Below are positions 1-64,000 of a stretch of DNA of 64,000 nucleotides, in pieces. Numbering within the stretch: position 1 is the stretch's first letter; the number at the start of each line of letters is the position of its first letter. The translations under genes and the position numbers were made by a program. Origin of the DNA: Bradyrhizobium zhanjiangense (GTDB lineage Bacteria > Pseudomonadota > Alphaproteobacteria > Rhizobiales > Xanthobacteraceae); assembly GCF_004114935.1 (NCBI RefSeq), contig NZ_CP022221.1, positions 3,989,001-4,053,000 on the forward strand, read 5' to 3'. The notes beneath the pieces are model-generated. The model was not told the origin of the DNA and made no database searches. It was given only the letters and a program-made list of their open reading frames with translations.

Positions 1-210
1 CGCCTTTCCTTTCCTGCCGGATTCTCCAGATCGCGCAACCCCCCGTGGCCGGAAACCACTGATTCACCATCCCTTCCTAAAGATCGGCGTCCGGCGCGGC
101 CCGCCGGTCCGGCAGGATGAAACCGAAACGCATTCTGCCCACAGTGCGGCCGAGATGAGGAGGCGCCGCAGCGGCGCCCAGAGAAACAAGCCAAACAAAG
201 GTATCCGCCT

Positions 211-1539
211 GTGTCCGAGATGTCCGGTGCAGCACGATGGTTGGAGCCCGCAGCCGACACGGCTGCGAGGCGGAACGTCTGGCTTGCCTGCCTGATCGCG
301 CTGACTGCGCTGCTGGTGCTCGGCAATCTCGCCAACGACGCCAGGCTCGATGTGAAATATGGCTGGGACGTCCGGGTCAATTGCGCGGCAGTCGATGCGC
401 ATGCCGACGGGCTCGATCCCTATTTCGTCAAGAACCTGAAGGGCACCAAGCTCTCTTATCCCTATCTGCCCGTGACGCTGGACGTCTTCCGCCCCCTGTG
501 CGCGGGCGGCTTTCTGGTCGATCATTACAGAAGCATCTTTCTCGTCCTCGCCGTGATCTGCGGCCTGCTCTTGCCCGGGCTCGGCCGAACGGGCACGAGC
601 GCGCGCGATGCTGCGCTCAAGGTGCTGTGCGCGCTCGGCGCGTTCGTCGGTTTCGAATGGGTGCAGGCGTCGGGGAATTTCGCGATTCTAAGCGGCCTGC
701 TGACCGCGATCGCGCTGTCGCTCCTGCTTCGTCCGCTTCCCTCTGGAGAAAACACGAGCTTTCCCTTGCGCCTTGCCGGCGCTGCACTGCTCGGCCTCGT
801 GACCTCGTTCAAGCTGGTGTTCTGTCCCGTGCTGGCTGCGCTCTATTTCCTGCCGCTGCCGCGCAGTCGCAAGCTGGCGCTGATCGCGATGGCGGCGTTC
901 GGCTTCGCATTGCCGGTCCTGATGTCGAGGCTGCTGTATCCTGATCTGTTCGCGAGTTGGCTGCTTGCAATTGCGGGTCAGATCCCGAACCAGCATGCCG
1001 TCGATCTCGTGGAGATCAATCCGTCGCTGCTGCTGCTGGCGCGGGACCTGATGGACCATGCCGGCCTCGGTGACAGCAGGCTGGCCATGTTCGCGACCTA
1101 TGCGCTCGCAGCACTCGCGCTCGTGCTGGTGCCGTTCGCCCTGTCCGTCCTGCGCGTGGCCGCGAGCCAGCCGGTGCGGGAGGGGGGATCGCTTCTGACG
1201 CGGCTGGATCGCTGGCTGATGGACCAGCCCCGCACGGCCATGCGCGTCACGGTGCTTGCCATGTTTGCGCTCTATCTCAGCTCGCCGCGCCTCAAGGAAT
1301 ATGCCTTCTTCGAGCTCGCGCTCTATGCCGCCATCCTCATCGTCGATCTTCCGGCCATGGCGCTCGCCGGATGTCTCTCGGTCGGTCTGCTCATTCCCGC
1401 ACTGATCTCGCTTCTGGGAGCAGCATTCGAGGGCAGCTTCATTCTCCTCACGGTCGCGCTGATGTGCTTCTGGATCCTGCTGCTCGACTTCCGTGCCGAG
1501 CCGAAACGCCTAGAGCCGCGCATAGTGGAGTCACGTTGA
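211..1539 (+). CDS. GT87/DUF2029-type polytopic glycosyltransferase
   Basis: A 442-residue inner-membrane protein with roughly ten hydrophobic segments, the first at about residues 24-41. The loop after it contains acidic residues and ends in DPYF (69-72), matching the first periplasmic loop of GT87 (DUF2029) enzymes, which transfer sugars from polyprenyl-phosphate donors. A TSFK segment near residue 198 followed by the basic RSRK resembles the family's internal positive loop. The GTG at 211 was taken as start; an ATG three codons later is equally possible. It stands alone, with no other envelope-sugar gene beside it, so acceptor and sugar are unknown. The fold-level assignment is fairly safe; the substrate is not inferred. 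Confidence 0.7.
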   Translation: MSEMSGAARWLEPAADTAARRNVWLACLIALTALLVLGNLANDARLDVKYGWDVRVNCAAVDAHADGLDPYFVKNLKGTKLSYPYLPVTLDVFRPLCAGGFLVDHYRSIFLVLAVICGLLLPGLGRTGTSARDAALKVLCALGAFVGFEWVQASGNFAILSGLLTAIALSLLLRPLPSGENTSFPLRLAGAALLGLVTSFKLVFCPVLAALYFLPLPRSRKLALIAMAAFGFALPVLMSRLLYPDLFASWLLAIAGQIPNQHAVDLVEINPSLLLLARDLMDHAGLGDSRLAMFATYALAALALVLVPFALSVLRVAASQPVREGGSLLTRLDRWLMDQPRTAMRVTVLAMFALYLSSPRLKEYAFFELALYAAILIVDLPAMALAGCLSVGLLIPALISLLGAAFEGSFILLTVALMCFWILLLDFRAEPKRLEPRIVESR

Positions 1540-1951
1540 AGGGCTCACGATCGCGCTGAATCGCTTCTGCGCGCATTCCGGAGATCCGACCTCCGATCTC
1601 ACATCCATGAAGGCATTGTAGGAACCGGATCGAGCCCGAAGTCGGCCATCGATCTCGACCAATGCTGGTGTGGTTGAGCAGATAACGGCGCCTAACAAAG
1701 TTCCGTGCGCGAGATCAACCCGCGGCATCCGCGTCGGCGTTAACGATCTCGTGGAATGCTCGGTCGCGTTCCGAATGCCGCCATGACCGCAATTACTCGT
1801 CCAAGCGGGGGCGAGGATGGAGCTTTGCCAAGGCGCAAAGGATCACCGCCCACCCGGCTTAGGTTGTCTTGATTAAATCTACACGCGCTCGTTGTCAAAC
1901 TATTAAAGGTTGTATTGCCATACATGTCTTCGGAATTGCTGGGAATGACAA
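1540..1951. other. Gap without a convincing gene
   Basis: Between the glycosyltransferase and the PAP2 gene no reading frame on either strand has recognisable protein character. The last 90 bases (about 1860-1945) are markedly AT-rich for this window and may hold the promoter of the downstream gene, but no clean -35/-10 pair with standard spacing is evident. Confidence 0.5.
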
Positions 1952-3008
1952 ATGGCGGTTCAGGCATGCTCGATCGGTGGTCTTGCTCGTTCGACAGGTG
2001 CTCTATCAACCCCAGGGGCAAGGGCGGAACTCGCGGTTTGCCTTAATCTTTTTCAGCTCAACTGGGTTCTCATCGCAGCCACGCTGGCCGTCTTCGTCGT
2101 TGGGATGCGTCTAGCCGGTTTTCAATTGCGGGTAAGCAGCCATCTGCTCTATTTCGGAATTGCCGGCGTGTACGGAGTGGTCGGTTATCTAAATCTGAAA
2201 TCAAAACTCAGACATCGCCCTGTTCTTCATTGCTCAAATCGTTCTTCAACTTCTTCTTCTGGTGTCGATCGGCTATCTCGCGGCGACAGCCAACTTTCCA
2301 ATGCAGGACACGAATCTGCTGGCCATGGATCGGGCGCTCGGCCTGGATTTTCGTGCTTATCTGGCGTTGGTCAACCGGCCGGGTCTGATCGATGCTCTTG
2401 CAGTGACCTACGACTCCATTCGATGGCAACTGGTTCTGATCGTGGTTGTCGTTCCACTGCTCGGTCATTACAGGCGCGCTGCGGAGTTCTCGCTCGGATT
2501 TGGCCTGACGTTGGCTATCACGAGCCTCATCTCCACGCTGTTCCCAGCGACCGGCGTCTATGAAACCGTAGGACTACACTCAGCGGACCATCCCAATTTC
2601 GAGCCCTCCGTCTACAACGCGACGCTGCGCGAGCTCCCCCTGGTGCGCGACGGCACAGTGAAGCTGCTCGATGCGTTTCAACTGGGGCCGCTTCTGACCT
2701 TTCCAAGCTTTCACGCGGTCTCGGCAGTCTTGTACATGTGGGTGCTCTGGCCGATCCGCTGGGTCCGGGGCATCGACGTGCTATGGAACGCGGTCATGCT
2801 GGCCGCGACCCCGATCGGAGGGGGACACTATTTTGTCGACGTGTTCGCCGGGGTGGTCCTCGCCATCGCATCGATCTGGGTCATCAAAGGCATCGGCGCA
2901 CGTCTTGCGCCCGAGCAGGATCGGGAGAGAGTCATCTCGCAGATCTCCACCGTCGACCCATTGGCGATGGTCGAGCCCGACGGAGATCTGAGCCCGCAAT
3001 CGTCGTAG
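1952..3008 (+). pseudogene. PAP2-family (AUR1-like) membrane phosphatase, frameshifted
   Basis: The N-terminal part (from ATG 1952, hydrophobic through about 2190) and the C-terminal part (to 3008) lie in different frames; the second reads back to about 2199 as sensible membrane protein (ALFFIAQ...LLLLVSIGY) before meeting a TGA at 2196. One surplus base between about 2196 and 2213 explains this; removing it would give about 351 residues. PAP2 catalytic signatures are intact in the second part: PSFH (near 2703) and GGGHYFVDV (near 2818), the arrangement of inositol-phosphorylceramide-synthase-like PAP2_3 proteins, which dephosphorylate or transfer head groups on lipid phosphates. The start is uncertain. 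It may be a real mutation or a sequencing error. Confidence 0.65.
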
Positions 3009-3153
3009 TGCTGCGGTGGAAATATGGTTGAAGGCGCGCATGACCGGGTGTCGGCCAAGCCGAAATCCATCTGGTTGCTGCCTTCATTTTATGCGGCGTT
3101 AAATTGCCCGCCGCGCGAGGTTGTGGGATCCAGGCTCAGCCCGCGCATTGGGA

Positions 3154-3279
3154 ATGATTTGGGTCATCCTCTTCTTCTGTCTTCTGCATGTCTTCGACGC
3201 TCCGCTCGACCGTGTCCACACGATCTGGCAGCGCGCTGATTTTCTCGCATACCTCTTGGGAGTTGACACATGGATCTGA
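3154..3279 (+). CDS. Tiny membrane peptide overlapping the acyl carrier protein start
   Basis: A 41-residue frame starts at ATG 3154 (MIWVILFFCLLH...) and ends in a TGA at 3277-3279, overlapping the ATG of the acyl carrier gene at 3270 by ten bases. The first 14 residues form a hydrophobic helix; the rest has ordinary coding-like composition (DAPLDRVHTIW...). The overlap would couple the two translations. The same frame is open upstream to about 3103, so it could also be the remnant C-terminus of a larger membrane protein. No family is recognised; coding status rests on composition and overlap only. Confidence 0.3.
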   Translation: MIWVILFFCLLHVFDAPLDRVHTIWQRADFLAYLLGVDTWI

Positions 3280-3521
3280 ACGTCCGCTCGAAAATGCGCG
3301 ACTATGTCGTCCAGCGGCTCAGCCTGCGCGGAGATCATTCTCCGGTCGAGGACGATGAGCTCTTGTTCACCAGCGCCCGGCTCGACTCGCTGGATGCGGT
3401 CGAAATCATCATGTCGCTGGAGATGGACTACGGGATCGATTTTGCGCGGATCAATTTCGATCTGACGCAGCTGGATTCGATCAACGCCATCTGCGATCTG
3501 GTGGATGCGGTCAACGCGTGA
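3270..3521 (+). CDS. Acyl carrier protein
   Basis: An 83-residue acidic helical protein with the phosphopantetheine attachment signature: Ser40 inside LDSLDAVEII (38-47). Ser40 would receive 4'-phosphopantetheine from a holo-ACP synthase and carry an acyl chain as thioester in the cytosol. It is not the fatty-acid AcpP beside fabD/fabF; it stands after a lipid phosphatase and a small membrane peptide, which suggests a dedicated ACP for a lipid or envelope modification. The N-terminus (MDLNVRSKMRD) is slightly longer and more basic than AcpP. No ketosynthase, ligase or acyltransferase lies nearby, so its loading partner must be elsewhere. Confidence 0.85.
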   Translation: MDLNVRSKMRDYVVQRLSLRGDHSPVEDDELLFTSARLDSLDAVEIIMSLEMDYGIDFARINFDLTQLDSINAICDLVDAVNA

Positions 3522-3591
3522 CCAGTCCAAATGGCTCTTTAGCCATTCGTCCGTGTGAGATGTCACAGACGCTTCGCACGATGCTCTCACC

Positions 3592-3886
3592 TGGTGCGGG
3601 CGGCCGGACTCGAACCGGCACAGGCCTTGCGGCCCCACGGATTTTCATACCACTTCGGCTTTCGCCGCCGCCCTTTCGGCGTTCGTGGTCTGGACTATCC
3701 CTTCACCCTGGCGCTTGTCCGCTGTAGGTGCTGCCCGTCTAGTCTCTACACCTTCCCCCTGGCGGGGGCTTGGCTCGGGATTGCCAGTGAAGGTTTCCCC
3801 GACTTTGAGCAGTTCTGCTCCTGAAGTTTCCTCCAGGGCACTCAATGGCTTAAGTCCGATGCGTCTACCAATTCCGCCACGCCCGC
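3592..3886 (-). tRNA. tRNA-Leu(UAA), interrupted by a group I intron
   Basis: On the minus strand the 5' exon is 3886-3852 (35 nt, ending with T33-T34 of the anticodon) and the 3' exon is 3645-3592 (54 nt). The acceptor stem pairs GCGGGCG with CGCCCGC, the terminal CCA is encoded, the T arm is GCCGG/CCGGC around TTCGAGT, and the long variable arm pairs GGCC with GGCC around GCAA, as expected for a class II tRNA. Joining the exons gives anticodon loop CTTAAAA with anticodon TAA. The interruption lies between the first and second anticodon bases, the same position as in cyanobacterial and plastid tRNA-Leu genes. Standard finders may miss this gene because of the insertion. Confidence 0.95.
3646..3851 (-). 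ncRNA. Group I self-splicing intron (IC3-like) in tRNA-Leu(UAA)
   Basis: A 206-nt insertion running 3851 to 3646 on the minus strand. The exon end ACUU pairs with GAGU at intron positions 9-12, giving the obligatory U-G wobble at the 5' splice site; UU just before it can pair with the 3' exon's A run (P10). The last intron base is G. Core blocks are visible in order: GGCAATCCCGAGCCAAGC (P/Q region), GTAGAGACTAGACGGGC (R) and AAGGGATAGTCC (S). No open frame for a homing endonuclease fits inside, so it is a minimal ribozyme. Subgroup IC3 is inferred from these core blocks and the insertion site. Confidence 0.92.
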
Positions 3887-3895
3887 ATCGGCCCA

Positions 3896-3924
3896 TCTAT
3901 ACGGCGCAATTGCCCGACGGGCAA
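3896..3924 (-). promoter_or_regulatory. Sigma-70-type promoter of tRNA-Leu(UAA)
   Basis: On the minus strand a TTGCCC -35 (3924-3919) and a TATAGA -10 (3901-3896) are separated by exactly 17 bases and sit immediately upstream of the mature tRNA 5' end at 3886, so transcription should begin about 3-4 bases before the tRNA. The -35 lies within a perfect 7-1-7 palindrome (TTGCCCG, central base, CGGGCAA; 3910-3924). Confidence 0.6.
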
Positions 3925-3961
3925 AGAGAATACAGCCGATTCCGCGCACGATTTGAGCCGC

Positions 3962-4108
3962 TTACCTCAGGGGCTTCAGCTCGGATTCCGTCACGTCCTC
4001 GGCCCTCTGGCATTGCTGCTTTGTTGGCTCTATAGGCGGTTCTTCCTTGAGCGAGTCGGGTGCACGAGGCAAAGCCTCAATCCGGACATCTATTGTTGCT
4101 TTAGGCAT
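3962..4108 (-). CDS. Possible small acidic protein
   Basis: A 48-residue frame from ATG at 4108 to a stop at 3962, between the tRNA promoter region and the lipoprotein gene on the other strand. The sequence (MPKATIDVRIEALP... ending DVTESELKPLR) is hydrophilic with a plausible composition and no low-complexity bias, but no domain is recognised and no strong ribosome-binding site precedes the ATG. Kept only as a candidate. Confidence 0.25.
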   Translation of the reverse strand: MPKATIDVRIEALPRAPDSLKEEPPIEPTKQQCQRAEDVTESELKPLR

Positions 4109-4137
4109 TCTCAATCCGCGGGGACTAATCATCCGGC

Positions 4138-4557
4138 ATGGCTGCTTCGTTTTCCTCTTCCCTGCGCTCCTGCAGCGTGCTGCTCGCGGCCGGTGCTTTG
4201 CTGTCCGGCTGCGCCGGCATGAGTGAGACGGTCGCGCCGGCCTTCGCCGATCCCGGCAAATACGAATTGTATGACTGCAAGCAGCTCGAGACCGAGCGCA
4301 AGGCGCTCGCGAACCGCACTGCCGATTTGCAGAAGCTGATGGACAAGGCCCAGACCGGCGCTGGTGGCGCGGTGGTGTCCGAGCTTGCCTATCGCAACGA
4401 CTACATCGCGGCGCGGGGCCAGGCGCAACTTGCCGATGAGGCCTGGCGCCGCAACAGGTGCCGGGAAACACCGCCCGGGCCGACACCGCCCGCCGCGCCG
4501 CCGTCATCCGCGGCCGCTGCCAAGCCGGCGTCGAAATCCGGAAAAGCGATCCGCTGA
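4138..4557 (+). CDS. Predicted lipoprotein, unknown function
   Basis: A 139-residue protein with a lipoprotein signal: a hydrophobic stretch ends in the lipobox LLSGC, so the mature protein should begin at the Cys around position 25 and be anchored in the envelope. The middle (about 40-95) is a charged helical region beginning YELYDCKQLETERKAL, with paired cysteines at about 47 and 105. The tail is rich in Pro, Ala and Lys, typical of an unstructured periplasmic end. Similar short lipoproteins are common in rhizobia and uncharacterised. It is monocistronic and converges on the monooxygenase gene. Confidence 0.7.
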   Translation: MAASFSSSLRSCSVLLAAGALLSGCAGMSETVAPAFADPGKYELYDCKQLETERKALANRTADLQKLMDKAQTGAGGAVVSELAYRNDYIAARGQAQLADEAWRRNRCRETPPGPTPPAAPPSSAAAAKPASKSGKAIR

Positions 4558-4582
4558 GGCACCGCGCCGGCGGCGCCTGGAC

Positions 4583-5785
4583 TCAAGGCCGCCAGTTGTA
4601 GATCCAGTCCTGCCGCGCCAGCATGCGGTCCGGGCCGAGCGCGCGGATCGCAAGATCGCGCGCGATCGCGAGCGGCCCGCTGAAATGATAGATGCGGCCC
4701 TGCTGCCGCGCCGTCCGCTGCACCCGGCGCACGCGCGCCTGGCGCGCGCGGCCATATTGCGTCAGCGCAGCCGTGATGCCCGCGGTGCTCTCGGCCGCCT
4801 CGACGCTCAAATGCCGCGCGAGCACGGCGGCATCCTCGATCGCCATGCCGGCGCCTTGGGCTGCGAACGGCAGCATCGCATGCACGGCATCGCCGAGCAG
4901 CCCGACTGGCCCCTTGCTCCAGGGGCAGCCGTCAGGCACCCCGAACAGCGCCCATTTCCGCCAGGCGTCGACCGGGGCGAGCATCATCCGCGCCGACGGC
5001 GGCCAGCGCGGCGCGGCGAAAGCCTCTATCACCTCGTGGGGATCGCCGGGCGTGCTCCAGCCCGGCCTGTTCCAGGTGCCCGGCAGCACCGCGACCACGT
5101 TGATCTGGCGTCCGCCTGCGATCGGATAGGCCACGAGATGCGCGTTCGGGCCCATCCAGAGCTGCACTCGGCGCGCCGTGTAGTCCTTCGGCAGTTGCGT
5201 CGCATCGAGCGTGCCGCGCCAGGCGATCAGGCCGGAAAAGCGCGGCTGCACTTCGGGGAACAGGTGCTGGCGGACCGTCGACCAGATGCCATCGGCGCCG
5301 ATCAACGCGCTGGCGAGATCGCTGCGGCGGATCGTGCCGCTGCGATGGACCACCGTCAGCCCCTTGGCGTGAGGCGCGACGTCCTCGAAGGTCGCGCCCA
5401 GCTTCAGGTCGATATCGGGATGGTCGGCAACAGCGCCCGCCAGCGCCGATTGCAGATCGGCGCGGTGCACCACCCAATAGGGGGCGCCGGCGCGCGCGGA
5501 GGCTGCTTCGCCGAGCGGCATGCGCAGCAGCTCGCCGCCGGCCCGCGCGCTCATGATCGAGACCGCTTCCGGGATCACGGCGCGCAGCTTGAGGCGTTCG
5601 GTGAGACCGAGCTCGACCAGCACGCGGCTGGCATTGGGGGAGAGTTGCAGGCCGGCGCCGACTTCCTCGAGGCGCTCGGCCTTCTCCAGCACGACGATGC
5701 GGAAGCCGCGGGCCGCGAGCGCAAGCGCGGCCGTCAGTCCACCGATGCCGGCACCGGCAATGACAATCGTTCGGGAGAGCGCCAC
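4583..5785 (-). CDS. FAD-dependent monooxygenase (salicylate/3-hydroxybenzoate hydroxylase-like)
   Basis: A 400-residue class A flavoprotein hydroxylase. The FAD ADP-binding motif GAGIGG is at about 10-15, followed by the acidic end of beta-2 (VVLEKAERLEEVGAG) and the family motif LSPNASRVL; an ADGIWS segment sits mid-protein and the second FAD motif GLLGDAVHAMLPFAAQGAG near residue 290. Such enzymes use NAD(P)H and O2 to hydroxylate aromatic rings. The start is the GTG at 5785, preceded by a purine-rich AGGGG; it lies 19 bases after the zinc-finger gene on the same strand, so the two are likely co-transcribed. No ring-cleavage genes are adjacent, so the substrate is unknown. Confidence 0.85.
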   Translation of the reverse strand: MALSRTIVIAGAGIGGLTAALALAARGFRIVVLEKAERLEEVGAGLQLSPNASRVLVELGLTERLKLRAVIPEAVSIMSARAGGELLRMPLGEAASARAGAPYWVVHRADLQSALAGAVADHPDIDLKLGATFEDVAPHAKGLTVVHRSGTIRRSDLASALIGADGIWSTVRQHLFPEVQPRFSGLIAWRGTLDATQLPKDYTARRVQLWMGPNAHLVAYPIAGGRQINVVAVLPGTWNRPGWSTPGDPHEVIEAFAAPRWPPSARMMLAPVDAWRKWALFGVPDGCPWSKGPVGLLGDAVHAMLPFAAQGAGMAIEDAAVLARHLSVEAAESTAGITAALTQYGRARQARVRRVQRTARQQGRIYHFSGPLAIARDLAIRALGPDRMLARQDWIYNWRP

Positions 5786-5804
5786 CCCTGACCGATGAGA
5801 CCGG

Positions 5805-6050
5805 TCAGGCCACCTTGTCCTTCAGCACGCATTCCGGCGGACGGGCTTCGCCCGCCTTCAGGTCGGCCGCGAAGCGGTACAGCGTCGAGCAATAGGGGCA
5901 GATGATCTCGTTGTCGTTGCCGAGGTCGAGGAAGACGTGCGGATGATCGAACGGAGGGTTGGCGCCCACGCACATGAACTCTTGCGAGCCGATCTCGATG
6001 ACGGGAACTCCGGCATCGTTGTGGAAGTGCGGGACGACATGGTCGGACAT
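5805..6050 (-). CDS. CHCC-type zinc-finger domain protein
   Basis: An 81-residue cytosolic protein matching the zf-CHCC fold found in the mitochondrial complex I accessory subunit NDUFS6 and in short alphaproteobacterial proteins. Cys27, a His around 36, and the CPYC pair around 50-53 (IICPYCSTLYRF) are the metal ligands. It leads a two-gene operon with the flavin monooxygenase. Alphaproteobacterial complex I can contain an NDUFS6-like zinc subunit, so a role as a respiratory-complex accessory protein is possible; the sequence itself shows only the zinc site. Confidence 0.85.
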   Translation of the reverse strand: MSDHVVPHFHNDAGVPVIEIGSQEFMCVGANPPFDHPHVFLDLGNDNEIICPYCSTLYRFAADLKAGEARPPECVLKDKVA

Positions 6051-6357
6051 CGTAGTTCATCCTGGAGTGGCAATGGCGACAGGTACAATCGGAAACTGAC
6101 GCGGCATCTTTAAGGCGCCGCGGACCATACTGGTGGGTTCAGATGATTGCTAGTCCAGCGGAACCGAAAGGTTCGCAATTGCCCCATGCTCATTTGCTCA
6201 TGCAAATTCGACACAATCTTGGGGCCTGAGAGAAGCCCTTCTTTCGTCGGTGGCGTTGTGTCGCAATTTTGGCATACTATGTCTGTCGACGAGCATAATT
6301 GCGACGAAAGACGAATCGTCAGGCGTCAGCGATTTTAGGACCGTCCAGGCTTTCCGC
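6051..6357. other. Divergent intergenic region
   Basis: This 307-base gap separates the zinc-finger operon (leftward) from a membrane protein gene (rightward), so it must contain both promoters. It is less GC-rich than the surrounding genes in the stretch 6140-6320. No reading frame has coding character and no recognisable operator, repeat or RNA element was seen. Confidence 0.5.
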
Positions 6358-7494
6358 ATGAAATGGCTGCAAATCAGCACAGCGTTGGCCGGTGTCGCGG
6401 CATGCAGCTTCATGCTCGCGCAGGTAGCACCGCACGCCCGCGAGGCCGGCGCGATCCTCGCCGCCCAGGACGATCCCGCCGTGCTCTCCGAGCTCAAGCT
6501 CGATGCGCTGCTGCGGCAGAACGAGCGCCTGGTTCAGGACAACATCGAGGCTGCGCTCGCCGCGGGCGACGCCGATCTCGCCGACAGTTTCGTCGCGCTC
6601 GCGCGTGACCGTAACATCGCGCTCCCGGACGACCTCCTGAGCCGCGTCAGCGACGCGGTCAAAGCCGAGAATTCCACCTCACATTTTGCCAAACGATTTG
6701 CCACCGGTCTCGTCACCGGCAATGCCGACGACGTCGCGAGCCTGTCGGGAACGGTGGCCGGCGATCTCTTCGTGATCGGCGACATCAGGGACGTTGTCCG
6801 GGAAGGCAAGCATCTCGCCATGGGCGAGGACACGGACCGGCTCGTGCTGGGGCTTGCGGCGGCGGGCCTTGTGGTGACGGCGGCAACCTACGTCTCGGTC
6901 GGTGGTGCCGCGCCGGTGCGCGCCGGGCTGACGCTGGTGAAGGACGCGCGCAAGGTGGGGCGGCTCGGTGAGGGGCTTGCGGCATGGGCCGGCCGGTCGG
7001 CGCGCGAGATCGTCGACACGCCGATGCTTCAGAACGCGGTCGCCAAGGGGTCGGTGCTGCGGCCGGGTGCGACCATGAGCGCGATCAAGGCTGCGTTCCG
7101 CGCCGAAAAGGCCGGCGCGCTGGTTCGGCTCGGCAAAGACGTGACGCGCGTCGCCGAAAAGACCGGCACGCGCGGGGCGATGGACACGTTGCGGATCGCC
7201 GACGGCCCGAAGGATGTTGCGCGCGCGGCGCGGCTTGCGGAGGCGCAGGGCGGCAAGACCCGCGCCATCATGAAACTGCTTGGCCGCGGCGCGCTGCTCC
7301 TCATCGGCGGTGCGTTCGATCTGACGCTCTGGCTGTTCGGCGCGGCACTGACGCTGTTTGGGCTGTTGTCCTCGATCAAGGCGACCACGGAGCGCCTGAC
7401 CCAGGCCTGGTGTGATCGCAAGCGCGCGCGGCGGCTCCGCCGGGCGCAGATGGCCGCCGAGGCCGCTCTGGCGGATGCAGCCCTCAGGGCCTAA
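6358..7494 (+). CDS. Membrane-associated protein of unknown function
   Basis: A 378-residue protein from ATG 6358. It has an N-terminal signal or anchor (residues 3-22), a helical Ala/Leu/Asp-rich stretch that may form repeats or a coiled coil (about 35-105), a transmembrane segment near 155-175 (LVLGLAAAGLVVTAATYVSV) and another pair near 300-330, followed by a short basic tail (RKRARRLRRAQ). I do not recognise a family. The frame is open further upstream, but this ATG begins a good signal sequence. A repeat-like palindrome lies directly downstream. Confidence 0.65.
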   Translation: MKWLQISTALAGVAACSFMLAQVAPHAREAGAILAAQDDPAVLSELKLDALLRQNERLVQDNIEAALAAGDADLADSFVALARDRNIALPDDLLSRVSDAVKAENSTSHFAKRFATGLVTGNADDVASLSGTVAGDLFVIGDIRDVVREGKHLAMGEDTDRLVLGLAAAGLVVTAATYVSVGGAAPVRAGLTLVKDARKVGRLGEGLAAWAGRSAREIVDTPMLQNAVAKGSVLRPGATMSAIKAAFRAEKAGALVRLGKDVTRVAEKTGTRGAMDTLRIADGPKDVARAARLAEAQGGKTRAIMKLLGRGALLLIGGAFDLTLWLFGAALTLFGLLSSIKATTERLTQAWCDRKRARRLRRAQMAAEAALADAALRA

Positions 7495-7497
7495 AGC

Positions 7498-7619
7498 GCG
7501 ATGAGATTGAGGTAATTCGTAGCCGCGCTTGAGGCTATTGTTTGAGCATGATCTCCGCGCAAACGCGTTCCGCGTTTGCGGAGCGGAAAAACCGCTGCAC
7601 ACTTGTCCGGATCGTGCTC
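7498..7619. repeat. Rhizobiales-type intergenic palindromic repeat
   Basis: The gap contains a near-perfect inverted pair, GAGCATGATC (7544-7553) and GATCGTGCTC (7610-7619), enclosing an inner palindrome CGCAAACGCG/CGCGTTTGCG (7558-7580) and the phrase accgctgcacacttgtccgg. From memory, closely similar 'gagcatgatc ... ccgctacacacttttccggatcatgctc' elements are dispersed in rhizobial intergenic regions. It lies just downstream of the membrane-protein gene and could form a strong transcript hairpin. Confidence 0.6.
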
Positions 7620-7656
7620 TAAGATCGACTTTCCCCCCTCCAGACCCGCGGAACTG

Positions 7657-8415
7657 ATGATGCCGAGCTTCCACAACGGCGCCGTTGAAATTGCCTATCT
7701 CGACGAAGGCGAGGGCGACCCGATCATTCTCCTGCACGGCTTTGCCTCGAGCAAGAACGTGAACTGGGTCTATCCGACCTGGGTCTCGGAACTGCGCAAG
7801 AACGGCCGCCGTGTTGTCGCGCTCGACAATCGCGGCCACGGCGAGAGTGCGAAGCTCTACGAGCCTGCGCAGTACTCGATTCCGGTCATGGCCGGCGACG
7901 TGCTGGCGCTGATGGATCATCTCGCCATCCCGCAGGCCGACATCATGGGCTATTCGATGGGCGGACGGATGGCGGCGTGGCTCGCGCTCAACGAGCCGCA
8001 GCGCCTGCGCTCGGCGATCCTCGGCGGCATCGGCATCGGCGGCCTGATCGAGGGCACCGGTCCCGGCGAGAACGTCGCGAAGGCGCTGGAGGCGCCCTCG
8101 TTCGACGACGTCACCGATCCCGTGGGTCGCACCTTCCGCGCCTTTGCCGATCAGACCCGCTCGGACCGCCGGGCGCTCGCCGCCTGCTTGCGCGGCACGC
8201 GCGAGCTCATGACGAGAGCGCAGGCCGCACGCATCGAGGTGCCCGTGCTGATTGCGGTCGGCACCGCCGACGACGTCGCGGGCTCTGCCGGCGCACTCGG
8301 CGCGATCATCCCGGGCGCGCAAGTGCTCGATATTCCCGGCCGCGATCACATGCGGGCGGTCGGCGACAAGGTCTACAAGACCGGCGTGCTCGATTTCCTC
8401 TCACGCCGTAGCTGA
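7657..8415 (+). CDS. Alpha/beta hydrolase
   Basis: A 252-residue alpha/beta-fold hydrolase starting at ATG 7657 (a second ATG follows directly). Visible landmarks are the oxyanion LLHGF near residue 31, the nucleophile elbow GYSMGG near residue 100 (Ser nucleophile), and the catalytic His in GRDHMRAV near 230; the acid is probably the Asp in GTADDV. It is cytosolic, with no signal peptide. This subfamily covers esterases and ring-cleavage hydrolases, and the substrate cannot be read from sequence. Its 3' end overlaps the tail of the convergent membrane-protein gene by 43 bases. Confidence 0.85.
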   Translation: MMPSFHNGAVEIAYLDEGEGDPIILLHGFASSKNVNWVYPTWVSELRKNGRRVVALDNRGHGESAKLYEPAQYSIPVMAGDVLALMDHLAIPQADIMGYSMGGRMAAWLALNEPQRLRSAILGGIGIGGLIEGTGPGENVAKALEAPSFDDVTDPVGRTFRAFADQTRSDRRALAACLRGTRELMTRAQAARIEVPVLIAVGTADDVAGSAGALGAIIPGAQVLDIPGRDHMRAVGDKVYKTGVLDFLSRRS

Positions 8416-9776
8416 GTCTCGTCCGTCGGCGCCTCGTCGCCGAACGCGCGAAACAGCGCGGTCAGCACCACGAAGGTCGCAATCCACACCATCCGCGCGC
8501 CATAGCGGTCGTGCGGACCGGAGATCACGCCGCAGATGAAGGCGTTGCCGAGCAGCGCCAGTGTCACGGTCGCTGCCAGCAGCGTCAGATCGTCGAGCCG
8601 GCGCCTCGCGAGCGCATGCACCAGCAGCCCGACGAGCGCTGCCATCGAGGCCAGCGCGACGGGGATGTGCAGCCAGTTGACGTCGTCGAAATTGACGGCC
8701 CAGTGCTGCTGCCGCGCCGCGCGCATCGGCGCGACTTGCGCGGGTATGTAGCGCTCGATGATGCCGTAGGTGTGCGGAATCCAGCCGTTGGTGCCTTCGC
8801 CGGTTGCGACATGCAGCAATTGCTGGCTCATCGCCCGCAGCGCCGCGCCGGCCTGCCAGGCCGGATAGTCCGCGAGCGAATGCACGACGATGTAGCCCAT
8901 CTCCTCGTTCAGGCCTTCGAACCGGCCGAGCGTGTTGAACATGCTCTTGCCCCACAGAAACTCGTCGGCGGTCGCCGGCAGCTCGTTGCGATAGGGGCAG
9001 AGCTTGTAGCGTTCGCGCGGGCAATGATCGTTGAGATAGCGCGCAACGATGCCGTCCTGCATCATGCGGCCGAAGGCGACGCCATAGCCGCCGGGTGTCC
9101 AGGTCCATTTGCCCGACAGCGCATAATTCGCCGACATCAGCATCAGGCCGCCCGCGACGATGGTGAGGCTCGCCAGCGCCAATCCCGCGAGCGGAAGGCG
9201 AGGTCTGAGGAGCGGCCGCGCCATCCAGCCGGCGGCGCACAGACCGAGCAGCACGCCGAGCGTTGCGCTGTGGGTCGCTGCGGCAAAGGCGGTGAAGACG
9301 AACAGCGCGATTTTTTCGAGCCGCGAGGTGCGGTGTGCTCCGATGACCAGCAGGAACAGCGACAGCACCGACAGTCCCGCGAAGATGTCGGTGAGCAGCA
9401 TGCTCGCCAGCCAGGGCAGGGCGGTCGACATGATCAGGAGCAGGCTGATCGCGACGAAGCGGAAGGTCTGCATCAGCCCGAGCACGCGCAAGCTGAGCTG
9501 CAATAGCCACAGCGTCGCCAGCGACTGGACCGCGACGTTGATCCAGAAACCAAAGCTCTCGCCATAGTGCAGATAGAGGCCGAACACGGTGGAGCGGCTC
9601 GGGACGAGATAGCCCTCGTACCAGCGCGCCAGATAGCCGCCGGTATCCCATTGCAACAATGGATAGCCGTTCCAGAACGCCGGCGCGATCATCAGCAGGG
9701 GCAGGGCCATTGCGGCCAGCCGCAGCCAAAACGAGCCCGCGGCGCGCGCGCGCAATTGGTCGGTGGTGATGCTCAA
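8373..9776 (-). CDS. Polytopic membrane protein, unknown function
   Basis: About 467 residues with ten or more hydrophobic segments. It begins with a TM helix carrying AMALPLLMIAPAFWNGYP and a conserved-looking WDTGGYLARWYEG segment soon after, an arrangement resembling GT-C-type membrane glycosyltransferases (acidic residue in the first large periplasmic loop). A long soluble loop follows the middle helices. The TTG at 9776 gives a start just before the first helix; the same frame is open to 9962, so the N-terminus is uncertain. The 3' end overlaps the alpha/beta hydrolase gene by 43 bases. A GT-C glycosyltransferase is my inference; the conservative name is membrane protein. Confidence 0.65.
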   Translation of the reverse strand: MSITTDQLRARAAGSFWLRLAAMALPLLMIAPAFWNGYPLLQWDTGGYLARWYEGYLVPSRSTVFGLYLHYGESFGFWINVAVQSLATLWLLQLSLRVLGLMQTFRFVAISLLLIMSTALPWLASMLLTDIFAGLSVLSLFLLVIGAHRTSRLEKIALFVFTAFAAATHSATLGVLLGLCAAGWMARPLLRPRLPLAGLALASLTIVAGGLMLMSANYALSGKWTWTPGGYGVAFGRMMQDGIVARYLNDHCPRERYKLCPYRNELPATADEFLWGKSMFNTLGRFEGLNEEMGYIVVHSLADYPAWQAGAALRAMSQQLLHVATGEGTNGWIPHTYGIIERYIPAQVAPMRAARQQHWAVNFDDVNWLHIPVALASMAALVGLLVHALARRRLDDLTLLAATVTLALLGNAFICGVISGPHDRYGARMVWIATFVVLTALFRAFGDEAPTDETQLRRERKSSTPVL

Positions 9777-10052
9777 AACTGTTCCGTCCTCGGGGCGACC
9801 ATGCCCGCAATAACGGTTGGGGGAGAATTCACCAATAGTTTGATGCGGCCCGGCTTGAATTTGGCAAAACTCTGACCACTTTGAGCCGACCTTGCCGCTT
9901 GGGGGCGTCAGAAGAAAGTATTGTGTTTCAATGTCTTGGCGCGCTTTCGCAAGGCAAGGCACTGTTCACTCTCAGGCAAGCCGGCCAGGACTTTGTCGCG
10001 TAGACTGTGCTATAGAGCCAACAAAACCAGCCCATTCGAAAGAGCAATTCCC

Positions 10053-10877
10053 ATGGCAGTGCATCAGGTCAATCCGGGAGGAAAGCTCGCATCGCTCGAT
10101 CCGATCTGGGACCGGATCCGGAGCGAGGCGGAGGACATCGTCCATCGCGAGCCCGAGCTTGCGACCTTCATTTATTCGACGGTGCTGCATCACAGCCGCC
10201 TCGAAAATTCCGTGATTCACCGTCTCGCCGACCGGCTCGATCACTCCGCGCTGTCGGGCGATCTCGTGCGCCAGACCTATGACGAGGCGCTGCGCGACGA
10301 TCCCGATCTCGGCAACGCCTTTCGCGCCGATCTCGTCGCCGTCTACGACCGCGATCCCGCGACCTCGCGCTTCATCGATCCCTTGCTCTACTTCAAGGGC
10401 TTTCATGCGATCCAGACCCATCGCTTGGCACACTGGCTCTATCTGAAGGGCCGCAAGGATTTCGCGTATTACCTCCAGAGCCGTTCGTCCGCGGTGTTCC
10501 AGACCGACATCAACCCCGCCGCGCGCATCGGCCGCGGCATCTTCCTCGACCACGCCACCGGCTTCGTCTGCGGTGAGACGGCGGTGATCGAGGACGACGT
10601 CTCGATCCTGCACGGCGTCACGCTCGGCGGCACCGGCAAGGAGAACGAGGACCGTCATCCGAAGATCCGCCATGGCGTGCTGATCGGCGCCGGCGCAAAG
10701 ATACTCGGCAACATCGAGATCGGCCATTGCGCGCGCATTGCCGCCGGCTCGGTCGTGGTCAAGCCGGTGCCGCACAACGTCACGGTTGCGGGCGTGCCCG
10801 CCAAGATCGTCGGCGAAGCCGGCTGCGCCGAGCCGTCGCGCACCATGGATCAGATGATCAACGCGATGGGGCTTTGA
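10053..10877 (+). CDS. cysE: Serine O-acetyltransferase
   Basis: A 274-residue CysE: an N-terminal helical domain (PIWDRIRSEAEDIV...) and a left-handed beta-helix made of hexapeptide repeats, with the catalytic His in FLDHATGFV and GETAVIEDD following. It acetylates serine with acetyl-CoA to O-acetylserine, the first step of cysteine synthesis, and is feedback-inhibited by cysteine through its C-terminus. The ATG at 10053 opens directly into the conserved N-terminal domain; the frame is open further upstream but that part has no CysE character. A hairpin terminator follows, and DUF3126 lies downstream, a neighbourhood common in rhizobia. Confidence 0.95.
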   Translation: MAVHQVNPGGKLASLDPIWDRIRSEAEDIVHREPELATFIYSTVLHHSRLENSVIHRLADRLDHSALSGDLVRQTYDEALRDDPDLGNAFRADLVAVYDRDPATSRFIDPLLYFKGFHAIQTHRLAHWLYLKGRKDFAYYLQSRSSAVFQTDINPAARIGRGIFLDHATGFVCGETAVIEDDVSILHGVTLGGTGKENEDRHPKIRHGVLIGAGAKILGNIEIGHCARIAAGSVVVKPVPHNVTVAGVPAKIVGEAGCAEPSRTMDQMINAMGL

Positions 10878-10896
10878 TCTCCGTTTGATCGGAACG

Positions 10897-10920
10897 GGGC
10901 CGGATTTTCCGGCCCTTTCC
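10897..10920 (+). terminator. Rho-independent terminator after cysE
   Basis: A 7-bp perfect stem GGGCCGG/CCGGCCC with an ATTTT loop, followed by TTTCC, begins 20 bases after the cysE stop codon. The U-run is short, so termination may be partial and let some transcription reach the DUF3126 gene. Confidence 0.6.
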
Positions 10921-11007
10921 GTCCCAAAATTCTTTGGCAATTCATGCTGGCGGTTCGTCGCGTCTCGTCGTAAACCCCGCCAACCAGATTTCGATTGGAG
11001 ACTTGCC

Positions 11008-11226
11008 GTGGACGTCAAGGAAGTGAGAAAGCTCGACGCGTATCTGAAGCGCGTGTTCGGCAATCCCAAGATTCGCGTCGTGCCGCGGCCGAAGAAGGAC
11101 GATTCCGCCGAGGTCTATATCGGCGAGGAATTCATCGGCGTGCTCTTCGTCGACGACGAGGACGACGACCGCTCGTTCCAGTTCCAGATGGCGATCCTCG
11201 AGGACGACCTCGTCGACCAGGAGTAG
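11008..11226 (+). CDS. DUF3126 family protein
   Basis: A 72-residue acidic protein (MDVKEVRKLDAYLKR...) matching the short DUF3126 family, found mainly in alphaproteobacteria next to cysE. It contains a helix followed by beta strands and a strongly acidic DDEDDD cluster near residue 52. The GTG at 11008 was chosen because it is preceded by a GGAG eight bases upstream and starts exactly at the family N-terminus. It is a small cytosolic protein of unknown function; synteny with cysE hints at sulfur-amino-acid metabolism, as inference only. Confidence 0.85.
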   Translation: MDVKEVRKLDAYLKRVFGNPKIRVVPRPKKDDSAEVYIGEEFIGVLFVDDEDDDRSFQFQMAILEDDLVDQE

Positions 11227-11242
11227 GCGTAGCGCCTCGGAG

Positions 11243-12559
11243 TCACGCATCCACCGCGGCGAGCATCTCGGGGATCGTGACAAACTTCTCCCGGGGCTTG
11301 CCGAGCGCGGCCCCCCGGCGTTTCTCGGCCGCGTCGATCGTGCCCCAATCCGGATAGCTCACGATGCGTGCGACGCGGCCGGTCAGGCGCGCAAGCAGTG
11401 CGTCAGGCGTATCCGAGCGCGGCCGTCGATGGGCGATATCCGCCAGGACGACCTCTGCGGTGGCAATCCCGCAGCCGCGATTGGTGCCGATCGTGCCGTT
11501 CGGTCCGCGCTTGCTCCATCCGCAGACATAGAGGCCCTCGATCACCGAACCATCGACTGCGACACGTCCGTCGACGTTCGCATGCACGCCGCGATGCGCG
11601 TCATAGGGAACCCCGGCCACAGGCGTGGTCTTCCGGCCGACGCTGCTGAGCGAGAGGCCGCATGCGATGTCCTCGATAGCGCCCGATCCTTGCTTGAACG
11701 CGATGGCCTCTAGGCGGCCCCGTCCTCGGAGCGCGACAGGAGACAGACCAAAGCGAAAAACGCAGCGCCGTGGCTTCGTCACGGCCGTCCGCGAGAACGC
11801 GCGCAGCAACGACAATTTTTCGGTCAGCTCCGGATCGTTGGGACGTCGCGGCTCGAATTCTTCGGAGGTGACGTTGCGCACGTCGACGCATGTGTCGCAT
11901 GCGCCGAGTTCGAGAAAGTCACGTAATTCCTTTGCGGTGAACCTGGCCTGCGCCGGTCCGCCGCGGCCGACGACGTGGATTTCGCGGATCCGGCTCTCTG
12001 CCAGGACGTCGAGCGCGTGGCGCGCGATGTCGGTCCGGCGCAGCTCGTCCGCGGTCTTGGCGAGGATGCGCGCCACGTCGAGAGCGACGTTGCCATGGCC
12101 GATGACGATCGCGGTCTCATGCCGAAGATCGAACCACAGATCCGCAAACTGCGGATGCCCGTTGTACCACGCGACGAAATCGCCCGCCGTGTGGCTGCCC
12201 GGCAGTGCTTCGCCGGGGATGTCGAGCGCCCGGCTCAGTTCCGCGCCTGTCGCGAGCACAACGGCGTCATAGGCCTCGCGCAGCTCGTCGATCGTGAGGT
12301 CGTCTCCGATCGTGACGCCGCCGATGAAGCGAAACCCGGGCATGGCGGCGATGCGGTCGAAGGCCGTTGTGACCTGCTTGAGCTTCGGGTGGTCGGGGGC
12401 AACGCCGAACCGTACCAGGCCGTACGGCACGGGGAGCCGTTCGAACATGTCGACAGTCACGGGCGCGCCCGAGCGCAACAGGGCCTCGGTGGTGTAGAAG
12501 CCACTCGGTCCGCTGCCGACGACGGCGATGCGAACTTCGTTTGCAGCAGACCCCGTCAT
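11243..12559 (-). CDS. NADPH-ferredoxin (adrenodoxin-type) reductase
   Basis: A 438-residue flavoprotein of the FprA/adrenodoxin-reductase family. The FAD motif GSGPSGFYTTEALL is at about 14-27, followed by the family segment PVPYGLVRFGVAPDHPKLK; the NADP-binding motif VIGHGNVALDVARIL is near 155-169, and the C-terminal GWSKRGPNGTIGTN closes the FAD site. It moves electrons from NADPH to a ferredoxin. It is the last gene of a three-gene unit: its ATG overlaps the ferredoxin stop codon by four bases, so the preceding ferredoxin is its natural partner and the Mo-oxidoreductase the likely final acceptor or donor. Confidence 0.9.
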   Translation of the reverse strand: MTGSAANEVRIAVVGSGPSGFYTTEALLRSGAPVTVDMFERLPVPYGLVRFGVAPDHPKLKQVTTAFDRIAAMPGFRFIGGVTIGDDLTIDELREAYDAVVLATGAELSRALDIPGEALPGSHTAGDFVAWYNGHPQFADLWFDLRHETAIVIGHGNVALDVARILAKTADELRRTDIARHALDVLAESRIREIHVVGRGGPAQARFTAKELRDFLELGACDTCVDVRNVTSEEFEPRRPNDPELTEKLSLLRAFSRTAVTKPRRCVFRFGLSPVALRGRGRLEAIAFKQGSGAIEDIACGLSLSSVGRKTTPVAGVPYDAHRGVHANVDGRVAVDGSVIEGLYVCGWSKRGPNGTIGTNRGCGIATAEVVLADIAHRRPRSDTPDALLARLTGRVARIVSYPDWGTIDAAEKRRGAALGKPREKFVTIPEMLAAVDA

Positions 12560-12861
12560 CGGCCCAGCGCCTGCCTGCGTTCATCGGCCCCCGGCAGAGC
12601 CGGCAGGCGCGCACTGATGACGGGAGTTTCAGTCGCGCGCTTGCGGTTGACGTCGATCCAGTACTTCTTGTCCGCGGCGAGGCGATAGTCGGGCTCGATC
12701 GCGCCGACCGGGCATGCCGGCGCGCAGCCACCGCAATCGATGCAGTTTTCCGGATCGATGTAGGTCATGGTGTCGTCGACGTGGAAACACTCCACGGGAC
12801 AGACGGTAACGCATTCGGTGTATCGGCAGCCGCGGCAATTGTCGGTGACCACATATGTCAT
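12556..12861 (-). CDS. Seven-iron/2[4Fe-4S]-type ferredoxin (FdxA-like)
   Basis: A 101-residue ferredoxin. The first cluster motif is C-x2-C-x4-C-x3-CP (CRGCRYTECVTVCP), the FdxA type that in relatives binds a [3Fe-4S] or [4Fe-4S] cluster; the second is the regular CIDCGGCAPACP. The C-terminal extension continues to residue 101 (YWIDVNRKRATE...), as in Azotobacter FdI-type proteins. Start ATG 12861 lies two bases after the stop of the molybdopterin oxidoreductase, and the stop overlaps the reductase ATG, so the three are translated as one unit and this protein should carry electrons between them. Confidence 0.92.
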   Translation of the reverse strand: MTYVVTDNCRGCRYTECVTVCPVECFHVDDTMTYIDPENCIDCGGCAPACPVGAIEPDYRLAADKKYWIDVNRKRATETPVISARLPALPGADERRQALGR

Positions 12862-12863
12862 CG

Positions 12864-14989
12864 TCAGGCCCCGCTGACCTGAACGAGGATGTCCGAGAAT
12901 GTCGGGGCACGGCCGAGGTCGGCGAAGGCGGGAGGCGTCAGCACGTGAACCGTCGCGCCCTTGCGATTGGATCGCTGCCAGTAGCCGGACGGCGCCACCA
13001 CCACACCCGGCATGACGTCGGCCGAAACGGTCGCGAAGGCCTCGAACGCGCCACGGTCGTTGAACACGCGAATGGGCGCGCCCGCGACGATGCCACGCTG
13101 TGCCGCATCGTCCGGATTGAGGAGCACTGCCTGTTCCTCGCCCGCCTGCGCGGTCTGTGCCGGCAGGTTGCCGTAGTTCGAATTCAGGAAGGCGTGGCTC
13201 TTCGGCGAGATCAGGCTGAGCGGATAGCGCGTCGCGAGCAGGGGCGCCGTGCGCGGGTTCTCGTTCGGCGGGATGTAGTGGGGCAGGTGATCGACTGGCG
13301 CGGCGTCCTGATCGCCATTGTAGCCCTGGCGGAACAGCGGCACCACGAAGTTGCCGCCGCCGGCGATGGTCGAGCTGAACTCGCACTTCCCTGATGCGGT
13401 CGGAAAATTGCCCTCGCGTGCGGCGCCCAGTCGGCCGGCGCGGGCATGTTGAGGCGCGCATAGCCCTTGGCCTTGATGCCGTCGAGCGTGATCCCGGCGA
13501 GCACCGGGCTGCTCCAGTCGAGTGAGGCTTCGATGATCTCGTCGTCGCTCCGGAAGAAGGCCGGGTCGGTGATGCCCATCGCGCGCGCGAGCCGGCGGAA
13601 CAGCTCGGTGTTGGACACGGCTTCGCCGAGCGGCGCGATCGCCTGGTTGTTGTAGGACAGATAGAGATGCCCCCAGGAGAACATGATGTCCTTCTGCTCG
13701 AGCTGCGTGGTCGCGGGCAGAACGATGTCGGCGTATTTGGCGGTGTCGGTCAGGAAGTGCTCGCTGACGACGGTGAAGAGATCCTCGCGTTCTAATCCCT
13801 TTTCGAGCTTGCCCTGTTCGGTCACCATCGCCATTGGATTGGCGTTGTAGACGAAAAGCGCCTTGATCGGCGGATCGAAGCCGAGCTCGCCCGTCAGCGC
13901 CGCTCCAAGGCGCCAGGAATTGAGCACGCGCATCTTCTCCGGCTGGAGATCGGGACGCATCAGCACGTCCCATCTGACCGGGAACGCCCAGATCGGGAGC
14001 TGGAGCAGCCCGCCGCCGACATGCTTCCAGGCACCGATCAGTCCCGGAAGACAGGCGATCGCGCGCACGGTCTGACCGCCGCCGGCATGCCGTTCGACGG
14101 CGACGCCAATGCGCACGACGGCCGGTGGTGTCGTCGCATATTCCCGCGCCAGCTTGACGATGTCGTCGACGGGAATGCCGGTTTCCTGCGAGGCGAATTC
14201 GGGTGTGTAGCTGGACGCCCGCGCGGCCAGCTCGTCGTAGCCCACGGTGTATTTGTCGACATAGTCGCGATCGACCAGATTCTCCTTGATGATGACGTGG
14301 ATCATCGCGAGCGCCAGCGCAGCATCGGTGCCGGGACGGATCGGAATATGCCAGTCGGCGAGGCGTGCGGTGCGGGTGCGGACGGGATCGATCACCACGA
14401 GCTTGGCACCGGCCTTCTTCGCCTGCTCGATGAACGGCCAGTGATGCGAGTTCGTGCTCAGTGTGTTGCAGGCCCACAGGATGATGTATTTCGAGTGCAC
14501 GAAGCTTTCGGGGTCGACGCCCGGCGTGTGCCCGATCGTCATCATGTACGCCGTGCATGAGGCGGAATCGCAGAAGGTGCGCTCTAGAACCGTCGCGCCG
14601 AGCTTGTTGAAGAGGGGATCGCCGACGTTCAGCCCATTGATGATGCCCTGCGTGCCCAGATAGCTGTAGGGCAGGATCGCCTGCGCACCGTGCTCGGCAA
14701 TGACGGATGTCCAGCGCGAGGCGATGGTCGCGAGCGCTTCCTCCCAGGAGATCCGCTGGAACTGCTTGGTGCCCTTCGGTCCGACGCGTTTGAGCGGATA
14801 CAGGACGCGCTTGTCACTGTAGACGCGCTCCTCGTAGTTGTTGACCTTCACGCAGAGCCGTCCGCGCGTGAAGGGGTGATCGGGATTGCCCCGGACGGCG
14901 ATGGCCTTGCCATCCTCGACCGTGGTCAGGATGGAGCAGGTGTCCGGGCAGTCGTGGGGGCACGCGCCTATTACCGTGGTCCGGGCCAT
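12864..14989 (-). pseudogene. Molybdopterin-dependent oxidoreductase, frameshifted near the C-terminus
   Basis: A BisC/formate-dehydrogenase-like Mo-bis-MGD enzyme of about 708 residues. An N-terminal [4Fe-4S] motif is present (CPHDCPDTC followed by LCVK), then the Mo-cofactor domains; FCDSASCTAY marks the region of the Mo ligand, with Ser and Cys both available. The C-terminal MGD-binding domain (from GNFPTASGKCEFSS onward) is in a different frame from the rest; one missing base between about 13411 and 13435 restores a continuous protein. The ATG at 14989 has GGAGA just upstream. It heads the ferredoxin-reductase operon and faces an AraC regulator. The substrate is unknown; no FdhD or heme subunit is nearby. 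Confidence 0.85.
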
Positions 14990-15184
14990 GGGTCTCTCCG
15001 CTTCCCGATTCAAGTCGGTCAAGGATGCGGCCGGCGGGCGCGGCCTGGCTTTTCAAAATGTGCGGTCTTGTTGTCCCGGACTGCTCTCGGCCCGTGGACG
15101 GCCGGCCGGATGTCTGGCATGCTAATTGCTGGACCCGGCAATACCTTTCTACCCACACATCGCGTGATCTGGCGGAGATTTCCG

Positions 15185-16084
15185 ATGGGTATGCTCGGCA
15201 ATTCTGTCGATAAATATGTTACCGGCAGAATGCTTCAGACGTCCAACGACCGGCGGTGGGGACACCTTTTGGCCGAGCGATGGAGCCATGAGCCAGGCGA
15301 TCTTCCGCCGCAATTGCCGCGCGACACCGAGATTGCAATCCTGCTACGAGGCAGCTCGGTCGTCGATCGCGAAGGCGCAGGCATGCGGCAGCGCACCTTC
15401 GGCCGAAAGGGCACCGTCTGGCTCTGCCCGGCCGGCATCCGCGAAGACTTCATCCGTGTCGAGAACCAGATGCAGGAATGCCTGCATCTCTTTCTCCCCG
15501 GCAAGCCGTTCGACGACACCATGCTCCGGGATCTGGACATCGATCCCTCGGGTATCTCGATCCGCTACGAGACCATCGATCAGGACATGTTCATCGAGCA
15601 CGTTGCTGACCGGATCCTGAAGGAGCTCGAACAGGAGACCTCCACCGGCCGGCTCCTGATCGAAAGTCTCGGGCGCGCGTTGTCAGCCCATCTCGTGCAT
15701 ACCTACTCGGCAACTGCAGTCAGGCTCCGGCAAATCAACGCCGGTCAGCGGCCACTCGACGCCAAGCGGCTGTCGCGCGTGACGGAGTTCATCGATGCAT
15801 CCGTCGAGCGCGAGTTCACGGTCAAGGATTTGGCATCGGTGGCGTGCATGAGCCCGGCGCATTTCTCTCGCAGCTTCAAGGCGGCGACAGGTAGCGCGCC
15901 GCATGAATATGTCAGCCGGCAGCGTCTCGATCTGGCCAAGCGGCTGCTGTCCACCAGCGATCGCCCGCTGGTCGACATCGCCTATGCCGCGGGATTTTCA
16001 TCGCAGGCCAATTTCAACCGCGCCTTCCGCAAGGCGGTCGGGACGACGCCGAGCCTGTATCGGGCGCAGAAGGGCCGGGACTGA
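15185..16084 (+). CDS. AraC-family transcriptional regulator
   Basis: A 299-residue regulator: an N-terminal effector-type region (residues 1-190) without a recognised ligand-domain name, then a C-terminal AraC/XylS double helix-turn-helix (about 198-295) with the typical VKDLASVACMSPAHFSRSFKA and the signature VDIAYAAGFSSQANFNRAFR. Start ATG 15185. It is divergent from the Mo-oxidoreductase cassette, with 195 bases between the two starts, so it most likely controls that operon. The effector is unknown. Confidence 0.9.
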   Translation: MGMLGNSVDKYVTGRMLQTSNDRRWGHLLAERWSHEPGDLPPQLPRDTEIAILLRGSSVVDREGAGMRQRTFGRKGTVWLCPAGIREDFIRVENQMQECLHLFLPGKPFDDTMLRDLDIDPSGISIRYETIDQDMFIEHVADRILKELEQETSTGRLLIESLGRALSAHLVHTYSATAVRLRQINAGQRPLDAKRLSRVTEFIDASVEREFTVKDLASVACMSPAHFSRSFKAATGSAPHEYVSRQRLDLAKRLLSTSDRPLVDIAYAAGFSSQANFNRAFRKAVGTTPSLYRAQKGRD

Positions 16085-16369
16085 GGCTTCCGTCAGAGGA
16101 CGGCGTCAGGGGCAACAGGATCAGAGCGATCTGGCCGGTCTCGTCAAACCCCAACCGCTCGCGCCAAAGCAATTGGGCGCCGGGAGGTTGGCGCGTCATT
16201 CAAATCCGCCATCGCCATGATGCCATCATGCTCCTGTTTTGCCCGACGGGTCAAGGTGGATTTCGTAAAATACGAAAATGCTCCATGCGGCAGATGCTTG
16301 GCTATTGTGCATGGGGTTGTTTTCGAGATTTTTTGTCGGGAGGCTACAGCCCGCAAGCTGCGATGACTG
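16085..16369. other. Gap holding a possible dispersed repeat
   Basis: No gene is visible between the AraC gene and the next leftward gene. The part 16228-16345 contains TTTTGCCCGACGGGTCAA and a run ending in ttttttgtcggg; this resembles, from memory, a recurrent Bradyrhizobium intergenic sequence. The TTGCCCGACGGG core also appears in the tRNA-Leu promoter palindrome at 3910-3924. Confidence 0.35.
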
Positions 16370-17077
16370 TCAGCTCCGCGGCCCGCGCAGCTGCGCCGTC
16401 AGCTTCTCCATTGCCTCCGCCACGTCACGCCACTGCGACAGCCAGCTCCGCGGAAAGCGGAAGGTGAGGTCGGCGCCGCCGACGCGCCGCTCGGAGAGGC
16501 ACATGCCGGGCGTCGACGCATCGCGGGTGCAGCGCGCGCTCAGCGCGGGGCTTGCGGCGGAATAGAGGTCCTCGCTGCCGTAAGGGGTGTCAGCGCGGAA
16601 CATCCGCATCGTCAGGCCTTCCTCGGGCTGGGTTGCGGCCTGGTCGAGATAGCGCGGATAGATCGTGGCTGTTCGCTGCTCCGGCGCGAGCGCATCGTGA
16701 TGGGCCGCGATCGACAGGAAGATGCGATCGATCGATTGCACCGTCGCCTCCACCGTGTCGGCGGTGACGTGCTTCGGTGCGCCGGGCGGCTCCAGCGAGG
16801 GATAGAGGAAGTCGAGATCGATGCGCTCCTGCGGCCCGGTGTGGCGCTGGATCTTCATCCGGATCGCCGATGTCGGCAGGTTGAACAGCGTGCCGCCGAC
16901 GCTCACCGGCAGCTTGTCCGGGGCGTTCGCACCGCGCGTGCCCCAGGTCGGCCACAGCAAATAGGCGACGAGCGCCACCGCGCACGCCGCAGCCGCGCCG
17001 CTGAGCACGATCGGGACGACGTGCGCGCGGGTGTGCGTGCGGGGAGAGCGAGAGGAGGCTGCCGAAAACACCGTCAT
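16370..17077 (-). CDS. Single-pass membrane protein, unknown function
   Basis: A 235-residue protein with a short basic N-terminus, one transmembrane helix at about 20-43 (VVPIVLSGAAAACAVALVAYLLW) and a periplasmic domain of about 190 residues, giving an N-in/C-out topology. Two cysteines flanking TRDASTPGM near residue 190 could form a disulfide. The conserved-looking segment IDLDFLYPSLEPP suggests a defined globular fold, but no family is recognised. It stands alone and is divergent from the DUF6949 gene. Confidence 0.65.
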   Translation of the reverse strand: MTVFSAASSRSPRTHTRAHVVPIVLSGAAAACAVALVAYLLWPTWGTRGANAPDKLPVSVGGTLFNLPTSAIRMKIQRHTGPQERIDLDFLYPSLEPPGAPKHVTADTVEATVQSIDRIFLSIAAHHDALAPEQRTATIYPRYLDQAATQPEEGLTMRMFRADTPYGSEDLYSAASPALSARCTRDASTPGMCLSERRVGGADLTFRFPRSWLSQWRDVAEAMEKLTAQLRGPRS

Positions 17078-17211
17078 GAGCTAACGCAAGGTAAGCCGAA
17101 GTCGGCCGCTGGCCGACGAATCAGCGGCGAATATGCCATGTGGCGGCGATTTCGCGCAGCGCCCCCGGCTGCGGGAAAGGGGGAGAGCCCTGCGCCGGAC
17201 GGGAGGCGGCG

Positions 17212-17226
17212 TTAACCTTCTCTTAA
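17212..17226 (+). promoter_or_regulatory. CtrA-type box upstream of the DUF6949 gene
   Basis: TTAA (17212-17215), seven bases, TTAA (17223-17226): the spacing of the CtrA recognition sequence TTAA-N7-TTAA used by the alphaproteobacterial cell-cycle regulator. It lies 74 bases upstream of the ATG at 17300 and about 135 bases upstream of the divergent gene's start. A further TTAAC occurs about 14 bases downstream. No binding data; sequence match only. Confidence 0.4.
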
Positions 17227-17299
17227 GGATAATGTAGCGTTAACCGGCACTATTTGTCACAGGAAAGGTGCCAGCGTTGCGTAAGGGCGGACCGTTCCG

Positions 17300-17629
17300 A
17301 TGACACCTGAAGCTCTCAATACCTTCTTCTCGATCTGCATCGGTTTCGCGCTCGCGGGCGCGCTCGTGAACGGATACCAGGCGGTCGCGCAGCGTCCCGC
17401 CGGCTTCGGCCTGTTACAGGACGGCGTGGCGCCGAAGACCTTCGCGGCGGTGCCGTTCCTGGTCTTCGCGGCGCCCTTCATCATCATGCGCAACACGCTG
17501 CGCGGCATGCGCGTGGAAAGCCGCCGCGCCGAGTTCGTGATGATGGCGACCCTCATCGCCGGCTTCTGGAGCATGATGAGCGGCACCTTCTTCCTGATGA
17601 CGCTGCGCGCAGCCGGCGTGCTGGGCTGA
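17300..17629 (+). CDS. DUF6949-like small membrane protein
   Basis: A 109-residue protein with three hydrophobic segments, at about 8-26 (FFSICIGFALAGALVNGY), 47-63 (FAAVPFLVFAAPFIIM) and 82-105 (MMATLIAGFWSMMSGTFFLM), linked by short charged loops with GMRVESRR on the cytosolic side. It resembles short inner-membrane proteins conserved in rhizobia (DUF6949) with no known function. A CtrA-like box lies 74 bases upstream. The next gene, a gamma-carbonic anhydrase, starts 95 bases downstream on the same strand. Confidence 0.7.
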   Translation: MTPEALNTFFSICIGFALAGALVNGYQAVAQRPAGFGLLQDGVAPKTFAAVPFLVFAAPFIIMRNTLRGMRVESRRAEFVMMATLIAGFWSMMSGTFFLMTLRAAGVLG

Positions 17630-17723
17630 CGCCTCCGGCGCGTTCAGTGCTGCCCGGCCGGGCGACCCTTTGCGTCCAGGCCGCCGTTTCGCTATGCCAG
17701 GATCGTCCTGACAGGAGACCTCC

Positions 17724-18254
17724 ATGGCGATCTACGAGCTCGACGGGCAGGCGCCCGACCTTCCCGCCGACGGCAATTATTTCATCGCGGAGACCGCCAC
17801 CGTGATCGGCCGGGTGCGCCTGAAGCCGGGCGCGAGCGTCTGGTTCGGCGCGGTGCTGCGCGGCGACAATGAGTGGATCGAGATCGGCGAGGGCGCCAAC
17901 GTGCAGGACGGCTCGACCTGCCACACCGATCTCGGCTTTCCGCTTGTCATCGGCAGGAACTGCACGGTCGGCCACAACGTCATCTTGCACGGCTGCACCA
18001 TCGAGGAGGGCGCGCTCGTCGGCATGGGCGCGATCGTGATGAACGGCGCGAAGATCGGCCGCAACAGCATCGTCGGCGCCGGCTCCGTCATCACCGAGGG
18101 CAAGGAGTTCCCCGAGCGCTCGCTGATCATCGGCTCGCCGGCGCGCGTGATCCGCACGCTCGATGACGCCCAGGTCCAGAAGATGGGGAGTGCGGCGAGG
18201 TTCTACGTGGCCAACGGTCCGCGGTTCAACAAGGGCTTGAAGCGGATCGGCTGA
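17724..18254 (+). CDS. Gamma-class carbonic anhydrase-family protein
   Basis: A 176-residue left-handed beta-helix protein built from hexapeptide repeats (IGRVRLKPGASVWFGAV and following turns). Zinc-ligand histidines are present in the expected pattern: CHTDLG around residue 71 and GHNVILHGC around residues 88-94. The family includes gamma carbonic anhydrases and related acyltransferase-like proteins (PaaY, YrdA); catalytic activity is plausible but not guaranteed. The gene has a good AGGAGA ribosome-binding site (17715-17720). Confidence 0.9.
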   Translation: MAIYELDGQAPDLPADGNYFIAETATVIGRVRLKPGASVWFGAVLRGDNEWIEIGEGANVQDGSTCHTDLGFPLVIGRNCTVGHNVILHGCTIEEGALVGMGAIVMNGAKIGRNSIVGAGSVITEGKEFPERSLIIGSPARVIRTLDDAQVQKMGSAARFYVANGPRFNKGLKRIG

Positions 18255-18384
18255 GATGCCCGCCGGCTGTGCCTAGCCCCCACGGCAATGGTTCCGTACC
18301 GTAAAAATACAGGCGGGCCCTTTAATCCTCCGCTAGCGCGATCACGCTTATCGTTGAGCGTTTTCAACCAGGAGGAGCGGCGCC

Positions 18385-20078
18385 ATGGACGCGACGGCGC
18401 TGGGATCCGGCTTCGGAGCCGGAACCAAATTTCTGAAGAAAGTCGTTCGTTTTGTTCGCGGCGCCGACACGCTGACGGTCGTGGAGAAGGTTTACAGCGT
18501 CGCCGGCTTCCTGGCGATCGTCACCACCTTCCTGCTCGTGATGTCGATCCAGTCGGTGCGCTTGCAGACGACCTATCGTCAGATGCATGCGTCCTCGGCT
18601 GCGGCGGCGATCAACGTCGGTCGCATCAAAGCGCTGATCTATGCGATCGTCATGGAGTCGCGCGGCATCTACATGACGGCCGATCACGGCAAGATGAAGC
18701 AGTTCGCGGACGGCCTCTTGCGTCGCAACCGTGAGCTGGCCGAGGCCGTGAAGAGCATGGAGAAGGACGTCGGCGACGACGATGCCGAACTGTTCGCGAG
18801 TTTCCGGCAGCGGATCACGCAGTTCATCGACTTCCGTCAGGAGCTGGTGCGGCGCGGAGTGGAGATCAGCTCGGCCGCGGCGCGCGAATGGGGCGACAAC
18901 GACGCCAACCGGACAGTGCGCAGTAAGCTCAACAGCGGTATCGAGGCGCTCGAGCGCATCTACCATCAGCGCGCTCGCGAGGCGGACGAGCTCGCCAACG
19001 AGAACCGCTATGCTGCCGCCTATCTGTTCGCGCTCGGGCTGGCGGCGCTCATCCTTGCGGGACTGAACGTCATCGTCATGCGGCGATCAGTGGTCGGCGC
19101 GCTGGCCGAGATCACGCAGGCGACTGACCGGATCGCGCAGGGCGACGTCAAGAGCGAAGTGCCGCATCTGCGCCGTCACGACGAGATCGGGCATCTTGCG
19201 CGCGCGGTGCAGAATTTCCGCGACGCGGTGGCGCGCATCTTCGAGCTCGAGGAGCTCGAGCTCGGCACCGCCCAGGCGCGCGACGCGGCCATGACCGAGC
19301 GCGACAAGTTCAACGACAAGTACCAGGCCAAGAAGTGGCAGCTCTCCGCCGCGATCAACAGCATGCCGCAGGGCCTGATCATGCTGGACGGCAAAGCCAA
19401 CGTGGTGGCGATGAACGCCAACTACCGGCGGATCTACAATCTGCCTGAGACGATCCAGCCCGGATCGACGCTCGAGGAAATCCTCCAGCACCGAGTCAAG
19501 AGCGGACTGTTCAGCGGCGACGTCACGAAATATGTCGGGGCGGTGCGCGACCGGATCGCCAGGCGGGAGCCGACGGCCTACGAGATCTCCCTCAACGACG
19601 GCCGCATCATCAAGATCTACGAGCGGCCGATGGACGGCGGCGGTTGGGTGTCGGTGCAGGAGGACGTCACCGAGCAGCGCCAGCGCCAGCGTATCCTGGA
19701 GCGGATGGAGCGCTTCCTCGCGACCATCATCGAGAACGTGGCCGAGGGCATCATCGCCAAGGACGCGTGCAATCTGCGCTACGTCTTCGTCAACAAAGCC
19801 GCCGAGAAGATGATCGGCATGTCGCGTGGCGAGATCATCGGCAAGACGGCGCGGGAATTGTTCTCCGTGGAGGCGGCCGAACTGATCGAGCGGCGCGACC
19901 AGCAGCTGCTGGGCAGAAGCAGCAGCTCGAGCCGATCGTCGATACCATCGACAATCCCGCGCGCGGCCGCCGTGTGATCTCCGCCCGCCGCGTTCAGATC
20001 GGCGGCGCCGACGAAGAGTCCCACATGTTCGTGACCATGGTCGAGGACCGGACCGAGAGCATGGTGGCGGCCGCATAG
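18385..20078 (+). pseudogene. HAMP-PAS-PAS membrane receptor without output domain, frameshifted
   Basis: About 564 residues once repaired. Order: TM helix at about 40-55, a periplasmic helical sensor region, a second TM at about 210-230, HAMP (about 230-285), a coiled linker, PAS 1 (about 315-425) and PAS 2 (from about 440). The frame ends early at 19977; the continuation QLEPIVDTIDNPARG... to the stop at 20078 lies in the next frame. A single missing base near 19911 (in ctgctgggcagaag) restores it. The repaired protein ends after PAS 2, with no kinase, GGDEF, EAL or methyl-accepting domain, so signalling would require a partner. An AGGAGG site precedes the start. Confidence 0.75.
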
Positions 20079-20123
20079 TGACCGGATCGCGCCATCCGGA
20101 GGGGGGAGCGTCAGTGTCCCTCG

Positions 20124-20170
20124 GATCCGCGCGGTCCCTACGATCCGCGCGGTCCCTCGGATTCGCGCGC
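20124..20170. repeat. Short tandem repeat, two and a half copies
   Basis: The unit gatccgcgcggtccct recurs at 18-19 base spacing (about 20124 and 20142), with a degenerate third start gattcgcgcg at 20160. It overlaps the 3' end of the small RMF-like gene on the minus strand and so changes that protein's last residues and stop. Confidence 0.5.
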
Positions 20171-20311
20171 TTCGGTCGCGCCCGCAACCTTCTCGTGGCC
20201 GGCGGCCCATAGTGCGTGCTCGTCGCTACCGTCCAGGTAAGGATTGGCCTCGGCGGGGATGCTTTCGCGCGCGGCGCGCTCGCCTTCAGCAAAAGGATCG
20301 CGATCGGTCAT
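20138..20311 (-). CDS. RMF-like small protein (57 residues)
   Basis: An ATG at 20311 opens a 57-codon frame ending TAG at 20138. The protein contains DPFAEGERAARESIPAEANP followed by Y, then D-G, an H-x2-W pair and a final GH. This G-x2-AAR ... NPY ... W-x2-G pattern is that of the ribosome-modulation-factor (RMF) domain, whose members pair 70S ribosomes into dormant dimers; many alphaproteobacteria carry short RMF-like proteins of unproven role. It is transcribed opposite to its neighbours and lies tail-to-tail with the PAS receptor. The last residues fall within a tandem repeat and may vary between strains. Confidence 0.6.
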   Translation of the reverse strand: MTDRDPFAEGERAARESIPAEANPYLDGSDEHALWAAGHEKVAGATEARESEGPRGS

Positions 20312-20407
20312 CGTGATTTGGCCTCCTCGCCTTCAAGCTGACCTGACGGCATTTGTTCCGGAACAGGTGCTCGCCGCAGCGGTTGACCGGCAAAGGGAGA
20401 ATTTCCG

Positions 20408-20737
20408 ATGTCTGCCAGATCGTCCGCAATCAAGACCATGATGGTGATCCTCGCGCTCACGGCGATGCCGGCCACCTCGTTCGCGCAGGCGACCGGCGGC
20501 TCTGCCGGATCAACCGGAGGCTCTGCGGGTTCGACCGGAAGCTCTGCGGGACCGACGGGGGGCGTCACCAACTCGCCAGCTCCGCCGCCCGGGACCAACA
20601 GCCTGGGGACGGCTCAATCATCCGGTCCGGGCTCCGGTGCCACCATCGGCACCGGCTCGGGCGCCGCGGACGCCACCGTCAATGCCGAGAACCGGCTGCT
20701 CGACAAGAAGATGAAGAGCATCTGCCGCGGCTGCTGA
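20408..20737 (+). CDS. Secreted Gly/Ser-rich small protein
   Basis: A 109-residue protein with a Sec signal peptide (about 1-26, cleavage after SFAQA). The mature part begins with an imperfect Gly/Ser/Thr repeat (GGSAGSTGGSAGSTGSSAG), then a Pro-rich link, and ends in a short charged segment with two cysteines (NRLLDKKMKSICRGC). The low-complexity part is probably flexible; the Cys-containing tail is the only likely structured or anchoring element. No family is recognised. Confidence 0.6.
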   Translation: MSARSSAIKTMMVILALTAMPATSFAQATGGSAGSTGGSAGSTGSSAGPTGGVTNSPAPPPGTNSLGTAQSSGPGSGATIGTGSGAADATVNAENRLLDKKMKSICRGC

Positions 20738-20840
20738 CGCTCGCGCGGAATTGAGACAATGTGGCTGTCAGGAATGCCCAAGCGACATTAGCTTGATCCT
20801 GCTTTGAAGCGTGGAGCGTGTCCACGCGGAGGATCGAGTG

Positions 20841-21179
20841 ATGTTAGGCAAGATGATCATGACGACGCTGGCCATCGCGGCGGTCGGGCTGTCGGCACCG
20901 CACGTGGCCGAGGCGCGCGGTTTCGGCCATGGTGGCTGGGGCCATGGCGGGCACGGCCATTGGCATGGCGGCGGCTTCTGGCCGGGCGTTGCGATCGGGG
21001 CGGGCCTTGCCGGCGCCGGCTACTACGGCACTTATTATGGTTATGGCTATCCCTATTACGGCAGCCCCTATTATTATGGTGCCGGCTACGACGACGGTTA
21101 CGGCGGCTGCTACGTCGTTCGGAAGCGGGTCATGACGCCAGCTGGATGGCGATACCGCCGCGTGGATGTCTGCGAATAG
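20841..21179 (+). CDS. Secreted His/Gly/Tyr-rich protein
   Basis: A 112-residue protein with a signal peptide (1-26, cleavage after VAEA). The mature part starts with a GHGGWGHGGHGHWHGG block that could bind divalent metals, then a hydrophobic Gly-rich stretch, a Tyr/Gly-rich region with many YY pairs, and a C-terminal CYVVRKRVMTPAGWRYRRVDVC segment in which two cysteines may form a disulfide. Short proteins with this layout are common in rhizobia and are uncharacterised. The start ATG 20841 is preceded by CGGAGGA. Confidence 0.65.
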   Translation: MLGKMIMTTLAIAAVGLSAPHVAEARGFGHGGWGHGGHGHWHGGGFWPGVAIGAGLAGAGYYGTYYGYGYPYYGSPYYYGAGYDDGYGGCYVVRKRVMTPAGWRYRRVDVCE

Positions 21180-21213
21180 CATCCTTGGCGAATAGCTGGG
21201 CCCATCAAAGAAC

Positions 21214-21247
21214 AAGGCCGTTGACGCAGTATACCGTCAACGACCTT
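21214..21247. terminator. Hairpin between convergent genes
   Basis: AAGGCCGTTGACG (21214-21226) and CGTCAACGACCTT (21235-21247) form a 13-bp stem with one G-U pair and an 8-base loop, 35 bases after the His/Gly-rich gene and before the end of the leftward coiled-coil gene. There is no U-run, so intrinsic termination is uncertain. Confidence 0.4.
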
Positions 21248-21374
21248 GCCAGCCCCGGACATTGAAATCGGCTTACGCCATCCGGTAACCGCGAGGATGG
21301 CGCGGAATCACACGGGCGAATGTGATCCAGTTCACAAGTGGCGAAAATAAAGTTCCAATCGCGCTGGGATCGGC

Positions 21375-21869
21375 TCAGCCGCGCGAACGCTTGCGCGCGC
21401 TGGCGTGGACGCGTTGCCGCGCCGGTTTCCTGCGGGTAACCGAGGGTGTTTCAGCCTCGGTGGCCCGGGCGCTGGCAAAGGACTGCCGCAAGCTATCGAT
21501 GGACTCGTTCAGCGTCGCGACCTGCTCGGACAGGCGCTTGGTGTCGGCCTGCTGCGCTGCCATCAGCCGCTTCATGGTCTGGAGCTGATCCTGCACGACC
21601 TGGAGCTGGTCGATCGATTCCTGCTGAGTCGCCTCCAGCCCCTTGGTCTTCTCGACCAGCTGCTCGGACACCTGTGCCGTGCGGGCCTGGAGCAGCCGCG
21701 ATGCCACCACCCGATCGGTCTCCGGTGCCGCTCCAGTATAGGCGCGCCAGACCGCAATCGAGGTCACGCCGGCGATGAGCAGGAGAAGTGCGGCGGCGGT
21801 CAGCGCGATCGGTTGGCCGCCGAGGCGAAGCAGGGGGGTGGACGGTGTGTCCTGTGCGAGATCGATCAT
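21375..21869 (-). CDS. Membrane-anchored coiled-coil protein
   Basis: A 164-residue protein: a short cytosolic N-terminus, one TM helix at about 21-41 (PIALTAAALLLLIAGVTSIAVW), then a long heptad-rich coiled coil (about 55-135) with Leu/Val/Met at a and d positions (SEQLVEKTKGLEATQQESI...), and a basic tail (RRKPARQRVHASARKRSRG). Start ATG 21869 was preferred to an upstream ATG at 21917 because it places the helix near the N-terminus. The layout suggests a scaffold or tether; no family is recognised. Confidence 0.65.
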   Translation of the reverse strand: MIDLAQDTPSTPLLRLGGQPIALTAAALLLLIAGVTSIAVWRAYTGAAPETDRVVASRLLQARTAQVSEQLVEKTKGLEATQQESIDQLQVVQDQLQTMKRLMAAQQADTKRLSEQVATLNESIDSLRQSFASARATEAETPSVTRRKPARQRVHASARKRSRG

Positions 21870-21988
21870 CGCGAACAAAGCCCAAATTGAAACTTGGTGC
21901 GTGGCGAAGGCCGGCAACCAGAGGTCGCCGGGGCGTCCCGAAAGCCTTACGTTTCGGCAAGGAATAGGACCAAAAAGAGGCTAAGGAC

Positions 21989-22038
21989 AAAAAAACCAGC
22001 AATCAGGAGACCTTAGGGCCTCCGAAGGCCTCTTAAGG
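21989..22038 (-). terminator. Terminator of the ABC transporter-racemase operon
   Basis: On the minus strand, just after the racemase stop (22047), CCTTA...GGCC pairs with GGCC...TAAGG (22011-22038) with a small internal loop, and a run of seven T (21995-21989) follows 15 bases later. The distance to the T-run is longer than ideal, so efficiency is uncertain. Confidence 0.4.
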
Positions 22039-22046
22039 GGCACGGA

Positions 22047-22778
22047 TCAGGGCTGAAACGGCGAAAACGTCCCGGAATAGGTCTTCGACCGAGGCCTCGC
22101 ATAGGGGCCGAGGCGGGACGTCGTCAGTCCCAGCCGCACTACTGATTCCGCCAGCGTCACGGCGGCGGCGACGCCGTCGACGACGGGCAGGCCGTACGTG
22201 GCGGCGAGCTCGCTGGCGAGATCGGCCATGCCGGCGCAGCCGAGCACGATCGCCTCCGCGCGGTCGTCGCGGATCGCGGCCGAGATCTCGGCGGAGATCT
22301 TGCCGATGGCGTCGGCGTTGCGCTCCTCCAGTGCGAGCACGGGGACCTCGGCGGCGCGGACGCCGGCGCAGCGCTCGGCGAGGCCGTATTTCCGCAAGTT
22401 GTGTTCGATCGGCACGATGGAGACACCGAGGGTCGTCACCACGGCAAAACGCGCCGCGATCAGGCTCGCCATGTGGAAGCCGGCTTCGCCGATGCCGACC
22501 ACCGGTGCCTTGGCGGCGGCACGCGCTGCGTCGAGGCCGGTGTCGTCGAAGCAGGCGATGATGTGCGCATCCGCGCCGTCGCGATCAGCCTCGCGGATGC
22601 AGCCGAGCATGCCGGGCACGGCGAAGGCCTCGTCGTAAAAACCCTCGATCGAGACCGGGCCCATCGCCGGCTGGCGCGCATCGATCACGGTGCCGGGCAG
22701 GGCGATGCTGCGCGCCGCAGCGGCGATCTTTGCGGTCATCGACGCGGTGGTGTTGGGATTGACGACGTGAAGGCGCAT
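22047..22778 (-). CDS. Aspartate/glutamate racemase-family protein (hydantoin-racemase type)
   Basis: A 243-residue protein with the Asp/Glu racemase fold. The N-terminal motif VVNPNTTASMT, the first catalytic Cys in IIACFDDTGLDAAR (about 70-83) and the second in IVLGCAGMADLA (about 180) are the hydantoin-racemase/arylmalonate-decarboxylase branch pattern. It uses two cysteines as acid and base to invert a stereocentre and needs no cofactor. It is the last gene of the ABC-importer operon, 20 bases after permease 2, so its substrate is probably what the transporter brings in or a derivative. Confidence 0.85.
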   Translation of the reverse strand: MRLHVVNPNTTASMTAKIAAAARSIALPGTVIDARQPAMGPVSIEGFYDEAFAVPGMLGCIREADRDGADAHIIACFDDTGLDAARAAAKAPVVGIGEAGFHMASLIAARFAVVTTLGVSIVPIEHNLRKYGLAERCAGVRAAEVPVLALEERNADAIGKISAEISAAIRDDRAEAIVLGCAGMADLASELAATYGLPVVDGVAAAVTLAESVVRLGLTTSRLGPYARPRSKTYSGTFSPFQP

Positions 22779-22798
22779 CGGATCAGACAAGTCCCTTC

Positions 22799-23677
22799 TC
22801 AGACGAGTCCCTTGCCGGCGTCCGAGCCCTTGGCCGCCTGCCGCTTGTTGAGCATGTGGATGGTGCCGAGCGCAAGCGTGATCACCGCGAACGACACTGC
22901 CGAGATCACGGTGCCGAGCGCGTAGATGTCGGGGTTGGTCACCGTGGTGGTGAGGCCCTGCAGATCCAGCGGCAATGTATTGACCGCGCCGATCGCCTGG
23001 CTGGAGCGCGCGAGCTCGTCCCAGGACAGCGTGAAGCCGAACAGGCCGATGCCGATCACCGAGGGCAGGATGATCGGCAGCACGACGTGACGGAAGGTCT
23101 GCCACGGCGTCGCCCCGAGATCGCGCGCGGCTTCCTCGAGCCTGGGGTCGAATCGGTTGAAGATCGCAAACATGATGAGCAGGCCGAACGGCAGCGTCCA
23201 GGTCAGGTGCGCGCCCAGCCCGGAGGTGAGCAGACCCATCGAGGTCTCGAAATTCTCGTTCCAGTGCGCCTTGACCAGATCGTCGATGATGCGGAATTCG
23301 AGCGAGATGCCGAGCGAGGTGATGATCGAGGGCACGATGAGGCTCGCAATCGCCGAATAGAACAGGATGCTCTGTGCCTTGAATTTTCTGCGGAAAGCCA
23401 TGCCGGCGGCGACGGACAGGACGACGGTGGCGATCATCACGATCACCCCAAGCAGCAGCGAGCGGCGGAAGGCTGCGCCGAGATCGACGATGCCGGTGCC
23501 CTGGAACAGTTTTGCGATCCAGAACGTCGATACACCGTTCATCGGGAAGGTGAGGCCGCCTTGCGGACCCTGGAACGACAGCACGTAGATCGCGATCATC
23601 GGCCCATAGAGAAACAGCACGTAGGCCGCGAAGAAGATCGCGAGCACGTAGAAAGAGCGCGGACGTCCTTCCTTCAT
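22799..23677 (-). CDS. ABC transporter permease (PotC type)
   Basis: A 292-residue inner-membrane permease with six TM helices and the binding-protein-dependent transport EAA loop around residues 180-200 (EEAARDLGATPWQTFRHV), which docks on the ATPase. It matches the second permease of spermidine/putrescine-type importers. Its ATG lies only three bases after the first permease's stop, and the racemase gene follows, showing a single transcript. Confidence 0.9.
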   Translation of the reverse strand: MKEGRPRSFYVLAIFFAAYVLFLYGPMIAIYVLSFQGPQGGLTFPMNGVSTFWIAKLFQGTGIVDLGAAFRRSLLLGVIVMIATVVLSVAAGMAFRRKFKAQSILFYSAIASLIVPSIITSLGISLEFRIIDDLVKAHWNENFETSMGLLTSGLGAHLTWTLPFGLLIMFAIFNRFDPRLEEAARDLGATPWQTFRHVVLPIILPSVIGIGLFGFTLSWDELARSSQAIGAVNTLPLDLQGLTTTVTNPDIYALGTVISAVSFAVITLALGTIHMLNKRQAAKGSDAGKGLV

Positions 23678-23680
23678 GCT

Positions 23681-24640
23681 CTAGAGCTCCTTCTTGATGT
23701 CGACGATGCGCGACATCATGGTGATGATCAGGAAGGTGATCGCGAGCAGGATCACGGCGTTGGCCGCGGCGGCGGGAAATTGCAGCGCATTCACCCGCGT
23801 CTCGATGATCTTGCCGGCGGCGGCGATCTGCTGGCCGCCCATCACGCCAATGGTGATGAAGTCGCCCATCACGATGGTGATGACGAAGATCGAGCCGATC
23901 ACGATGCCGGGTTTTGCCAGCGGGATGATCACGTTGACGAGTGTCTGGAAGCCGCTCGCGCCGGCGTCATAGGCGGCCTCGATCAGCGACTTGTCGATGC
24001 GCACCATCGAATTGAAGATCGGCACCACCATGAAAAAGGTGAAGAGGTGGACCAGCGCCAGCACCACGGAGAATTCGGAGAACAGCAGCCATTCCAAGGG
24101 ATGGTTGATCAGGCCCGTCTTGATCAAGCCTGAGTTCACCAGGCCGTTGCGTCCCAGCAGTGGAATCCAGGCGATCATGCGGATCACGTTGGAGGTCCAG
24201 AACGGGATGGTGCACAGCAGCGACAATCCCATCTGCCAGGTCTTGGACTTGACGTGGAAGGCGAGGAAGTAGGCGACCCAGAAACCGATGAAGAGCGTGA
24301 TGGCCCAGACCATGAAGCAGAGCTTCAGCGTCTTCACATAGGTCTTGCCGATGGTGCAGAGATCGGGGAGCTGCGCGACGCAGCCTTCGAACGTATCGGT
24401 ATAGCCGCGGCCGGAGAAGGCCGGCAGCAGCTGGTATTCGTTGTAATCCCAGAACGAGACGATGACGACGAACACCAGCGGAATCAGGAAGAAGGCGAGA
24501 AACACCAGCATCATCGGTCCGGCCTGCAGCCAGGAGATGAAGGACGGCGACAGGCGCGTCGCTTTCGCGGCGCGCGCTGTGCCCGACCCCGGGATCAAGC
24601 CCGGGGATGCCTGTTGCAGGACTTCTTCCGACATATCCAT
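23681..24640 (-). CDS. ABC transporter permease (PotB type)
   Basis: A 319-residue permease with a longer cytosolic N-terminus, then six TM helices, with an EAA loop near residue 230 (IEAAYDAGASGFQTLVNV). It pairs with the PotC-type permease to form the channel. The start codon overlaps the stop of the binding-protein gene (TAATG-like junction), a sign of translational coupling. Between TM1 and TM2 lies a large periplasmic loop with two cysteines (FEGCVAQLPDLC), a feature of this subfamily. Confidence 0.9.
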   Translation of the reverse strand: MDMSEEVLQQASPGLIPGSGTARAAKATRLSPSFISWLQAGPMMLVFLAFFLIPLVFVVIVSFWDYNEYQLLPAFSGRGYTDTFEGCVAQLPDLCTIGKTYVKTLKLCFMVWAITLFIGFWVAYFLAFHVKSKTWQMGLSLLCTIPFWTSNVIRMIAWIPLLGRNGLVNSGLIKTGLINHPLEWLLFSEFSVVLALVHLFTFFMVVPIFNSMVRIDKSLIEAAYDAGASGFQTLVNVIIPLAKPGIVIGSIFVITIVMGDFITIGVMGGQQIAAAGKIIETRVNALQFPAAAANAVILLAITFLIITMMSRIVDIKKEL

Positions 24641-25929
24641 TACGCCGCGATGAACTCATTCCACTTGCGGACCATGTAGTCGTTCTCGTCCATCACGGCG
24701 TTCCAGCAGGCGACGCCGCCCATGCGGTCCTCATAGGAACCGCCGTCGCGCACGGCGCCGGCCTTCTCGAGCAGCGAGCCGTCGGGCGCCTTGATGTCCT
24801 TCTCGGCCGGCTTGCCCTCCATCCAGTACGCCCACTCGTAGGGCTCCATGTGGGCCTTCGCGGTGGAGAGCACGGCCGAGTAGTAGCCCTGGCGGTTGAG
24901 ATAGGCGCCGGCATAGCCGGACAGGAACCAGTTCACGAACTCATAGGCCCAGTCGAGCTTGGGACCCGAGACGCCCTTGGAGACGCAGAAGCCCGAGGCC
25001 CAGGAGCGGTAGCCTTCCTTGAGCGGCTGGAAAGTGCAGGCAATCCCCATCGAGCGCACCTTGGTCACCGCCGGCGACCACATCGACTGGATCACGGTTT
25101 CCCCTGAAGCCATCAGGTTGACGCTCTCGTTGAAGTCTTTCCAGAACGCGCGGAACTGGCCGGCCTTCTTGGCCTCGGTCATCACCTTCATGGTGAGATC
25201 GATCTCCTCCTTGGTCATGTTGCCCTTGTCGGCATATTTGTATTTGCCGGTGGCTTCCACGACCATGGCGGCATCCATGATGCCGATCGAGGGGATGTTG
25301 AGGATCGAGGCCTTGCCCTTGAATTCGGGATTGAGCAGCTCGGACCACGAGCTGATCGGCCGCTTGATCAGGTCGGGACGGATGCCGAGCGTGTCGGCGT
25401 TGTAGACGGTCGGGATCAGCGTCACGAATTCGGTCGCCGACGTCGCAAACTTCTTGGAGTCCTTGCCTTCGAGATAGAGCACCTTCCAGGGCGCGGTGCC
25501 CTGGCCTCCAATCTTCTTGCCGCCGGGCGTCTCGCCCTTGGTGAAGACCGGCGTGATGTTGTCGAACTCCTTGATCTTCTTGGCGTCGAGGGCAAGGATG
25601 TTGCCCGACGGCACGATCTTCTTCAGTGAGAAATATTCGGTGTCCAGCACGTCGAAGGAGTTCGGCTGGGTCATCACGCGCTTCGTGACGTCGTCGGTGG
25701 TTGCGGTGATGTATTCGATCTTGATGCCGGTATCCTTCAGGCACTGTTTGGAGATGTCATCGCCCTCGTTCACGGCGGTGCCGAGATAGCGCAGCACCTT
25801 CGCGTCGGCCGACTTCACATAGGGGAAGCCGGTAATGGCGCCGGAGCCGGCGGCAAGGCCGGCGAGACCCGCGGTGCCCTTGAGCAGCGTGCGGCGGCTG
25901 ACGCCCTTCGTCCTGGTGGTCTCGGTCAT
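24640..25929 (-). CDS. ABC transporter substrate-binding protein (PotD-like), Tat-exported
   Basis: A 429-residue periplasmic binding protein. The N-terminus carries a twin-arginine signal (SRRTLLKG at about 11-18, then a hydrophobic Ala/Gly stretch), so it should be exported folded by Tat. The mature part resembles the PotD/extracellular-solute-binding type 1 family (VLRYLGTAVNEGDD..., IPTVYNADTLGIRPDLIKR). It is somewhat longer than PotD (about 350), and the ligand cannot be predicted. Start ATG 25929; the upstream extension in the same frame lacks signal character. Confidence 0.9.
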   Translation of the reverse strand: MTETTRTKGVSRRTLLKGTAGLAGLAAGSGAITGFPYVKSADAKVLRYLGTAVNEGDDISKQCLKDTGIKIEYITATTDDVTKRVMTQPNSFDVLDTEYFSLKKIVPSGNILALDAKKIKEFDNITPVFTKGETPGGKKIGGQGTAPWKVLYLEGKDSKKFATSATEFVTLIPTVYNADTLGIRPDLIKRPISSWSELLNPEFKGKASILNIPSIGIMDAAMVVEATGKYKYADKGNMTKEEIDLTMKVMTEAKKAGQFRAFWKDFNESVNLMASGETVIQSMWSPAVTKVRSMGIACTFQPLKEGYRSWASGFCVSKGVSGPKLDWAYEFVNWFLSGYAGAYLNRQGYYSAVLSTAKAHMEPYEWAYWMEGKPAEKDIKAPDGSLLEKAGAVRDGGSYEDRMGGVACWNAVMDENDYMVRKWNEFIAA

Positions 25930-25971
25930 ATCAGTCACTCCTCTGTTGCGCATTCCAGTGATCGATCGGCG

Positions 25972-26958
25972 CTATTGCAGGCGTTGCGCCTTGGCGGGAT
26001 CCCAGGTGGCCAGCACGCGATCGCCCGGACGGAACGGGTGGACGTCGAAGCTGGCTTCGGGAACGTGGGAGAACAGGGCGGTGCCGTCGTCGAGCGTGAG
26101 CGAGACGGCGACGTAGGAGCCCTGGTACTCGGTCTGGGTCAGCAGCGCCGGCGCGCCGAAGGCGCCGTCGGTGAACGGGACGATGCCGAGTTGATCGGCG
26201 CGCACGGCGATGAGCTTGCCGGCGTCGCTGAGCACGTTGTGGCCGCCGATGAAGCGCGCCACGAATTCGGTGCGGGGATGGTGGAAGATGTCGCGCGCCG
26301 TGCCCTGCTGCTCGATCCGGCCGTGGTTCATCACCACGATATGGTCGGCGAGCGCCATTGCCTCTTCCTGGCCATGGGTGACCTGGATGAAGCTGATGCC
26401 GAGCTCGCGCTGCAGCCGCTTCAGTTCGCCCCGCATCTTCACCCGCAGGAAGGGATCGAGCGCGGAGAGCGGCTCGTCGAGCAGCAGGATCTGCGGCTCG
26501 GTGATCAGCGCGCGGGCAAGCGCGACGCGCTGCTGCTGGCCGCCGGAGAGTTGCGCGGGCAGGCGCCCCGCATAGGGGCTCATCGCCACCAGTTCGAGCA
26601 ATTCGCCGGCGCGCTTGTGGCGTGTCGGCTTGTCGATGCCGCGCATCTTCAGTGCGAAAGCGACGTTGTCGATGACGCTGAGATGCGGAAACAGCGCATA
26701 GGACTGAAACATCATCGCCGTGCCGCGCTTGGCGGGCTCGAGGTCGGTGACGTTCTGCGCGCCGAGGATGATATCGCCCTCGCTGACCGCCTCATGACCC
26801 GCGATCATGCGCAATGTCGAAGTCTTGCCGCAGCCGGAGGGGCCGAGCAGGCAGCAATAGGTGCCGGCCGGGATCTTCAGGTTGACATTGTCGACCGCCA
26901 GCGTCGTGTCGTAGCGCTTGGTGACGGCAACCAGTTCGAGAGCGGCGGGAGTGGCCAT
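25972..26958 (-). CDS. ABC transporter ATP-binding protein (PotA-like)
   Basis: A 328-residue ATPase with Walker A GPSGCGKTST (about 39-48), signature LSGGQQQRVALARAL (about 138-152), Walker B ILLLDEPLSALD (about 158-169) and the H-loop VTHGQEEAMALAD. A C-terminal TOBE-type domain (about 250-325) is present, as in PotA/UgpC-class importers. First gene of the importer operon; 42 bases separate it from the binding protein. The divergent GntR gene starts 257 bases upstream. Confidence 0.92.
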   Translation of the reverse strand: MATPAALELVAVTKRYDTTLAVDNVNLKIPAGTYCCLLGPSGCGKTSTLRMIAGHEAVSEGDIILGAQNVTDLEPAKRGTAMMFQSYALFPHLSVIDNVAFALKMRGIDKPTRHKRAGELLELVAMSPYAGRLPAQLSGGQQQRVALARALITEPQILLLDEPLSALDPFLRVKMRGELKRLQRELGISFIQVTHGQEEAMALADHIVVMNHGRIEQQGTARDIFHHPRTEFVARFIGGHNVLSDAGKLIAVRADQLGIVPFTDGAFGAPALLTQTEYQGSYVAVSLTLDDGTALFSHVPEASFDVHPFRPGDRVLATWDPAKAQRLQ

Positions 26959-27215
26959 GGCGTGTCCGACAGGAGGGCGATGCTTCCCGCCTCTCTCCGC
27001 AAGGTCCGTGCCAACGGCTCTCGGCCGGTCAATTTTTCGAAACTGTGCAGCGGAGTCAGATCGTTAGATCAAATCTGGCGCAGCCAGGCTGCCTGCCGCA
27101 TGCGCAGTCATCTGCACACAAAACGGGCGAAGATTGTATAAACTTTCGCCTGTGATTGGATACAGCTCGTCGACTAACATTCGCAGCGGAACGTTGTCGA
27201 TCGAGCCTTACAACC
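26959..27215. promoter_or_regulatory. Divergent control region of the importer operon and the GntR gene
   Basis: The 257-base space between the importer ATPase start and the GntR start must hold both promoters and probably the regulator's operator. It includes an AT-rich part (27055-27180) with ATTGTATAAAC (about 27133) and TTGGATACAG (about 27156), which could be imperfect half-sites for a FadR-type dimer. No perfect palindrome was found. Confidence 0.35.
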
Positions 27216-27923
27216 ATGGCCGCCAAGACCCGCCCGAAATCCGACGCGCCGGACGCTAGCGATCGCGTCAGCCGTATCCGGGAGGGCGTGACCGCGGCGA
27301 TCCTCGAGCACCGCCTGTTGCCCGGCACGAAGCTCGGCGAGGACGAGATCGGCGACATCTACGGCGCCAGCCGAACGCTGGTCCGCACCGCGCTCCAGCA
27401 GCTCGCGCATGAGGGCATCGTCAATATCGAGAAGAACCGCGGCGCCTTCGTCGCGCGCCCGACACCCGCCGATGCCCGCGAAGTGTTCGAGGCGCGCCGC
27501 CTGATCGAGCCCACCATCGTCGATCACGCCATCGATGCGGCATCGCCGGCCTGGCTCGATCGCCTCCAGCGCCATCTCGCTGAAGAGCGAGAGGCCGAGC
27601 TGCGTGGCGATGCGCGCGCCTCGGTCCGCCTCTCCGGCGAGTTTCACCGCCTCGTCGCCGAGATGAGCGGCCACAGCATCTATCTCGGCTTCCTCAAGGA
27701 GCTGATCGCGCGCTCCTCGCTCATCATCCTGCTCTACCGCCGCCATGACACGCCGGCCTGCGGCACCGATCACCACGCAGGCATCGTCGCCGCGATCCGC
27801 AAGCGTGACAGAGAGGCGGCACGTGCGCAGATGCTGTCGCATCTGACCGAGATCGAGGCCGAGCTGTTCTTGAAGGATCCCGCCGCCGACGAGCTTCGGC
27901 TGGTCGACGTGCTCGGCGCCTGA
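27216..27923 (+). CDS. GntR-family regulator (FadR/FCD subfamily)
   Basis: A 235-residue regulator: an N-terminal winged helix (about 15-85) with GTKLGEDEIGDIYGASRTLV and RTALQQLAHEGIVNIEKNRG, then an all-helical FCD domain (about 92-220) with the metal/ligand pattern ARRLIEPTIVDHA, GEFHRLV and the final H in DHHAGIV. FCD regulators usually bind a carboxylate or amino acid and release their operator. It is divergent from the importer-racemase operon and is very likely its local regulator. Start ATG 27216. Confidence 0.9.
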   Translation: MAAKTRPKSDAPDASDRVSRIREGVTAAILEHRLLPGTKLGEDEIGDIYGASRTLVRTALQQLAHEGIVNIEKNRGAFVARPTPADAREVFEARRLIEPTIVDHAIDAASPAWLDRLQRHLAEEREAELRGDARASVRLSGEFHRLVAEMSGHSIYLGFLKELIARSSLIILLYRRHDTPACGTDHHAGIVAAIRKRDREAARAQMLSHLTEIEAELFLKDPAADELRLVDVLGA

Positions 27924-27979
27924 CCGGCACGGATCGCAAAGTCTGTAGGAGAAGTTGCGGCCGGACCTGCGCGACCGCA

Positions 27980-28207
27980 TCAGCGGCTGAGCTCGCTCTC
28001 GGCGGCAAGCTGCCCGTCAGGCGTGATCTCGTATTCGCCGTCGTGCTTGGTCATCCATCCTGACCTGACCATCTCTCGTGCAAGCTGTATCGAGCAGATC
28101 GGATGATTGCCTCCTGGGTAATACAGCCTGTCATTCCGGACGAGCAGATGTCCGTACAATTGAGCCTGACGTAACGCCCTGCGCATTCCGGGTGATGGAT
28201 TTTTCAT
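27980..28207 (-). CDS. Small winged-helix-like protein, unknown function
   Basis: A 75-residue basic protein (MKNPSPGMRRALRQAQ...), with a segment CSIQLAREMVRSGWMTKHDGEYEITPDGQLAAE that reads like the recognition helix and wing of a small wHTH domain ('V-R-S-G-W-M ... Y-E-I-T-P-D-G' resembling a DUF/MarR-like winged tail). Small proteins of this kind are frequent in Bradyrhizobium. It lies alone between convergent and divergent neighbours. DNA binding is an inference. Confidence 0.55.
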   Translation of the reverse strand: MKNPSPGMRRALRQAQLYGHLLVRNDRLYYPGGNHPICSIQLAREMVRSGWMTKHDGEYEITPDGQLAAESELSR

Positions 28208-28335
28208 GTCGTTTCAAGCGCGAGCGCGATGAAGGTTCCTAATGAACGCGGTGTCTCAATGCGATTTCCGCTCGCCGGCCGCCGGGGAGGAACCCTGTTC
28301 CTGCCGCCTCGTTTTTTCTTGCGAGGAGTACTGTC

Positions 28336-29883
28336 ATGAATGTACGGGACGAGCACACCCGATCGCTCTGGATGGATGTTTCGGTTGCCGACGCGCCGGC
28401 GCTATCCGGTACGGTGGGTACGGACGTCGTCGTTGTCGGTTCTGGAATTGCCGGGATGTCGGTCGCCTATGAGCTTGCCAGCCACGGACGCTCGGTCGTG
28501 GTGCTGGACCGCGGCGGCATCGGCAGTGGGATGACGGCGCGCACCACCGCTCACCTGGCAACGGCGCTCGACGACGGCTACGACGAGTTGGTGAGGGTGC
28601 GCGGCCCTGACCGTGCGCGGCACTACTATCAGAGCGTCGCTGCCGCGATCGATCGCGCCGAGGTCATCCAGCTTGCCGAGCATATCGATTGCGATTTTCA
28701 ACGCGTCGACGGTTACTGGGTGCTGTCGCCCGAAACGCCCGCATCCGAACTTGACGAGGAATTGGTTTGCTGTCGCAAGCTCGGAATTCCGGTCGAAAAC
28801 CGGATCGAGCCAACGCCGTTCCATGCCGAGGGCCAGGTGCGTTCGCTACGCTTTGCCCGGCAGGCGCGCCTGCACCCGACCAAATACCTCGCGGGTCTGG
28901 CGAGCGCACTCGAGCGCCGGGGGGCGCGGCTCTACGCCGACACCTGTGTTGAGAGCATCCGTCAACAGCATGGCGACATGGTCGTGACGACCGCCTCAGG
29001 CCACGAGGTCCACGCTGCCGACGTGGTGGTCGCGACGAACTCGCCCGTCAATGTGCAGGTGGCGATCCACACCAAGCAGGCGCCTTATCGCACCTATGCG
29101 CTCGCCGCGAAGATTGCGGCCGGCGCGCTGGAGGATGCGCTCTATTGGGATACGCTCGATCCCTATCATTATGTCCGACTCCAGCCGTTCTCTGCCGACG
29201 AGGATATCGTGATCATCGGCGGGGAAGATCATAAATCGGGCGAAGCGAACGACGGCGTACAGCGCCTTGACGCGCTCGAGCGCTGGGCACGCGATCGCTT
29301 GACGGGGTTGAGCGAGGTCACCCATCGCTGGTCCGGCCAGGTGCTGGAGCCGGTCGATTTCACCGGCTTCATTGGCCGCAGCCCCGGCGAGGAGCATCTC
29401 TTCATCGTCAGCGGCGATTCCGGGCAGGGGATCACGAACGGGCTCGTCGCCGGCCTGTTGGTGACGGATCTGATCACGACGGGCGCGAGCCCTTGGGAAG
29501 AAGTCTACGCTCCGTCACGGAAGATTCAGAAGAACATCGGCGAGTTCATCAGCGAGAACATCACGCCGCTGAAGAATTTTGCGGAATATCTTGCGGCGAG
29601 CGAGATGGCGAGCGTCGAACGGCTGCGGCCGGGCGAGGGGCGTCTGGTCCGCAGCGGCCTGAAGAAGATTGCCGCTTGCCGGGACCGTAACGGACGTCTG
29701 CATCTGCACTCGGCAAGCTGCACCCATCTCGGCTGCGTCGTGCACTGGAATGCGCTGGAGCAGTGCTGGGATTGCCCGTGTCACGGCTCGCAATTCGCGC
29801 CCGACGGCACCGCACTCAATGGCCCGGCGGTGTCGCCGCTTGCGAGCGCGGAGAAGCCGGTCAATCTCGAAGCCGCGGAGTGA
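28336..29883 (+). CDS. FAD-dependent oxidoreductase with C-terminal Rieske domain
   Basis: A 515-residue fusion. Residues about 1-385 are a DAO-type amine/amino-acid oxidoreductase with the FAD motif VVVGSGIAGMSVAYELA (about 31-47) and DRGGIGSGMTARTTAHL; about 425-510 form a Rieske [2Fe-2S] domain with CTHLGC and CPCHGS as ligand motifs (C-x-H ... C-x2-H). The iron-sulfur centre can pass electrons from the flavin to an outside acceptor, so the enzyme need not use O2. The start ATG 28336 follows a strong AGGAG. Homologues with this architecture exist in several soil bacteria; the substrate is not known. Confidence 0.9.
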   Translation: MNVRDEHTRSLWMDVSVADAPALSGTVGTDVVVVGSGIAGMSVAYELASHGRSVVVLDRGGIGSGMTARTTAHLATALDDGYDELVRVRGPDRARHYYQSVAAAIDRAEVIQLAEHIDCDFQRVDGYWVLSPETPASELDEELVCCRKLGIPVENRIEPTPFHAEGQVRSLRFARQARLHPTKYLAGLASALERRGARLYADTCVESIRQQHGDMVVTTASGHEVHAADVVVATNSPVNVQVAIHTKQAPYRTYALAAKIAAGALEDALYWDTLDPYHYVRLQPFSADEDIVIIGGEDHKSGEANDGVQRLDALERWARDRLTGLSEVTHRWSGQVLEPVDFTGFIGRSPGEEHLFIVSGDSGQGITNGLVAGLLVTDLITTGASPWEEVYAPSRKIQKNIGEFISENITPLKNFAEYLAASEMASVERLRPGEGRLVRSGLKKIAACRDRNGRLHLHSASCTHLGCVVHWNALEQCWDCPCHGSQFAPDGTALNGPAVSPLASAEKPVNLEAAE

Positions 29884-30024
29884 GCGGCAATCCCTCGAAA
29901 AGCTGCGGGCAGGCCTTTAAGGACCTCCGCCGCCGCTGAGCTGTGGTTCGCGGATGTGCGTCGCATGTGGACGATGATGCATTGCGACGTAACCTGACTA
30001 TTCCTCGCGGGGCTTGCCGGCTAT

Positions 30025-31830
30025 ATGCTCGCGCTCTGTCATCGAACTGTCATGTACCCCAAAATGCTGAAGTCAGACTCAACACCGGCCCGCAAGACTC
30101 CGGGCGCGCCGGATGGGAATCCTGCTCCAAAGGACAACAAGAGAACGCAAGTCGTCGCCGGCTTCCTCAGGCAGATTGAACCCGCCGGGCCAGGCGCAGA
30201 ACCTCGGATCGAGGACGCCGTGAGTGATCAGACGTCATCGCAAGAGACGACGCCCGATCCGGAACCAGCCCCGTCGAGCGTTGACGCGCGTTCGGCCGGT
30301 GAAATCGAACTCAAGCTTCTCGTCGATGCCGATCGCATGGCGCATTTCAACGCTGCGCCGGTCATCACGGCGAACGCGCGCAATAAGGGCACGCGCAAGC
30401 ATCTCAAGTCCGTCTATTATGACACGCCCGACCGCGCGCTTAGGCGTAGCGGCCTTAGCTTGCGCGTACGCCAGAGCGGCGCGCGCTTCGTGCAGACCGT
30501 GAAGACTGACGCCGCGGACGATCCGCTGCGCCGCGGCGAGTGGGAGGCGAGCGTGCCGTCGCTGGCGCCCGATCTCGCTCTGGCGATGCCTTTCATTCCG
30601 GAGAATCTTCGCTGCCACCTCGAGGCGCGGCCGCTCGAAGCCGTCTTCACCGCCGACGTCCATCGTCATGCGCGGATGGTCGATCTGCCGTCCGGCACGG
30701 TCGAAGTCGCCTTCGACCAGGGCGAGCTGACGGCCGGCGATGGTTCGCTGCCGGTGAGCGAGATCGAGCTGGAGCTCAAGAGCGGCAGCGCAAGCGCGAT
30801 CTATGAGGTCGCGCTGCGGCTTGCGGAACGCGGGGCGGTGAAGCCGTCCATCCGCACCAAGTCGGAGCGTGGCTTCGACCTTGCCGCCGGCAAGCCGCCC
30901 TCGGCACGGCGCCCGCGGAAACTTCGCCTCGATCCGTCCGTGACCCTTGACGAGGCCTTCGCGACGATCCTGCGCTCCTGCTTCCATCATCTGCTTCAGT
31001 CGCTGCCCGCCGCCGAGGACGGCCGCAATCCGGAAGGCGTCCATCAGCTTCGCGTTGCGCTGCGCCGGTTGCGCTCGGCGCTGGACCTGATGCGATCGGT
31101 CGGCGCGCTCAGCAATCTCGATGCGTTGCGGTCGGAGGCGCGCTGGCTGGCGCAGGATCTCTCCGCCGCGCGAGACTGGGATGTGTTCCAGCTCGAGACA
31201 TTGCCGACAATCGCAAAAGCCTGTCCTTCGATCGCCGGCTTCGATGCGCTCGGCCGCGCCGCGGCCGGGCGTCAGGCTGACGCCTATCGCAAGGCGCATG
31301 ATGCGCTCGCCGACCGCCGCTGCGCCGTGTTCCTGATCGGCCTCGGCGGCTGGATCGAGACACGCGGCTGGCGCAACGACGTCGCCGCCGAAGATCTCGG
31401 CCAGCTCGCCGAGCCCGCCGTCAACTTCGCGCAGCGCATCTTGTCGGAGCGATACGCCAAGGTGCTCAAGCGCGGGCGCCGCTTCAAGTCGCTCACGATC
31501 GAACAGCTGCACCGGGTGCGGCTCGCGACGAAGCGGCTGCGCTATCTCAGCGAGTTCCTGCTGCCGCTGTTTGCCGATCGGAAGTCTGCGAGAAAATTTG
31601 CCCGCAGGCTCGCCGGTTTGCAGGAGGAACTCGGCGCATTCAACGACATGGTCGTCACGGCATCGTTGCTGGATCGGCTCGATGCCGAGCCCGACAGCGC
31701 CATCGCCGCGGCGGCGATCGCCGGCTGGCAGGCGCGCGCGTCGGTTGGCGTGCAGCCCGCCTTGCAAAGTACGTGGCGCGATTTCACCGCGGCGCGCGTG
31801 CCCTGGTCTCGCCGGACCGCACAAGACTGA
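30025..31830 (+). CDS. CYTH and CHAD domain-containing protein
   Basis: A 601-residue cytosolic protein. After a poorly ordered N-terminus of about 90 residues, a CYTH (triphosphate tunnel metalloenzyme) domain begins with the signature EIELKLLVDADRM (about 92-104) and continues with basic/acidic tunnel residues (SVYYDTPDRALRRSGLSLRVR). A CHAD domain (about 310-590) follows, a helical bundle with conserved His and basic residues (VHQLRVALRRLRSAL, LHRVRLATKRLRYLSEF), which in characterised members binds polyphosphate. CYTH proteins hydrolyse triphosphates, so a role at polyphosphate granules is likely. Start uncertain: 30025, 30052, or a GTG near 30220. Confidence 0.88.
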   Translation: MLALCHRTVMYPKMLKSDSTPARKTPGAPDGNPAPKDNKRTQVVAGFLRQIEPAGPGAEPRIEDAVSDQTSSQETTPDPEPAPSSVDARSAGEIELKLLVDADRMAHFNAAPVITANARNKGTRKHLKSVYYDTPDRALRRSGLSLRVRQSGARFVQTVKTDAADDPLRRGEWEASVPSLAPDLALAMPFIPENLRCHLEARPLEAVFTADVHRHARMVDLPSGTVEVAFDQGELTAGDGSLPVSEIELELKSGSASAIYEVALRLAERGAVKPSIRTKSERGFDLAAGKPPSARRPRKLRLDPSVTLDEAFATILRSCFHHLLQSLPAAEDGRNPEGVHQLRVALRRLRSALDLMRSVGALSNLDALRSEARWLAQDLSAARDWDVFQLETLPTIAKACPSIAGFDALGRAAAGRQADAYRKAHDALADRRCAVFLIGLGGWIETRGWRNDVAAEDLGQLAEPAVNFAQRILSERYAKVLKRGRRFKSLTIEQLHRVRLATKRLRYLSEFLLPLFADRKSARKFARRLAGLQEELGAFNDMVVTASLLDRLDAEPDSAIAAAAIAGWQARASVGVQPALQSTWRDFTAARVPWSRRTAQD

Positions 31831-31849
31831 TCGTATTCCTCAAAAAGTT

Positions 31850-31879
31850 GCGGCCAGCCATTGGGGGATGGCTGGCCGC
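31850..31879 (-). terminator. Strong terminator hairpin between convergent genes
   Basis: GCGGCCAGCCA (31850-31860) and TGGCTGGCCGC (31869-31879) form a perfect 11-bp stem with an 8-base loop. On the minus strand it is followed by AACTTTTTG, so it terminates the leftward protease gene; it also lies 20 bases beyond the CYTH-CHAD stop and may serve both. Confidence 0.7.
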
Positions 31880-31946
31880 GCGCGAACCGGTCTGGGACGG
31901 GGAGGGGTGGGGATGTGACCGGGTCGCGTAACCTGTTGTCTCGTTC

Positions 31947-32570
31947 CTAATCTCTGGCGCTGGCGGTGGAGACCGCCGGCTTGGTATCGCCGAGCGAGAC
32001 CCAGACGTTGGGATCGCTCTGCGACTGGCGCTTGACGAAGCGGTAGCCGGTCTCGGTCCAGGCAACGACGCTCTCGTTCTGATTGTCGAGAACGAACTCG
32101 CCCTTGTCGGTCTTCACCGTCAGCACCGCGTGGCCTTCGCCCTTCTTGTCGCGCACGACGGTGATGAGCAGGGCCTCGCGCGGCCATCCGGCATCGATCA
32201 GCATCTTGCGCTTCAACAGCACGTAGTCTTCACAGTCGCCGTAACCGTCCGTCGGCAGCGACCACTTCTCGATCACGCCCCAGTGCTCCTGATCGGTCAA
32301 AGGCTTCACGGTCTCGTTGACCCAGCGATTGACCTTGACGAGGTCGCGCCATGCAGCCTGCGACATCACGATGTCGCGTGCCTGCGTCGGCCCGCCCTTG
32401 CACTGAGCGGCATTGTCCGCACAGAACTCGACCCAGCCGATCGGCGCACGCGTGGTGTCGCCGAGGCTCGCGTAGAGCAGACGGCCTTCGCCGGCCTGCG
32501 CTGTCGCGCTGATCCCGAAGAGCATGGCGGCCAGCGCCAGCCCTTTCCCCTGTCCCCTGAAGTCAAACAT
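31947..32570 (-). CDS. Transglutaminase-like cysteine protease (BTLCP), periplasmic
   Basis: A 207-residue protein with a signal peptide (about 1-27, cleavage after AQA). It matches the bacterial transglutaminase-like cysteine proteinase family (LapG-related): catalytic Cys in GYGDCEDYVLLK (about 118-129), His in GHAVLTV (about 158-164) and Asp in FVLDNQ (about 171). Relatives such as LapG cut surface adhesins in response to c-di-GMP; no LapD or adhesin gene is in this window, although a PilZ gene is adjacent. Start ATG 32570 fits a normal signal sequence; an upstream ATG exists at 32600. Confidence 0.85.
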   Translation of the reverse strand: MFDFRGQGKGLALAAMLFGISATAQAGEGRLLYASLGDTTRAPIGWVEFCADNAAQCKGGPTQARDIVMSQAAWRDLVKVNRWVNETVKPLTDQEHWGVIEKWSLPTDGYGDCEDYVLLKRKMLIDAGWPREALLITVVRDKKGEGHAVLTVKTDKGEFVLDNQNESVVAWTETGYRFVKRQSQSDPNVWVSLGDTKPAVSTASARD

Positions 32571-32900
32571 TGCGGCCCCCGTTTCTTGTTGGGACCACAT
32601 TTCGCACGGAGCTTTTGAGTTGCCGCTAAGTCAGCCAAGTCAAGTCGAGACGAATGCAAGTAAAAGGCGCGGCGAATTCGATCTATACTTGAATCGAATT
32701 CTCATAAAATTTGAGATGACTGCAATTGATTCAAATTTTATCTATTAACACGCAAACGCTGGCGGAGCCGTTGTTTGCGCGCACGTGCACCCCTCGCGTT
32801 AACTCGCGTAGAGCGGGTCGCAACGCACGAAAAGGCGGCGTCCGCATCGCGGAGGCCGCCTTCGAGGCTGGAAATGCAGTGGTTTTGACGTCGTCGCGCT
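32571..32900. other. AT-rich gap with a terminator
   Basis: This 330-base gap contains one of the most AT-rich stretches of the window (about 32650-32750), probably carrying the promoter of the leftward protease gene, and the PilZ terminator at 32829-32862. No frame with coding character is present. Confidence 0.5.
32829..32862 (-). terminator. Rho-independent terminator of the PilZ gene
   Basis: On the minus strand, 38 bases after the PilZ stop, AAGGCGGCCTCCGC pairs with GCGGACGCCGCCTT (13 of 14 pairs, 3-base loop) and is followed by TTTTCG. A long GC-rich stem with a short T-run. Confidence 0.7.
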
Positions 32901-33512
32901 TTACCGCGCGGTAACGCTCTCTTCGAGTGTCTCGGCCGGCTGCTCGTGCATGAATTCGAGGGCGAAGCCGTCTTCGAGGTTTCGGACCACACGGCCCTGG
33001 ACCCGGCCGAGCAGAACCGTCGATTTCAGCGGCGGGCGGTTCTCCGCGGCAATCGCGGCGCCTGACAGCGACAGGTCGATGATGCGGCAGGTCATCTTGG
33101 TGCCGTCCTCGAGCGTCAGCACCGCGATCGGATTGCGCGGCACGATACGATCGTGACGGCGGTCCTCCGGCAGGTTGAGGATGTCGCGGTTGGCGAGCCA
33201 GGTCAGCTGGGCCGCGAGCTTGTCGCGCTTCCTCGGCGTTGCCCCGATCGTCATGGCAAAGCCATTGTCGATGATCCGGGTGATCTTGCCCTCGACCCGG
33301 CCGATATGGTCGAGATAGGCGACGACGCGGTCGCCGACATTGCCGATGCCGGGGGCCAGCAGCGCGAGGCCGCCCGGCGACATGTTGATCACCTGGCAGG
33401 GGAATTCACGGCGGTCCGGCAGCATGTAGCGGCCGAGCAGGTGCACTTTCACCCGCTGGAAACGCCGACGCTCTTCGGCGGCCGGAAGAAATTTTCTGTT
33501 CGCTAACGCCAT
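32901..33512 (-). CDS. Tandem PilZ-domain protein
   Basis: A 203-residue cytosolic protein with two PilZ domains. The first has ERRRFQRVKV (about 13-22) with NMSPGGLAL; the second has RRHDRIVPRN (about 118) with DLSLSGAAI near 150: each shows an Arg-rich loop before a D/N-x-S-x2-G motif, the c-di-GMP binding signature. PilZ proteins act as c-di-GMP receptors controlling motility and exopolysaccharide. Start ATG 33512 was chosen over an upstream frame extension. Nearby are a CtrA-like half-consensus site at 33571 and, 16 kb away, a GGDEF-EAL gene. Confidence 0.85.
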   Translation of the reverse strand: MALANRKFLPAAEERRRFQRVKVHLLGRYMLPDRREFPCQVINMSPGGLALLAPGIGNVGDRVVAYLDHIGRVEGKITRIIDNGFAMTIGATPRKRDKLAAQLTWLANRDILNLPEDRRHDRIVPRNPIAVLTLEDGTKMTCRIIDLSLSGAAIAAENRPPLKSTVLLGRVQGRVVRNLEDGFALEFMHEQPAETLEESVTAR

Positions 33513-33570
33513 TTCCAACACCCGACCCCCCGCCCGGGCGGAGTCCGGCACGACCCTAAGGTGCATAGGG

Positions 33571-33585
33571 TTAATGCCGCGTTAG
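33571..33585 (-). promoter_or_regulatory. Imperfect CtrA-type box upstream of the PilZ gene
   Basis: Read on the minus strand, CTAA, seven bases, TTAAC: one mismatch from TTAA-N7-TTAAC. It lies about 60 bases upstream of the PilZ start. One of three such sites in the window; weakest of them. Confidence 0.3.
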
Positions 33586-33670
33586 GATCGGCGCGCCGGT
33601 AACGGACAGACACAATGCGCTCGAAAAGCCACATCAAGGGCGGGCAGGCGAGGCCGCCGGGCGGGACCAG

Positions 33671-34901
33671 TCAAGCCGCTCGCAGGCGCCGCCGATATAG
33701 AAGACCCAGCAGCGCCAGCAGCACCACCGCCGAGAGCCCGAGCGACCAGTGAATGCCGATCGCGGCGCCCGATAGCCCGACGGTGATGCCGCTGAAGGCC
33801 CGCATGCCGAGTCCGGCCATGTTGTAGAGACCGACGACGCGGCCGCGGATGTCGGATGGTGCGTTCAGCTGCACCAGCGCCTGCGCCATGGTGTTGAACG
33901 AGAGCTCGAAGAAGCCCGCGCAGAACAACAGCACGATAGATCCGCACGGAGGCGAAGCCGAAGAGCGCCACGCTCCACAGCATCGCCAGCATGATCGCCG
34001 TGCGCGGCGTGCCCTTGAGGCGTCCCCAGGACTCCAGCGCGATGCCGGCGAGCAGCGCACCAGCCGCGTCAGCCGCGAGCAGCACGCTGTAGGAGACGCC
34101 GGGATCGCCATGGCCGAGGTCGCCGGCAAAGCCCGGCATCTGGGCGTGATAGGCGTTGCCGATCATGAAGGACGTGAGGCCGGCGAGCCACGTCATCGCT
34201 GACAGCACCGGCTGGGTGCCGATGGCGCGGATGGTCAGCACGATGTCGGCAAGGCCGCGCACCGCGAAACGCCGCACGGCGACGCTCTTGTCGCGCAGCG
34301 GTGCCCAGAACAGCCAGAGCAGCATCGGCAGATAGAACAGCGTGTTGAAGATGATGCCGTGCGAAGTGCCGAGCGTGAGCATGATGATTCCGCCGACGGC
34401 GGGGCCGACCAGGATGCCGAGATAGCGCGCCATCGCGTTCAGCCGCACCGCGCTCGGAAGATCGGCGGGGCCGACGAGGTCGTAGAGCAGCAGCTGGTTC
34501 GGCGTCTGCCACAACACGCCGGCGCAGCCGTGGATCACCAGCAACAGCATCGCGTGCCACATCTGGATCGTATCGGTGAGGAAGAAGAAGCCCCAGCCGG
34601 CGGAGGCGACGATGAACAGCACCATGCCGCACTGGATGATGCGGCGCGGATCGAACCGGTCGGCGAGCCCGCCCACCGCGACCGAGAACAATAGGAATGG
34701 CAGCCAGTGCGACAGCACCGCAAAGCCCGCCAGCGCCGGCGAATGGAATTTCTGGAACACCACCCAATAGCTGATCACATGCTCGACATTGTCGGCCATC
34801 ATCGCCAGCACGTAGGCGACGAACTGGAGTCGGTAGGGCACCGACTTCATGGCCGCGAACGAGCCGGACGCGACCATGGGATTTTGAGGGAGGGGGTTCA
34901 A
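33671..34901 (-). pseudogene. MFS transporter, frameshifted
   Basis: A major-facilitator protein of about 409 residues when repaired, with twelve predicted TM helices. The first two-thirds run from ATG 34901 (signature GLADRFDPRRIIQ near residue 80); the last third, from IVLLFCAGFFELSFNTMAQ to a stop at 33671, is in the next frame. One surplus base between about 33936 and 33950 (in cggatctatcgtg) explains the change. The enterobactin-exporter-like (EntS/MFS_3) family is suggested by the segment order, but the substrate is unknown. The C-terminal part has intact helices, so a sequencing error is as likely as true decay. Confidence 0.7.
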
Positions 34902-34984
34902 GTGGGCACCAAGGTAGGACTTGGGCCGCCTTACACGTTCGGCGTCAATGGCTCAAGACACTTGGGTGTGTGAGTTAGGAGCCC

Positions 34985-35056
34985 GTAGCCCGGATGGAGC
35001 CGACGCGTAGTCCGGGGCCGCCGGTCTCGCATTCCGCTTTGCTCCATGCGGGCTAC
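34985..35056. repeat. REP-like palindromic element, copy 1
   Basis: Begins gtagcccggatggagc and ends catgcgggctac: outer arms GTAGCCCG/CGGGCTAC are complementary. The inner part contains ccgcattccgctttgctccatg-like sequence also found in copy 2 (36798-36878). The layout is typical of the dispersed rhizobial palindromes beginning 'gtagcccgcatg'. Confidence 0.65.
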
Positions 35057-35150
35057 GAGGCTGCCCGCTTGGCACCAGCCCGCATCTCACATACGCTTCG
35101 CTTCAGCCCGCACCAATCAATCATAACAGACGGGCATCGAGGAAACAGCC

Positions 35151-36286
35151 ATGGAATCCATCCGCGTCTGCACCCATGCAGGGCCGGGCTCGGAGCCCGT
35201 CATCCGCACCGTGCCGTGGCCGAAGGTCGGCCGTAAGGCGGCGCTGATCAAGGTTGGCGCCTGCGGGGTCTGCGGTACCGATTTGCATATTCTCAAAGGA
35301 CATTGGCCGAAGCCGCTGCCCTGGCCGTTCACGCTCGGCCATGAGCTCGGCGGCATCATCGTCGAATGCGGCGACGAGTTCACGGAGGACTTCATGAGCA
35401 AGCCGCTTACAGTCGGCTCGAAGGTGATGATCCCGCCGCTGATGCCTTGCGGACGCTGCTATTACTGCATCCACTATCCGCAGACAGCCAACAAGTGCCT
35501 GACGCCGGTCTATTACGGCCGCTATCTCGGCTTCGAGAAGCCACCTCACATGTGGGGCGGCTGGGCCGAATATGTCTATGTCGATCTCGACATGCTGCCG
35601 GGCACCAAAATCTACAAGCTGCCCGACGACATGTCGCTGCGGCTGGGTGCGCTGTCCGAGCCGCTGACGTCCTGCATCCGCGCCTTCAACCGCGCCAGCC
35701 GCGCCGGCGGTTTCAGCTGGGGCGTCACGGTGGTGATCCAGGGCTCGGGGCCGATCGGCATTCTGGCGATCGCGGCCGCGCAGGAGATGGGGGCAGGGCG
35801 GGTAATCTGCATCGGCGCGCCGGAGGAGCCGCGGCTTCGCCTCGCGCGCGAGTTCGGCGCGGAGGCGACTGTCAACATCGAGGAGATCAAATCGCCGCAG
35901 GAGCGCATTGCCCGGGTGCGCGAGATCGTCGGCGGCTTTGGCGCCGACCTGGTGATGGATTGTTCGGGACACCCTTCGGCCGGCCCCGAAGGCATCGAGA
36001 TGCTGCGCGACGGCGGCACCTATGTCGAGATGGGTCAGTTCACCGACGCCGGCTCGATCGAGACCTCCTGGCACCGCATCTGCACCTCGGCTCCTGGGGG
36101 TTTACCGGCAACGACCTGCCGCTCGGCGTCGACATGCTTTACCGCACGCGCAACAAGTATCCGTGGCTGAATATGCAGACCATCTATCCGTTCACGGAAG
36201 CGGGCGTCGCGCAGGCGGTCAAGGACGCGATGGCGATGAAGACGGTGAAGTCGACCATCGTGCCGTGGCCGGAGCTGGTGGAGTAG
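35151..36286 (+). pseudogene. Zinc-dependent alcohol dehydrogenase-family protein, frameshifted
   Basis: An MDR-type dehydrogenase of about 378 residues. The catalytic zinc site shows in CGVCGTDLH and GHELGG (residues about 38-70); the structural zinc site in CGRCYYCIHYPQTANKC (about 100-116); a Rossmann motif (GSGPIGILAIAAAQ) near 199. The reading frame changes near 36095: upstream protein ends ...HRICT, downstream restarts LGSWGFTGNDLPLG to the stop at 36286. One missing base, or a deletion of 3n+1 bases, would explain it. The DUF5680 gene starts three bases after the stop. The segment between two REP-like palindromes contains only these two genes. Confidence 0.8.
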
Positions 36287-36289
36287 GTC

Positions 36290-36772
36290 ATGTCCTCCGT
36301 CCCCCACGATCTCGCCGCGTTCCTGGTCGAAGCCAAGCGGCGCACCTATGCCGGGCTGGATGACGATGCGACTATCGCCGTCCCGCTGCTCGCGGGCTCC
36401 AAACAGCTCGAGCACCGCGCGCCGCCTTATGCCTATCGTGATATCTATTTCGGCATGGGGTTTTTCGTCGGGCAGGAGACCGTGTCGCGCGATGATCGCA
36501 TCATCTGGTCGATGAGCTACAGCGGCGGCGCACGTGCGGAGATCAGAGATCGGGACACTTTCCTCGCGATCTACAAATTCCTGCGCCAGGCGCTGCTCGC
36601 CGTAAACGCGGACGAGCCCTATCGGGGACCGCGCCGGTTCGAACAGAGCGGCATGGTCTACCGCAACGAGGTCGAAGGCGCACTGGATCGCTTCCACGGT
36701 GCCGAGACGATTGCGCGGGATGACAGCGCGCCGCTCTATGAGCTGCGCTATGGTGGTGGGCTGCTGAGATAA
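36290..36772 (+). CDS. DUF5680 domain protein
   Basis: A 160-residue cytosolic protein with the core YRDIYFGMGFFVGQETV and WSMSYSGG typical of DUF5680 (related to XRE-linked C-terminal domains in other bacteria). Here it is free-standing, without a helix-turn-helix. It starts three bases after the dehydrogenase gene, so the two are translationally linked. The fold looks like an alpha/beta sandwich; the function is unknown. Confidence 0.8.
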   Translation: MSSVPHDLAAFLVEAKRRTYAGLDDDATIAVPLLAGSKQLEHRAPPYAYRDIYFGMGFFVGQETVSRDDRIIWSMSYSGGARAEIRDRDTFLAIYKFLRQALLAVNADEPYRGPRRFEQSGMVYRNEVEGALDRFHGAETIARDDSAPLYELRYGGGLLR

Positions 36773-36797
36773 AGTCTCGCAAACTTCGCAAAATATT

Positions 36798-36878
36798 GTA
36801 GCCCGGATGAGCGAAGCGATATCCGGGGTGCTTGTGGATGGAGTTGCCCCGCATTCCGCTTCGCTCCATGCGGGCTAC
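36798..36878. repeat. REP-like palindromic element, copy 2
   Basis: Begins gtagcccggatgagcgaagc and ends catgcgggctac with complementary outer arms, in the same orientation as copy 1. The central phrase gcattccgcttcgctcc matches copy 1 with a few changes. It lies between the DUF5680 stop and the VOC start and would form a long hairpin in the message. Confidence 0.7.
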
Positions 36879-36891
36879 GCGTCGGGCTGGA

Positions 36892-37332
36892 ATGAAGGAC
36901 GAGATGTCAAGCGAACAAACAACCGAACCAACCCCGCGCCGTCGCTCTCCCTTCACCGCCATCTGCGCGATCGACTACACCGTCATCTTCGTGCGCGACA
37001 TGGCGGCGATGCGGCGCTTCTACGAAGACGTTCTCGCCTTTCCGCTGCTGCGCGAGCTCTCGCCGAACTGGATCGAGTACGGCATAGGCTGCAACACGCT
37101 GGCGCTGGCAAGGCCGAGCCGGACCGCGGCCGATGCGCCGACGCCGACGGGGAGCGCTTCGCTGCAACTGGCCTTCAAGGTGTCGGCAACTGAAGTTGAT
37201 GCGTGCGCCGACGAACTCGTGCGGCAGGGGGTGGCGCTGCTGTCGCCGCCGACGAACCAGGCGTTCGGTCATCGCACGCTGTTCTTCCGCGACCCCGACG
37301 GAAATCTGCTGGAGGTCTATGCGGAGATCTGA
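36892..37332 (+). CDS. VOC-superfamily (glyoxalase-like) protein
   Basis: A 146-residue protein with two beta-alpha-beta-beta-beta repeats: the first begins AIDYTVIFVRDMAAMRRFYEDVLAF (fold signature, about 26-50), the second ends FFRDPDGNLLEVY (about 131-143) with the metal-ligand Glu. The first metal residue position is Asp/Tyr (DYTV) rather than the usual His, so metal binding may be altered. The family covers glyoxalase I, dioxygenases and fosfomycin-resistance enzymes, and the function cannot be told. Start at ATG 36892 or 36904. Confidence 0.82.
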   Translation: MKDEMSSEQTTEPTPRRRSPFTAICAIDYTVIFVRDMAAMRRFYEDVLAFPLLRELSPNWIEYGIGCNTLALARPSRTAADAPTPTGSASLQLAFKVSATEVDACADELVRQGVALLSPPTNQAFGHRTLFFRDPDGNLLEVYAEI

Positions 37333-37427
37333 ACAGCCCAAAAAGTTCCATCGGGAATCCGCGAACTCTTCACGCCGCGGTGAAACTTAGGCCCTAGTTC
37401 CGGATTTCAGTTCACGGGAGAGGTGCC

Positions 37428-37928
37428 GTGAAGCGAATTCTGAAACCCGTCACTTACGTCCTGGCCGTCATCTACTTCCTGGTGGACGCGGTCTTCATGG
37501 CCGTTGCGCGGCCCATCGCGCTCTGGCTTGGGCGGAACTTCCAATTCGAGCGATTGCGGGCCTGGATCAGGTCGCTGCCGCCTTATCCTTCGCTGGCCTT
37601 GTTTTCCGTGCCAGTCATCATTCTGGAGCCGATCAAGCCGCTGGCAGCTTACCTTGCCGCAACTGGCCAGGTCCTGAGCGGCGCGGCGACGTTGATCGTC
37701 GGTGAACTGCTCAAGCTCGTGCTGGTCGAGCGCCTGTTCCATCTCACGCGGGACAAGCTGATGCGGATTCCGGCATTCGCTTGGACATACGGGAAGTTCA
37801 CCGAAATGAAGGCGTGGCTGCAGGCAACCGAAGCTTGGCGCGCCATCCGCGCCTTGAGCTTTGCAGCGAGAGACAGTGTTGCGAAGTTGGTCGGGAGCTT
37901 TAGCAAGCTGGCGACCTCCAGGGATTAG
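37428..37928 (+). CDS. Small membrane protein, unknown function
   Basis: A 166-residue inner-membrane protein with hydrophobic segments at about 6-28 (PVTYVLAVIYFLVDAVFMAVA), 55-75 (SLALFSVPVIILEPIKPLAAY) and 80-100, followed by an amphipathic basic C-terminal half (RLFHLTRDKLMRIPAFAW...). It looks like a short polytopic protein with its tail on the cytosolic side. Similar proteins occur in rhizobia as 'hypothetical'; no domain is recognised. Confidence 0.65.
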   Translation: MKRILKPVTYVLAVIYFLVDAVFMAVARPIALWLGRNFQFERLRAWIRSLPPYPSLALFSVPVIILEPIKPLAAYLAATGQVLSGAATLIVGELLKLVLVERLFHLTRDKLMRIPAFAWTYGKFTEMKAWLQATEAWRAIRALSFAARDSVAKLVGSFSKLATSRD

Positions 37929-37990
37929 ATCCGAGCCAGGCGCCCCTTCGCAACGACAGGGAAATCGTCGGTGTCGTGCTTGTGCACTCG

Positions 37991-38476
37991 CTAGCCGCGG
38001 CCGAGCTCGTTCTCCTTCACCACCGTCGCACCCACCACCTTCGTGCCCTCCAGCTCGCGCACGATTCGTTCGTCGGGGCCGACAATTCCAAGATCGAACT
38101 CGCGGTCCGGCGTGACCAGGATCATGCGCCGGCCGATGATCACGACAACCGTCATGTCGTTGGTTTCGCCTTCGACCGCCCATGCATGGATGTCTCCGGC
38201 ATAGGGCTCCTTGCGCCAGGCGTTGGGCGAGCCTGGGTCGCATCGGATTTCGACGCCGTCCCCCGACGTCGTCACGACGAGCTTCGAGCGGCTCGGCTTC
38301 CAGCACAGGCAGGCGAAGTCCTCGCATTCGGTGGGCCGCGCAGCGTAGATCGCGCAGCCGCGGCCGGGCTGACAATGCGAGCACCAGGCATTAACCGGCT
38401 TGGCCAGCGCCTCGATGGCCATCAACTTGCAGCAAAGCGTGCAATCGCCGCAGCTGCGTTTGGCGGAGGACGTCAC
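37991..38476 (-). CDS. YkgJ-type cysteine-cluster protein
   Basis: A 161-residue cytosolic protein. Eight or more cysteines in the N-terminal half form the characteristic cluster: CGDCTLCC (about 9-16), C-x2-C (about 32-35), C at 42, C around 51, 56 and 58. This is the Fe-S/zinc-binding YkgJ family (CxxCxxCC start). The C-terminal half is rich in beta strands. The function of the family is not established; some members sit near oxidative-stress or tRNA-modification genes. No partner here. Confidence 0.82.
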   Translation of the reverse strand: MTSSAKRSCGDCTLCCKLMAIEALAKPVNAWCSHCQPGRGCAIYAARPTECEDFACLCWKPSRSKLVVTTSGDGVEIRCDPGSPNAWRKEPYAGDIHAWAVEGETNDMTVVVIIGRRMILVTPDREFDLGIVGPDERIVRELEGTKVVGATVVKENELGRG

Positions 38477-38721
38477 GCGGTCATTCCCTTGGGATCCGGT
38501 TGTGTTTCAGCTTAGTCGAGGTGGCCGCAAAAATCCGCTGCAACCTTCAGGCGCGGTTCTCATTGCAAAGCCATGCATCACAGGCATGGTGATTTCTGAG
38601 CGCTTGGCGTAAAGAGCGCCCAGATCAAATCCCGCGTGCGGTCGGGCCGTTTGCCGCGCATGCAGCTCAGGTCCGCCGGTCCACCGTTTGCGCGCCTGAA
38701 TCAACCAAGGTTCTCCATCTC

Positions 38722-40671
38722 GTGTCTTTTCCGGCCCTGACCCCGCCGCTCGCCCGAGCTTTGGCCGAGCGGAACTATGATTCCCCGACTCCCGTTCAGC
38801 TCGCCGTGCTCACGGACGAAACCTCCAGGCGCGACCTCCTGGTTTCGGCCCAGACCGGCTCCGGCAAGACCCTGGCTTATGGCCTTGCCATGGCCAAGGG
38901 CTTGCTGGGCGAGGCCGAGGGGTTCGACCAGGCCGGCGCACCGCTCGCCCTGATCGTGGCGCCGACCCGCGAGCTCGCCTTGCAGGTTCAACGCGAACTG
39001 GCCTGGCTGTATGGGCATGCCGGCGGGCGCGTCGTCTCCTGTGTCGGCGGCATGGATCCGCGGCGCGAGCAGCGCGAGCTTGCGGCCGGCGCGCATATCG
39101 TCGTCGGCACGCCCGGCCGGCTGTGCGATCATTTGCGTCGCGGCCGCCTCGACATCTCCGAATTGAAGGTGGTCGTGCTCGACGAGGCCGACGAGATGCT
39201 CAATCTCGGCTTTCGCGAGGACATGGAATTCATCCTCGAGACCACGCCTGAGGCGCGCCGCACCCTGCTGTTCTCGGCGACGTTTCCGCGCGGCATCGTC
39301 GCGCTGGCCAGGCAATATCAGCGCGACGCATTCCGCATCGAGGTCGCGGGTGACGAAGGCGGTCACGCCGACATCGAGTACCGCGCGATCCGGATCGCGT
39401 CTGCCGACGTCGAGCACGCGGTCGTCAACGTGCTGCGCTTCTACGAGGCGCCGAGCGCGCTGGTGTTTTGCAGCACGCGCGAAGCCGTCAGGCATTTGCA
39501 GGCAGCGCTGCTGGAGCGCGGCTTCTCCGTGGTCGCTCTGTCGGGCGAATTGACGCAGAACGAACGCACCATGGCGCTGCAGTCGCTCCGGGACGGACGC
39601 TCCCGCGTCTGCGTCGCGACCGACGTCGCCGCCCGCGGCATCGATTTGCCGAGCCTCGACCTCGTCATCCATGCCGATCTGCCCAATGACGCCGAGGTCA
39701 TGCAGCATCGCTCGGGCCGCACCGGGCGTGCGGGACGAAAGGGCACGAGCGTCCTCCTGGTGCCGCCGGCACGACGCCGGCGCGCGGAATTGCTGCTCAA
39801 TCTCTCCGGCATCGAGGCGGCCTGGGGCATGGCGCCGCAGGCGGAGGACATCCGCAAGCTCGATCACGCGCGCATGAAGGACGTGCTGTTCACCGAGGAC
39901 ACCACCGCCGACGATCTGGTGCTGGCGCAGGCGTTGCTGGCCGAGCGCTCGCCCGAAGATATCGCCGCTGCGCTCGCGCGGCTCTATCGGGCCCGGCTGC
40001 CGTCGCCCGAGGACATCATCGATCCCGGCGAGCGCAGCGGCAAGCCGCGCGACGATCGCGGTCGTGACAGGTTTGAAGGTGAAGGCGGCGGCGATCGCCT
40101 CGGCAAGCCGCGATCGAAATCTGGCAAGTCATCGTCGAAACATGGCATGGCGGAGGCCAGTGTTTGGTTCCGTGCCGCCATCGGCCGGCGCAAGAATGCG
40201 GAGGCGCGCTGGCTGCTGCCGATGATCTGCCGCCGCGGCGGCATCGACAAGCGCGACATCGGCGCCATCAAGATCATGGACACCACCACCGAGTTCGAGA
40301 TTTCCGAGCGGGTCGCGGATTCCTTCGCCGCCAAGATCAAGCGCCCGGACAAGGAAGACAGCATCCGCATCGAGCCGATGGCGGACGCACTGCCGCGGCA
40401 GGCGGCTTCGGAGCAGCGGTCATATGCGCCTCGGCGCGAGGCCCCTGACGATGATCACCGTGAGCGTCAGAGCGATCGCGCGCGCGAGGCAGGTGGATTC
40501 AAGCCACGCAGCAAGTCTCACGGCGAGCGTGGCCCGAAATTCGGCGAGGCTCCTTTTTTCGGGAAGAAAAAGAAGCATAAGAACAAGCAGGGCCACGCGG
40601 AGCCTTCGGTCACGCCGTGGCCTGTGAAGGGCGCGCCGGGAAAGAAGGCGAGGAAGAAACGGCGAGGCTGA
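38722..40671 (+). CDS. DEAD-box RNA helicase with DbpA-like RNA-binding tail
   Basis: A 649-residue ATP-dependent RNA helicase. In order: Q motif (TPVQLAVL, about 22), Walker A AQTGSGKT (about 43), PTRELALQV, DEAD box VLDEADEML (about 152-160), SAT (about 188), and HRSGRTGRAGRKG (about 330). The C-terminus (about 475-560) contains a DbpA-type RNA-binding domain (SVWFRAAIGRRKNAEARWLLP) and a disordered basic tail. Such proteins act in ribosome assembly or cold adaptation. Start is a GTG at 38722. The tail is Lys/Arg-rich (KKKKHKNKQGH) with a nuclear-signal-like composition. Confidence 0.92.
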   Translation: MSFPALTPPLARALAERNYDSPTPVQLAVLTDETSRRDLLVSAQTGSGKTLAYGLAMAKGLLGEAEGFDQAGAPLALIVAPTRELALQVQRELAWLYGHAGGRVVSCVGGMDPRREQRELAAGAHIVVGTPGRLCDHLRRGRLDISELKVVVLDEADEMLNLGFREDMEFILETTPEARRTLLFSATFPRGIVALARQYQRDAFRIEVAGDEGGHADIEYRAIRIASADVEHAVVNVLRFYEAPSALVFCSTREAVRHLQAALLERGFSVVALSGELTQNERTMALQSLRDGRSRVCVATDVAARGIDLPSLDLVIHADLPNDAEVMQHRSGRTGRAGRKGTSVLLVPPARRRRAELLLNLSGIEAAWGMAPQAEDIRKLDHARMKDVLFTEDTTADDLVLAQALLAERSPEDIAAALARLYRARLPSPEDIIDPGERSGKPRDDRGRDRFEGEGGGDRLGKPRSKSGKSSSKHGMAEASVWFRAAIGRRKNAEARWLLPMICRRGGIDKRDIGAIKIMDTTTEFEISERVADSFAAKIKRPDKEDSIRIEPMADALPRQAASEQRSYAPRREAPDDDHRERQSDRAREAGGFKPRSKSHGERGPKFGEAPFFGKKKKHKNKQGHAEPSVTPWPVKGAPGKKARKKRRG

Positions 40672-40749
40672 GCGTCCGCCGTTCAGCTCAGACGGCAATG
40701 ATACCGCCGGATTGCACCGGCGACATCATCTGAAGAGAGAGGCGTGAGT

Positions 40750-41037
40750 TCAGCGGCCACCACCGCCGCCGCCACCACCTCCGCCGCCGGCATCACGCAT
40801 CGCGGAGCTGTAGCGAGGATCGCTCTGCTTCATGTAAGTCGGCGAGGTGTCGCGATGGGTGACCGTGCGTCGTCCGCCCTGGCTCGGCGTCTCGATCAGG
40901 CCGCTGCAGCCCTCGAAGAAGGCGAACTCGCAGCCGTAGGTCCGGTACTGCGCGGCGTTGGCACTGGTCGCGGTGAATGCGGTCGCCGCAACGAAGGCAA
41001 TCAAGGCAACTTTCGGCAACGTGAGTTTCATGGACAT
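40750..41037 (-). CDS. Small secreted protein with polyglycine tail
   Basis: A 95-residue protein with a Sec signal (about 1-29, cleavage near SANA) and a mature domain of about 50 residues containing two cysteines (YGCEFAFFEGCSG), followed by a C-terminal run of eleven glycines before the final Arg. The gene's tandem GCC/ACC codons could slip in replication and change the tail length. Start ATG 41037; ATG 41031 is also possible. Unknown function. Confidence 0.6.
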   Translation of the reverse strand: MSMKLTLPKVALIAFVAATAFTATSANAAQYRTYGCEFAFFEGCSGLIETPSQGGRRTVTHRDTSPTYMKQSDPRYSSAMRDAGGGGGGGGGGGR

Positions 41038-41155
41038 TCTCCAGTCTCGGTTCGGCGAGACCAGAACGGCCCGCACGTTTCTTCGACGGAGGCTGCCTGA
41101 ACCCGGTTCGAACTGGTGGCTTCACGCCCGCGTGAGCCGCGATCGGGGAGGGGGC

Positions 41156-41662
41156 TCACGTCGCAGCGAGATCGCGCAGCATGTAGGTCGCGCCTTCACC
41201 GTAACATGCGAGCTTTGCGCGCAACTCCGCATCCGTCGTGACGGGCCGAAAGCCGAAACGTTCCCATAGCGGCCGCGTAGCATAGACCGAGACCAGCGCG
41301 AGAGCCGCAATGCCCATTGAGCGTGCGAGTTGCTCGATCGTCGCGATATAGGCGCGCGCGACACCACCCCGGGCATCGGGCAGCACGGCGACGTCGTGCA
41401 CGTAGAGGCAGTCAGCATCATCGGGCAAGCTTGCGAGGAAGCCGTCGAGCGGCGGGATCTGACGCTGCTTCCACGGATGGGCGAGCCCGTAGCCGACGAT
41501 CCCTTCGTCCCCCGCGAGCACGCGGCAGCCATCGGGACAAAGCCGCATCTTCTCCGCGAACACATCAGGGCGCTCGGAAAGATCAGGATGGATGCGCGCC
41601 GCGATCGCGCCGATCGCAGCAAGGTCGGCCGTGCGCGCGCGACGCCAACGCGGCTTGCTCAT
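41156..41662 (-). CDS. GNAT-family N-acetyltransferase
   Basis: A 168-residue protein with the GNAT fold: ARTADLAAIGAIAARIHPDL at the N-terminus (helix alpha 1), the beta-4 strand LYVHDVAVLPDARGGVARAYIATIEQLARS with the acetyl-CoA pyrophosphate-binding R/Q-x2-G-x-G/A variant (ARGGVAR), and WERFGFRPV near the end. The acceptor substrate is unknown. It lies alone, convergent with a small secreted protein. Confidence 0.85.
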   Translation of the reverse strand: MSKPRWRRARTADLAAIGAIAARIHPDLSERPDVFAEKMRLCPDGCRVLAGDEGIVGYGLAHPWKQRQIPPLDGFLASLPDDADCLYVHDVAVLPDARGGVARAYIATIEQLARSMGIAALALVSVYATRPLWERFGFRPVTTDAELRAKLACYGEGATYMLRDLAAT

Positions 41663-41701
41663 GTGGATCCGTTCCAATCTATTCCGCCGCTAAGAATGAG
41701 A

Positions 41702-42841
41702 TCAATCCGGCTTCGGATATTCCAGCTGCATCGCCACGAAGTCGGCCGTGCGCGATCCGTAGCGCGCGTCGATCGCACGCAGCGTTTCGTTCAGCGCCTG
41801 TGCCGGCGGGGAGGTGCCGGCTCCCGGCAGCGCCTGCTGCGCCGGCCAATCGTCAGCGATCCGATCCGGCAGGATGCCGAGGCCTCCGCGGCTCGTGCGC
41901 GCCTGCGCCGTGGCGGCGAAGGTGAGGGCGCGTGAGCGATAGGTCCGCGACCATGCATCGGCGATCAGTGCGAGCGAGACCTCGTCGACATCAGAGGTCA
42001 ATGCGATTCCGAGCTGCTCGCGGTTCCAGAAGGCGAGCGTGTTCGCGATCGCCGTCAGCGCGAAGGGGCGCGTGAAGCTGAACGCGTCGCTGCGGTGGCG
42101 CGCATCCCACGCCGCAAGGCCGATGTCGCGGGCGACCGCCTCGGCCTTGGCCCGATCGGCAATGGCCTCGATCAGGGTGAGGGCCATCGGCATGGATGCG
42201 CTGATTCCGGTGGTCGTCGCGACGCCCTGGTCGACGACCAGTCTGCGGTCGGCCGTATAGCGGATCGTCGAATGCTTCTGCAGATCTCGTACGGAATACC
42301 AATGCGTCGTGGCCCGCTTGCCGTCGAGCAGCCCGGTGTTGGCAACGACCGTGGCGCCGACGCAGACGCCGATCACGATCGCGCCCTTGCCGGCCTGGCT
42401 CCTGATCCACTGCAGGGCGACTGCGTCGTCGTCGCGGCTCATCGCGGGCACGATGACGTAATCGGCGCCGTCGGGGTGCGCGGCGTCGAACTCGGCGATG
42501 GTCGCATGCGGCTGCACCCTCAGTGCGGGATAGAGCGTGACAGGTCCCGGCTGCGTCGCCAGGGTGAGGACGTCGGCGACGTTCGCCCGCGCGAGGATGC
42601 CGTAGGGCATCAGATAGTCGGTGGTCTCGCTCATGTCGTTGATGCCGACGATGGCGATCAGGGGTCGCTTTCGTTTCGGCGGTTTCAGCGCCGCCAGCGT
42701 CGCCTCGGCCTCGTCTCTGGAGATCGCAGGCGCGGTTCCCGATGCCGGCGTACCCGGCAGCAGGAGCAGCCAGGTTCCGCCGATCGCCACCAGCAATGCC
42801 ATGCCGCCGAGGGCGGTCCACGCCAGAATGCGCCAGCTCAT
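41702..42841 (-). CDS. Membrane-anchored DJ-1/PfpI-family protein
   Basis: A 379-residue protein with an N-terminal TM anchor (about 6-26), then a DJ-1/PfpI (ThiJ) domain (about 55-215): the nucleophilic Cys in the elbow IGVCVGATVVANTGLL (about 156-171), followed by the GKRATTHW motif typical of GATase1-like transcriptional regulators (GlxA/FtrA). In those regulators a C-terminal AraC helix-turn-helix follows; here the C-terminal 160 residues are helical without HTH signature, and the TM anchor makes a DNA-binding role unlikely. It may be a periplasmic or membrane enzyme derived from this family. Confidence 0.78.
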   Translation of the reverse strand: MSWRILAWTALGGMALLVAIGGTWLLLLPGTPASGTAPAISRDEAEATLAALKPPKRKRPLIAIVGINDMSETTDYLMPYGILARANVADVLTLATQPGPVTLYPALRVQPHATIAEFDAAHPDGADYVIVPAMSRDDDAVALQWIRSQAGKGAIVIGVCVGATVVANTGLLDGKRATTHWYSVRDLQKHSTIRYTADRRLVVDQGVATTTGISASMPMALTLIEAIADRAKAEAVARDIGLAAWDARHRSDAFSFTRPFALTAIANTLAFWNREQLGIALTSDVDEVSLALIADAWSRTYRSRALTFAATAQARTSRGGLGILPDRIADDWPAQQALPGAGTSPPAQALNETLRAIDARYGSRTADFVAMQLEYPKPD

Positions 42842-42982
42842 GATGTCACCCGCTCGTCGTCTCACGCGGCGCGGAAGCTATCCGGTCGCAACGATTTCAG
42901 GAATGACGCAAATCCGGCAGAATCGGTCATGGCGCGCGACGATCCATCGCACGATCACCGCCTGCGCAGGAGCTTTCGAAAT

Positions 42983-43537
42983 CTACCGCAGGCCCTCATA
43001 CACCATCAGCCCGCGTGCGATCTGCAATTTGCGGATCGCGCGCGGCAGCAGTTTCTCCGGCTGATGCAGATAGCGCCAGGAGCTCAGGGTGAAGGGGCCG
43101 AGCGCGCCGCATTCGTCGTCGAACGGAGCGAGCACGCCGGTCACGCTGACAGGCGTATGCGGACGGGCATTGAAGGGGAGCAGCAGCAGCTCGAGATGCG
43201 CCTTGCTGCCGTTCTCGCGTGTGGCCGTGACGCCGGCGATCGCACCCAACGTCTCGTCGGCGACAATCGTGGTGATCTCCTCGATCTCGCCGCGGCTGGC
43301 TTGTGTGAACAGCGCCGTAAAGCTCTGGTCCTTGAGATCGCCTCCGGCGAGCGCGCACACGCGTGTGCCGGCGACGCGGAACGGGAAGCCGAGGTGCTGC
43401 TCGCAGGACAGCACGAAGATGTCGCCGAGCAGGTCACGGACCGCGGCCGGATCGATGTCGGCGCGGTCAGGGGCCCGCGCCGTGCCGCGCTTGTCGTCCC
43501 AATACGCGAAGAACTCGCGGCTTGACGGATGTTTCAT
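42983..43537 (-). CDS. PAS_5-type PAS domain protein
   Basis: A 184-residue cytosolic protein that is essentially one PAS_5-like domain (about 10-150): FFAYWDDKRGTARAPDRADI, LLGDIFVLSCEQHLGFPFRVAGTRVCALAG and FTALF are the family landmarks. PAS_5 proteins are common in alphaproteobacteria without any output domain and may act as soluble sensors or regulators. The gene is monocistronic; a full CtrA-type box lies about 150 bases upstream. Confidence 0.8.
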   Translation of the reverse strand: MKHPSSREFFAYWDDKRGTARAPDRADIDPAAVRDLLGDIFVLSCEQHLGFPFRVAGTRVCALAGGDLKDQSFTALFTQASRGEIEEITTIVADETLGAIAGVTATRENGSKAHLELLLLPFNARPHTPVSVTGVLAPFDDECGALGPFTLSSWRYLHQPEKLLPRAIRKLQIARGLMVYEGLR

Positions 43538-43991
43538 GACTGAACGCTTACCCCGGGGCGCATCCTCACGGCACAAACCTGTCCCGCTTCAGTGCACCCG
43601 CGATCCCTTTCGTTGTTGTGCAGGAGGGGATCTGCAGCGTCCATGCCGCGAGGGCGTTTTCGCACCCCTGGGCGCTGCTTTTGCGTCGTTAACGTTAAAT
43701 TAACTATGCGCTTTGCGCCGGCGGCCCGCCTGCTATGGTGATCGCGGTCGCAAGTCCCGCCGGTTTTTCCAGGTTCTCGGCGAGGCCTGTACTTTTGCGT
43801 CAAACAGTTTGGTCACGGGACCGCGGGGAGGGGTGGGGATACACCTTATTCCCAGGGGTACCGGAAGTCCGACACGGACAGGCAGGGCTTTCCCAGGGCC
43901 CTGCCTTTTCCTTTTGTGCACTTGCGCAACGCCGGCAAAGGCGACTATCTCCAAGTGGATCGCTCCGATCGCGCCTGAAAGCGAAGCTGCC
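43538..43991. other. Divergent intergenic region with a CtrA box
   Basis: A 454-base gap between the PAS_5 gene (leftward) and the rhomboid gene (rightward). It holds the CtrA-type box at 43689-43704 and a GC-rich segment (43800-43920) that may form hairpins (e.g. cagggctttcccagggccctgc). No frame shows coding character; the rightward frame open from 43713 has no rhomboid-like sequence before about 43992. Confidence 0.5.
43689..43704 (+). promoter_or_regulatory. Full-consensus CtrA-type box
   Basis: TTAA (43689-43692), seven bases, TTAAC (43700-43704): a perfect match to the CtrA recognition sequence TTAA-N7-TTAAC of the alphaproteobacterial master regulator. It lies about 150 bases upstream of the PAS_5 start and about 290 upstream of the rhomboid start. 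Match by sequence only. Confidence 0.5.
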
Positions 43992-44807
43992 TTGGATTCC
44001 CCGCAAAATTCTCCGCCGCAGGATTCTCCGGATCTGCCGGCCGTCCAGGAGGCGCCGCGCGAGCCGATCCTGACGCTTCCCGTGGCGCTGACCGCCTATA
44101 TCGCCCTGCTGGCGCTGATCCATCTGCGGGTGCTGCTGCCGCCGGAGATCGAGAACTGGACCATCGACGTCTTCGGGTTCATCCCGAAGCGCTACGATTC
44201 CTCGCTGCTCAATTTGCAGATCCCGGGCGGGGCGGGTGCGAAGGTCTGGACCTTCGTCACCTATTCGCTGTTGCACGCCAATTTGACCCATCTCGGCTTC
44301 AACGTGCTGTGGTTGCTGCCGTTCGGCAGTGCGCTGGCGCGGCGCTTCGGCGCCATCAGGTTCTTCGTGTTCATGGCGGTGACGGCGGCGGCCGGCGCGC
44401 TCGCCCATCTCGTCACCCATGAGCATGCGGTGGCGCCGATGATCGGCGCCTCGGCCTCGGTGTCGGGGGCGATGGCGGCGGCGATCCGCTTCGCCTTCGC
44501 CCGCGGCAGCTTCCTGTCGTTCAGCCGTTCGGACGCCGATACCGCCGCAAAGGTTCCGGCGCTGCCGCTGTCGCGCGCGCTGCGCGACGGACGGGTCGTC
44601 GGCTTCCTCAGCGTTTGGTTCGGCCTCAACATCATCTTCGGTGTCGGTGCGATCGGCGTCGATGCCGAAACCACGAGCGTGGCCTGGCAGGCGCATATCG
44701 GCGGCTTCTTCGCAGGGCTCCTGCTGTTCGCGCTGTTCGATCCCGTGCCGCGCGTGCGAAGCGATGCTGCGGATGCGTCATCACAGGACGTTTCAGACCG
44801 AATTTGA
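43992..44807 (+). CDS. Rhomboid-family intramembrane serine protease
   Basis: A 271-residue polytopic protein with about six TM helices. The catalytic Ser lies in GASASVSGAM (about 156-165) and the catalytic His in WQAHIGGFFAGLL (about 233-245), with FGLN in between; the N-terminal part has the HANLTHLGFN motif (about 93-102), corresponding to the conserved H-x2-x2-H-x2-x-N of the second TM helix. The start is a TTG at 43992 that begins the hydrophilic N-tail. It should cleave TM segments of unknown target proteins. Confidence 0.88.
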   Translation: MDSPQNSPPQDSPDLPAVQEAPREPILTLPVALTAYIALLALIHLRVLLPPEIENWTIDVFGFIPKRYDSSLLNLQIPGGAGAKVWTFVTYSLLHANLTHLGFNVLWLLPFGSALARRFGAIRFFVFMAVTAAAGALAHLVTHEHAVAPMIGASASVSGAMAAAIRFAFARGSFLSFSRSDADTAAKVPALPLSRALRDGRVVGFLSVWFGLNIIFGVGAIGVDAETTSVAWQAHIGGFFAGLLLFALFDPVPRVRSDAADASSQDVSDRI

Positions 44808-44985
44808 AGCGGCGCTTGCGGCGCGGCCCGAATTCATCCATCATTCCCGAGAAGAATGTTCCGAAAGCGAAGCAATGCTTCGCAAAGCGCACGAGCGTGA
44901 ACCGGCGCTGAAACTGTTAGTTGAAGACTCGCGAACAAGTTCCGAACCGCCAAATGGCGGACGGCTCCGATTCAGGGAGACGACA

Positions 44986-45414
44986 ATGACGGTACGTTCC
45001 ATTCTCAACACCAAGGGCCATCAGATCATGAGCGTCGAGCCCGACGTCAAGCTGTCGGCCGCGATCAAGCTGCTCGTTGAGAAGAAGATCGGTGCGGTGC
45101 TGGTGATGAACCAGAGCCGGCTCGAAGGCATCCTGTCCGAGCGAGACATCGTGCGCGTGCTCGGCGAGCGCGGCGCCGGCGTCCTGGAGGAGCCGGTCGC
45201 AGAGGTCATGACCCGCAAGGTCGTCGCCTGCAAGGAGACCGATACGGTCGCCGAACTCATGGAGATGATGACGACAGGCAAGTTCCGCCATCTGCCCGTG
45301 ATCGAGAATGGCAAGGTGGTTGGCCTGATCTCGATCGGCGACATCGTCAAGCGCCGCGTCCAGGAATACGAGGCCGAGCAGGAAGCCCTGCGCGACTACA
45401 TCAAGACCGCCTGA
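44986..45414 (+). CDS. Tandem CBS-domain protein
   Basis: A 142-residue cytosolic protein made of a CBS pair (Bateman module): the first from about 10 to 65 (VKLSAAIKLLVEKKIGAVLV, with LSERDIVRVLGERG), the second from about 75 to 130 (VMTRKVVACKETDTVAELME, with LISIGDIVKRRV). Such modules bind adenine nucleotides (AMP, ATP, SAM) and act as sensors. The ATG at 44986 begins right at the family's MTVRSIL; the frame is open for another 110 codons upstream, but that part seems non-coding. Confidence 0.88.
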   Translation: MTVRSILNTKGHQIMSVEPDVKLSAAIKLLVEKKIGAVLVMNQSRLEGILSERDIVRVLGERGAGVLEEPVAEVMTRKVVACKETDTVAELMEMMTTGKFRHLPVIENGKVVGLISIGDIVKRRVQEYEAEQEALRDYIKTA

Positions 45415-45421
45415 GTGGACT

Positions 45422-46462
45422 TCACTCGTGTACTGTCGGCGCTGCGCCTTCAGGCGGCGGCGCCAGCACGTGGATCGCTTCCTGGATCGAATCCAATGCA
45501 CGCTCTGCGGCACGCACGCCGTGCGCGATCAAATCCTCGGCGCGGTGGAAGTCGAACCAGCCGAACTGGCCGACCCGTGGCGTGATCAGCATATCGGGCG
45601 GATCGCCGGCGAGGCGGGCGCGGGTGATGCGGTCCTGCATGATGTTGAACGCATCCACCATCACCGAGGAGATGCCGGGGCGTCCGCCACCGCCGAAGAA
45701 CTCGCGCTTCATGGTCTTCTCGGGCGAGAACAGCCGCGGGAAACGCCGTTTGGTCGTCGTCTCCTCGGCCACCGGCGCCACCGGAGTGGGCATCGCGCCG
45801 TGTGAATAGATCGTCGTGGAATGGGTGAAAATGTCGCTGGAAAGATTTGCGGCGATGACGATTTCGGCGCCGAGCGCGCGGGCGGCCGAGACCGGCACCG
45901 GATTGACCAGCGCGCCGTCGACCAGCCAGCGGTCGCCGATCAGCACGGGCGAGAAGATGCCCGGCAGCGCATAGGAGGCGCGCATCGCATCGACCACGCG
46001 GCCGCGCGTCAGCCAGATCTCGTGGCCGGTGCGCACCTCGGTCGCCACGCTGGCGAATTTGGCCGGGAGGTCCTCGATCAGGGTCTGGCCGACGGCTTCC
46101 TCGAGCCGGGTCGCCAGCTTCTCGCCGCCGATCAGGCCGGAGCCATTGAGGCGGATGTCGAGATAGCCGAGGATGTTGCGCATGCCTTGCAGGCTGCGCC
46201 CCCATTCTTCCAGCGTATCGAGCTGGCCGGCCGCATAGGCGCCGCCGACCACGGCGCCGATCGAGGTGCCGACCACGACGTCAGGCACGATGCCGTTGGC
46301 GAGCAGGGTCCTGATGATGCCGATATGGGCGAAGCCGCGCGCCGCGCCGCCCCCGAGGGCAAGGCCGATGACCGGCCGGCGGATGCTGCCCAAGCCAACT
46401 TTCTCGCCAACTTTCTCGCCGTTTGAGCCGTTCGCGCCCCGACCCTTCAAGATGTCCAGCAC
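45422..46462 (-). CDS. Patatin-like phospholipase
   Basis: A 346-residue acyl hydrolase with the patatin signature set: the glycine-rich oxyanion motif LALGGGAARGFAHIG (about 33-47), the nucleophile elbow GTSIG (about 64-68) with Ser, and the acid DGAL (about 180-183). The Ser-Asp dyad cleaves acyl ester bonds of phospholipids or other lipids. No signal peptide or effector partners. The C-terminal 90 residues, with an FGGGGRPG segment, are specific to this bacterial subfamily (RssA-like). Confidence 0.9.
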   Translation of the reverse strand: MLDILKGRGANGSNGEKVGEKVGLGSIRRPVIGLALGGGAARGFAHIGIIRTLLANGIVPDVVVGTSIGAVVGGAYAAGQLDTLEEWGRSLQGMRNILGYLDIRLNGSGLIGGEKLATRLEEAVGQTLIEDLPAKFASVATEVRTGHEIWLTRGRVVDAMRASYALPGIFSPVLIGDRWLVDGALVNPVPVSAARALGAEIVIAANLSSDIFTHSTTIYSHGAMPTPVAPVAEETTTKRRFPRLFSPEKTMKREFFGGGGRPGISSVMVDAFNIMQDRITRARLAGDPPDMLITPRVGQFGWFDFHRAEDLIAHGVRAAERALDSIQEAIHVLAPPPEGAAPTVHE

Positions 46463-46702
46463 TGAAAAACTCCCCTACGCCGGGGCCAGGCCCGTATCAC
46501 CAGACTAGGCGTCACACTGCCGCTCCGCCAGAACCGCGGCGAAGCATGGTTTATGCCGCTTTGGGAAGCGCACAGGGCAGGAGTATGGCGATGGACGGTT
46601 GCTTCGGGACTAATCACGCAGGCGTCAACCGGGTTCCAATGACCGTATTCGATCGGGTTCCTGAGGCTTGAATTTGCCGCGTTTTCGGTGAAAAGCAGGG
46701 GC

Positions 46703-47791
46703 ATGACACGCGGGGGTGACGGCATCATCGGATGGCGGCGCAGCGTTCGGCTGCTGCCGGCGTTGATCCTCGCCGCATGCCTCATGTCCCTCGGCCCGGT
46801 TTTCCTTGGCCAAAACGCCGCGCAGGCGCAGCTTTTCTCCGATCGGCCGCCGCCGGTGCCCCCTGCATCGGTGCCGGATCCCGGCGGCGCCATCAATCTG
46901 GCACCGCCCTCCGGGCCGGGCGCCGGCCCCCCGAGCCTGCCGCCGACCCTGGCGCAGCCGGTTACGCCCAGCATGCCGCCGCCCGCAGTCACCTCCGTGC
47001 CGCCGGCCGCGCCGCTCAATGCGGCCGCGCCCGGTCAGGGCGTGCTGTCGCTGACCGCGAAATACGGCAAGGATTCTCCCGCGATCACCAGCGGCCTGGT
47101 CTGGCGCGTATTCGCCGACCGTCCCGACGAGAACGGCACCTTCAAGCTGATCCGCGAGGACCGCAACGCCACGCCCAACATCGTGCTGCCGCCGGGCACA
47201 TACGTCGTGCACGTCGCCTTCGGCCTCGTCAGTGCAGTGCGCACCGTCAGCCTGAAGGCCGAGACCGACCGCGAATCCTTTGTGCTGCCGGCCGGCGGCC
47301 TGCGCATCGAAGGCCGGGTCGGCACCAGCCGCATCCCGCAGAATCAGATCTCATTCGCGATCTACAAGGGCAGCCAGTTCGAATCCGGCGAGCGCGCCTC
47401 CCTGGTACCGAACGTCGCCGCCGGCGACGTCGTGCTGATACCGGAGGGCACCTACTACATCGTCTCCAACTATGGCGATGCCAATTCGGTGGTGCGCTCG
47501 GACATCCGCGTCCAGGCCGGCAAGCTCACCGACGTCACCATCACCCACCGCGCTGCCGTCATCACACTCAAGCTCGTCAGCGACAGGGGCGGAGAGGCGC
47601 TCGCCAACACCGCCTGGTCGGTGCTGACCCCGGGCGGCGACGTCATCAAGGAATCGATCGGCGCCTTTCCGCGCGTCGTGCTCTCTGAAGGCGAATACCG
47701 CGCCATCGCCAAGAACGAGGGCAAGGTCTACGAGCGCGGTTTCAACGTCGTGAACGGCGTCGACGGCGAAGTCGAGGTCGTCGCGCGGTGA
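46703..47791 (+). CDS. Secreted beta-rich protein, unknown function
   Basis: A 362-residue protein with a signal peptide (about 15-43, cleavage near AQA), a Pro-rich spacer (about 48-115), and three to four repeats of an immunoglobulin-like beta-sandwich: each contains an L-P-x-G-x-Y (e.g. VLPPGTYVVHV, LIPEGTYYIVSNY, VLSEGEYRAIAKN) near its last strand. The repeats resemble carboxypeptidase-regulatory-like (CarboxypepD_reg) modules. No catalytic residues are visible, so a structural or binding role in the periplasm is probable. Confidence 0.7.
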   Translation: MTRGGDGIIGWRRSVRLLPALILAACLMSLGPVFLGQNAAQAQLFSDRPPPVPPASVPDPGGAINLAPPSGPGAGPPSLPPTLAQPVTPSMPPPAVTSVPPAAPLNAAAPGQGVLSLTAKYGKDSPAITSGLVWRVFADRPDENGTFKLIREDRNATPNIVLPPGTYVVHVAFGLVSAVRTVSLKAETDRESFVLPAGGLRIEGRVGTSRIPQNQISFAIYKGSQFESGERASLVPNVAAGDVVLIPEGTYYIVSNYGDANSVVRSDIRVQAGKLTDVTITHRAAVITLKLVSDRGGEALANTAWSVLTPGGDVIKESIGAFPRVVLSEGEYRAIAKNEGKVYERGFNVVNGVDGEVEVVAR

Positions 47792-48134
47792 TGCCTCGGC
47801 GGCGATGCCGCCGGTGGTGGTCTGGTCCGGATGCTGGGCTTCACGCCTCGGAAAATCCTCCGCTTCTCACATGGCGCACAAGCACACCATCTCCTGTTAC
47901 CTCTGCGGTAGCGCCCAGGCCGCGTCTCAAGGCGCGAAGAAACCCGCCATCCGCGCCTTATTCCGGAAAACCACGTGAGTTCACCACGCCGGTGGACGAT
48001 GCCCGATTCCGATCATCAATTTTATTCTCTTTCTATCCCGCTGGGTTATATGTCGCATCGGTCCAGGGGAGCCGGATGCGCAGACCATCGACGGCTGCAC
48101 CAGCGGCAATGAGCAGGGGGCCCAGCCGGTCGGG
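47792..48134. other. Gap with no supported gene
   Basis: Between the beta-rich protein and the next small gene. A CGGCGGC/GCCGCCG hairpin immediately follows the stop codon (about 47797-47813) without a T-run. The rest has no recognisable motif or reading frame with coding character. Confidence 0.4.
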
Positions 48135-48329
48135 ATGTTCGAAGTGATCCTAACGAGGCGCAAGCGGTTTGGCTGGCGATGGCAGGTGAGCGACCAGTCC
48201 GGCAAGATATTTGCGGACGGGTTCGAGCGCACGCGTCCGTCCGCCAAATATCACGGCGAGCGCGCGCTGTTCTTCCTGCTGTCACAGGCCCATCTGAACG
48301 ACCGCTCCGCCGCCTCGAGCGAGGAGTAG
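48135..48329 (+). CDS. Small conserved-looking protein, unknown function
   Basis: A 64-residue protein (MFEVILTRRKRFGWRWQV...), with beta-strand-like alternation and a helical tail (KYHGERALFFLLSQAHL), similar to the short 'hypothetical' proteins of Bradyrhizobium. It is basic in the first half and acidic at the end. Monocistronic, followed by a repeat-rich gap. Coding status rests on composition and codon use. Confidence 0.5.
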   Translation: MFEVILTRRKRFGWRWQVSDQSGKIFADGFERTRPSAKYHGERALFFLLSQAHLNDRSAASSEE

Positions 48330-48435
48330 CGGCGGGAGAGCGCCTCGCCTTGCTTTGAGCGAGTACGGGCTACAAGACCTTGCGACTCCGCTCGCAATGA
48401 TGACGTTGAAACAGTTGCGCGACAAACTCCGCTCT

Positions 48436-48570
48436 CGTGCCCCGGACGCAGCGCAGCGCTCCTTCAGCGGTGCGCTGCAGAGCCGGGGCCTACGCATCAG
48501 CGAATGCTTGGCTTGCTGGGTCCCGGCTCTGCGCAGCAACGCTCGCGCGTTGCAGCGCGTCCGGGACACG
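48436..48570. repeat. Palindromic repeat, 'gtgccccggacgc' type
   Basis: Outer arms CGTGCCCCGGACGC and GCGTCCGGGACACG are near-complementary; inside, gcagagccggg / cccggctctgc form a second arm pair. Elements with this look are recurrent in Bradyrhizobium intergenic DNA, to my recollection. Confidence 0.6.
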
Positions 48571-48598
48571 AGAGAGTCGCTCGCTATCGCCACATACT

Positions 48599-48716
48599 CC
48601 GTCATTGCGAGGAGCTCGCGACAAAATTGCAAAGCAATTTTGCGCTGATGCGACGAAGCAATCCAGACTGCCTCCGCGGAGGGATTCTGGATTGCTTCGC
48701 TGCGCTCGCAATGACG
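48599..48716. repeat. Palindromic repeat, 'cgtcattgcgagg' type
   Basis: Begins ccgtcattgcgagg and ends cgctcgcaatgacg (complementary outer arms). Inside are ACAAAATTGC/GCAATTTTGC and the perfect 13-bp pair GAAGCAATCCAGA/TCTGGATTGCTTC. A well-known type of dispersed rhizobial palindrome. Confidence 0.75.
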
Positions 48717-48749
48717 ATGTTGATGCAGTCGCGCACGCTACCTCCCCAC

Positions 48750-48869
48750 GTCGTCCTGGCGAAAGCCAGGACCCATTACCCGGTCAGCATTGTCGAAGCA
48801 CGCTAACGGCCAAAGCGATCGCAACAACGATCTGCGGTGGTTATGGGTCATGGCTTTCGCCAGGACGAC
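48750..48869. repeat. Inverted repeat, 'cgtcctggcgaaagccagg' type
   Basis: CGTCGTCCTGGCGAAAGCCA (48749-48768) recurs inverted as TGGCTTTCGCCAGGACGAC at 48851-48869, with a small gap of about 75 bases containing cccattacccggtc-like sequence. Each arm itself folds (CCTGGC...GCCAGG). Confidence 0.65.
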
Positions 48870-49064
48870 ACCGGGGACGGCGACGCCGTCGCCAATGTCT
48901 CAGCACGTTTCGAAAACACAACCGTCATAGTCTCTAACGCCGACTAACCAACACCTGACTTAAAACTGTCATAATCACCGAACGGACCCCGCGTCCGTGT
49001 GCTCTTTACACGCCGTTAAGCGCAGCTGCATTGGATGCGCCGGGATAGTGCGTTGGGGACTGCC

Positions 49065-51527
49065 ATGAGTGCCGCGAAGAAAGTGTCGGGAAAACCGGCC
49101 GCCGAAATGTTCGATGACATCCCGGTGCTTCAACGCAAATGGCGTGCCGCGTTGAAGCCGGGCGAACGGCTGCCGCGCTACGAGGACGTGATGCTCGGCA
49201 GTCTCGGACGGCTCGCCGATCACATCGCGCTGCTCAGGGGTGACGGCGCGCTCGAACTGTCGCGCAGCGGACGTTATGTGCAGAAATGGCTCGGCGAGGA
49301 GCGCTGGGACATTGCCGTCGCAGAGCTGTCGCCCGATTGCGCCACGGCGCTGACGGAAGCGGCGGCGATCGCGCTCGCAACGGGGCAGCCACATCATGCC
49401 AACGCGCATTGCGTGCGCGACGGCATGGTCAGGACCTACGACGTGCTGGCGCTGCCGACCGCCTCGCGCTGGGGCGCGACGCTGGTCGGCGCCTACATCA
49501 ACGAGCGCGGCACGCAATACAATCTCCTGGATGCGATTTTCTCCGCGACCGACGACGCGGTGGTCTCGCTGGCGACGCTGCGCGATGCAAGCGGCAAGGC
49601 GTTCGATCTCCAGATCGTGCACCACAACAAGAGCGCGGGCGCGCTGCTGAAGGCCGCGACCGGAAGCCTGCTGTGGCGGAGGGTCGGTGAGGAGAGCACG
49701 CTGCTGGCCGCACCCGAGATCATGGACTTCCTGCTCAAGGCCGTCTCGGGCGACCGCGGCGAGCAGCTCGAGATCGAGAGCGACGGACGACACCTCCGCC
49801 TCGGCGCCACCGCCTTCGCCGACGTGGTCTCACTGACGATCTCCGACGTCACCGCGTTGAAGCGGCGTGACGCCTCGTTCCGCCTGCTGTTCGACAACAA
49901 CCCGATGCCGATGTGGGTGTTCGACGCCGAGACCAAGCAGTTCCTCAGCGTCAACGACGCCGCGGTCCAGCATTACGGTTACAGCCGCGCCACCTTCCTG
50001 CGCATGAAGCTGCACGAGATCTGGCCCGAGGACGAGTGGGAGAGCCACGCCGAGGCGCTCGAGCGCGTCGGCGATGCCTATCATTCCTCGCGCAACTGGC
50101 GGCACTTGCGCGCCGACGGCAGCGAAATCGAGGTGCTCACCTTCGGCCGCCGCGTCGCCTTCGATGATCGCGATGGCTATCTGGTCGCGGTGGTCGACAT
50201 CACCGAGCGGCGCAAGGCCGAGGCGCGGATCGCCCACATGGCCCATCATGACGGGCTCACCGACCTGCCGAACCGCGAATATTTCCAGCAGCGGCTGAAG
50301 CAGGCGCTCGACCAGGCCGGCGGAAAGCGGGTCGGCGTGCTCTACATCGATCTCGACTTGTTCAAGAACATCAATGATTCCTTCGGGCATCCATCGGGCG
50401 ACCGCCTGCTCAAGCAAGTCGCCGAACGTCTGACCACCGCGGTCCGCGGTGCCAATCTCGCGGCCCGGCTCGGTGGCGACGAGTTCGCCGTCATCCTGGC
50501 GGCCGACGTCTCGCCGAACGAGGCCAGCGCCTGCGCGACCTTGCTGATCGACATGTTGAAGGCGCCCTATGAGATCGACGGCCAGGAGATGGTGATCGGC
50601 GCCAGCATCGGCATCGCGCTGTCACCGGGTGATGGCACAACGTCCGAGGAGTTGATGCGCAACGCCGACATGGCGCTGTACCGGGCCAAGTCCGACGGCG
50701 GCGGTGTGCACCATTTCTTCGAGCGCGAGATGGACCTCCAGGCGCAGAGGCGCCGCGACATGGAGCTCGACCTGCGCCGCGCCTTTGCCAATGGCGAGTT
50801 CGAGCTGCACTACCAGCCGCTGGTGTCGATCGCCTCCGACCGCATCTCCGGCTTCGAATCGCTCTTGCGCTGGCGGCACCCGGACAAGGGCATGATCTCG
50901 CCCGCCGAGTTCATTCCGGTCGCCGAGGACATCGGCCTGATCACCCAGCTCGGCGAATGGGTGCTGCGCGAGGCCTGCGCCGAAGCCGTGAAATGGCCTG
51001 TCGACATCAAGGTCGCGGTCAATTTGTCGCCGGCGCAATTCCGCAGCCGCAACCTGGTTCACGTCGTGATCTCGGCCCTGGCGCAGTCCGGCCTGTCGCC
51101 GAGGCGGCTCGAACTCGAGATCACCGAGTCGATCTTCCTGGCGGAGACCGAAGCCAACCTCGCCACGCTGCATCAGTTGCGCGAGCTCGGCGTCGGCATC
51201 TCCATGGATGATTTCGGCACCGGCTATTCCAGCCTGAGCTACTTGCGCAGCTTCCCCTTCGACAAGATCAAGATCGACCGGTCCTTCGTCAAGGATCTGG
51301 CGCAGCGGCCCGATTGCAGCGCGATCGTGCGCGCGATCTCCGGTCTCGGCCGCAGCCTCAACATCACCACCACGGCGGAAGGTGTCGAGACCGAGGATCA
51401 GCTCGACTGGCTGCGCGCCGAAGGCTGCAACGAGGTGCAAGGCTTCCTGTTCAGCGCGGCGCGGCCCGCAGCCGAGATCGGAAAGCTGCTCGCCGATTTC
51501 GGCCAGCGCGCCTCACGGGCGGCGTAG
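49065..51527 (+). CDS. PAS-GGDEF-EAL protein (bifunctional c-di-GMP cyclase/phosphodiesterase)
   Basis: An 820-residue cytosolic protein. Domains: an N-terminal region resembling a PAS_5-like module (about 20-130), a PAS-like region (about 135-270), a PAS domain (about 280-390; FRLLFDNNPMPMWVFD), a GGDEF domain (about 395-560) with intact LGGDEFAV near 470, and an EAL domain (about 580-815) with ESLLRW in place of EALLRW near 598, DDFGTGYSS near 715 and the loop EGVETEDQ. Both active sites look usable, so it can make or break c-di-GMP. No TM segment. Start ATG 49065; its 3' end overlaps the convergent hydrolase gene by 15 bases. Confidence 0.9.
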   Translation: MSAAKKVSGKPAAEMFDDIPVLQRKWRAALKPGERLPRYEDVMLGSLGRLADHIALLRGDGALELSRSGRYVQKWLGEERWDIAVAELSPDCATALTEAAAIALATGQPHHANAHCVRDGMVRTYDVLALPTASRWGATLVGAYINERGTQYNLLDAIFSATDDAVVSLATLRDASGKAFDLQIVHHNKSAGALLKAATGSLLWRRVGEESTLLAAPEIMDFLLKAVSGDRGEQLEIESDGRHLRLGATAFADVVSLTISDVTALKRRDASFRLLFDNNPMPMWVFDAETKQFLSVNDAAVQHYGYSRATFLRMKLHEIWPEDEWESHAEALERVGDAYHSSRNWRHLRADGSEIEVLTFGRRVAFDDRDGYLVAVVDITERRKAEARIAHMAHHDGLTDLPNREYFQQRLKQALDQAGGKRVGVLYIDLDLFKNINDSFGHPSGDRLLKQVAERLTTAVRGANLAARLGGDEFAVILAADVSPNEASACATLLIDMLKAPYEIDGQEMVIGASIGIALSPGDGTTSEELMRNADMALYRAKSDGGGVHHFFEREMDLQAQRRRDMELDLRRAFANGEFELHYQPLVSIASDRISGFESLLRWRHPDKGMISPAEFIPVAEDIGLITQLGEWVLREACAEAVKWPVDIKVAVNLSPAQFRSRNLVHVVISALAQSGLSPRRLELEITESIFLAETEANLATLHQLRELGVGISMDDFGTGYSSLSYLRSFPFDKIKIDRSFVKDLAQRPDCSAIVRAISGLGRSLNITTTAEGVETEDQLDWLRAEGCNEVQGFLFSAARPAAEIGKLLADFGQRASRAA

Positions 51528-52781
51528 CGGAGGCGGGTAGCAATCGTAGACCAGCGCTTTGAACGCCGGCGTGATGCGGCCGCGCTCGCTCTGAGTCTGT
51601 TGCATCATGAGGTAGACCATGTCGAGCTTGGGATCGACGCCGAAATAGGTGCCGCTGCCGCTGTCCCATTTCAACTCGCCGATCGAACCAGGCGGCGGCG
51701 GTTTCGCGTTGCCGGGATCGGTGCGCACCGCAAGGCCGTAGCCATAGCCAAAACCGTCGCCGGGGAAATAGAAATAGTCGCGTCCGACGCCGGATCCGGG
51801 CCCGATGTGATCGGTCGTCATGGCCTTGAACGCAGCAGGGCTCAGATAATGCTTGCCCTCGAACTCGCCGCCGTTGAGCAACATCTGCGCGAAGCGCTGA
51901 TAATCGGTGGTGGTCGAGAGCAGCCCGCCGCCGCCCGACTGCCATTCGGGATGGTCGAGGCGCTCGCGCTCGGCGGCGAGCAGGATGAAATCGTTCGGCA
52001 GCGGCCGCGCCATCCGCGCCAGTTCGTCCTCCGTCGCCAGCGCGAATTTGGTGCTGCTCATGCCGAGCGGATCCAAGATGCGTGCTTTCAGGAATTGGTA
52101 CAGCGTCTGGCCCGAGATGATTTCGATGACGCTGCCGAGCACGTCGGTGGAATGACCGTAGCGCCACAACGTTCCCGGCTGCCGCGCCAGCGGCAGCTTC
52201 GCGATGCGGTCGGCGAATTCCCTGTTGTTGAACTGACCTTCGAAGATATCGGCAGCCTTGTAGGCCTGCTCGACCCATTTGCCGCCGATATAATCGTAGC
52301 TGATGCCCGAGGTGTGCCGCAGCAGATCCTCGATGTTGACGGGACGGACCGGCGGCACGAGATCGAGCTCCAGCTTGCCGTCCGGCTTGGTGATCTCAAG
52401 GCCCACCTTGGTGTCGGCAAAGAGCGGGACGTATTTCGACACGGGATCGGTGAGCGCGAGCTTACCCTCGTCGATCAGCATCATTGCGCCGAGGCACGTG
52501 ATCGGCTTGGTCATCGAGTGGATGGCAAAGATCGTGTCCGGCGTCATGGCAAGGCCGGTCGTGACGTCGCGCACGCCGAACGTCTTGAGGTAGACCGGCT
52601 TGCCGTGCTGCTGGATCAGGATGACGGCGCCCGGCAGCCGGCCGCTCGTCACCTCGTTGTCGAAGAATGCCGTGATGCGATCGAGGCCATCGGGCGTTGG
52701 AGCGGGAGTCTCGGCGGCGCGGCCTCGCGCCATGGTGCTGGCCAGCAGCGTAGCCCCGACCAGAAATTCACGGCGTCTCAT
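51513..52781 (-). CDS. Serine hydrolase (beta-lactamase class C family), exported
   Basis: A 422-residue protein with an N-terminal Tat-like signal (RRREFLVGATLLAS). The penicillin-binding fold shows the S-x2-K nucleophile HSMTK (about 92-96) and a Y-x-x motif YGHST (about 205) replacing the usual YxN; the third KTG-like motif is not clear. It belongs to the class C beta-lactamase/esterase family (EstB-like), which in this fold often acts as an esterase or D-peptidase rather than a beta-lactamase. It overlaps the GGDEF-EAL gene by 15 bases at the 3' ends. Confidence 0.85.
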   Translation of the reverse strand: MRRREFLVGATLLASTMARGRAAETPAPTPDGLDRITAFFDNEVTSGRLPGAVILIQQHGKPVYLKTFGVRDVTTGLAMTPDTIFAIHSMTKPITCLGAMMLIDEGKLALTDPVSKYVPLFADTKVGLEITKPDGKLELDLVPPVRPVNIEDLLRHTSGISYDYIGGKWVEQAYKAADIFEGQFNNREFADRIAKLPLARQPGTLWRYGHSTDVLGSVIEIISGQTLYQFLKARILDPLGMSSTKFALATEDELARMARPLPNDFILLAAERERLDHPEWQSGGGGLLSTTTDYQRFAQMLLNGGEFEGKHYLSPAAFKAMTTDHIGPGSGVGRDYFYFPGDGFGYGYGLAVRTDPGNAKPPPPGSIGELKWDSGSGTYFGVDPKLDMVYLMMQQTQSERGRITPAFKALVYDCYPPPLRRP

Positions 52782-52844
52782 CCGGGCTTCCTCCCTGGGC
52801 GGGATGAAAGCCGGAAGACGCCAAAGGCGTCAACAAAACATCGC

Positions 52845-53408
52845 TTAAAAACGCGTCACGATTTCCGAAAGGAACGGTCGCGGACGGTCTTCGCTCGGCT
52901 TGGTCGGCGTGCCGATGTGGACGAAGCCGGCGAGCTTTTCGTCCGGCTTGAGGCCGAGGCCGTCAAGCACGTCGCGATCGAAGGCGAACCAGCCGGTCAG
53001 CCAGCAGGCGCCGTAGCCGAGGGCGGTTGCGGCCGTGACGATGTTCATGGCGCTGGCGCCGGCCGACAATTCCTGCTCGAAGGCCGGCACCTTCGGATGT
53101 GGCTTGGTGAAGCTGACGATGCCGATCACGAGCGGCGCGTCGGTGAGGCGCTTGCGCTCGGTCTCGACGTCGGCGGCAGGTGCGCCTGGGTTCTTCCGGG
53201 CGAAGACTTTTGCGATCACCTCGCCGGCGCGCTGGCGGGCATCGCCCTCGAAAATGATGAAACGCCAGGGCGTCAGCTTGCCATGGTCGGGCACGCGCGC
53301 GCCGATGGTGAGGATGGTCTCGAGCTCGGCTGCGGAGGGGCCGGGCCCGGTCATCTCGCGCGGCTTGACCGAGCGGCGGGTCTTCAGGAGTTCGATGGCA
53401 TCTCGCAC
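52845..53408 (-). CDS. Nitroreductase-family protein
   Basis: A 187-residue FMN protein of the nitroreductase family with TRRSVKPREM (FMN phosphate-binding Arg-Arg-Ser, about 9-18), a PDHGKLTPWRFIIF segment, and GYGACWLTGWF near 135. It is shorter than NfsB (217) and fits the YdjA-type branch. It reduces nitro groups or quinones with NAD(P)H. The start is a GTG at 53408 preceded by an AGAGGA. It follows thrS at 93 bases on the same strand. Confidence 0.87.
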   Translation of the reverse strand: MRDAIELLKTRRSVKPREMTGPGPSAAELETILTIGARVPDHGKLTPWRFIIFEGDARQRAGEVIAKVFARKNPGAPAADVETERKRLTDAPLVIGIVSFTKPHPKVPAFEQELSAGASAMNIVTAATALGYGACWLTGWFAFDRDVLDGLGLKPDEKLAGFVHIGTPTKPSEDRPRPFLSEIVTRF

Positions 53409-53501
53409 TGCGATATCCTCTTCAACTGGTCGGCGGACGTACAGACCCGAGATAGGTATGCACGCCCGCAACCGGAAGCGAATTTAGATCGATTTCAGGG
53501 C

Positions 53502-55544
53502 TCAGACGGCGCCACGCGCCCGCTGCACGTCCGGCGGGGTCGCCTCGTCGAGGAGGGCGGCGATCGCCTCCTGCGTCGTCATCACCTTCTGGCCGTCGCT
53601 GCCGAGCCGGCGGACCGAGACCGAATGCGTCTCGGCTTCCTTCTTGCCGACCACGAGCAGCGCCGGGATCTTGGCCAGCGAGTGCTCGCGGACCTTGTAG
53701 TTGATCTTTTCGTTCCGCAGGTCGATTTCGACCCGAAGGCCCGCGCGCCGCGCCTGCTCGACGACCTGCTTGGCGTATTCGTCGGCCTCCGAGGTGATGG
53801 TGGTGACCACGACCTGCACCGGGGAGAGCCAGAGCGGGAAGCTGCCGGCATAGTGCTCGATCAGGATGCCGATGTAGCGCTCCATCGAGCCACAGATCGC
53901 GCGGTGCACCATCACCGGCGGTTTCTTGCCGCCGTCATGGTCGATGTAGAACGCGCCGAACCGCTCCGGCAGGTTGAAGTCGACCTGCGTGGTGCCGCAC
54001 TGCCAGTCGCGGCCGATGGCGTCGCGCAGCACATATTCGAACTTCGGGCCGTAGAAGGCGCCTTCGCCCGGATTGATCTCGGTCTTGATGTGATTGTTCT
54101 GCGACTGAATCTCGCGCAGCACGGTCGCCATCACCCGCTCGGCGTGATCCCACATCGCGTCGGTCCCGACGCGTTTCTCCGGCCGGGTCGACAGCTTCAC
54201 GGTGAGATCGCCGGTGAAGCCGAAGTCGGCGTAAGTCGACAGGATCAGGTCGTTGATCTTCAGGCATTCCTCGGCGAGCTGATCCTCGGTGCAGAAGATG
54301 TGTGCGTCGTCCTGGGTGAAGCCGCGCACGCGCATCAGCCCGTGCATGGCCCCGGAGGGCTCATAACGATGCACCACGCCGAACTCGGCGAGGCGCAACG
54401 GCAGATCGCGATAGCTTTTCAGGCCGTGCTTGAAGATCTGCACGTGACCGGGGCAGTTCATGGGCTTGAGCGCAAACCAGCGCTTGTCCTCGGCCTCGTC
54501 GCCGGCCGACTGCGCCGCGAACATGTTCTCGCGATACCAGCCCCAATGGCCCGAAGTCTCCCACAGCACCTTGTCGAGGATCTGCGGCGCGTTGACCTCG
54601 CTGTAGTCGCCGGTGAGGCGCCGCCGCATATAGGCGATGAGCTGCTGGAAGATGGTCCAGCCCTTCGGGTGCCAGAACACGACGCCTGGACCTTCCTCCT
54701 GGAAGTGGAAGAGGTCGAGCTCGCGTCCGAGCTTGCGATGGTCGCGCTTCTCGGCTTCCTCGATCTGCTTGAGGTAGGCGTCGAGGTCCTCCTGCTTGGC
54801 GAAGGCGGTGCCGTAGATGCGGGTCAGCATCGGGTTGTTGCTGTCACCGCGCCAATAGGCGCCGGCCACCTTCATCAGCTTGAAGGCATTGCCGACCTTG
54901 CCGGTCGAGGTCATGTGCGGGCCGCGGCAGAGATCGAACCAGTCGCCCTGGTAGTAGATCTTGATCGGCTCGTTGCCGGGAATAGCGTCGACCAGCTCGA
55001 CCTTGAAGGCTTCGCCCTTGTCGCGGAACACCTGTTTGGTCTTTTCGCGATCCCAAACCTCTTTGGTGAAAGGTTTGTCGCGCGCGATGATCTCGCGCAT
55101 CTTTTTCTCGATCGCGGCAAAATCTTCCGGGGTGAACGGCTCGTTGCGGAAGAAGTCGTAGTAGAAGCCGTTCTCGATCACCGGGCCGATGGTGACCTGG
55201 GTGCCCGGCCACAGCGATTGCACGGCTTCGGCCAGCACGTGCGCGCAGTCGTGACGGATCAGCTCGAGCGCGCGGGGATCCTCGCGGTTGACGAGCTCGA
55301 TCTTCGCATCGGCCTCGATCGGGTCATTGAGATCGGCGAGCGCGCCGTCGAGCGCCATCGCGACCGTGCGCTTGGCGAGCGACGGCGAGATGCCCTTGGC
55401 GATATCGAGGCCGGTGATGCCCTTGTCGAACTGGCGCTGGGCGCCGTCTGGGAAGGTGAGGGTGACCTTGGGGGCGGGAGACACGGGCTTCAGATTGGAG
55501 AGGCTGTACTGGAATCCGGATTCGGATTTTGGCTGGTCGGTCAT
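53502..55544 (-). CDS. thrS: Threonine-tRNA ligase
   Basis: A 680-residue class II synthetase: TGS domain (about 25-90), the editing domain with [17 protein letters not shown] (zinc/His motif, about 98-114), and the catalytic core with motif 2 [17 protein letters not shown] (about 391) and a C-terminal anticodon-binding domain (about 575-675). It charges tRNA-Thr and is essential. The only thrS in the window, it is a little longer than E. coli ThrS (642) by an N-terminal extension. Start ATG 55544, with a ribosome-binding AGGAGA just upstream. Confidence 0.96.
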
Positions 55545-55729
55545 GCTTTTCTCCTGAGGCTCACTCCTGCGAACGAGCGCAGGTAAGCGGGAACGAGCGA
55601 TATATCAGGCGATTCGGCCTGCGCAATCCGGCAATTCCAAGAAAGTGGCGCGCAAAAGCTGGGACGGTGCACCAACTATTTCAGAGCGCGCCCTTTAATC
55701 GACCGCAGCTCTGCTCTACATGCACTTGC

Positions 55730-56905
55730 ATGGAAAGATCGTCTGCTGCCCGCCGCTTCGCGCCAACCGCCCTGATGCTCGGCAATATCGTCACCGGCTG
55801 CTCGGTGCTGGCGCCGGCGGGCATGCTACCGGAATTGGCAACTGGGCTCGACGTCAGCATCCATGCGGCCGGGCTCCTGATCACCTTTGGCGCGATCACG
55901 CTGTGCATCGGCTCGCCGCTCACGGCCTGGCTGACCAGCCGCATCGAACGGCGCACGCTGCTCACGACCACGCTGGCCGTGCTCGCCGTCGGCAATCTTG
56001 CCTCGGCGTTTGTGCCCGACTATGCGAGCCTCCTTGCTATCCGTCTGGTGATGCTCGCGGTCGGTGCGCTCTATACGCCGCAGGCCGCCGGCACCGCGGC
56101 GCTGATCGTGCCGGTAGAGCGGCGCGGCAGCACCATCGCCTACATCTTTCTCGGCTGGTCGCTCGCTGCCGCCGTCGGCCTGCCGCTGATCACCTTCGTC
56201 GCCAGCCGCTACGGTTGGCGCGCCGCCTATGGCGAGATCGGCGCGCTCGCCTGCATCAGCTTCCTGTTGCTGCTGCTGCGCCTGCCATCGGGCCTGAAGG
56301 GCGCGCCAGTGGATATCAAGACCTGGACCGAGGTCGGCCGCAGCAAGACAATTCTGCTGCTGCTTGCGATCACCATGCTGCAAATGTCCGGGCAGTTCGT
56401 GGTGTTCACCTTCATGGGCCCGCTGCTCAACAAGCTCACCGGCGCCGGACCCGATGCCATCGGCATGGTGTTCGCGATTTACGGCGTCTGCGGCTTTCTC
56501 GGCGTCGCCATCGCGACCCGCGTTGTCGACACCTCGGGCCCTTATCGCACCTCGCTGCTGTTCACCTGCCTGCTGCTTGCGGGGATCACCGGCTGGGCGC
56601 TTGGCGCCGGCACGTTCGCATTGATGGCGGGCGCGGTCGCGGTCTGGGGCCTTGGCTTTGCCTCGACCAATTCGATGCAGCAGGTGCGGCTGGTCGCGGC
56701 CGCGCCGTCGCTGGCATCGGCGACCGTCGCGCTCAACACGTCCGTTCTCTATATCGGTCAGGCGGTCGGCTCGGCCATCGGCGGATTGCTGTTCGCCCGC
56801 GAGCTCCTGCACACGCTCGGCTTCGTCGCGGTCGGTTTCGTCGTGTTGGCGCTGCTCCTGGTGCTGTTGACCCGGCCCCGGTCGGCTGCCGCCGTGATGG
56901 CCTGA
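55730..56905 (+). CDS. MFS transporter
   Basis: A 391-residue major facilitator with twelve hydrophobic segments. Motif A appears as TSRIERRTLLT near residue 75, and the second half begins near 215 with the AITMLQMSGQFVVF helix. The family resembles DHA1-type drug/sugar exporters (AraJ-like). The ATG at 55730 precedes the first helix correctly; the frame is open from 55529, but that part is non-membrane and overlaps the thrS start region. Confidence 0.87.
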   Translation: MERSSAARRFAPTALMLGNIVTGCSVLAPAGMLPELATGLDVSIHAAGLLITFGAITLCIGSPLTAWLTSRIERRTLLTTTLAVLAVGNLASAFVPDYASLLAIRLVMLAVGALYTPQAAGTAALIVPVERRGSTIAYIFLGWSLAAAVGLPLITFVASRYGWRAAYGEIGALACISFLLLLLRLPSGLKGAPVDIKTWTEVGRSKTILLLLAITMLQMSGQFVVFTFMGPLLNKLTGAGPDAIGMVFAIYGVCGFLGVAIATRVVDTSGPYRTSLLFTCLLLAGITGWALGAGTFALMAGAVAVWGLGFASTNSMQQVRLVAAAPSLASATVALNTSVLYIGQAVGSAIGGLLFARELLHTLGFVAVGFVVLALLLVLLTRPRSAAAVMA

Positions 56906-56995
56906 ATCCCGCGGCTTCCGCGTGCAAGATGCTTGGCAAACCGCGCGGGAGAGCGCTAGAACGCCCATCATGGGGACCAGAGAGAGTTGACTGAG

Positions 56996-57373
56996 ATGAG
57001 GATGATTTTGGCGGTTGCCGCGGTGCTCTATTCAGCCTCCGCGTTCGCGCAAGCCGACAAGCCACCGATGGTGGGGGACAAGCCGCTGGTGCAGGTCAAG
57101 CCCAAGGGGACTAAGGAGGCTGCGGCCAAGCCCGCCGCGGCGGCGAAGGGCAAGCCGCAATCGATCGCGGCGCGACTCCAGGCCTGCCTCGAGATCGATG
57201 ACGGCACCAAGGACCGTCTCGACTGCTACGACGCCGTGATCCCGCCGGCGCCGAAGCCGAAGCCGGCGAAGGCCAAGGGCTACGCCGATTGCCGTTTCTT
57301 CAAGGAAGAGGACGAGCGGCTGGCCTGCTTCAACGGCTTTGCCGAGAGCATTCCGAAGCTGCCGAAAACCTAA
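56996..57373 (+). CDS. Small secreted protein with Cys pairs
   Basis: A 125-residue protein with a signal peptide (1-19, cleavage after AFA), an Ala/Lys-rich linker (about 38-60), and a C-terminal region with four cysteines in two C-x(7-10)-C pairs (QACLEIDDGTKDRLDC; DCRFFKEEDERLAC). The 'DGTKDRLDCYDAV' and 'RLACFNGFA' segments resemble a repeated small motif (RL-x-C-[YF]) seen in other periplasmic alphaproteobacterial proteins. No function known. Confidence 0.68.
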   Translation: MRMILAVAAVLYSASAFAQADKPPMVGDKPLVQVKPKGTKEAAAKPAAAAKGKPQSIAARLQACLEIDDGTKDRLDCYDAVIPPAPKPKPAKAKGYADCRFFKEEDERLACFNGFAESIPKLPKT

Positions 57374-57413
57374 GCGATAGACCGGGCCCTCAGCGCGCCA
57401 CGGTCACGTCCGT

Positions 57414-58685
57414 TTAACGGCCCGATGCGGATGGATTGGTGGAGGCGACGCGCGTGAGCGCAAGCGCGGGCGTCGCCGACATCTTCACCAGGACGTCCTT
57501 GAGCGGATCCCGCGTCCAGGCCCTCGTCACGTAATCGCGATGAGTGATGCCCTCGCCAGTCTCGACGAACACCACGCTGCCGGGCCGCAATGGCCCGTCC
57601 ATGTCTTCCGAGACGCTGATGCCCTTCTGCCTCAGCATGCTCATCAGCTCGCGGTCGCGCCGCGCGGTGTAGCGGGTGTAGGCACTGACGAAGAAGCCGG
57701 AACGGTGGCTCTCGATCCAGGACGCGAACTTGTCCATTTCGCCATAGACCGCGTCGAGCAGCACGACGCCGCGGACGCGGTCGCTGATGCCGCCGACCTC
57801 CAGGCTCCAGGCCGTCGGCAGGAAGCCGCCGCTGTAGCCGACGATCACGATTGGCATGTTGGCGAAGGCCCGCGCGCTGTTGGGATCGCCGGTCAGGCGG
57901 GCGAGGTGGTTGGCCGATTCCTCCATGAAGCGCTTGAGGCCGCCCGCCTGCCAGAACTTGCCGGCGCTGGAATCGGCGGCATCGACCGCCATCTGCGGCG
58001 CAAGCAGGATGGCATTGGCGCCGGAATCGGTGATCTGTTTCGGCACCAGCTGGCGGTCACGCACGTCGCGCTCGAGCGTCGCGCCATTGCCATGGAAGAA
58101 CACCACGATCACGCCCGGCTTGCGGACGTCGAAATGCTCGGGGACGTGCACCAGCACGCGGCTGTCGCTGTAGGTTTCGTCCTGCCAGTAGACGCGCCCC
58201 GAATAGCTGCGGTGGCCGCGGCGGTCGCCCTTGGAGATGTTGAGGAAGGGCGCGTCGGAGGCGGGGTTGTTGCCGAAATAGGGAAAGGCCGACGACTTCA
58301 TGCTGACGAGCGTCGTTAGGTCTTCGCGCGGCGGACGCTTGTAGGGGAGCTGCGGCTCGAGCGAAGCGACCTTGTAGGGTGCCTGCTCAGGTTGCGGCTG
58401 CTGGACGGCGCGCTTGGGCGAGAAGTCCGACATCTGCCGTTGCAGGAAGCTCTCGCTCGCCGAGGGGAAACGCTCCCTGAACTGCGGGGCAGGGAAGCGA
58501 TCCTCGAACGTGTCGCCGCTTGCCGCCTGCGTATTTGTCTTGGCGACCACCTGCACGTTGGCCTGCGAGTTCGCCGCGAGCGCCGCCGGATTGGGCGCCT
58601 TGCCGCATTGAACCAGCGTCAGCGACATCGGTACCAAGGCTGAGATCAGGCCGATCCGGAGCACGCGACCGCGCGCGCCGGACAT
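57414..58685 (-). CDS. Lipid-anchored alpha/beta-hydrolase-like protein
   Basis: A 423-residue protein with a lipoprotein signal: MSGARGRVL... then hydrophobic ISALVPMSLTLVQC (lipobox LVQC, Cys about 27). A Gln/Pro-rich linker to about 115 is followed by an alpha/beta-hydrolase-like domain with FFHGN (oxyanion, about 205) and the nucleophile elbow GYSGG (about 288). ATG 58685 was chosen because it gives a good lipoprotein signal; the frame continues upstream to 58766. The substrate is unknown; the enzyme is probably at the outer-membrane periplasmic face. Confidence 0.78.
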   Translation of the reverse strand: MSGARGRVLRIGLISALVPMSLTLVQCGKAPNPAALAANSQANVQVVAKTNTQAASGDTFEDRFPAPQFRERFPSASESFLQRQMSDFSPKRAVQQPQPEQAPYKVASLEPQLPYKRPPREDLTTLVSMKSSAFPYFGNNPASDAPFLNISKGDRRGHRSYSGRVYWQDETYSDSRVLVHVPEHFDVRKPGVIVVFFHGNGATLERDVRDRQLVPKQITDSGANAILLAPQMAVDAADSSAGKFWQAGGLKRFMEESANHLARLTGDPNSARAFANMPIVIVGYSGGFLPTAWSLEVGGISDRVRGVVLLDAVYGEMDKFASWIESHRSGFFVSAYTRYTARRDRELMSMLRQKGISVSEDMDGPLRPGSVVFVETGEGITHRDYVTRAWTRDPLKDVLVKMSATPALALTRVASTNPSASGR

Positions 58686-59069
58686 CGTCCGGTCTACACG
58701 AGTGTCAGCTCTCAATTTCGGAACGGCCCCGACCATCCACCCATGACCCCAAGTCACGTCCATCAAGTCGCGTCCATCGGCAATCTTGAGAAAATTGCGC
58801 CGACTAGCGTTTAGGCGACGTTAAGCGTCCGGTGAAACTTCCCCACATCCGGAACGCTCAAAGGGACCATGCAATCGTGTCCTGATTGTGGGGGATGAGA
58901 ACGGGATTGTCCGGGATTTGCGCAGGTTTATTGCCCAAGACCGTGCATAAGAGGTGTCAAAATACCCGGTTCGCCTGCCTCATTTAACCCTTGTTAACCC
59001 TGCTTGAATTGACTGACCAATCTGCATGATGCTCCCCATGGGGCGAGACGCCTGAGGCTTGAGGACCCG
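58686..59069. other. Divergent intergenic region
   Basis: Upstream region of two divergent genes. It contains TTTAACCCTTGTTAACCC (about 58984-59001), a direct TTAACCC pair with a six-base gap between TTAA cores (one short of the CtrA spacing), and is AT-rich in 58920-59010. No coding frame. Confidence 0.4.
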
Positions 59070-60437
59070 ATGACAGCATCAGATGCGGGTACCGCGCCCT
59101 GGACTGGCCGGCTGACCGGAAACGGGTCGGGGGTCTCCGTTCTGGTCGCAACCGCCATTGTCGTCGCCGACATGATCGGGGTCGGCGTCTTCACCAGCCT
59201 CGGCTTCCAGGTCAAGGACATCCCATCGGGCTTTTCGATCCTTCTGCTCTGGACAGTCGGCGGTATCGTCGCGCTGTGCGGGGTGTTCTCCTACAGCGAA
59301 TTGGGCGCGATGTTTCCGCGCTCGAGCGGGGAATACAATTTCCTCGGCCGCGCCTATCATCCCGCCTTCGGCTTTCTCGCCGGCTGGGTCTCGGCGACGG
59401 TGGGATTTGCAGCGCCGGTCGCGCTCGCCGCAATGGCGTTCGGCGAATATGCTAAATCGGTCGTGCCCGAACTGCCGCCGATCCCGCTCGCCATCGGCGT
59501 GGTGTGGCTGGTTTCGCTCGTGCAACTGACCGGCGTCAGGCACTCCTCGACCTTCCAGCTGATCTCGACGATTATCAAGGTCGTGCTGATCGTCGCCTTC
59601 CTGGTGGCCGGCTTCGTTATCGGCGTGCCACAGCAGATCACCTTCATGCCGCAGTCGGGCGATCTCGCCCACATCGTCAGCGCGCCGTTCGCGATCGGGC
59701 TCGTCTTCGTGATGTACTCGTTCTCGGGCTGGAATGCCGCGACCTACATCATCGGCGAGATGAGCACGCCGCAGCGGAGCCTGCCGCGCGCGTTGCTCGC
59801 GGGCACGCTGATCGTGCTCGTGCTCTACGTCGCGCTGAACGCGGTGTTCCTCTACTCGACGCCTGTCAGCGCGCTGGCCGGCCAGCTCGACGTCGCCAGT
59901 GTCGCCGGCAGCGCCATCTTCGGCGGCCTCGGCGGCCGGATCGTCGGCGCGATGATCTGTGTCGGTCTGATCTCCTCGATCAGCGCGATGATGTGGATCG
60001 GCCCGCGCGTGATGATGACGATGGGCGAGGACATTCCGGCGCTGCGCGTGTTCTCGCAGAGGTCGGCGAACGGTGCGCCGGCCTATGCGATCCTGTTTCA
60101 GCTCGCCGTCGCGACCCTGCTGCTGTTCACGCGCAGCTTCGAGGCGGTGCTCGACTTCATCCAGTTCGCGCTGCTGTTCTGCTCGTTTTTCACCGTCGCC
60201 GGCGTCATCAAGCTTCGCATCACCGATCCCGATTTGCCGCGGCCCTATCGCGCCTGGGGATACCCGTTCACGCCGCTGGTTTTCCTGCTCGTGACCGCGT
60301 TCATGATGTACTACCTGTTGACCGAGCGGCCGGTGCAGTCGCTGTCGGGGATGCTCGTCATGCTCTCGGGCCTGCTGATTTATGTTGCATTCCGCAGGCG
60401 GCCGGTTGCCGCTGGCAATTCATCACATCGCGAATAG
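59070..60437 (+). CDS. APC-family amino acid permease
   Basis: A 455-residue transporter with twelve TM helices. The first helix carries ADMIGVGVFTSLGFQ (the G-x-G substrate loop of APC/LeuT-fold transporters, about 33-47), and TM6 has FSGWNAATYIIGEM (about 220). It resembles AdiC/YbeC-like amino acid transporters. The substrate is an amino acid or amine, but its identity is not visible. The following secreted-protein gene begins two bases after the stop, so the two are co-translated. Confidence 0.88.
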   Translation: MTASDAGTAPWTGRLTGNGSGVSVLVATAIVVADMIGVGVFTSLGFQVKDIPSGFSILLLWTVGGIVALCGVFSYSELGAMFPRSSGEYNFLGRAYHPAFGFLAGWVSATVGFAAPVALAAMAFGEYAKSVVPELPPIPLAIGVVWLVSLVQLTGVRHSSTFQLISTIIKVVLIVAFLVAGFVIGVPQQITFMPQSGDLAHIVSAPFAIGLVFVMYSFSGWNAATYIIGEMSTPQRSLPRALLAGTLIVLVLYVALNAVFLYSTPVSALAGQLDVASVAGSAIFGGLGGRIVGAMICVGLISSISAMMWIGPRVMMTMGEDIPALRVFSQRSANGAPAYAILFQLAVATLLLFTRSFEAVLDFIQFALLFCSFFTVAGVIKLRITDPDLPRPYRAWGYPFTPLVFLLVTAFMMYYLLTERPVQSLSGMLVMLSGLLIYVAFRRRPVAAGNSSHRE

Positions 60438-60439
60438 AC

Positions 60440-61648
60440 ATGTTTCGACCCCTGAGAATTGCAGCCATAGCCCTTGCCCTGCTGGCTGCGGCCGTCTCGT
60501 CCGCACGTGCCGCCGAGGTCACCTACGACGACACCGCGCGCTTCCTTGCAGGCATGCAGCCTTCGGCGGACTCGCCGCTGGTGCCGCTCACGAAGGATCC
60601 GGGCTGGCAGCGTCATGCGAAATTCTTCGATGGCGCCTTCGCCCAGCTCGAGCAACGGCAGCTCTCCAAGATCCGCAGCTGGGCCGACGTCAATCTCGCC
60701 GCGCCCCGGCCAACCATGTTCTACATGTTCAGTGGTCCGGATTTCCTCTATGCCAACGCCTTCTATGCCAAGGCCAGCACCTATGTGCTCGGCGCGCTCG
60801 AACCGGTGGGGGCGGTGCCCGACCTGACGCGGCTGCCGCGTGGTTCGGTCGGCACTGCGCTCTACAACGTCGAGCGCTCGCTCGCCTCGATCCTGAGTTT
60901 TTCGTTCTTCATCACCAAGCAGATGAAGGTCGACCTGCACGCCAATCAGGTCAACGGCACGCTGCCGATCCTCTATGTCTTCCTGGCGCGCTCCGGCAAG
61001 ACCATCCGCAACGTCGAGATGATCGCGCTCGACGACAAGGGCGGGGTGCATACGGCCGGCGACAATCCGGGCCCCAACGCTACGCGCGGCGTCCGCATCA
61101 CCTTCGCCGGGAGCGATGGGGAGGCGCGCACGCTGTATTATTTCTCGAATGATCTTTCCAATGCCGGTGCACGCGCGACCGGCTTCCTGAAATTTTGCGA
61201 GACGCTCGGGCCCGGCAACAGCCTGCTCAAGAGCGCGTCGTATCTGCTGCATTCCGGCAATTTCACCGTCGTGCGCGATTGGCTCCTCGCCAACAGCGCC
61301 ACCATCATCCAGGACGATTCCGGCATTCCGCTCGCGAACTACAGCGCGCGGCAATGGCGGTTCTTCCCGTTCGGCCGTTATCTCGGTCCGATCGATGAAT
61401 TCCCGGGTCGCTACCAGGAGCGCTACGCCGAACTGTTCACGCGCGCCCAACCGATCGATTTCGGCGTGGGCTACCGCTGGCGGACGCACGAGTCGAACCT
61501 GCTGCTCTCGGTGAAGGTGCCGGGGAGCGAGGCCGCGCCGGCGGAGACCACGTTCGCCGAGCCGTCGCCAAAGCCGCTACGGCCGAAGCGGCTACGTCCG
61601 CCCGAGTCGATCCCGCCGCAGTCCGGACGTTTCTTCTGGTTCCGTTAG
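60440..61648 (+). CDS. Secreted protein of unknown function
   Basis: A 402-residue periplasmic protein with a signal peptide (1-25, ARA-A cleavage). The mature part begins TYDDTARFLAGMQPSADSPL and contains a MFYMFSGPDFLYANAFY segment followed by repeating L/Y-rich strands; it looks like a single globular domain without cysteine pairs (one Cys near 250). It is coupled to the permease gene (two-base gap). Homologues from Bradyrhizobium and relatives are uncharacterised, to my recollection. Confidence 0.7.
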   Translation: MFRPLRIAAIALALLAAAVSSARAAEVTYDDTARFLAGMQPSADSPLVPLTKDPGWQRHAKFFDGAFAQLEQRQLSKIRSWADVNLAAPRPTMFYMFSGPDFLYANAFYAKASTYVLGALEPVGAVPDLTRLPRGSVGTALYNVERSLASILSFSFFITKQMKVDLHANQVNGTLPILYVFLARSGKTIRNVEMIALDDKGGVHTAGDNPGPNATRGVRITFAGSDGEARTLYYFSNDLSNAGARATGFLKFCETLGPGNSLLKSASYLLHSGNFTVVRDWLLANSATIIQDDSGIPLANYSARQWRFFPFGRYLGPIDEFPGRYQERYAELFTRAQPIDFGVGYRWRTHESNLLLSVKVPGSEAAPAETTFAEPSPKPLRPKRLRPPESIPPQSGRFFWFR

Positions 61649-61777
61649 CTACCAGTGCACGCTCTGGCTCGGCACGATGAACGCCGTCGTGCTTGGCGGC
61701 GTTGCGAGGCTCGTCGCTAGATACCAGCCGGAGCCGAGCACGAGCGCCAGCAGGGCGACGATTGCGAGCAGATCCAT
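61649..61777 (-). CDS. Small single-pass membrane peptide
   Basis: A 42-residue frame from ATG 61777, with one hydrophobic helix (LLAIVALLALVLGSGWYLA, about 3-21) and a short Thr/Ser/Pro-rich tail. It ends one base beyond the stop of the convergent secreted-protein gene. Coding is plausible because of the good TM helix and an isolated ATG; no family known. Confidence 0.4.
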   Translation of the reverse strand: MDLLAIVALLALVLGSGWYLATSLATPPSTTAFIVPSQSVHW

Positions 61778-61950
61778 GGTTCTGGGGTCGTGGTGCCGCC
61801 TGGAGCCAGGATTTGGCTTAATCCTGAAGGGAAAATGAGGGCTGATTTTCCAGCGCATTGTTGTTTCCTCCCCTATGGGAGCATCACATCAACGCGAGCT
61901 GAGAGTTCCGGTTCCAGTCAAGACAGCGATGCGCGACGCACCGCAGCAGC

Positions 61951-62307
61951 TTAGGACGCGTTGACCCCGCGCCAACGGCCGTAGCGCCAAGGCAGGTACC
62001 AGCGCGCGCTTTGCGGCGCGGTGAGCGGTACGTTGTCGATGCCTGAGGTGCCGAAGGGATTGCAGCGCAATAGGCGCGCAAGCGTCATCCAGCCGCCGGC
62101 CCAGAGTCCGAACCGTTCGATCGCTTCGTCACCATAGACGGAGCAGGTCGGCAGGTGCCGGCAATTGTAACCGACCAGCGGCGAGAGCGTATGGCGGTAG
62201 AGCCAGATCAGAGCGCGGCCGAATCTGCGCGGGAGCCGGAGCGCGCCCGCAACGGGATTGGAACAATGCTCGCAGGCTGAATGCTTCTCGCAGGCTGAAT
62301 GCTTCAT
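61951..62307 (-). CDS. yidD: YidD membrane-insertion efficiency factor
   Basis: A 118-residue protein of the YidD family: an amphipathic helix (about 25-50) with LIWLYRHTLSPLVGYNCRHLPTCS, where the C-x5-C pair (C48, C54) and following SVYGDEAIERFG are the family signature. It sits on the inner membrane and helps YidC insert proteins. The N-terminus carries a perfect duplication of six residues (KHSACE twice), encoded by an 18-base tandem repeat (62270-62305) that belongs to the start region, making the true start uncertain. Confidence 0.9.
   Translation of the reverse strand: MKHSACEKHSACEHCSNPVAGALRLPRRFGRALIWLYRHTLSPLVGYNCRHLPTCSVYGDEAIERFGLWAGGWMTLARLLRCNPFGTSGIDNVPLTAPQSARWYLPWRYGRWRGVNAS
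62270..62305. repeat. 18-base tandem duplication in yidD
   Basis: The unit tcgcaggctgaatgcttc occurs exactly twice (62270-62287 and 62288-62305) directly after the yidD start codon on the minus strand, adding a six-residue repeat to the protein's N-terminus. It is a likely product of replication slippage. Confidence 0.85.
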
Positions 62308-62555
62308 GTGCGCTTTGCTGCAACGTTAAGCGACGTACTGCTCGGTTCCAATGCAGGGAACCGTAAGCTGTTGTTTGCGCGCCATATTTTGCCTGCTTTC
62401 TGGGAGCAGTGCAGCAAGTATCTGTGGACGAGCTGTATTCGCCCGGATACCATTTTTATGACGCCCGTGTGTAGAAACATACGCCTGTATGATGGACTCA
62501 GAGGGCGCTACCGGGGATTGTTTGGGGACCTTTGGGGCTTGGGGAAGGAACCAGA

Positions 62556-63467
62556 TTGAAACTTCTGAACTCCCTTAATCTTCGCGGCTGGTTGCTAGTG
62601 GGAACCGCCGTCTGTGGAGTCGCGCTGGCTGGAGCCGTCGCGACATTCGGGTCGTCAGCGCGAGCCGGTGCTGCCCTCGAAGAGCGCAAGCTGCCGATGA
62701 AGTTCAGCTGGGTGGCGTGTGAGCCGAACTGCCGCGGCTGGGTCAGCGCAGTCGGCATCATCACCGCCGATACGCCAAAGGATTTCGAGGAGTTTTCTCG
62801 CGGACGCCAGCTCGGCGGCGCCACCGTGGTGCTCGACTCCAGCGGCGGTTCGGTCAACGATGCCATCACGCTGGGCCGGCGCTTCCGCAATCTCGGACTT
62901 CTGACCACGGTCGGCATTAGCCTGCCAAACCGCGGCGGGCAAGGCGCCCGTCCGGCGGTCGCGTCCGGGGCCTATTGTGAATCCATGTGCGTGTTCCTGC
63001 TGCTGGCCGGCAAGAAGCGCTACGTGCCGGAAGCCGCCCATGTCCGCGTTCATCAGATCTGGATGGGCGATCGCGCCGACGATGCCAAGGCTGCCAGCTA
63101 CAGCGCGCAGGACCTGATGATCGTGGAACGCGACATCGGCCGTCTCGCCAAATACACCTTCGACATGGGCGGCGCCGGCGATCTGCTGTCGCTCGCGCTC
63201 AGCGTGCCGCCGTGGGAGGATTTGCACGAGCTCGACGCCGGTGAGCTCAAGCTCACCAATCTCGTGACGACGGACCTCGTGGCCGACGTGCTGCCGCATG
63301 TGGACATCTCCGCGCCGGCGATGGCGGAGCTTGCACCGAAGACGCAGGCCAGGTTCGGCACGGGACCGGAGCAGCCTGCCAAGTCGACCAAGACCGCGGA
63401 AGCCTTGGCACCGACCGCCGGCGGCGTGGCCACACCAGCCACACCAGCCGCGGCGACGCAGAAATAA
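62556..63467 (+). CDS. ClpP-like secreted protein (COG3904 type)
   Basis: A 303-residue periplasmic protein. The signal peptide covers about residues 8-35; the mature part has the ClpP/crotonase-fold landmarks: LDSSGGSVNDAITLGRRFR (about 97-115), and YCESMCVFLLLAG (about 140-152), where Ser in ES(M)C is the likely nucleophile and flanking cysteines may form a disulfide. The His in VRVHQIW (about 166) could be the partner. The start is a TTG at 62556 with AAGGAA upstream. The tail (about 265-303) is Pro/Ala/Thr-rich. A possible periplasmic serine hydrolase. Confidence 0.75.
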   Translation: MKLLNSLNLRGWLLVGTAVCGVALAGAVATFGSSARAGAALEERKLPMKFSWVACEPNCRGWVSAVGIITADTPKDFEEFSRGRQLGGATVVLDSSGGSVNDAITLGRRFRNLGLLTTVGISLPNRGGQGARPAVASGAYCESMCVFLLLAGKKRYVPEAAHVRVHQIWMGDRADDAKAASYSAQDLMIVERDIGRLAKYTFDMGGAGDLLSLALSVPPWEDLHELDAGELKLTNLVTTDLVADVLPHVDISAPAMAELAPKTQARFGTGPEQPAKSTKTAEALAPTAGGVATPATPAAATQK

Positions 63468-63490
63468 GCTTCTTCTACCGTCGAAACGAC

Positions 63491-63531
63491 GAACCCGGAA
63501 TCTAGAGATTGCGGCACGAGATTCCGGGTTC
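63491..63531. repeat. Perfect 13-bp inverted repeat between convergent genes
   Basis: GAACCCGGAATCT (63491-63503) and AGATTCCGGGTTC (63519-63531) flank a 15-base loop, followed by cgcgcagacgcgcgccccgga. It lies between the ends of the secreted-protein and scaffold genes. It could serve as a bidirectional terminator without T-run, or be a member of the 'ccggaatgac' dispersed repeat type. Confidence 0.55.
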
Positions 63532-63565
63532 GCGCAGACGCGCGCCCCGGAATGACACTGATGAA

Positions 63566-64000
63566 CTAGCCCTGCGCCGCCGCCGGCTGCTTCGCCTTGG
63601 CCTCGATCTGGCCGATGGCATCCACCACCGCATCGAAGGTCAGGAGCGTCGAGGCATGCCGCGCCTTGTAATCGCGGACCGGCTCGAGGAACTTGATCTC
63701 TTCCCATTTGCCTTGAGGAGGCGCTCCGTTCTCCTTCAGCATCTTGCGAACGGTTTCGCGTAACTCACGGAGTTCGCTCGCAGTCGAGCCGACCACGTGA
63801 CTTGCCATGATGGATGAAGAGGCCTGTCCGAGGGCACAGGCCTTCACGTCATGGGCGAAGTCGGTGACGGTGTCCCCATTCATCTTGAGGTCGACCTTCA
63901 CGGTCGAGCCGCACAGCTTGGAGTGGGCAGTGGCGGAGGCATCGGGGTCCGACAGCCGCCCGAGGCGCGGAATATTCCCGGCCAGTTCGATGATCCGCTT
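63566..64000 (-). CDS. IscU/NifU-like iron-sulfur cluster scaffold protein (5' end beyond window)
   Basis: 145 codons of a gene whose start lies beyond base 64000. Features of the IscU/NifU_N family: RIIELAGNIPRLG, the Cys in SKLCGSTVKVDL (about 35 in the visible part), a second Cys in VKACALGQASSSIM, and the family helix RELRETVRKMLKEN. The third Cys position of canonical IscU is replaced by the ARHASTLL segment (the usual RxxCxxL lacks its Cys here), so it is probably the SufU-like subset of alphaproteobacteria. It builds and hands over Fe-S clusters in the cytosol. Confidence 0.8.
   Translation of the reverse strand, partial: KRIIELAGNIPRLGRLSDPDASATAHSKLCGSTVKVDLKMNGDTVTDFAHDVKACALGQASSSIMASHVVGSTASELRELRETVRKMLKENGAPPQGKWEEIKFLEPVRDYKARHASTLLTFDAVVDAIGQIEAKAKQPAAAQG

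Follow-up and report, generated by a model that had tools for sequence, protein, structure and literature searches.

A group I intron in the only detected tRNA-Leu(UAA) gene of Bradyrhizobium zhanjiangense and its probable arrival with the rescue tRNA of an integrative element

Group I introns are found in several bacterial tRNA genes, including cyanobacterial tRNA-Leu(UAA), alphaproteobacterial tRNA-Arg(CCU) and Azoarcus tRNA-Ile(CAU). The excerpts of two reviews (PMC3984707 and PMC4033280) make no mention, for bacteria, of a tie between such split genes and integrative elements. Among the CC-licensed PMC matches listed, the excerpted text likewise did not describe rescue tRNAs with an intron in integrative elements of bacteria.

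Two described systems come closest. Islander islands, as portrayed in the excerpted part of their source (PMC4383910), have a tyrosine integrase, a crossover that is often centred on the anticodon and a displaced tRNA fragment at one end, and these features recur in the elements described below. According to the same excerpt, standard islands restore their target gene (PMC4383910). In the archaeon Caldiarchaeum, the consulted portion of Sugahara et al. describes a tRNA-Thr 5' fragment followed by a recombinase and then an intron-bearing tRNA-Thr (Sugahara 2012, PMC3293823). That portion, after Randau and Soll, raises the idea that introns brought by an element could block further invasion, and proposes that introns which block integration may benefit the element (PMC3293823).

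Here, we describe a split tRNA gene in a 64,000-nucleotide stretch of the B. zhanjiangense genome (NZ_CP022221.1, positions 3,989,001 to 4,053,000; hereafter ‘the window’). It lies at 3592-3886 on the minus strand and encodes, in two separate pieces, a class II tRNA-Leu (Table 1). When 3886-3852 is joined to 3645-3592, ARAGORN recognizes the joined sequence as an 89-nt tRNA-Leu with anticodon TAA, and the joining places the insertion point of the 206-nt intron between U34 and A35. The 5' exon pairs with the intron (ACUU with GAGU) to form P1, with a U.G pair at the 5' splice site, and the intron ends in G. The original prediction, made from the letters alone, had the gene bounds, the joined tRNA, the wobble pair, the terminal G and the insertion site right. 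Its attribution to an alphaproteobacterial host is also supported, and its assignment of the insertion to the group I introns, at minimal size, agrees with the structural evidence that follows.

Table 1. Features of the split tRNA-Leu(UAA) gene and its surroundings (window coordinates).
Feature	Position	Strand	Basis or remark
GT87-like gene, native neighbour on the other side in some relatives	211..1539	+	Name by eye
tRNA-Leu(UAA) 3' exon	3592..3645	-	54 nt including CCA
Group I intron	3646..3851	-	206 nt, final base G; RF00028, tRNA joining, 150-intron set
P9, P9a, P9b	3650..3688	-	Cells paired 542/568, 512/545 and 568/568
P7, pseudoknotted with P3	3693..3744	-	3744-3740 with 3697-3693; 708/708 cells paired, double changes in 3/5 pairs
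P3	3731..3812	-	3812-3807 with 3736-3731; 851/852 cells paired, double changes in 5/6 pairs
P4	3775..3802	-	3802-3798 with 3779-3775; 699/710 cells paired
P1	3840..3855	-	Exon ACTT 3855-3852 with intron GAGT 3843-3840, read from sequence
tRNA-Leu(UAA) 5' exon	3852..3886	-	35 nt, ..GGACTT end at U34
Element-type upstream region of the tRNA	3887..3958	-	Common to split copies elsewhere; promoter-like by eye
Possible remnant of integrase gene 3' end (..ELKPLR stop)	3962..3982	-	16/21 bases as in L142, 15/21 as in L374
Zone where native tRNA-Leu-locus synteny resumes	3996..4041		blastn
Small lipoprotein-like gene, native neighbour of tRNA-Leu(UAA) in Bradyrhizobium	4138..4557	+	tblastn
FAD monooxygenase-like gene, native neighbour	4583..5785	-	Name by eye

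The Rfam model RF00028 matches the intron across its full length (1-253) with 42.6 bits (E 1.3e-9 in a 501-base search). In the whole genome the match has an E value of 5.6e-9, and no second match was found there. The default Rfam scan of the window returned no intron match because 42.6 bits lies below the gathering score of 50 for RF00028. ARAGORN with default settings likewise reported no tRNA. With introns allowed, ARAGORN returned the correct gene bounds, but the ambiguity of the cut point led it to label the gene tRNA-Ser(aga). This mode gave one more call, a tRNA-Ile(gat) interrupted by 162 nt at 17606-17864, which is probably a false positive.

We examined helix conservation in 150 tRNA introns (142 distinct, the window's included), which were aligned by sequence alone and in which the counted helices were named on the window's intron. 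Of 148 introns split automatically, by a rule that demanded a terminal G, 122 interrupt Leu(TAA) after position 34, with a T-G pair there. The non-Leu split sites used further were set by hand, and L199, L280 and L298 were excluded. Across the 142 distinct introns, pairing was found in 566 of 567 cells for P8 and in 89.6 percent for P2. P6a was paired in 58.5 percent as counted, in a register that is one base off, and in 90.8 percent one base over. When the partners of P7 were slid by 1-2 bases as a control, only 8-41% paired, and sliding P3, P4, P7, P8 and P9b by 1 or 2 left 1.6 to 66 percent paired. Changes on both sides occur in 35 of the 49 helix pairs overall. In the window's own intron P3, P4, P7, P8 and P9b pair fully, and its folding energy (z = -3.87) was matched by none of 200 shuffles. 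Covariation across the 142 distinct introns supports the prediction of an intact ribozyme core. The sequence shows a tRNA-Leu(UAA) gene whose anticodon loop is interrupted by a group I intron of 206 nt with an intact structure.

An intact tRNA-Leu(UAA) gene elsewhere in the genome would have spoken against the original prediction. The 9.34 Mb genome, a single contig, contains 45 further tRNA matches to RF00005, and none of the 45 tRNAs that ARAGORN named at these loci is Leu(TAA). The split gene is thus the sole Leu(UAA) gene detected in the genome, and its splicing is therefore needed for the reading of UUA codons. TTA accounts for 8 of the 14,701 codons in the 36 likely genes of the window, in 6 of these genes, so UUA is rare yet used. 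Splicing would be guanosine-dependent, as it is for group I introns generally. The Bartonella tRNA-Arg(CCU) intron has been found to splice both in vivo and in vitro, according to the excerpted part of the report (PMC7717549), which makes splicing of the window's intron plausible.

The window's tRNA occupies the same locus as the native tRNA-Leu(UAA) gene of relatives. A tblastn search found the lipoprotein-like neighbour in 26 of 30 loci with an intact tRNA-Leu(UAA) gene (L344-L373). Loci with an intact tRNA match the window from 3996 (L386), 4000 (L380), 4037 (L378) or 4038 (L385) onward, and L375 matches it from 4041 onward. On the other side, the distance between the GT87-like gene and the tRNA is about 70 bp in L380 (intact) and 2 kb in the window.

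The tRNA itself differs from the native gene, which reads ..AAGGGACTTAAAATCCC.. where the window gene reads ..ATCGGACTT/AAAATCCG... By blastn, window positions 3592-3935 or 3592-3958 match L377 (93.9%), L379 (94.0%) and L375 (94.0%), and positions 3592-3983 match L374 at 90.1%. L377 and L379 have no other long match to the window's first 12 kb. At these loci the split tRNA-Leu lies away from the same genomes' intact native tRNA and adjoins a CAP12/Pycsar-type TIR gene and an E1/E2-like gene, and a nodU-like gene.

The short segment at 3962..3982 is no more than suggestive of an integrase gene tail. No orphan tRNA half was found in the window or its genome, tblastn found no integrase similarity in the 19 kb around the gene (L387), and no integrase of the element family described below was found near the gene or in its genome. 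We therefore call the window locus a remnant, not an element, and read its history from relatives. It looks like a settled remnant, with a split tRNA and element-type upstream DNA placed at the native locus.

In relatives, the native tRNA-Leu(UAA) gene is cut in its anticodon region, as in B. lablabi (L374) and genomes G398 (L375), G311 (L383), G213 (L056), G160 (L059) and others. We inspected 12 loci listed by a tRNA-Leu 5'-half pattern that itself includes the nonamer GACTTAAAA. At each of the 12 junctions, similarity to the native gene breaks off 0-3 bases past GACTTAAAA, in the anticodon loop, and the next 75 bases contain no T-arm. L374, L375 and L383 have a common layout in which the cut native tRNA is followed by an integrase gene (426, 459 and 440 codons, respectively), then a split tRNA-Leu and then cargo. 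The cargo includes an MmeI-like restriction-modification protein, a DNA methylase and an AAA ATPase with a subtilisin-like protease.

The orphan 3' half of the native gene was found in five of the ten genomes searched. In G087 and G213 it lies about 38 kb and 34 kb downstream, respectively, on the same strand; in G236 it follows two split copies; and in G317 and G398 it is on a different contig. It was not found in the window's genome and the four others. Joining the halves gave an intact tRNA-Leu(taa) in 4/4 genomes tried (G317, G398, G213 and G236), with the halves of G317 and G398 coming from different contigs. Within the patterns used, no intact native gene was seen in G317, G398, G311, G087, G213 or G236.

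The association extends beyond these genomes. Of 98 split tRNA-Leu(UAA) loci whose upstream DNA was long enough, 31 have GACTTAAAA upstream in the same orientation (24 of them with the tRNA-Leu 5'-half pattern), and none has it there on the opposite strand. Downstream, it occurs on the same strand in 0/83 loci and on the opposite strand in 1/83. The contrast is significant (Fisher 4.5e-10), in a set of loci that are not all independent and include the same or near-identical elements. The 67 of 98 loci without an upstream nonamer may be settled remnants or have another history.

A tblastn search with three integrases matched 41 of 222 loci, several of which are the same place twice or partial remnants. 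A motif scan identified an integrase-like frame within 700 bases upstream of 22 of the 150 introns, for which the upstream context was often short. PHROG integrase families matched all five element integrases tested (E 2.6e-30 to 3.8e-25), Pfam matched one of three, below its cut-off, and NCBIfam matched none of five. Residues R271, R367 and Y399 are invariant in 18 aligned integrases.

A second layout has no integrase between the junction and the tRNA (L056, L059, L120, L155 and others), and an integrase was not located in these four loci. Two of them come from distant hosts: L120 (Eoetvoesiella, a betaproteobacterium) and L155 (Lysobacterales, a gammaproteobacterium) have 5,896 bp in common at 99.9%. 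Past the nonamer, the two do not differ over at least 3,000 bases, and 126 of the 400 bases before it agree.

These introns resemble the known group I introns of bacterial tRNA genes in their core helices P1-P9, the U.G pair at the 5' splice site, the terminal G and the anticodon-loop site. What sets them apart is the link of the entire split gene to integrative elements by which the native gene is destroyed. Unlike the Islander islands, as excerpted (PMC4383910), the target is still cut at 12/12 inspected Leu(UAA) junctions and a separate, complete, intron-split tRNA gene is supplied. The Caldiarchaeum case, in the portion consulted (PMC3293823), concerns an endonuclease-removed archaeal intron, one tRNA locus and a 1.8 kb insertion, whereas the bacterial elements have ribozyme introns, are found at many loci, leave both halves in several genomes and span tens of kb. 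The ribozyme-based bacterial version is a variant of the archaeal idea as given in that portion (PMC3293823).

The junctions suggest how these elements may work. The integrase would recombine a core of ~9-12 nt, GGACTTAAAA[TC], which corresponds to the anticodon stem-loop of tRNA-Leu(UAA). Integration leaves the native 5' half at one element end and the 3' half at the other, and the native gene is thereby destroyed. The element supplies a complete tRNA-Leu with an intron, and the reading of UUA would be restored after splicing. Since the intron would split the attachment core, the rescue gene would be no target for its own integrase or for a second copy, with the tRNA still functional. Later, the window would have lost the native halves together with the integrase and kept the rescue gene.

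Sequence comparison makes it well supported in the relatives, and we infer for the window, that the split gene is the rescue tRNA of an integrative element and not the product of a homed intron. A mobile-element origin of the whole split gene, which the original prediction did not contain, is thus likely. The joint reading, in which the split gene must splice, arrived as the rescue tRNA of an element and has an intron that masks the attachment core, is one that we hold with good confidence.

A broader claim is that some of the group I introns of bacterial tRNA genes serve to mask attachment sites. Integrative elements and temperate phages that destroy a tRNA gene would carry a replacement with a self-splicing intron in its anticodon loop, invisible to the integrase as DNA and whole as RNA; on this claim our judgement is evenly balanced. 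Two loci with another tRNA are consistent with it. In the Gordonia phage Daredevil (L318), an integrase gene is followed 400 bp on by a free CGGACTTTTAATCCGC and 170 bp further by a split tRNA-Lys(UUU), whose intron splits that same CGGACTTTTAATCCGC. At L038, a cut tRNA-Lys(UUU) lies about 270 bp before a split tRNA-Lys(UUU). No free core was found for 12/12 viral-contig introns or for one of the two from phages, so masking leaves the majority of phage tRNA introns in our set unexplained.

The alternative that survives best accepts the element but not the mask. The rescue tRNA would have been taken from an intron-bearing gene and would have kept its intron by descent only, an account that we regard as a serious contender while leaning slightly against it. 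It is favoured by the placement of most split rescue tRNAs in one broad intron family, and by rescue tRNAs that have no intron. The latter came from an integrase-anchored search of 385, 296 and 398 genomes, which yielded 37 loci, partly the same places as before.

In 12 of the 37 loci, a Leu(UAA) core upstream is combined with a split rescue tRNA downstream. In one of these 12, L400, the upstream copy continues into a tRNA-like 3' end and hence is not simply cut. Another 11 loci have an intact tRNA upstream (ten Met, one Arg), and 10 of these 11 are without a rescue gene. The stretches of 8 loci contain neither a rescue gene nor an intact tRNA, and one of these is at a contig end. From these counts, a separate rescue gene goes with leucine targets. 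The same integrase family adjoins an intact tRNA-Met(CAU) in the ordinary restoring layout at L402, L404, L406, L407, L409, L410, L429-L431 and L433, and L410 has a second tRNA-Met downstream.

Six of the 18 rescue tRNAs in the 37 loci lack an intron, and one of them has an unaltered core, which argues against strict necessity of the intron. This one, L422, retains the full core GGACTTAAAATCC and thus fits descent alone. The other five carry core or stem changes, which count against it: base 30 is changed in L414 and L423, base 32 is changed in L421 and L432, and L403 (Leu-UAG) has a changed stem. A core base is therefore altered in four of the five intron-less Leu(UAA)/Leu(CAA) rescue genes, and 17 of the 18 rescues have an intron or a core or stem change. 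Core bases are kept in 12/12 intron-bearing rescues (5' exon) and 1/5 intron-less ones (Fisher 0.002), a contrast that is confounded because P1 of the intron needs A31, C32, U33 and U34. Descent alone also sits poorly with Daredevil, where a different integrase and a different tRNA show the same arrangement, and with L038, where the arrangement recurs at a different tRNA and the intron groups with that of L243 and with an Azoarcus intron.

Another alternative is that the intron homed into a native tRNA-Leu gene. At the native locus in Bradyrhizobium, some split tRNAs (L034, L035, L036 and L042) do have an anticodon stem that resembles the native one. An intron part in an uncultured huge phage (L320) encloses, by eye, an HNH-like reading frame, which also speaks for homing. 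We nonetheless judge it improbable here. The window's tRNA body and about 70 bp upstream match split copies elsewhere and not the native gene; the 206-nt intron is too small for a homing endonuclease; and the cut native tRNA, the integrase and the split tRNA adjoin in genomes of the same genus.

The distribution of the introns bears on a third account, vertical inheritance of an ancient tRNA-Leu intron common to cyanobacteria. The original prediction had described tRNA-Leu introns as reported more rarely in proteobacteria. Such rarity was not supported: a single narrow 3'-junction pattern matched at least 118 stretches in named genomes, and the matches listed come from alpha-, beta- and gammaproteobacteria, Acidobacteria, Bdellovibrionota and one Chloroflexi bin. 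Eight of the resolved introns among the matches listed are in tRNA-Leu(CAA). These introns (L109, L118, L133, L140, L152, L167, L184 and L190) are related, come mostly from betaproteobacteria and have a C-G pair at the 5' splice site in place of U.G.

Closer to the window, RF00028 matched in 32 of 296 genomes of the family, under strict filters that lose weak matches. Of the 29 loci fetched from the family, three are tRNA-Arg(CCU), one is tRNA-Lys(UUU) and most are tRNA-Leu(UAA). Among 146 genomes of the genus, the intron pattern was found in 21, an intact-site pattern in 127, both in 4 and neither in 2. The intact-site pattern allowed up to one mismatch and ends three bases past the loop, so cut copies match it too; two of the four genomes that match both patterns, G317 and G398, have cut copies. 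All 30 intact-pattern loci fetched contain a whole tRNA-Leu(taa). The window's genome has the intron pattern only.

In an intron tree of 152 rows, in which the bootstrap had not settled and many branches are open, the introns of the window and of Bradyrhizobium genosp. SA-3 show no difference over 201 columns. The window's intron nests in a starred set of 11 rows that contains Bradyrhizobium, Afipia and others of the family. Gammaproteobacterial introns and one Sphingobium intron fall inside a mostly betaproteobacterial clade of 52 rows. The Anabaena intron, a single sequence used as the outgroup, is on a long branch.

Vertical inheritance draws on the insertion point between U34 and A35, which we take to be that of the cyanobacterial and plastid tRNA-Leu(UAA) intron. 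The patchy occurrence within the genus, the tRNA body unlike the native gene and the near-identical element in a beta- and a gammaproteobacterial host all count against it, and the intron tree suggests disagreement with the host tree. We consider this account very unlikely.

Similar introns were also seen on viruses and plasmids. An uncultured huge phage (L319) has a tRNA-Leu(UAA) with a 205-nt intron. Viral contigs L243, L278, L282, L286, L298, L280 and L199 have intron-split tRNAs of other kinds, among them Lys(CUU), Arg(UCU), Gln(UUG) and perhaps Tyr and Thr. The window's split tRNA matches 1276 of 72,556 plasmid records, of which five were inspected. Three, L313 (pCTX-M3), L314 and L315, come from Citrobacter, Escherichia and Acinetobacter; on each of them a tRNA-Leu(UAA) interrupted by a group I intron is no more than about 2.2 kb away from aac(3)-IId. 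In L313, the sequence that begins at the core GGACTTAAAA is 84-86% similar to the left end of the L056/L059 elements. The other two are Bradyrhizobium plasmids. On the B. elkanii plasmid pUSDA76 (L316, 4900-5261), an intron and 3' exon without a 5' exon form a relic, preceded by part of an integrase-like frame.

That the window's gene is a dead pseudogene or an artefact, as a score below the Rfam cut-off and blank default scans might suggest, is scarcely credible given its fully paired P3, P4, P7, P8 and P9b, its standing as the sole Leu(UAA) gene found in the genome, the presence in a second Bradyrhizobium genome of an intron that is the same over 201 columns, and the contrast with the L316 relic, which has lost its 5' exon.

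The reading of the split gene as an element's rescue tRNA has several consequences. If introns also act as attachment-site masks, settled rescue genes such as the window's would explain part of the patchy occurrence of tRNA-Leu introns in proteobacteria. Masking of the attachment core offers a reason why self-splicing introns are located in the anticodon loops of bacterial tRNA genes and why they are so patchy. The old proposal that introns shield tRNA genes from integration thereby becomes testable in bacteria. Split tRNA genes of this type are overlooked by default annotation, and elements of this sort could escape island finders that are built on target restoration.
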